A program made the position numbers and the translations under genes. From assembly GCA_029974875.1 (NCBI GenBank), contig JARKQP010000840.1, positions 1 through 5,686 of the forward strand: DNA of 5,686 nucleotides, written 5' to 3'. This document shows, piece after piece, positions 1 through 5,686 of the stretch. The DNA is from Mobilitalea sp. Lineage in GTDB: Bacteria; Bacillota_A; Clostridia; Lachnospirales; Lachnospiraceae. Below the pieces are notes generated by a model. It worked only from the letters and a program-made list of their open reading frames with translations, had not been told where the DNA came from and did no database searches. Numbering within the stretch: position 1 is the stretch's first letter; each line of letters starts with the position of its first letter.

Positions 1-533
1 AGCATTTGGATTCTATTAAGACGGCTCTTGATATTGCAACGGAGGAGGATGACCTGACGGCATTAAAGCAGGAGCTGACAGAATACGGATATATCCGGCG
101 CAGGTTTACCAGCGGTTCCAAGAAGCTGGAAAAGAAGGCCAACATGAAGAAATCAGGTGTAAAGAGCAAGCCATTCCACTATATTTCTTCCGACGGCTTC
201 CATATGTATGTCGGAAAGAACAACTACCAGAATGAGGAGCTGACCTTTCATTTTGCGGAGGGCGGGGACCTATGGTTCCATGCTAAGAAAATAGCAGGCT
301 CCCACGTTATCGTAAAGGCTGAGGGAAAGGAGCTTCCGGACAGGACTTATGAGGAAGCAGCCCGGCTCGCGGCTTACTATTCCAGCGCCAGGGATGCGGA
401 TAAGGTTGAGATTGATTATACCCTGAAAAAGAACGTAAAGAAGCCTGCCGGAGGAAAACCCGGCTTCGTAGTGTATTACACTAATTATTCCATGGTTTCA
501 CCAACTGATATTACCGACATCGAACAATTATAG
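1..533 (+). CDS. rqcH: RqcH / NFACT-family ribosome quality control protein, 3' part
   Basis: This is the C-terminal end of an NFACT protein (bacterial RqcH, homologous to eukaryotic Rqc2 and formerly annotated as fibronectin-binding protein FbpA). The frame is open to the left edge with codons starting at base 3, so the gene begins outside the window; the TTG at 6-8 is an internal Leu, not a start. The fragment (about 176 residues) starts with a Lys/Glu-rich helical stretch fitting the end of the coiled-coil region. It continues into an NFACT-R (DUF814) domain, visible as HYISSDGFHMYVGKN, then FHAKKIAGSHVIVK, then KKPAGGKPGFVVYYTN. From family knowledge, RqcH binds stalled 50S-peptidyl-tRNA complexes and directs C-terminal alanine tailing of the nascent chain. 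The N-terminal NFACT-N domain with its key Asp/Arg pair is outside the window. The last Leu codon and the TAG stop already lie in the first unit of the downstream repeat array. Confidence 0.93.
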   Translation, partial: HLDSIKTALDIATEEDDLTALKQELTEYGYIRRRFTSGSKKLEKKANMKKSGVKSKPFHYISSDGFHMYVGKNNYQNEELTFHFAEGGDLWFHAKKIAGSHVIVKAEGKELPDRTYEEAARLAAYYSSARDADKVEIDYTLKKNVKKPAGGKPGFVVYYTNYSMVSPTDITDIEQL

Positions 534-723
534 ATAAGGGACACATAAGATAAGAGAGCTTATAAGATAAGGACACTTATAGACAAGGGAACTTATAAGA
601 TAAGAAAATTTATAAGATAAGAAAACTTATAAGATAAGAAAACTTATAGATAAGAAAACTTATAAATAAGAAAACTTATAGATAAGGGAACTTATAGATA
701 AGGGAGCTTATAGATAAGGGAGC
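528..723 (+). repeat. Minisatellite of ~12 tandem 16-17 bp units
   Basis: Units begin at 528, 545 (short, lacking TT), 560, 577, 593, 610, 627, 644, 660, 676, 692 and 708. There are two length classes, TTATAAGATAAGAAAAC (17 bp) and TTATAGATAAGGGAGC (16 bp). Units at 610 and 627 are identical, as are those at 692 and 708. Central units carry AAAAC and outer ones GGGARC or GGACAC, which suggests local duplication and homogenisation. A degenerate remnant (TTAAAACAGATAGGGAT) continues to about 740. The array starts in the last codons of rqcH and fills most of the rqcH to hisK spacer. Both frame and stop codons argue against it being coding. A role is unknown; slippage-driven expansion is the simplest explanation. 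Confidence 0.95.
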
Positions 724-755
724 TTAAAACAGATAGGGATAAAGACTATTGATAA

Positions 756-782
756 AATGTCCAGGAGATACGCCTGGACATT
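756..782 (+). terminator. Perfect 10-bp hairpin, weak terminator or leader structure
   Basis: AATGTCCAGG and CCTGGACATT form a perfect 10-bp stem with a 7-nt loop (766-772). On the + strand the U-rich stretch (TATTTTT) begins only about 6 nt after the stem, so it is a poor intrinsic terminator for rqcH. On the - strand the stem is followed directly by TTATC, still weak. It ends 14 nt before the hisK ribosome binding site, so a leader, attenuation or operator role is also possible. The structure is certain as sequence, but the role is inferred. Confidence 0.5.
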
Positions 783-796
783 GACTGTATTTTTGT

Positions 797-803
797 AAGG
801 AGG
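797..803 (+). promoter_or_regulatory. Ribosome binding site of hisK
   Basis: AAGGAGG lies 5 nt before the ATG at 809 and supports that start. It is a near-perfect anti-16S match. Confidence 0.85.
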
Positions 804-808
804 ACATT

Positions 809-1645
809 ATGCTGCTAGCAGATTACCATGTACATTCGGATTTTTCCAGCGATTCCACCGCTCCGGCAGAGCAGATGGTGGAGCAGGCGATTAAGCTGGG
901 TTTAAAAAAGCTCTGTATCACGGACCATATGGATTATGATTATCCGCAGGGGCTGGGCTACAGCTTTGTCTTTGACCCGGATCAGTATATGGAGAAGCTG
1001 GAGGAATTAAAGAGGCTGTACCATAAGAAAATCGACCTTAAAATCGGAATAGAATTAGGCCTTCAACCCCATCTGGCAGCACGGCATGCTGATTTGATTA
1101 AGCAATATCCCTTTGATTTTATTATCGGTTCCTCCCATGTGGTTGACCGTATGGATCCATACACTGCAGAGTACTGGGAAAACCGGACCGTATTTGACGC
1201 AATACACCGTTATTTCGAATCGATTATCACGAATTGTGAGGCATATCAGGGCTTTCATGTCTATGGCCATATTGATTATATTGTCCGTTACGTACCAAAA
1301 GAGAAGGTTGGACAAAAGGCTTCTCCAGCCTCCAAATATGACTACTCCTACCTGGATTACTCCGACCTTTTGGACGAAGTGCTCAGGACAATTATTTCTT
1401 ATGGAAAAGGAATTGAAGTCAATACTGCCGGCCTAAAATTCGGGCTTAGCTACCCGCATCCAAAGCCTGAAATATTGAAAAGATACCGGGAGCTGGGAGG
1501 AGAACTGATTACCATAGGCTCCGATGCCCATAAACCGGAGCATCTTTGCTATGATTTCCATTTAGTCCCCGATTTATTGCGCTCCCTTGGCTACAAGTAT
1601 TATGCTACCTTCGCGGGAGGACAGCCCAGTTTTGAAAAGCTGTAA
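809..1645 (+). CDS. hisK: Histidinol-phosphatase family protein (PHP superfamily)
   Basis: This is a 278-residue PHP-superfamily phosphoesterase of the HisJ/HisK family (also called hisJ in Bacillus). It is predicted to hydrolyse L-histidinol phosphate to histidinol in cytoplasmic histidine synthesis. The metal-binding motifs are all present and in order: DYHVHSDFSSDS (His7, His9, Asp15), ITDH (His40), GIELG (Glu82), GSSHVVD (His110), GHIDYI (His154) and GSDAH (Asp239, His241). Length matches the family (about 260-280). The start is fixed by the AAGGAGG RBS and by the N-terminal HxH motif. No other his genes are visible, so the gene stands alone between rqcH and the convergent mnmA. Activity on other phosphate monoesters cannot be excluded from sequence. 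Confidence is high for the family and moderate for the exact substrate. Confidence 0.88.
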   Translation: MLLADYHVHSDFSSDSTAPAEQMVEQAIKLGLKKLCITDHMDYDYPQGLGYSFVFDPDQYMEKLEELKRLYHKKIDLKIGIELGLQPHLAARHADLIKQYPFDFIIGSSHVVDRMDPYTAEYWENRTVFDAIHRYFESIITNCEAYQGFHVYGHIDYIVRYVPKEKVGQKASPASKYDYSYLDYSDLLDEVLRTIISYGKGIEVNTAGLKFGLSYPHPKPEILKRYRELGGELITIGSDAHKPEHLCYDFHLVPDLLRSLGYKYYATFAGGQPSFEKL

Positions 1646-1651
1646 GATACT

Positions 1652-1706
1652 CCTCCGGGCTATTTGCTTCATATTGCATAATAATCTCCTAGGATAGCTG
1701 TGGAGG
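1652..1706. repeat. Imperfect inverted repeat between convergent genes
   Basis: CCTCC-GG-GCTAT (1652-1663) can pair with ATAGC-TGT-GGAGG (1694-1706), giving two 5-bp helices around a 2x3 internal loop and a 30-nt terminal loop. It fills the 72-bp gap between the stops of hisK and mnmA. No T-tract follows on either strand, so it is not a standard intrinsic terminator. It is the only structure seen where two converging transcripts should end. Confidence 0.3.
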
Positions 1707-1717
1707 GCCGGCTTTCG

Positions 1718-2848
1718 CTACTTCATAATCGTTCCGCCACCGACCACATAATCTCCTTGGTAAAAGACCACTGCCTGTCCCGGTGTAATGGCTCTCTGTG
1801 GCTCTTCAAAAATACAAAGCACCTCATCTTCACCGGTTCTGCGGATAATACATTTAGCTCCCTTGTGGCTATACCGGATCTTTGCCTCAACCTCCAGCTC
1901 ACCTTCTAAATCAGGGATTGCCATAAAATTCAAGCGGTTGGCCCTTAGACGGTCTGAAAATACTTCATTTGCATTACCGAGTACCACTTCATTGGTTCCC
2001 GGCCTTAACTCTATTACAAAGACTGGTTGTCCCATTGCAATCCCAAGTCCCTTGCGTTGTCCGACGGTGTAATGTACAAGCCCCTTATGGGTTCCAAGGA
2101 TTTCCCCGGCTGTATTTACATAATTGCCTGGCTGCAAGCCTGAGTAATCCGATTTATCCAAAGAGGCGTCTCCCTGGTTAACTAAGGATTTCTCATTTTC
2201 TACGAGATAATTTTCGATAAAATCCGCATAATTATTATCCGGAATAAAGCAAATCTCCTGACTGTCCGGTTTATTTGCAACCGGCAGAGCCAGCTCCTTC
2301 GCCAATGCCCTGATCTCATCCTTGGCAAATTCGCCTACCGGCATTAAGGTATGGGCTAATTGGTGCTGGGTCAGATTATATAGGGCGTAAGTCTGATCCT
2401 TTGCCTGGGTAACTGATTTCTTGATGGTATACCTGCCATTAGGAAGCTTCGTTATACTTGCATAGTGCCCGGTCGCAATATAGGAAGCCCCTAACCTTAA
2501 GGAGCGCGTTAATAATGCTTCCCATTTCACATAGCGGTTACAGGCGATGCAGGGATTAGGTGTTCTTGCCTGCAGGTATTCACCGACAAAATAATCGATG
2601 ACATTGGTCCTGAATTCCTGCTTGAAGTTCATCACATAATAGGGAATGTCAAGAACTGCCGCCACCCGTCTTGCATCTTCAACTGCACTGAGGCCACAGC
2701 AGCCGCCATTTTCCTCTATGGAGCAGGCATCCTCCTCCTGCCATATCTGCATGGTAATACCGATGACATCATAGCCCTGCTTTTTTAAAAGGTATGCCGC
2801 AACGGAGGAATCCACACCTCCCGACATTCCGACTACTACTTTTTCCAT
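1718..2848 (-). CDS. mnmA: tRNA-specific 2-thiouridylase MnmA
   Basis: This is a 376-residue cytoplasmic enzyme that activates U34 of tRNA(Lys/Glu/Gln) with ATP and inserts sulfur to give 2-thiouridine. The N-terminal PP-loop ATP-pyrophosphatase motif is SGGVDSS (residues 9-15). The active-site segment TPNPCIACN carries Cys100 and Cys103, and SQEICFIPD carries Cys200. GHYA (127-130), KDQTYALY (150-157) and [11 protein letters not shown] (260-270) are also conserved. The C-terminal beta-barrel domain is complete and ends in VVGGGTIMK. By alignment from memory, Cys103 is the Escherichia coli Cys102 equivalent and Cys200 the Cys199 equivalent; position 100 is Asp in E. coli. An extra Cys-rich insert (Cys42, Cys50, Cys51, in NGGCCGLSA) follows the first strand-helix unit. 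The start ATG overlaps the iscU stop in TAATG, indicating translational coupling and operon membership behind iscU and iscS, its likely sulfur donor. Confidence 0.97.
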
Positions 2849-3285
2849 TAATATTCTACTTCCTCTTCCTCTTCATGGATATCAGACTTCGGCTTCTCCA
2901 GCCCTTCGATCTTGATCCCGTTCTTCTCCGCATAATCCCAGAGGGCTGCATGAATTGCTTCCTCTGCAAGCAGGGAACAGTGGACCTTTACCGGAGGCAG
3001 GCCATCCAATGCTTCCATAACTGCCTTATTGGTAACCTGGAGGGCTTCCTGCACTGATTTTCCCTTTACCAGCTCTGTTGCCATGCTGCTGGTTGCAACT
3101 GCTGCACCACAGCCGAAGGTCTTAAATTTAACATCATTAATGATGCCATCCGGGGCAATATCAAGATAGATCCTCATGATATCCCCGCATTTTGCATTAC
3201 CTACGGTGCCAACACCGCTTGCGTTCTCTATTTCTCCCATATTCCTTGGGTTTGTAAAATGATCCATAACCTTTTGAGTATACAT
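2848..3285 (-). CDS. iscU: Fe-S cluster assembly scaffold IscU (NifU N-terminal type)
   Basis: This 145-residue scaffold builds [2Fe-2S] and [4Fe-4S] clusters with sulfur from IscS. The three cluster cysteines are Cys33 (NAKCGD, with Asp35), Cys59 ([14 protein letters not shown]) and Cys103 ([11 protein letters not shown], preceded by His102). The sequence LPPVK (96-100) matches the peptide recognised by the HscA chaperone in proteobacteria, although no hscA or hscB is present here. The protein is a stand-alone scaffold domain; the NifU C-terminal Nfu domain is absent. It ends in an acidic tail (HEEEEEVEY) whose purine-rich codons, GAGGAAG-like, also lie just upstream of the mnmA start. The start is supported by GGAGG at 3293-3297, 7 nt from the ATG. 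A 184-nt structured spacer separates it from iscS, while its stop overlaps mnmA by one base. Confidence 0.96.
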
Positions 3286-3292
3286 AATATTT

Positions 3293-3297
3293 CCTCC
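3293..3297 (-). promoter_or_regulatory. Ribosome binding site of iscU
   Basis: GGAGG on the - strand, 7 nt upstream of the ATG at 3285. It gives iscU its own strong initiation site despite the long structured spacer. Confidence 0.85.
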
Positions 3298-3330
3298 ACT
3301 GTTAAAATTAATACTTGTTCCTTCTTATAT

Positions 3331-3391
3331 CCATGCCCTCATATAGAACAAAACGCCATGAAATAATGGCATGGTTCCTGCATTTCTATAT
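3331..3391 (-). other. Interleaved inverted repeats in iscS-iscU spacer
   Basis: Two perfect inverted repeats are interleaved. CCATGCC (3331-3337) pairs with GGCATGG (3368-3374), and ATATAGAA (3341-3348) pairs with TTCTATAT (3384-3391). The order a-b-a'-b' means they form either an H-type pseudoknot or two alternative folds in the operon transcript. A third hairpin, GCCAT (3355-3359) with ATGGC (3366-3370), competes with the first. The element ends about 33 nt before the iscU RBS. No known riboswitch family was recognised. Confidence 0.45.
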
Positions 3392-3409
3392 ACCGTAATT
3401 TATTCACAC

Positions 3410-3468
3410 TAACGGACATTTGGCCGCAAGGCCACGGGGTGCCAGATGTGAAATGCTCTGTATTCCAC
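3410..3468. repeat. Palindromic repeat element, copy A (iscS-iscU spacer)
   Basis: This 59-bp copy begins TAACGGACATTTGGCC and matches the two copies upstream of iscS in length and orientation. The inner hairpin TGGCC-GCAA-GGCCA (3421-3434) is perfect with a different tetraloop. The outer stem (GG-a-CATT with GGTGCC) is kept with two G-T pairs. The right-hand hairpin (GTGAAAT with ATTCCAC, one mismatch) is partly decayed. The flanking word CACACTATTTC (3466-3476), shared with copy C, contains the iscS stop codon. Confidence 0.85.
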
Positions 3469-3469
3469 A

Positions 3470-4648
3470 CTATTTCTTTTTCATAAAGTCCTCGTAAAGA
3501 GGTGACATCTGACGGAGCTTATCCACAATTTCCTTGATCTGGTCAACGGTATAATTGATTTCCTCCTCCGTATTCTCCTCACTCAAGGTCAGGCGCAAGG
3601 AGCCGTGGGCTATTTCATGGGGCAGGCCGATTGCAAGAAGTACATGGGAAGGATCCAGGGAGCCTGAGGTACAGGCCGAACCGCTGGATGCACAGATGTT
3701 CTTCATATCCAGCATGATCAGAAGGGATTCGCCTTCAATGAACTGGAAGCTAAAATTAATGTTATTGGGCAGCCTCCTGACCTTATCCCCGTTCACACGG
3801 ACAAATGGAACCTCAGCCAGCACACGCTTCATTAACAGCTCCTTTAATTTAATTTCCTTATCCGTCCTCTCCTTCATGGTTGCCAAGGCGATCTCTGCGG
3901 CTTTACCAAAGCCTACGATCCCCGGTACATTCTCGGTTCCGGCACGCCTTTGTCTTTCCTGGGCACCGCCATGGATAAAGGAGCGGATCTTAACACCTTT
4001 TCTGATGTAGAGCAGACCAATTCCCTTCGGGCCATTCAGCTTATGGGCGCTGGCGCTCAGCATATCAATGTTTAATTCCTTTACATCTATCGGTACCTGT
4101 CCATATGCTTGTACAGCATCAGTGTGGAACAGGATATTATGCTTTTTTGCGAACTCACCGATTTCCTTAACCGGTTGGATTGTACCAATTTCATTATTTG
4201 CAAACATGACTGAGATTAATACGGTTGTCGGACGGATTGCCTTTTCTAACTGGTCCAGCTTAAGGATACCATTTTCATCAACATCCACATAGGTCACTTC
4301 ATAGCCATGCTTCGCTAAATATTCGCAGGTATGAAGGATTGCATGATGCTCAATCTTGGAGGTAATGATGTGGTTGCCCTTGTCCCCATAAGCATCCAGT
4401 GCAGCCTTTAATGCCCAGTTGTCCGCCTCGGTGCCGCTGGCGGTAAAATAAATCTCGGAGGGATCCGCACCAATCACTTTGGCTACTGTGATCCTTGCAT
4501 CATCGATGGCCTTCTTGTTCTGTGTTGCATATTCATAAACGCTGGAAGGATTACCGAATAAATCTGTAAAGTAAGGGAGCATTGCCTCCACAACTTCCGG
4601 CCTGGTTTTTGTTGTAGCCGCATTATCAAGATATATCTTCTTCTCCAT
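3470..4648 (-). CDS. iscS: Cysteine desulfurase IscS (NifS-like, class V aminotransferase fold)
   Basis: This 392-residue PLP enzyme converts cysteine to alanine and carries the sulfur as a persulfide to IscU and MnmA. Visible landmarks are YLDNAATT (6-13), SGTEADNWA (71-79), His101 in IEHHAILHTCE, NNEIG (151-155), Asp177 in HTDAVQ and the PLP Lys203 in SASAHK. RAGTEN (235-240) follows. The catalytic Cys326 sits in SSGSACTSGS on the long mobile loop typical of group I desulfurases. Length is near the E. coli IscS length of 404. The start is supported by AGGAG at 4657-4661, 8 nt from the ATG. It lies 136 bp after iscR and 184 bp before iscU, and both gaps hold copies of the same palindromic element. 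Its TAG stop lies inside the flank of copy A. A nitrogenase-specific NifS role is unlikely, as no nif genes are visible. Confidence 0.96.
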   Translation of the reverse strand: MEKKIYLDNAATTKTRPEVVEAMLPYFTDLFGNPSSVYEYATQNKKAIDDARITVAKVIGADPSEIYFTASGTEADNWALKAALDAYGDKGNHIITSKIEHHAILHTCEYLAKHGYEVTYVDVDENGILKLDQLEKAIRPTTVLISVMFANNEIGTIQPVKEIGEFAKKHNILFHTDAVQAYGQVPIDVKELNIDMLSASAHKLNGPKGIGLLYIRKGVKIRSFIHGGAQERQRRAGTENVPGIVGFGKAAEIALATMKERTDKEIKLKELLMKRVLAEVPFVRVNGDKVRRLPNNINFSFQFIEGESLLIMLDMKNICASSGSACTSGSLDPSHVLLAIGLPHEIAHGSLRLTLSEENTEEEINYTVDQIKEIVDKLRQMSPLYEDFMKKK

Positions 4649-4656
4649 GTTGTCAT

Positions 4657-4661
4657 CTCCT
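4657..4661 (-). promoter_or_regulatory. Ribosome binding site of iscS
   Basis: AGGAG on the - strand, 8 nt upstream of the ATG at 4648. It lies 12 nt beyond the end of palindromic copy B, so the hairpin should not mask it. Confidence 0.8.
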
Positions 4662-4673
4662 AATATATAATAT

Positions 4674-4732
4674 TAACGGACATTTGGCCGTCAGGCCAGT
4701 CAATGCCGGATGTGAAATGATCTTCATTTCAC
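4674..4732. repeat. Palindromic repeat element, copy B (upstream of iscS)
   Basis: This 59-bp copy has three nested or adjacent stems. The outer stem is CGG-a-CATT (4677-4684) with AATGCCG (4702-4708). The inner hairpin is TGGCC-GTCA-GGCCA (4685-4698). The right hairpin is GTGAAATGA-TCT-TCATTTCAC (4712-4732), a perfect 9-bp stem. It differs from copy C at only four positions. The left flank lacks the TCATTTCAC arm that precedes copy C. Confidence 0.9.
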
Positions 4733-4734
4733 GC

Positions 4735-4793
4735 TAACGGACATTTGACCGTCAGGTCACTCAATGCCGGATGTGAAATGATTTTCATTTCAC
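4735..4793. repeat. Palindromic repeat element, copy C (end of iscR)
   Basis: This copy is tandem to copy B with a 61-bp period. The inner hairpin is TGACC-GTCA-GGTCA (4746-4759), where G-C at 4687/4696 of copy B is replaced by A-T at 4748/4757. The right hairpin GTGAAATGA-TTT-TCATTTCAC spans 4773-4793. The preceding TCATTTCAC (4724-4732) and following GTGAAATGA (4773-4781) form perfect 9-bp terminal inverted repeats around the core, as in a MITE or REP-like unit. On the - strand the right-most arm reads GTG AAA TGA, the last two codons and stop of iscR. Confidence 0.9.
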
Positions 4794-5267
4794 ACTATTT
4801 CCACATGTTTGTTTCGCCTTGGTGTCTGTCGTACCTATTCCAGCTTGAACCTTCCTGCTTTCGGCCACCAGTTCAGAAAGCTTTATTGCATCCACTGCGT
4901 CATTTATACTATCACTTATACGCTTCCAAACATATTTTGTTACACAGGAATCCGCATTGCTGCAATTACCTTCATTGCTGGTTACCATGGAACAATCCAC
5001 AGGGCTTAAGTCGCCCTCAAGGGCTCTTAGGATATCTCCAACGGAAATTTCCTCCGCCGGAAGGGCAAGCTTATAACCGCCTTGCGCTCCCCGGATGCTT
5101 GTCACAATTCCCGCCTTTTTCAGCTTGGCAATCAGCTGTTCTAAATAGTTTATCGATATACTTTGTCGTTCAGCAATCTGACTAAGGGCTATGGCCTCGT
5201 CATCAGCGTGAACCGCAAGATCTAAAACCGCCCGTAAACCATATCTGCCCTTGGTAGATAACTTCAT
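4785..5267 (-). CDS. iscR: Rrf2-family Fe-S regulator IscR
   Basis: This 160-residue winged-helix transcription factor of the Rrf2 family is predicted to sense Fe-S status through a bound cluster and to control its own operon. The N-terminal MKLSTKGRYGLRA, the recognition helix region SINYLEQLIAKLKKAGIV (38-55) and the wing SIRGAQGGYKLA (57-68) are classical. The cluster region has Cys92, Cys102 and Cys108 (CX9CX5C), whereas E. coli IscR has CX5CX5C; a fourth cysteine, Cys155, lies in the tail. The E. coli fourth ligand His107 corresponds to Lys111 here (CVTKYVW). The start is set by AGGAGGT at 5276-5282, 8 nt from the ATG. It is the first gene of the operon, with a strong promoter 150 bp upstream. 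The last residues (Val, Lys and stop) are encoded by an arm of palindromic copy C. CymR-type Rrf2 regulators lack this cysteine set, so IscR is preferred. Confidence 0.93.
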   Translation of the reverse strand: MKLSTKGRYGLRAVLDLAVHADDEAIALSQIAERQSISINYLEQLIAKLKKAGIVTSIRGAQGGYKLALPAEEISVGDILRALEGDLSPVDCSMVTSNEGNCSNADSCVTKYVWKRISDSINDAVDAIKLSELVAESRKVQAGIGTTDTKAKQTCGNSVK

Positions 5268-5275
5268 ATCCTACT

Positions 5276-5282
5276 ACCTCCT
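5276..5282 (-). promoter_or_regulatory. Ribosome binding site of iscR
   Basis: AGGAGGT on the - strand with 8-nt spacing to the ATG at 5267. It fixes the iscR start. Confidence 0.85.
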
Positions 5283-5337
5283 TCTGGCCTATGAGGATAT
5301 TACTCCCCATCTCTTTATGGCCTTATTTCCTGACGGA

Positions 5338-5400
5338 TTAATTCCTAATTATCTATCAAATTAATCCATACTTTTTTAATTCCTACCATTTTAATTCCTA
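5338..5400. repeat. Four TTAATTCCTA direct repeats in iscR leader
   Basis: TTAATTCCTA occurs exactly at 5338, 5376 and 5391, with a variant TTAATCCATA at 5361, so starts are spaced 23, 15 and 15 bp. On the transcribed - strand they read TAGGAATTAA. They lie directly downstream of the predicted transcription start, a position suited to repressor binding. Their AT-rich GGAATT core is compatible with an Rrf2-type half-site, but that link is inferred. Confidence 0.6.
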
Positions 5401-5417
5401 TTAAATTACTTGGTTAT
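5394..5417. promoter_or_regulatory. Candidate IscR/Rrf2 operator over the transcription start
   Basis: CCTATTAAATTACTTGG (5397-5413) is a 17-bp pseudo-palindrome centred on base 5405, with six of eight pairs matching. It has CC and GG separated by 13 bp and A/T runs outside. This is the CC-N13-GG spacing with WWWW flanks known for E. coli IscR type-2 sites, although the inner conserved YA and TR positions do not match. It overlaps the predicted start of transcription and abuts the -10 box, which fits autorepression. Confidence 0.4.
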
Positions 5418-5446
5418 ACTATATCACTTCGTCTAAATCCTGTCAA
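5418..5446 (-). promoter_or_regulatory. Sigma-A-type promoter of the iscR-iscS-iscU-mnmA operon
   Basis: On the - strand the -35 box is TTGACA (5446-5441), followed by a 17-bp spacer and the -10 box TATAGT (5423-5418). The consensus match is 6/6 and 5/6. Transcription should start near 5411, leaving a leader of about 145 nt before iscR. An A-tract (AAAAAA, complement of 5449-5454) just upstream may act as an UP-like element. No equally good promoter was seen before iscS, iscU or mnmA. Confidence 0.88.
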
Positions 5447-5500
5447 TATTTTTTCTTGGTATTTCCTATGAAGTATTTTTTCTTGGTATTTCCTATGAAG
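5447..5500. repeat. Perfect 27-bp tandem duplication upstream of -35
   Basis: Two identical 27-bp copies occupy 5447-5473 and 5474-5500. Each has a T6 tract, CTTGG and TATTTCCTATGAAG. The first copy begins at the base next to the -35 box. On the - strand each copy places an A6 tract and a TAGGAAATACC word upstream of the promoter. The exact identity indicates a recent duplication. Confidence 0.95.
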
Positions 5501-5686
5501 AATTCCTTCAAAAATATTTCCTTATGTTTTGCTATTTCCTTCATAATATAAAATTATTTCCCTTGAAATGTAAAAGAAGATTCCTCACAATTCTTGGGAA
5601 ATGTGGTTTAAATCAATTTGGGGCTTTTCTTATTTTGTAACATAAGTCACTCCCGTCGGAAATATACATACATAGAAAGGTATTGA
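5501..5686. other. AT-rich non-coding region upstream of iscR
   Basis: No gene, RNA or convincing promoter was found here. The word TATTTCCT, already present in the 27-bp repeats, recurs at 5515 and 5533, with TATTTCCC at 5555. A small ATTTC-CCTT-GAAAT hairpin lies at 5556-5569. The final bases (AGAAAGG near the right edge) could precede a + strand gene outside the window, but this cannot be judged. Confidence 0.5.

What the first reader, a model, noticed from the sequence alone, without database searches (positions are those of the whole stretch)
4674..4793. Compensatory base change in a duplicated palindromic element before iscS
Copies B and C differ at four of 59 positions. Two of the differences are the two sides of one base pair: G4687-C4696 in copy B is A4748-T4757 in copy C, which keeps the inner hairpin perfect. 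The other two are unpaired (the 3-nt loop of the right hairpin and the AGTC/ACTC linker). Copy A, far more diverged, also keeps this stem (TGGCC-GCAA-GGCCA). This pattern suggests that folding, as RNA or as a cruciform, is under selection. A role in mRNA processing or differential stability between iscR and iscSU-mnmA would be reasonable.
Basis: partly seen in the sequence, partly recalled or inferred. Interest (0 to 1): 0.7.

Follow-up and report, generated by a model that had tools for sequence, protein, structure and literature searches.

The report
Dispersed RNA-hairpin repeats inside operons
The two look-alike hairpins between iscR and iscS belong to a family of short folded repeats scattered through the genomes of a few related bacteria, mostly lying in the sense direction of the genes around them and with base changes that keep the fold, so they most likely act as folded RNA inside messenger RNAs rather than as something special to iron-sulphur genes.

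Summary
It is not chance. Both copies, with copy A, belong to a dispersed ~61-nt repeat family, here called X: 57 matches in the closest genome G001, 26 in G002, none in four others, and no Rfam family. Over 73 units the three-helix fold is 92.7% paired, with 104 two-sided changes against 34.8 in shuffles. A tree-aware test puts 8 of 20 structure pairs against 4 of 1933 other pairs at p<0.01; a stricter pooled test found none significant. Between co-directional genes X lies in sense in 51 of 56 gaps. X is over-represented at stop codons (20 of 51, 9.5 expected). The downstream genes sampled are diverse, and G001 lacks copy A, so nothing points to an isc-specific role. Best reading: a mobile-type structured repeat tolerated, or used, as a self-contained intercistronic RNA hairpin pair. 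No mobilising enzyme was found (only Y1 was sought). A sister element, type Y, ends at start codons in other Lachnospiraceae.

The parts
4735..4797 (-). Copy C, full unit as modelled (TA...TTA); overlaps the 3' end of iscR
   Evidence: cmsearch 91.8 bits, E 2.2e-18 (this copy was in the model's training set); alignment A1
4674..4736 (-). Copy B, tandem to C with a 61-nt period; shares the TA at 4735-4736 with copy C
   Evidence: alignment A1; repeats
3410..3472 (-). Copy A, between iscS and iscU; its first TAG is the iscS stop codon
   Evidence: cmsearch 77.4 bits (in the training set); ORF end 3470; absent from G001 at this place
4773..4793 (-). Helix P1 of copy C (4785-4793 with 4773-4781, loop 4782-4784)
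   Evidence: fold; pair counts
4738..4769 (-). Helix P2 of copy C (4764-4769 with 4738-4740 and 4742-4744, bulge 4741), enclosing P3
   Evidence: pair counts
4746..4759 (-). Helix P3 of copy C (4755-4759 with 4746-4750); holds the pair A4748-T4757 of the finding
   Evidence: pair counts; all 5 pairs show two-sided changes, 4 of 5
4685..4698 (-). Helix P3 of copy B, with pair G4687-C4696
4785..5267 (-). iscR (Rrf2 type); last codons and stop lie inside copy C
   Evidence: ORF list; name from the sequence
3470..4648 (-). iscS, 25 nt after copy B
2848..3285 (-). iscU
   Evidence: name from the sequence
1718..2848 (-). mnmA
   Evidence: name from the sequence, recalled

Best explanation
Copies A, B and C are members of family X, a dispersed, modular, ~61-nt structured repeat. 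X appears to insert at a TA (often the TA of a stop codon), multiplies in tandem, and is kept mostly in the sense orientation of the transcript. In mRNA it would fold into two independent domains: hairpin P1, and P2/P3 with a one-sided TTGAG-type internal loop and a bulge. I infer that it acts as a passive, self-contained intercistronic structure: a fold just after a stop codon that shields the 3' side of the upstream message or marks a processing point, while leaving the next ribosome-binding site free. Shown computationally: the family, the fold, covariation (shuffle, slide and tree tests, not the pooled null), sense orientation, an excess at stop codons, and no occlusion of the ribosome-binding site in silico. 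Inferred: mobility, the TA duplication as a general rule, and the stabilising or processing role (about 0.35 for that last step).
For: Dispersed family: 57 matches in G001, 26 in G002, 0 in G003-G006. Fold: 92.7% of cells paired against 25-40% when slid, 104 two-sided changes against 34.8 shuffled, 0/500; likewise on 94 matches fitted to the model (92.0%, 168 against 60.9). Tree-aware: 8 of 20 structure pairs against 4 of 1933 others at p<0.01 on a tree of unpaired columns; 4 of 20 against 2 of 1933 on the all-column tree. Five orthologous sites, window or G001 against G002: 10 pairs changed on both sides and kept, 2 on one side. Orientation: 51 sense, 5 antisense in tandem gaps, p 6e-11; 9 of 9 divergent gaps nearer the gene it reads into; 7 of 10 convergent gaps nearer the gene it follows. 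Not replication: in convergent or divergent gaps of G001 it agrees with the local majority strand in 4 of 9 gaps (5 of 10 copies), against 28 of 31 copies that agree with the genes in tandem gaps. Stop codon: 20 of 51, 9.5 expected, p 5.5e-5 (the -13 to +9 range was chosen after seeing the distances). TA ends: empty sites AAATAATATTA (L004) and GATAAG (G001). SD openness 0.57 native, 0.52 removed, 0.50 shuffled, 20 sites.
Against: A pooled R-scape-like null on the same alignment gave 0 significant pairs; 10 of the top 16 pairs were in the structure, but columns 58-61 of the internal loop, not paired, ranked above them. Alignment A2 was fitted to the fold. Five tandem gaps hold X antisense. At the five orthologous sites 20 of at most 200 cells no longer pair. 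No mobilising enzyme found: no Y1 transposase in G001; the three in G002 have unrelated ends, though one X copy lies about 1.2 kb from a Y1 fragment (L158); other transposase families were not sought. No transcript data. The G-U excess is modest (46 against 28), and at the very pair of the finding it is 7 G-U to 5 A-C. The openness difference against removal of X is not significant (p 0.26).
Confidence: 0.6

Rival explanations
1. Purely selfish small repeat: the stems are kept because they are needed for transposition (hairpin recognition on DNA), and antisense or coding insertions are merely weeded out.
For: Dispersed, tandem and with differing subfamilies in G001 and G002; conserved unpaired ends AGTG and GTTA; presence/absence differs between window and G001; diverse neighbours.
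Against: Stems also differ by compensatory changes at orthologous, presumably old, sites. Sense bias is very strong inside tandem gaps, whereas pneumococcal BOX only mirrors coding strand bias (60.8% on the leading strand) and is over-represented between convergent genes (PMC3049150 section 6).
Confidence: 0.25
2. DNA-level element that moves through single-stranded DNA (IS200/IS605 or REP type); sense orientation is a by-product of lagging-strand targeting.
For: Two hairpins on one strand, a bulge in P2, no terminal inverted repeats; Y1 transposases in G002. The comparison with IS200/IS605 ends is recalled.
Against: No Y1 match in G001, which carries at least as many copies; the three G002 Y1 genes have unrelated flanks; orientation is unrelated to the local majority strand where gene context is neutral, 4 of 9 gaps (small).
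Confidence: 0.08
3. Cis-regulatory RNA that senses a signal and controls the next gene, for example by hiding its ribosome-binding site.
For: Fold and conserved unpaired positions; 15-61 nt before the next start in 17 of 51 tandem gaps; sister type Y ends at start codons.
Against: Downstream genes are diverse (8 of 10 scanned had Pfam families, 3 of them transport proteins, otherwise no common theme); also found at 3' ends in convergent gaps; the site is not occluded in silico.
Confidence: 0.1
4. Translated link between cistrons (MIRU-like): an ORF in the unit couples neighbouring genes.
For: In copies B and C an ATG occurs in P1, that of copy C overlapping the iscR stop, and the frame stays open (sequence).
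Against: The ATG is present in 37 of 92 units and the frame is open for 17 or more codons in 21 of 92.
Confidence: 0.03

Closest known systems
BOX elements of Streptococcus pneumoniae
   Same: Short, modular, partly tandem, structured when transcribed, no clear functional class of neighbours (matched passages and section 6 of PMC3049150 seen)
   Different: BOX mirrors strand bias (60.8% leading) and is over-represented between convergent genes. X is sense in 51 of 56 tandem gaps and not enriched between convergent genes (10 of 75 gaps; background 64 of 581 pairs). Sequences were not compared.
ERIC and Correia elements
   Same: Repeats inside transcripts; reported to trigger RNase cleavage, ERIC depending on orientation (passages of PMC3049150)
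   Different: X has no terminal inverted repeats, which I recall as a feature of Correia elements. ERIC and Correia sequences were not compared with X.
REP/BIME with RAYT transposase (recalled)
   Same: Intercistronic hairpins, dispersed
   Different: No Y1-type transposase found in G001; strong sense bias.
MIRU (recalled, not read)
   Same: Tandem repeats in operons, oriented with the genes (recalled)
   Different: Reading frame not conserved.
Prokaryotic MITEs
   Same: Non-coding, small; TA next to the element at two sites
   Different: No terminal inverted repeats and no matching transposase found among the Y1 genes looked at.

Membership tests
MITE | Terminal inverted repeats | tested here: not met
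   First 12 and last 12 nt inside the TAs match as inverted repeats at 4.03 of 12 on average over 93 units, 4.62 when shuffled
MITE | Target-site duplication | tested here: inconclusive
   TA on both sides at iscR-iscS against the empty site in L004; a second site agrees on the left only
MITE | Autonomous partner with matching ends | tested here: inconclusive
   Only Y1 genes were sought, in G001-G003; flanks of the three in G002 are unrelated. Other transposase families not tested.
REP/BIME | RAYT (Y1) transposase in the genome, flanked by copies | tested here: not met
   one X copy 1.2 kb from a Y1 fragment in L158; G001 may be incomplete
BOX | boxA-boxB-boxC module sequence | not tested
   No direct comparison with box sequences was made
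BOX | Enriched between convergent genes | tested here: not met
   10 of 75 gaps against 64 of 581 background pairs
MIRU | Conserved open frame overlapping neighbouring stop/start codons (recalled) | tested here: not met
   21 of 92 units
Known Rfam family | Covariance-model match | tested here: not met
   No match overlapping X
Intrinsic terminator | GC-rich hairpin followed by a U run | tested here: inconclusive
   Scan of 3300-4900: 2 found, 1.6 expected; one weak match (6 pairs, an alternative stem, AT tail) overlaps the end of copy B at 4693-4674, none at copy C or copy A

The most novel reading that the evidence does not exclude
X is one branch of an undescribed superfamily of modular RNA elements in Lachnospiraceae. 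All branches start with the same hairpin module (TTAGTGTGAA...TTTCACA) joined to different second modules (X, Y, Z, W). They spread from site to site as RNA parts: some sit after stop codons (X), while others (Y) carry a fixed leader up to and including the start codon of unrelated genes, so that a mobile repeat supplies translation-initiation or mRNA-stability modules across the genome.
Probability: 0.35. Interest if true: 0.75.

Novelty: new variant of a known kind. Interest (0 to 1): 0.5.

Why it matters
Small bacterial repeats are often read as DNA parasites that survive in the harmless ends of transcripts. A family that sits inside runs of co-directional genes, mostly in sense, with a fold kept by compensatory change, would be a natural set of dozens of replicate insertions for testing how a transplanted RNA structure alters mRNA decay, processing and translation. 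The sister type that ends at start codons would make the question of how leaders spread between genes directly testable.

Tried and rejected
Rfam at gathering and relaxed thresholds: no family for X or Y; only an unrelated S10-Clostridia leader in L293 and weak snoRNA-type hits elsewhere. Plasmids and phages by blastn: no match for X; IMG/VR: no exact match to one 24-base pattern of X. Y1 transposase as mover: not supported, for lack of matching ends. Lagging-strand explanation: weak. MIRU-like ORF: rejected as a family property. SD sequestration: not seen. A pooled covariation null called no pair significant; I kept it as a result against. IscS in viral contigs gave 4 relatives at 31-56% identity. 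Two of the seven G001-G002 site matches (L130/L150, L143/L102) were dropped as not the same site, one for low identity, the other after reading its flanks. RNAalifold on the type Y alignment gave little structure. Literature listings found nothing on such repeats in Lachnospiraceae: terms repetitive extragenic palindromic/Lachnospiraceae; phytofermentans/repeat/intergenic/palindromic; intergenic repeats/Clostridia/stem-loop/interspersed/operon; Lachnospiraceae/structured RNA/intergenic/repeat element/covariation; miniature inverted-repeat/Lachnospiraceae; small interspersed repeats/dispersed repeats/Clostridiales/hairpin/intergenic; Herbinix/repetitive elements. A MITE review (PMC10969869, passages only) had no occurrence of Clostridi, Lachnospir or Firmicutes. 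This covers only the held open-licence library. Listings for MIRU and translational coupling were seen and no paper opened.

Full report
What is in the window. The minus strand carries iscR (4785-5267), iscS (3470-4648), iscU (2848-3285) and mnmA (1718-2848) (names from the sequences). Copies B and C stand in tandem with a 61-nt period between iscR and iscS; copy A stands between iscS and iscU. B and C differ at 4 of 59 positions exactly as reported. The end of iscR lies inside copy C, and the iscS stop TAG is the first three bases of copy A.

It is a dispersed family. No whole genome is held for the window. An IscR search named the nearest relatives: L001 (97%), a Clostridiales MAG, and L002 (90%), a Herbinix MAG. 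A DNA search with copy C found 57 matches in the genome of L001 (G001, with 40 of 62 first-look candidates scored), 26 in that of L002 (G002), and none in G003-G006. Counts are therefore lower bounds.

The fold. 73 of 90 extracted units were aligned. I named the fold by hand from single folds and the alignment: P1 9 bp, P2 6 bp with a bulge, P3 5 bp with a loop starting in an invariant T. On A1, 92.7% of cells pair (shuffled 87.0), 11 of 20 pairs have changes on both sides, 104 cells carry them (shuffled 34.8; 0 of 500), and slid versions pair 25-40%. RNAalifold on its own recovered P3 and the base of P2, with 6 of 8 pairs showing two-sided changes, but not P1. On 94 model-fitted matches (93 distinct) the picture is the same. 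Because copies are related, I tested co-change on trees: with a tree of the 23 unpaired columns, 8 of 20 structure pairs and 4 of 1933 other pairs reach p<0.01; with all columns, 4 of 20 and 2 of 1933. A pooled R-scape-like null gave no significant pair; 10 of the top 16 pairs were in the fold, but a block variant in the internal loop (columns 58-61) scored higher. So covariation is supported by the shuffle, slide and tree tests and not by the pooled null.

Orthologous sites. Protein matches between 46 G001 and 34 G002 loci gave seven candidate shared sites. Two were dropped; at the other five (iscR-iscS, L114/L149, L124/L152, L138/L224, and L213/L226, which I take for bcd-etfB; the downstream gene has an ETF domain, the bcd name is recalled) 10 pairs differ on both sides and stay paired, 2 differ on one side and stay paired, and 20 of at most 200 cells are unpaired. 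At iscR-iscS three P3 pairs are exchanged between window copy C and G002; window and a G001 unit there differ by one compensatory pair. Conversion from other copies or re-insertion cannot be excluded.

Orientation. With one row per gap, 75 gaps had genes on both sides (40 in G001, 33 in G002, 2 in the window). Between co-directional genes the element is in sense in 51 and antisense in 5 (p 6e-11). In divergent gaps it is nearer the gene it reads into in 9 of 9; in convergent gaps nearer the gene it follows in 7 of 10. The mix of gaps (56 tandem, 10 convergent, 9 divergent) resembles the background of 458, 64 and 59 pairs, which was taken from the same G001 regions, chosen around copies. Replication does not explain it: in G001's convergent or divergent gaps orientation agrees with the local majority strand in 4 of 9 gaps (5 of 10 copies). 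Gene calling was by longest open frames, so some calls may be wrong.

Ends and sites. The 5' edge lies within -13 to +9 nt of the upstream stop in 20 of 51 tandem cases (9.5 expected, p 5.5e-5). That range was set after seeing the distances. At iscR-iscS the empty site in L004 reads AAATAATATTA and the filled one AAATA-[element]-TAATATTA; 29 of 31 loci examined there lack X. At iscS-iscU 14 of 14 relatives lack X; G001 reads GATAAG where the window has copy A, and L007 has another hairpin element at the same stop codon. This fits insertion at TA, frequently that of the stop codon, but two sites do not make a rule. The ends are not inverted repeats.

RNA or DNA. Single steps away from Watson-Crick pairs go to G-U 46 times and to A-C 28 times on the sense strand (p 0.024; three doubtful pairs left out), as expected for sense RNA and not for a cruciform. 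The effect is modest, and the alignment allowed G-U. Folding 20 sites in silico, the next ribosome-binding site is as open with X as without it (0.57 and 0.52, p 0.26) and slightly more open than with shuffled X (0.50, p 0.027). X thus looks self-contained. Terminator-like matches in 3300-4900 are at chance (2, 1.6 expected), one of them weak and overlapping the end of copy B.

Neighbours. Of ten downstream proteins chosen from the 40 printed, eight have Pfam families: ATP synthase b, an FAD protein, a glycosidase, three transport proteins, DnaE and ETF; two have none. There is no isc theme.

Comparison with the known. The nearest kinds are BOX, ERIC/Correia, REP and MITE repeats. X works like an ERIC- or BOX-type structured repeat in transcripts, but does not meet features tested here (inverted repeats, Y1 partner, convergent bias, open frame). 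I therefore file it as a new variant of the short interspersed structured repeats, not as a member of any named family.

Noticed in passing
L187:1498-1590, L276, L278, L292, L285 and 24 other loci: Type Y leader, matched in 18 of 99 genomes: conserved ACGCAA(C/A)TTTGTGCCTGCGGCCCAAAGTTTGCAGG...GAAAGGCATGGTTATTAATATG, ending at the start codon of unrelated genes in 26 of 29 copies; no Rfam match in the loci scanned; possible CCTGC x GCAGG pseudoknot without clear covariation.
   Followed up: partly
L162 and L165 near 1501-1567 (G030): X-like unit whose 3' part carries GGAGGTTAATATG, i.e. a ribosome-binding site and start codon.
   Followed up: partly
window 3303-3402: Further palindromic stretch after copy A (GCCAT...ATGGC within TATATAGAA...TTCTATATG), absent in G001; one arm is a weak terminator-like match at 3372-3353; possibly another module.
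   Followed up: no
window 537-727: Tandem array of a 16-17-nt AT-rich unit (GATAAGAAAACTTATA) after the first gene.
   Followed up: no
window 5447-5500: Perfect 27-bp tandem duplication upstream of iscR, next to a promoter-like TTGACA...TATAGT on the minus strand (by eye); possible regulator site.
   Followed up: no
L007 iscS-iscU gap; L198 and L206 (G028): Type W hairpin element (TAATGTGAATTAT... or similar...CTTGTTCTTCCGGGT) at the same iscS stop codon where the window has X.
   Followed up: no
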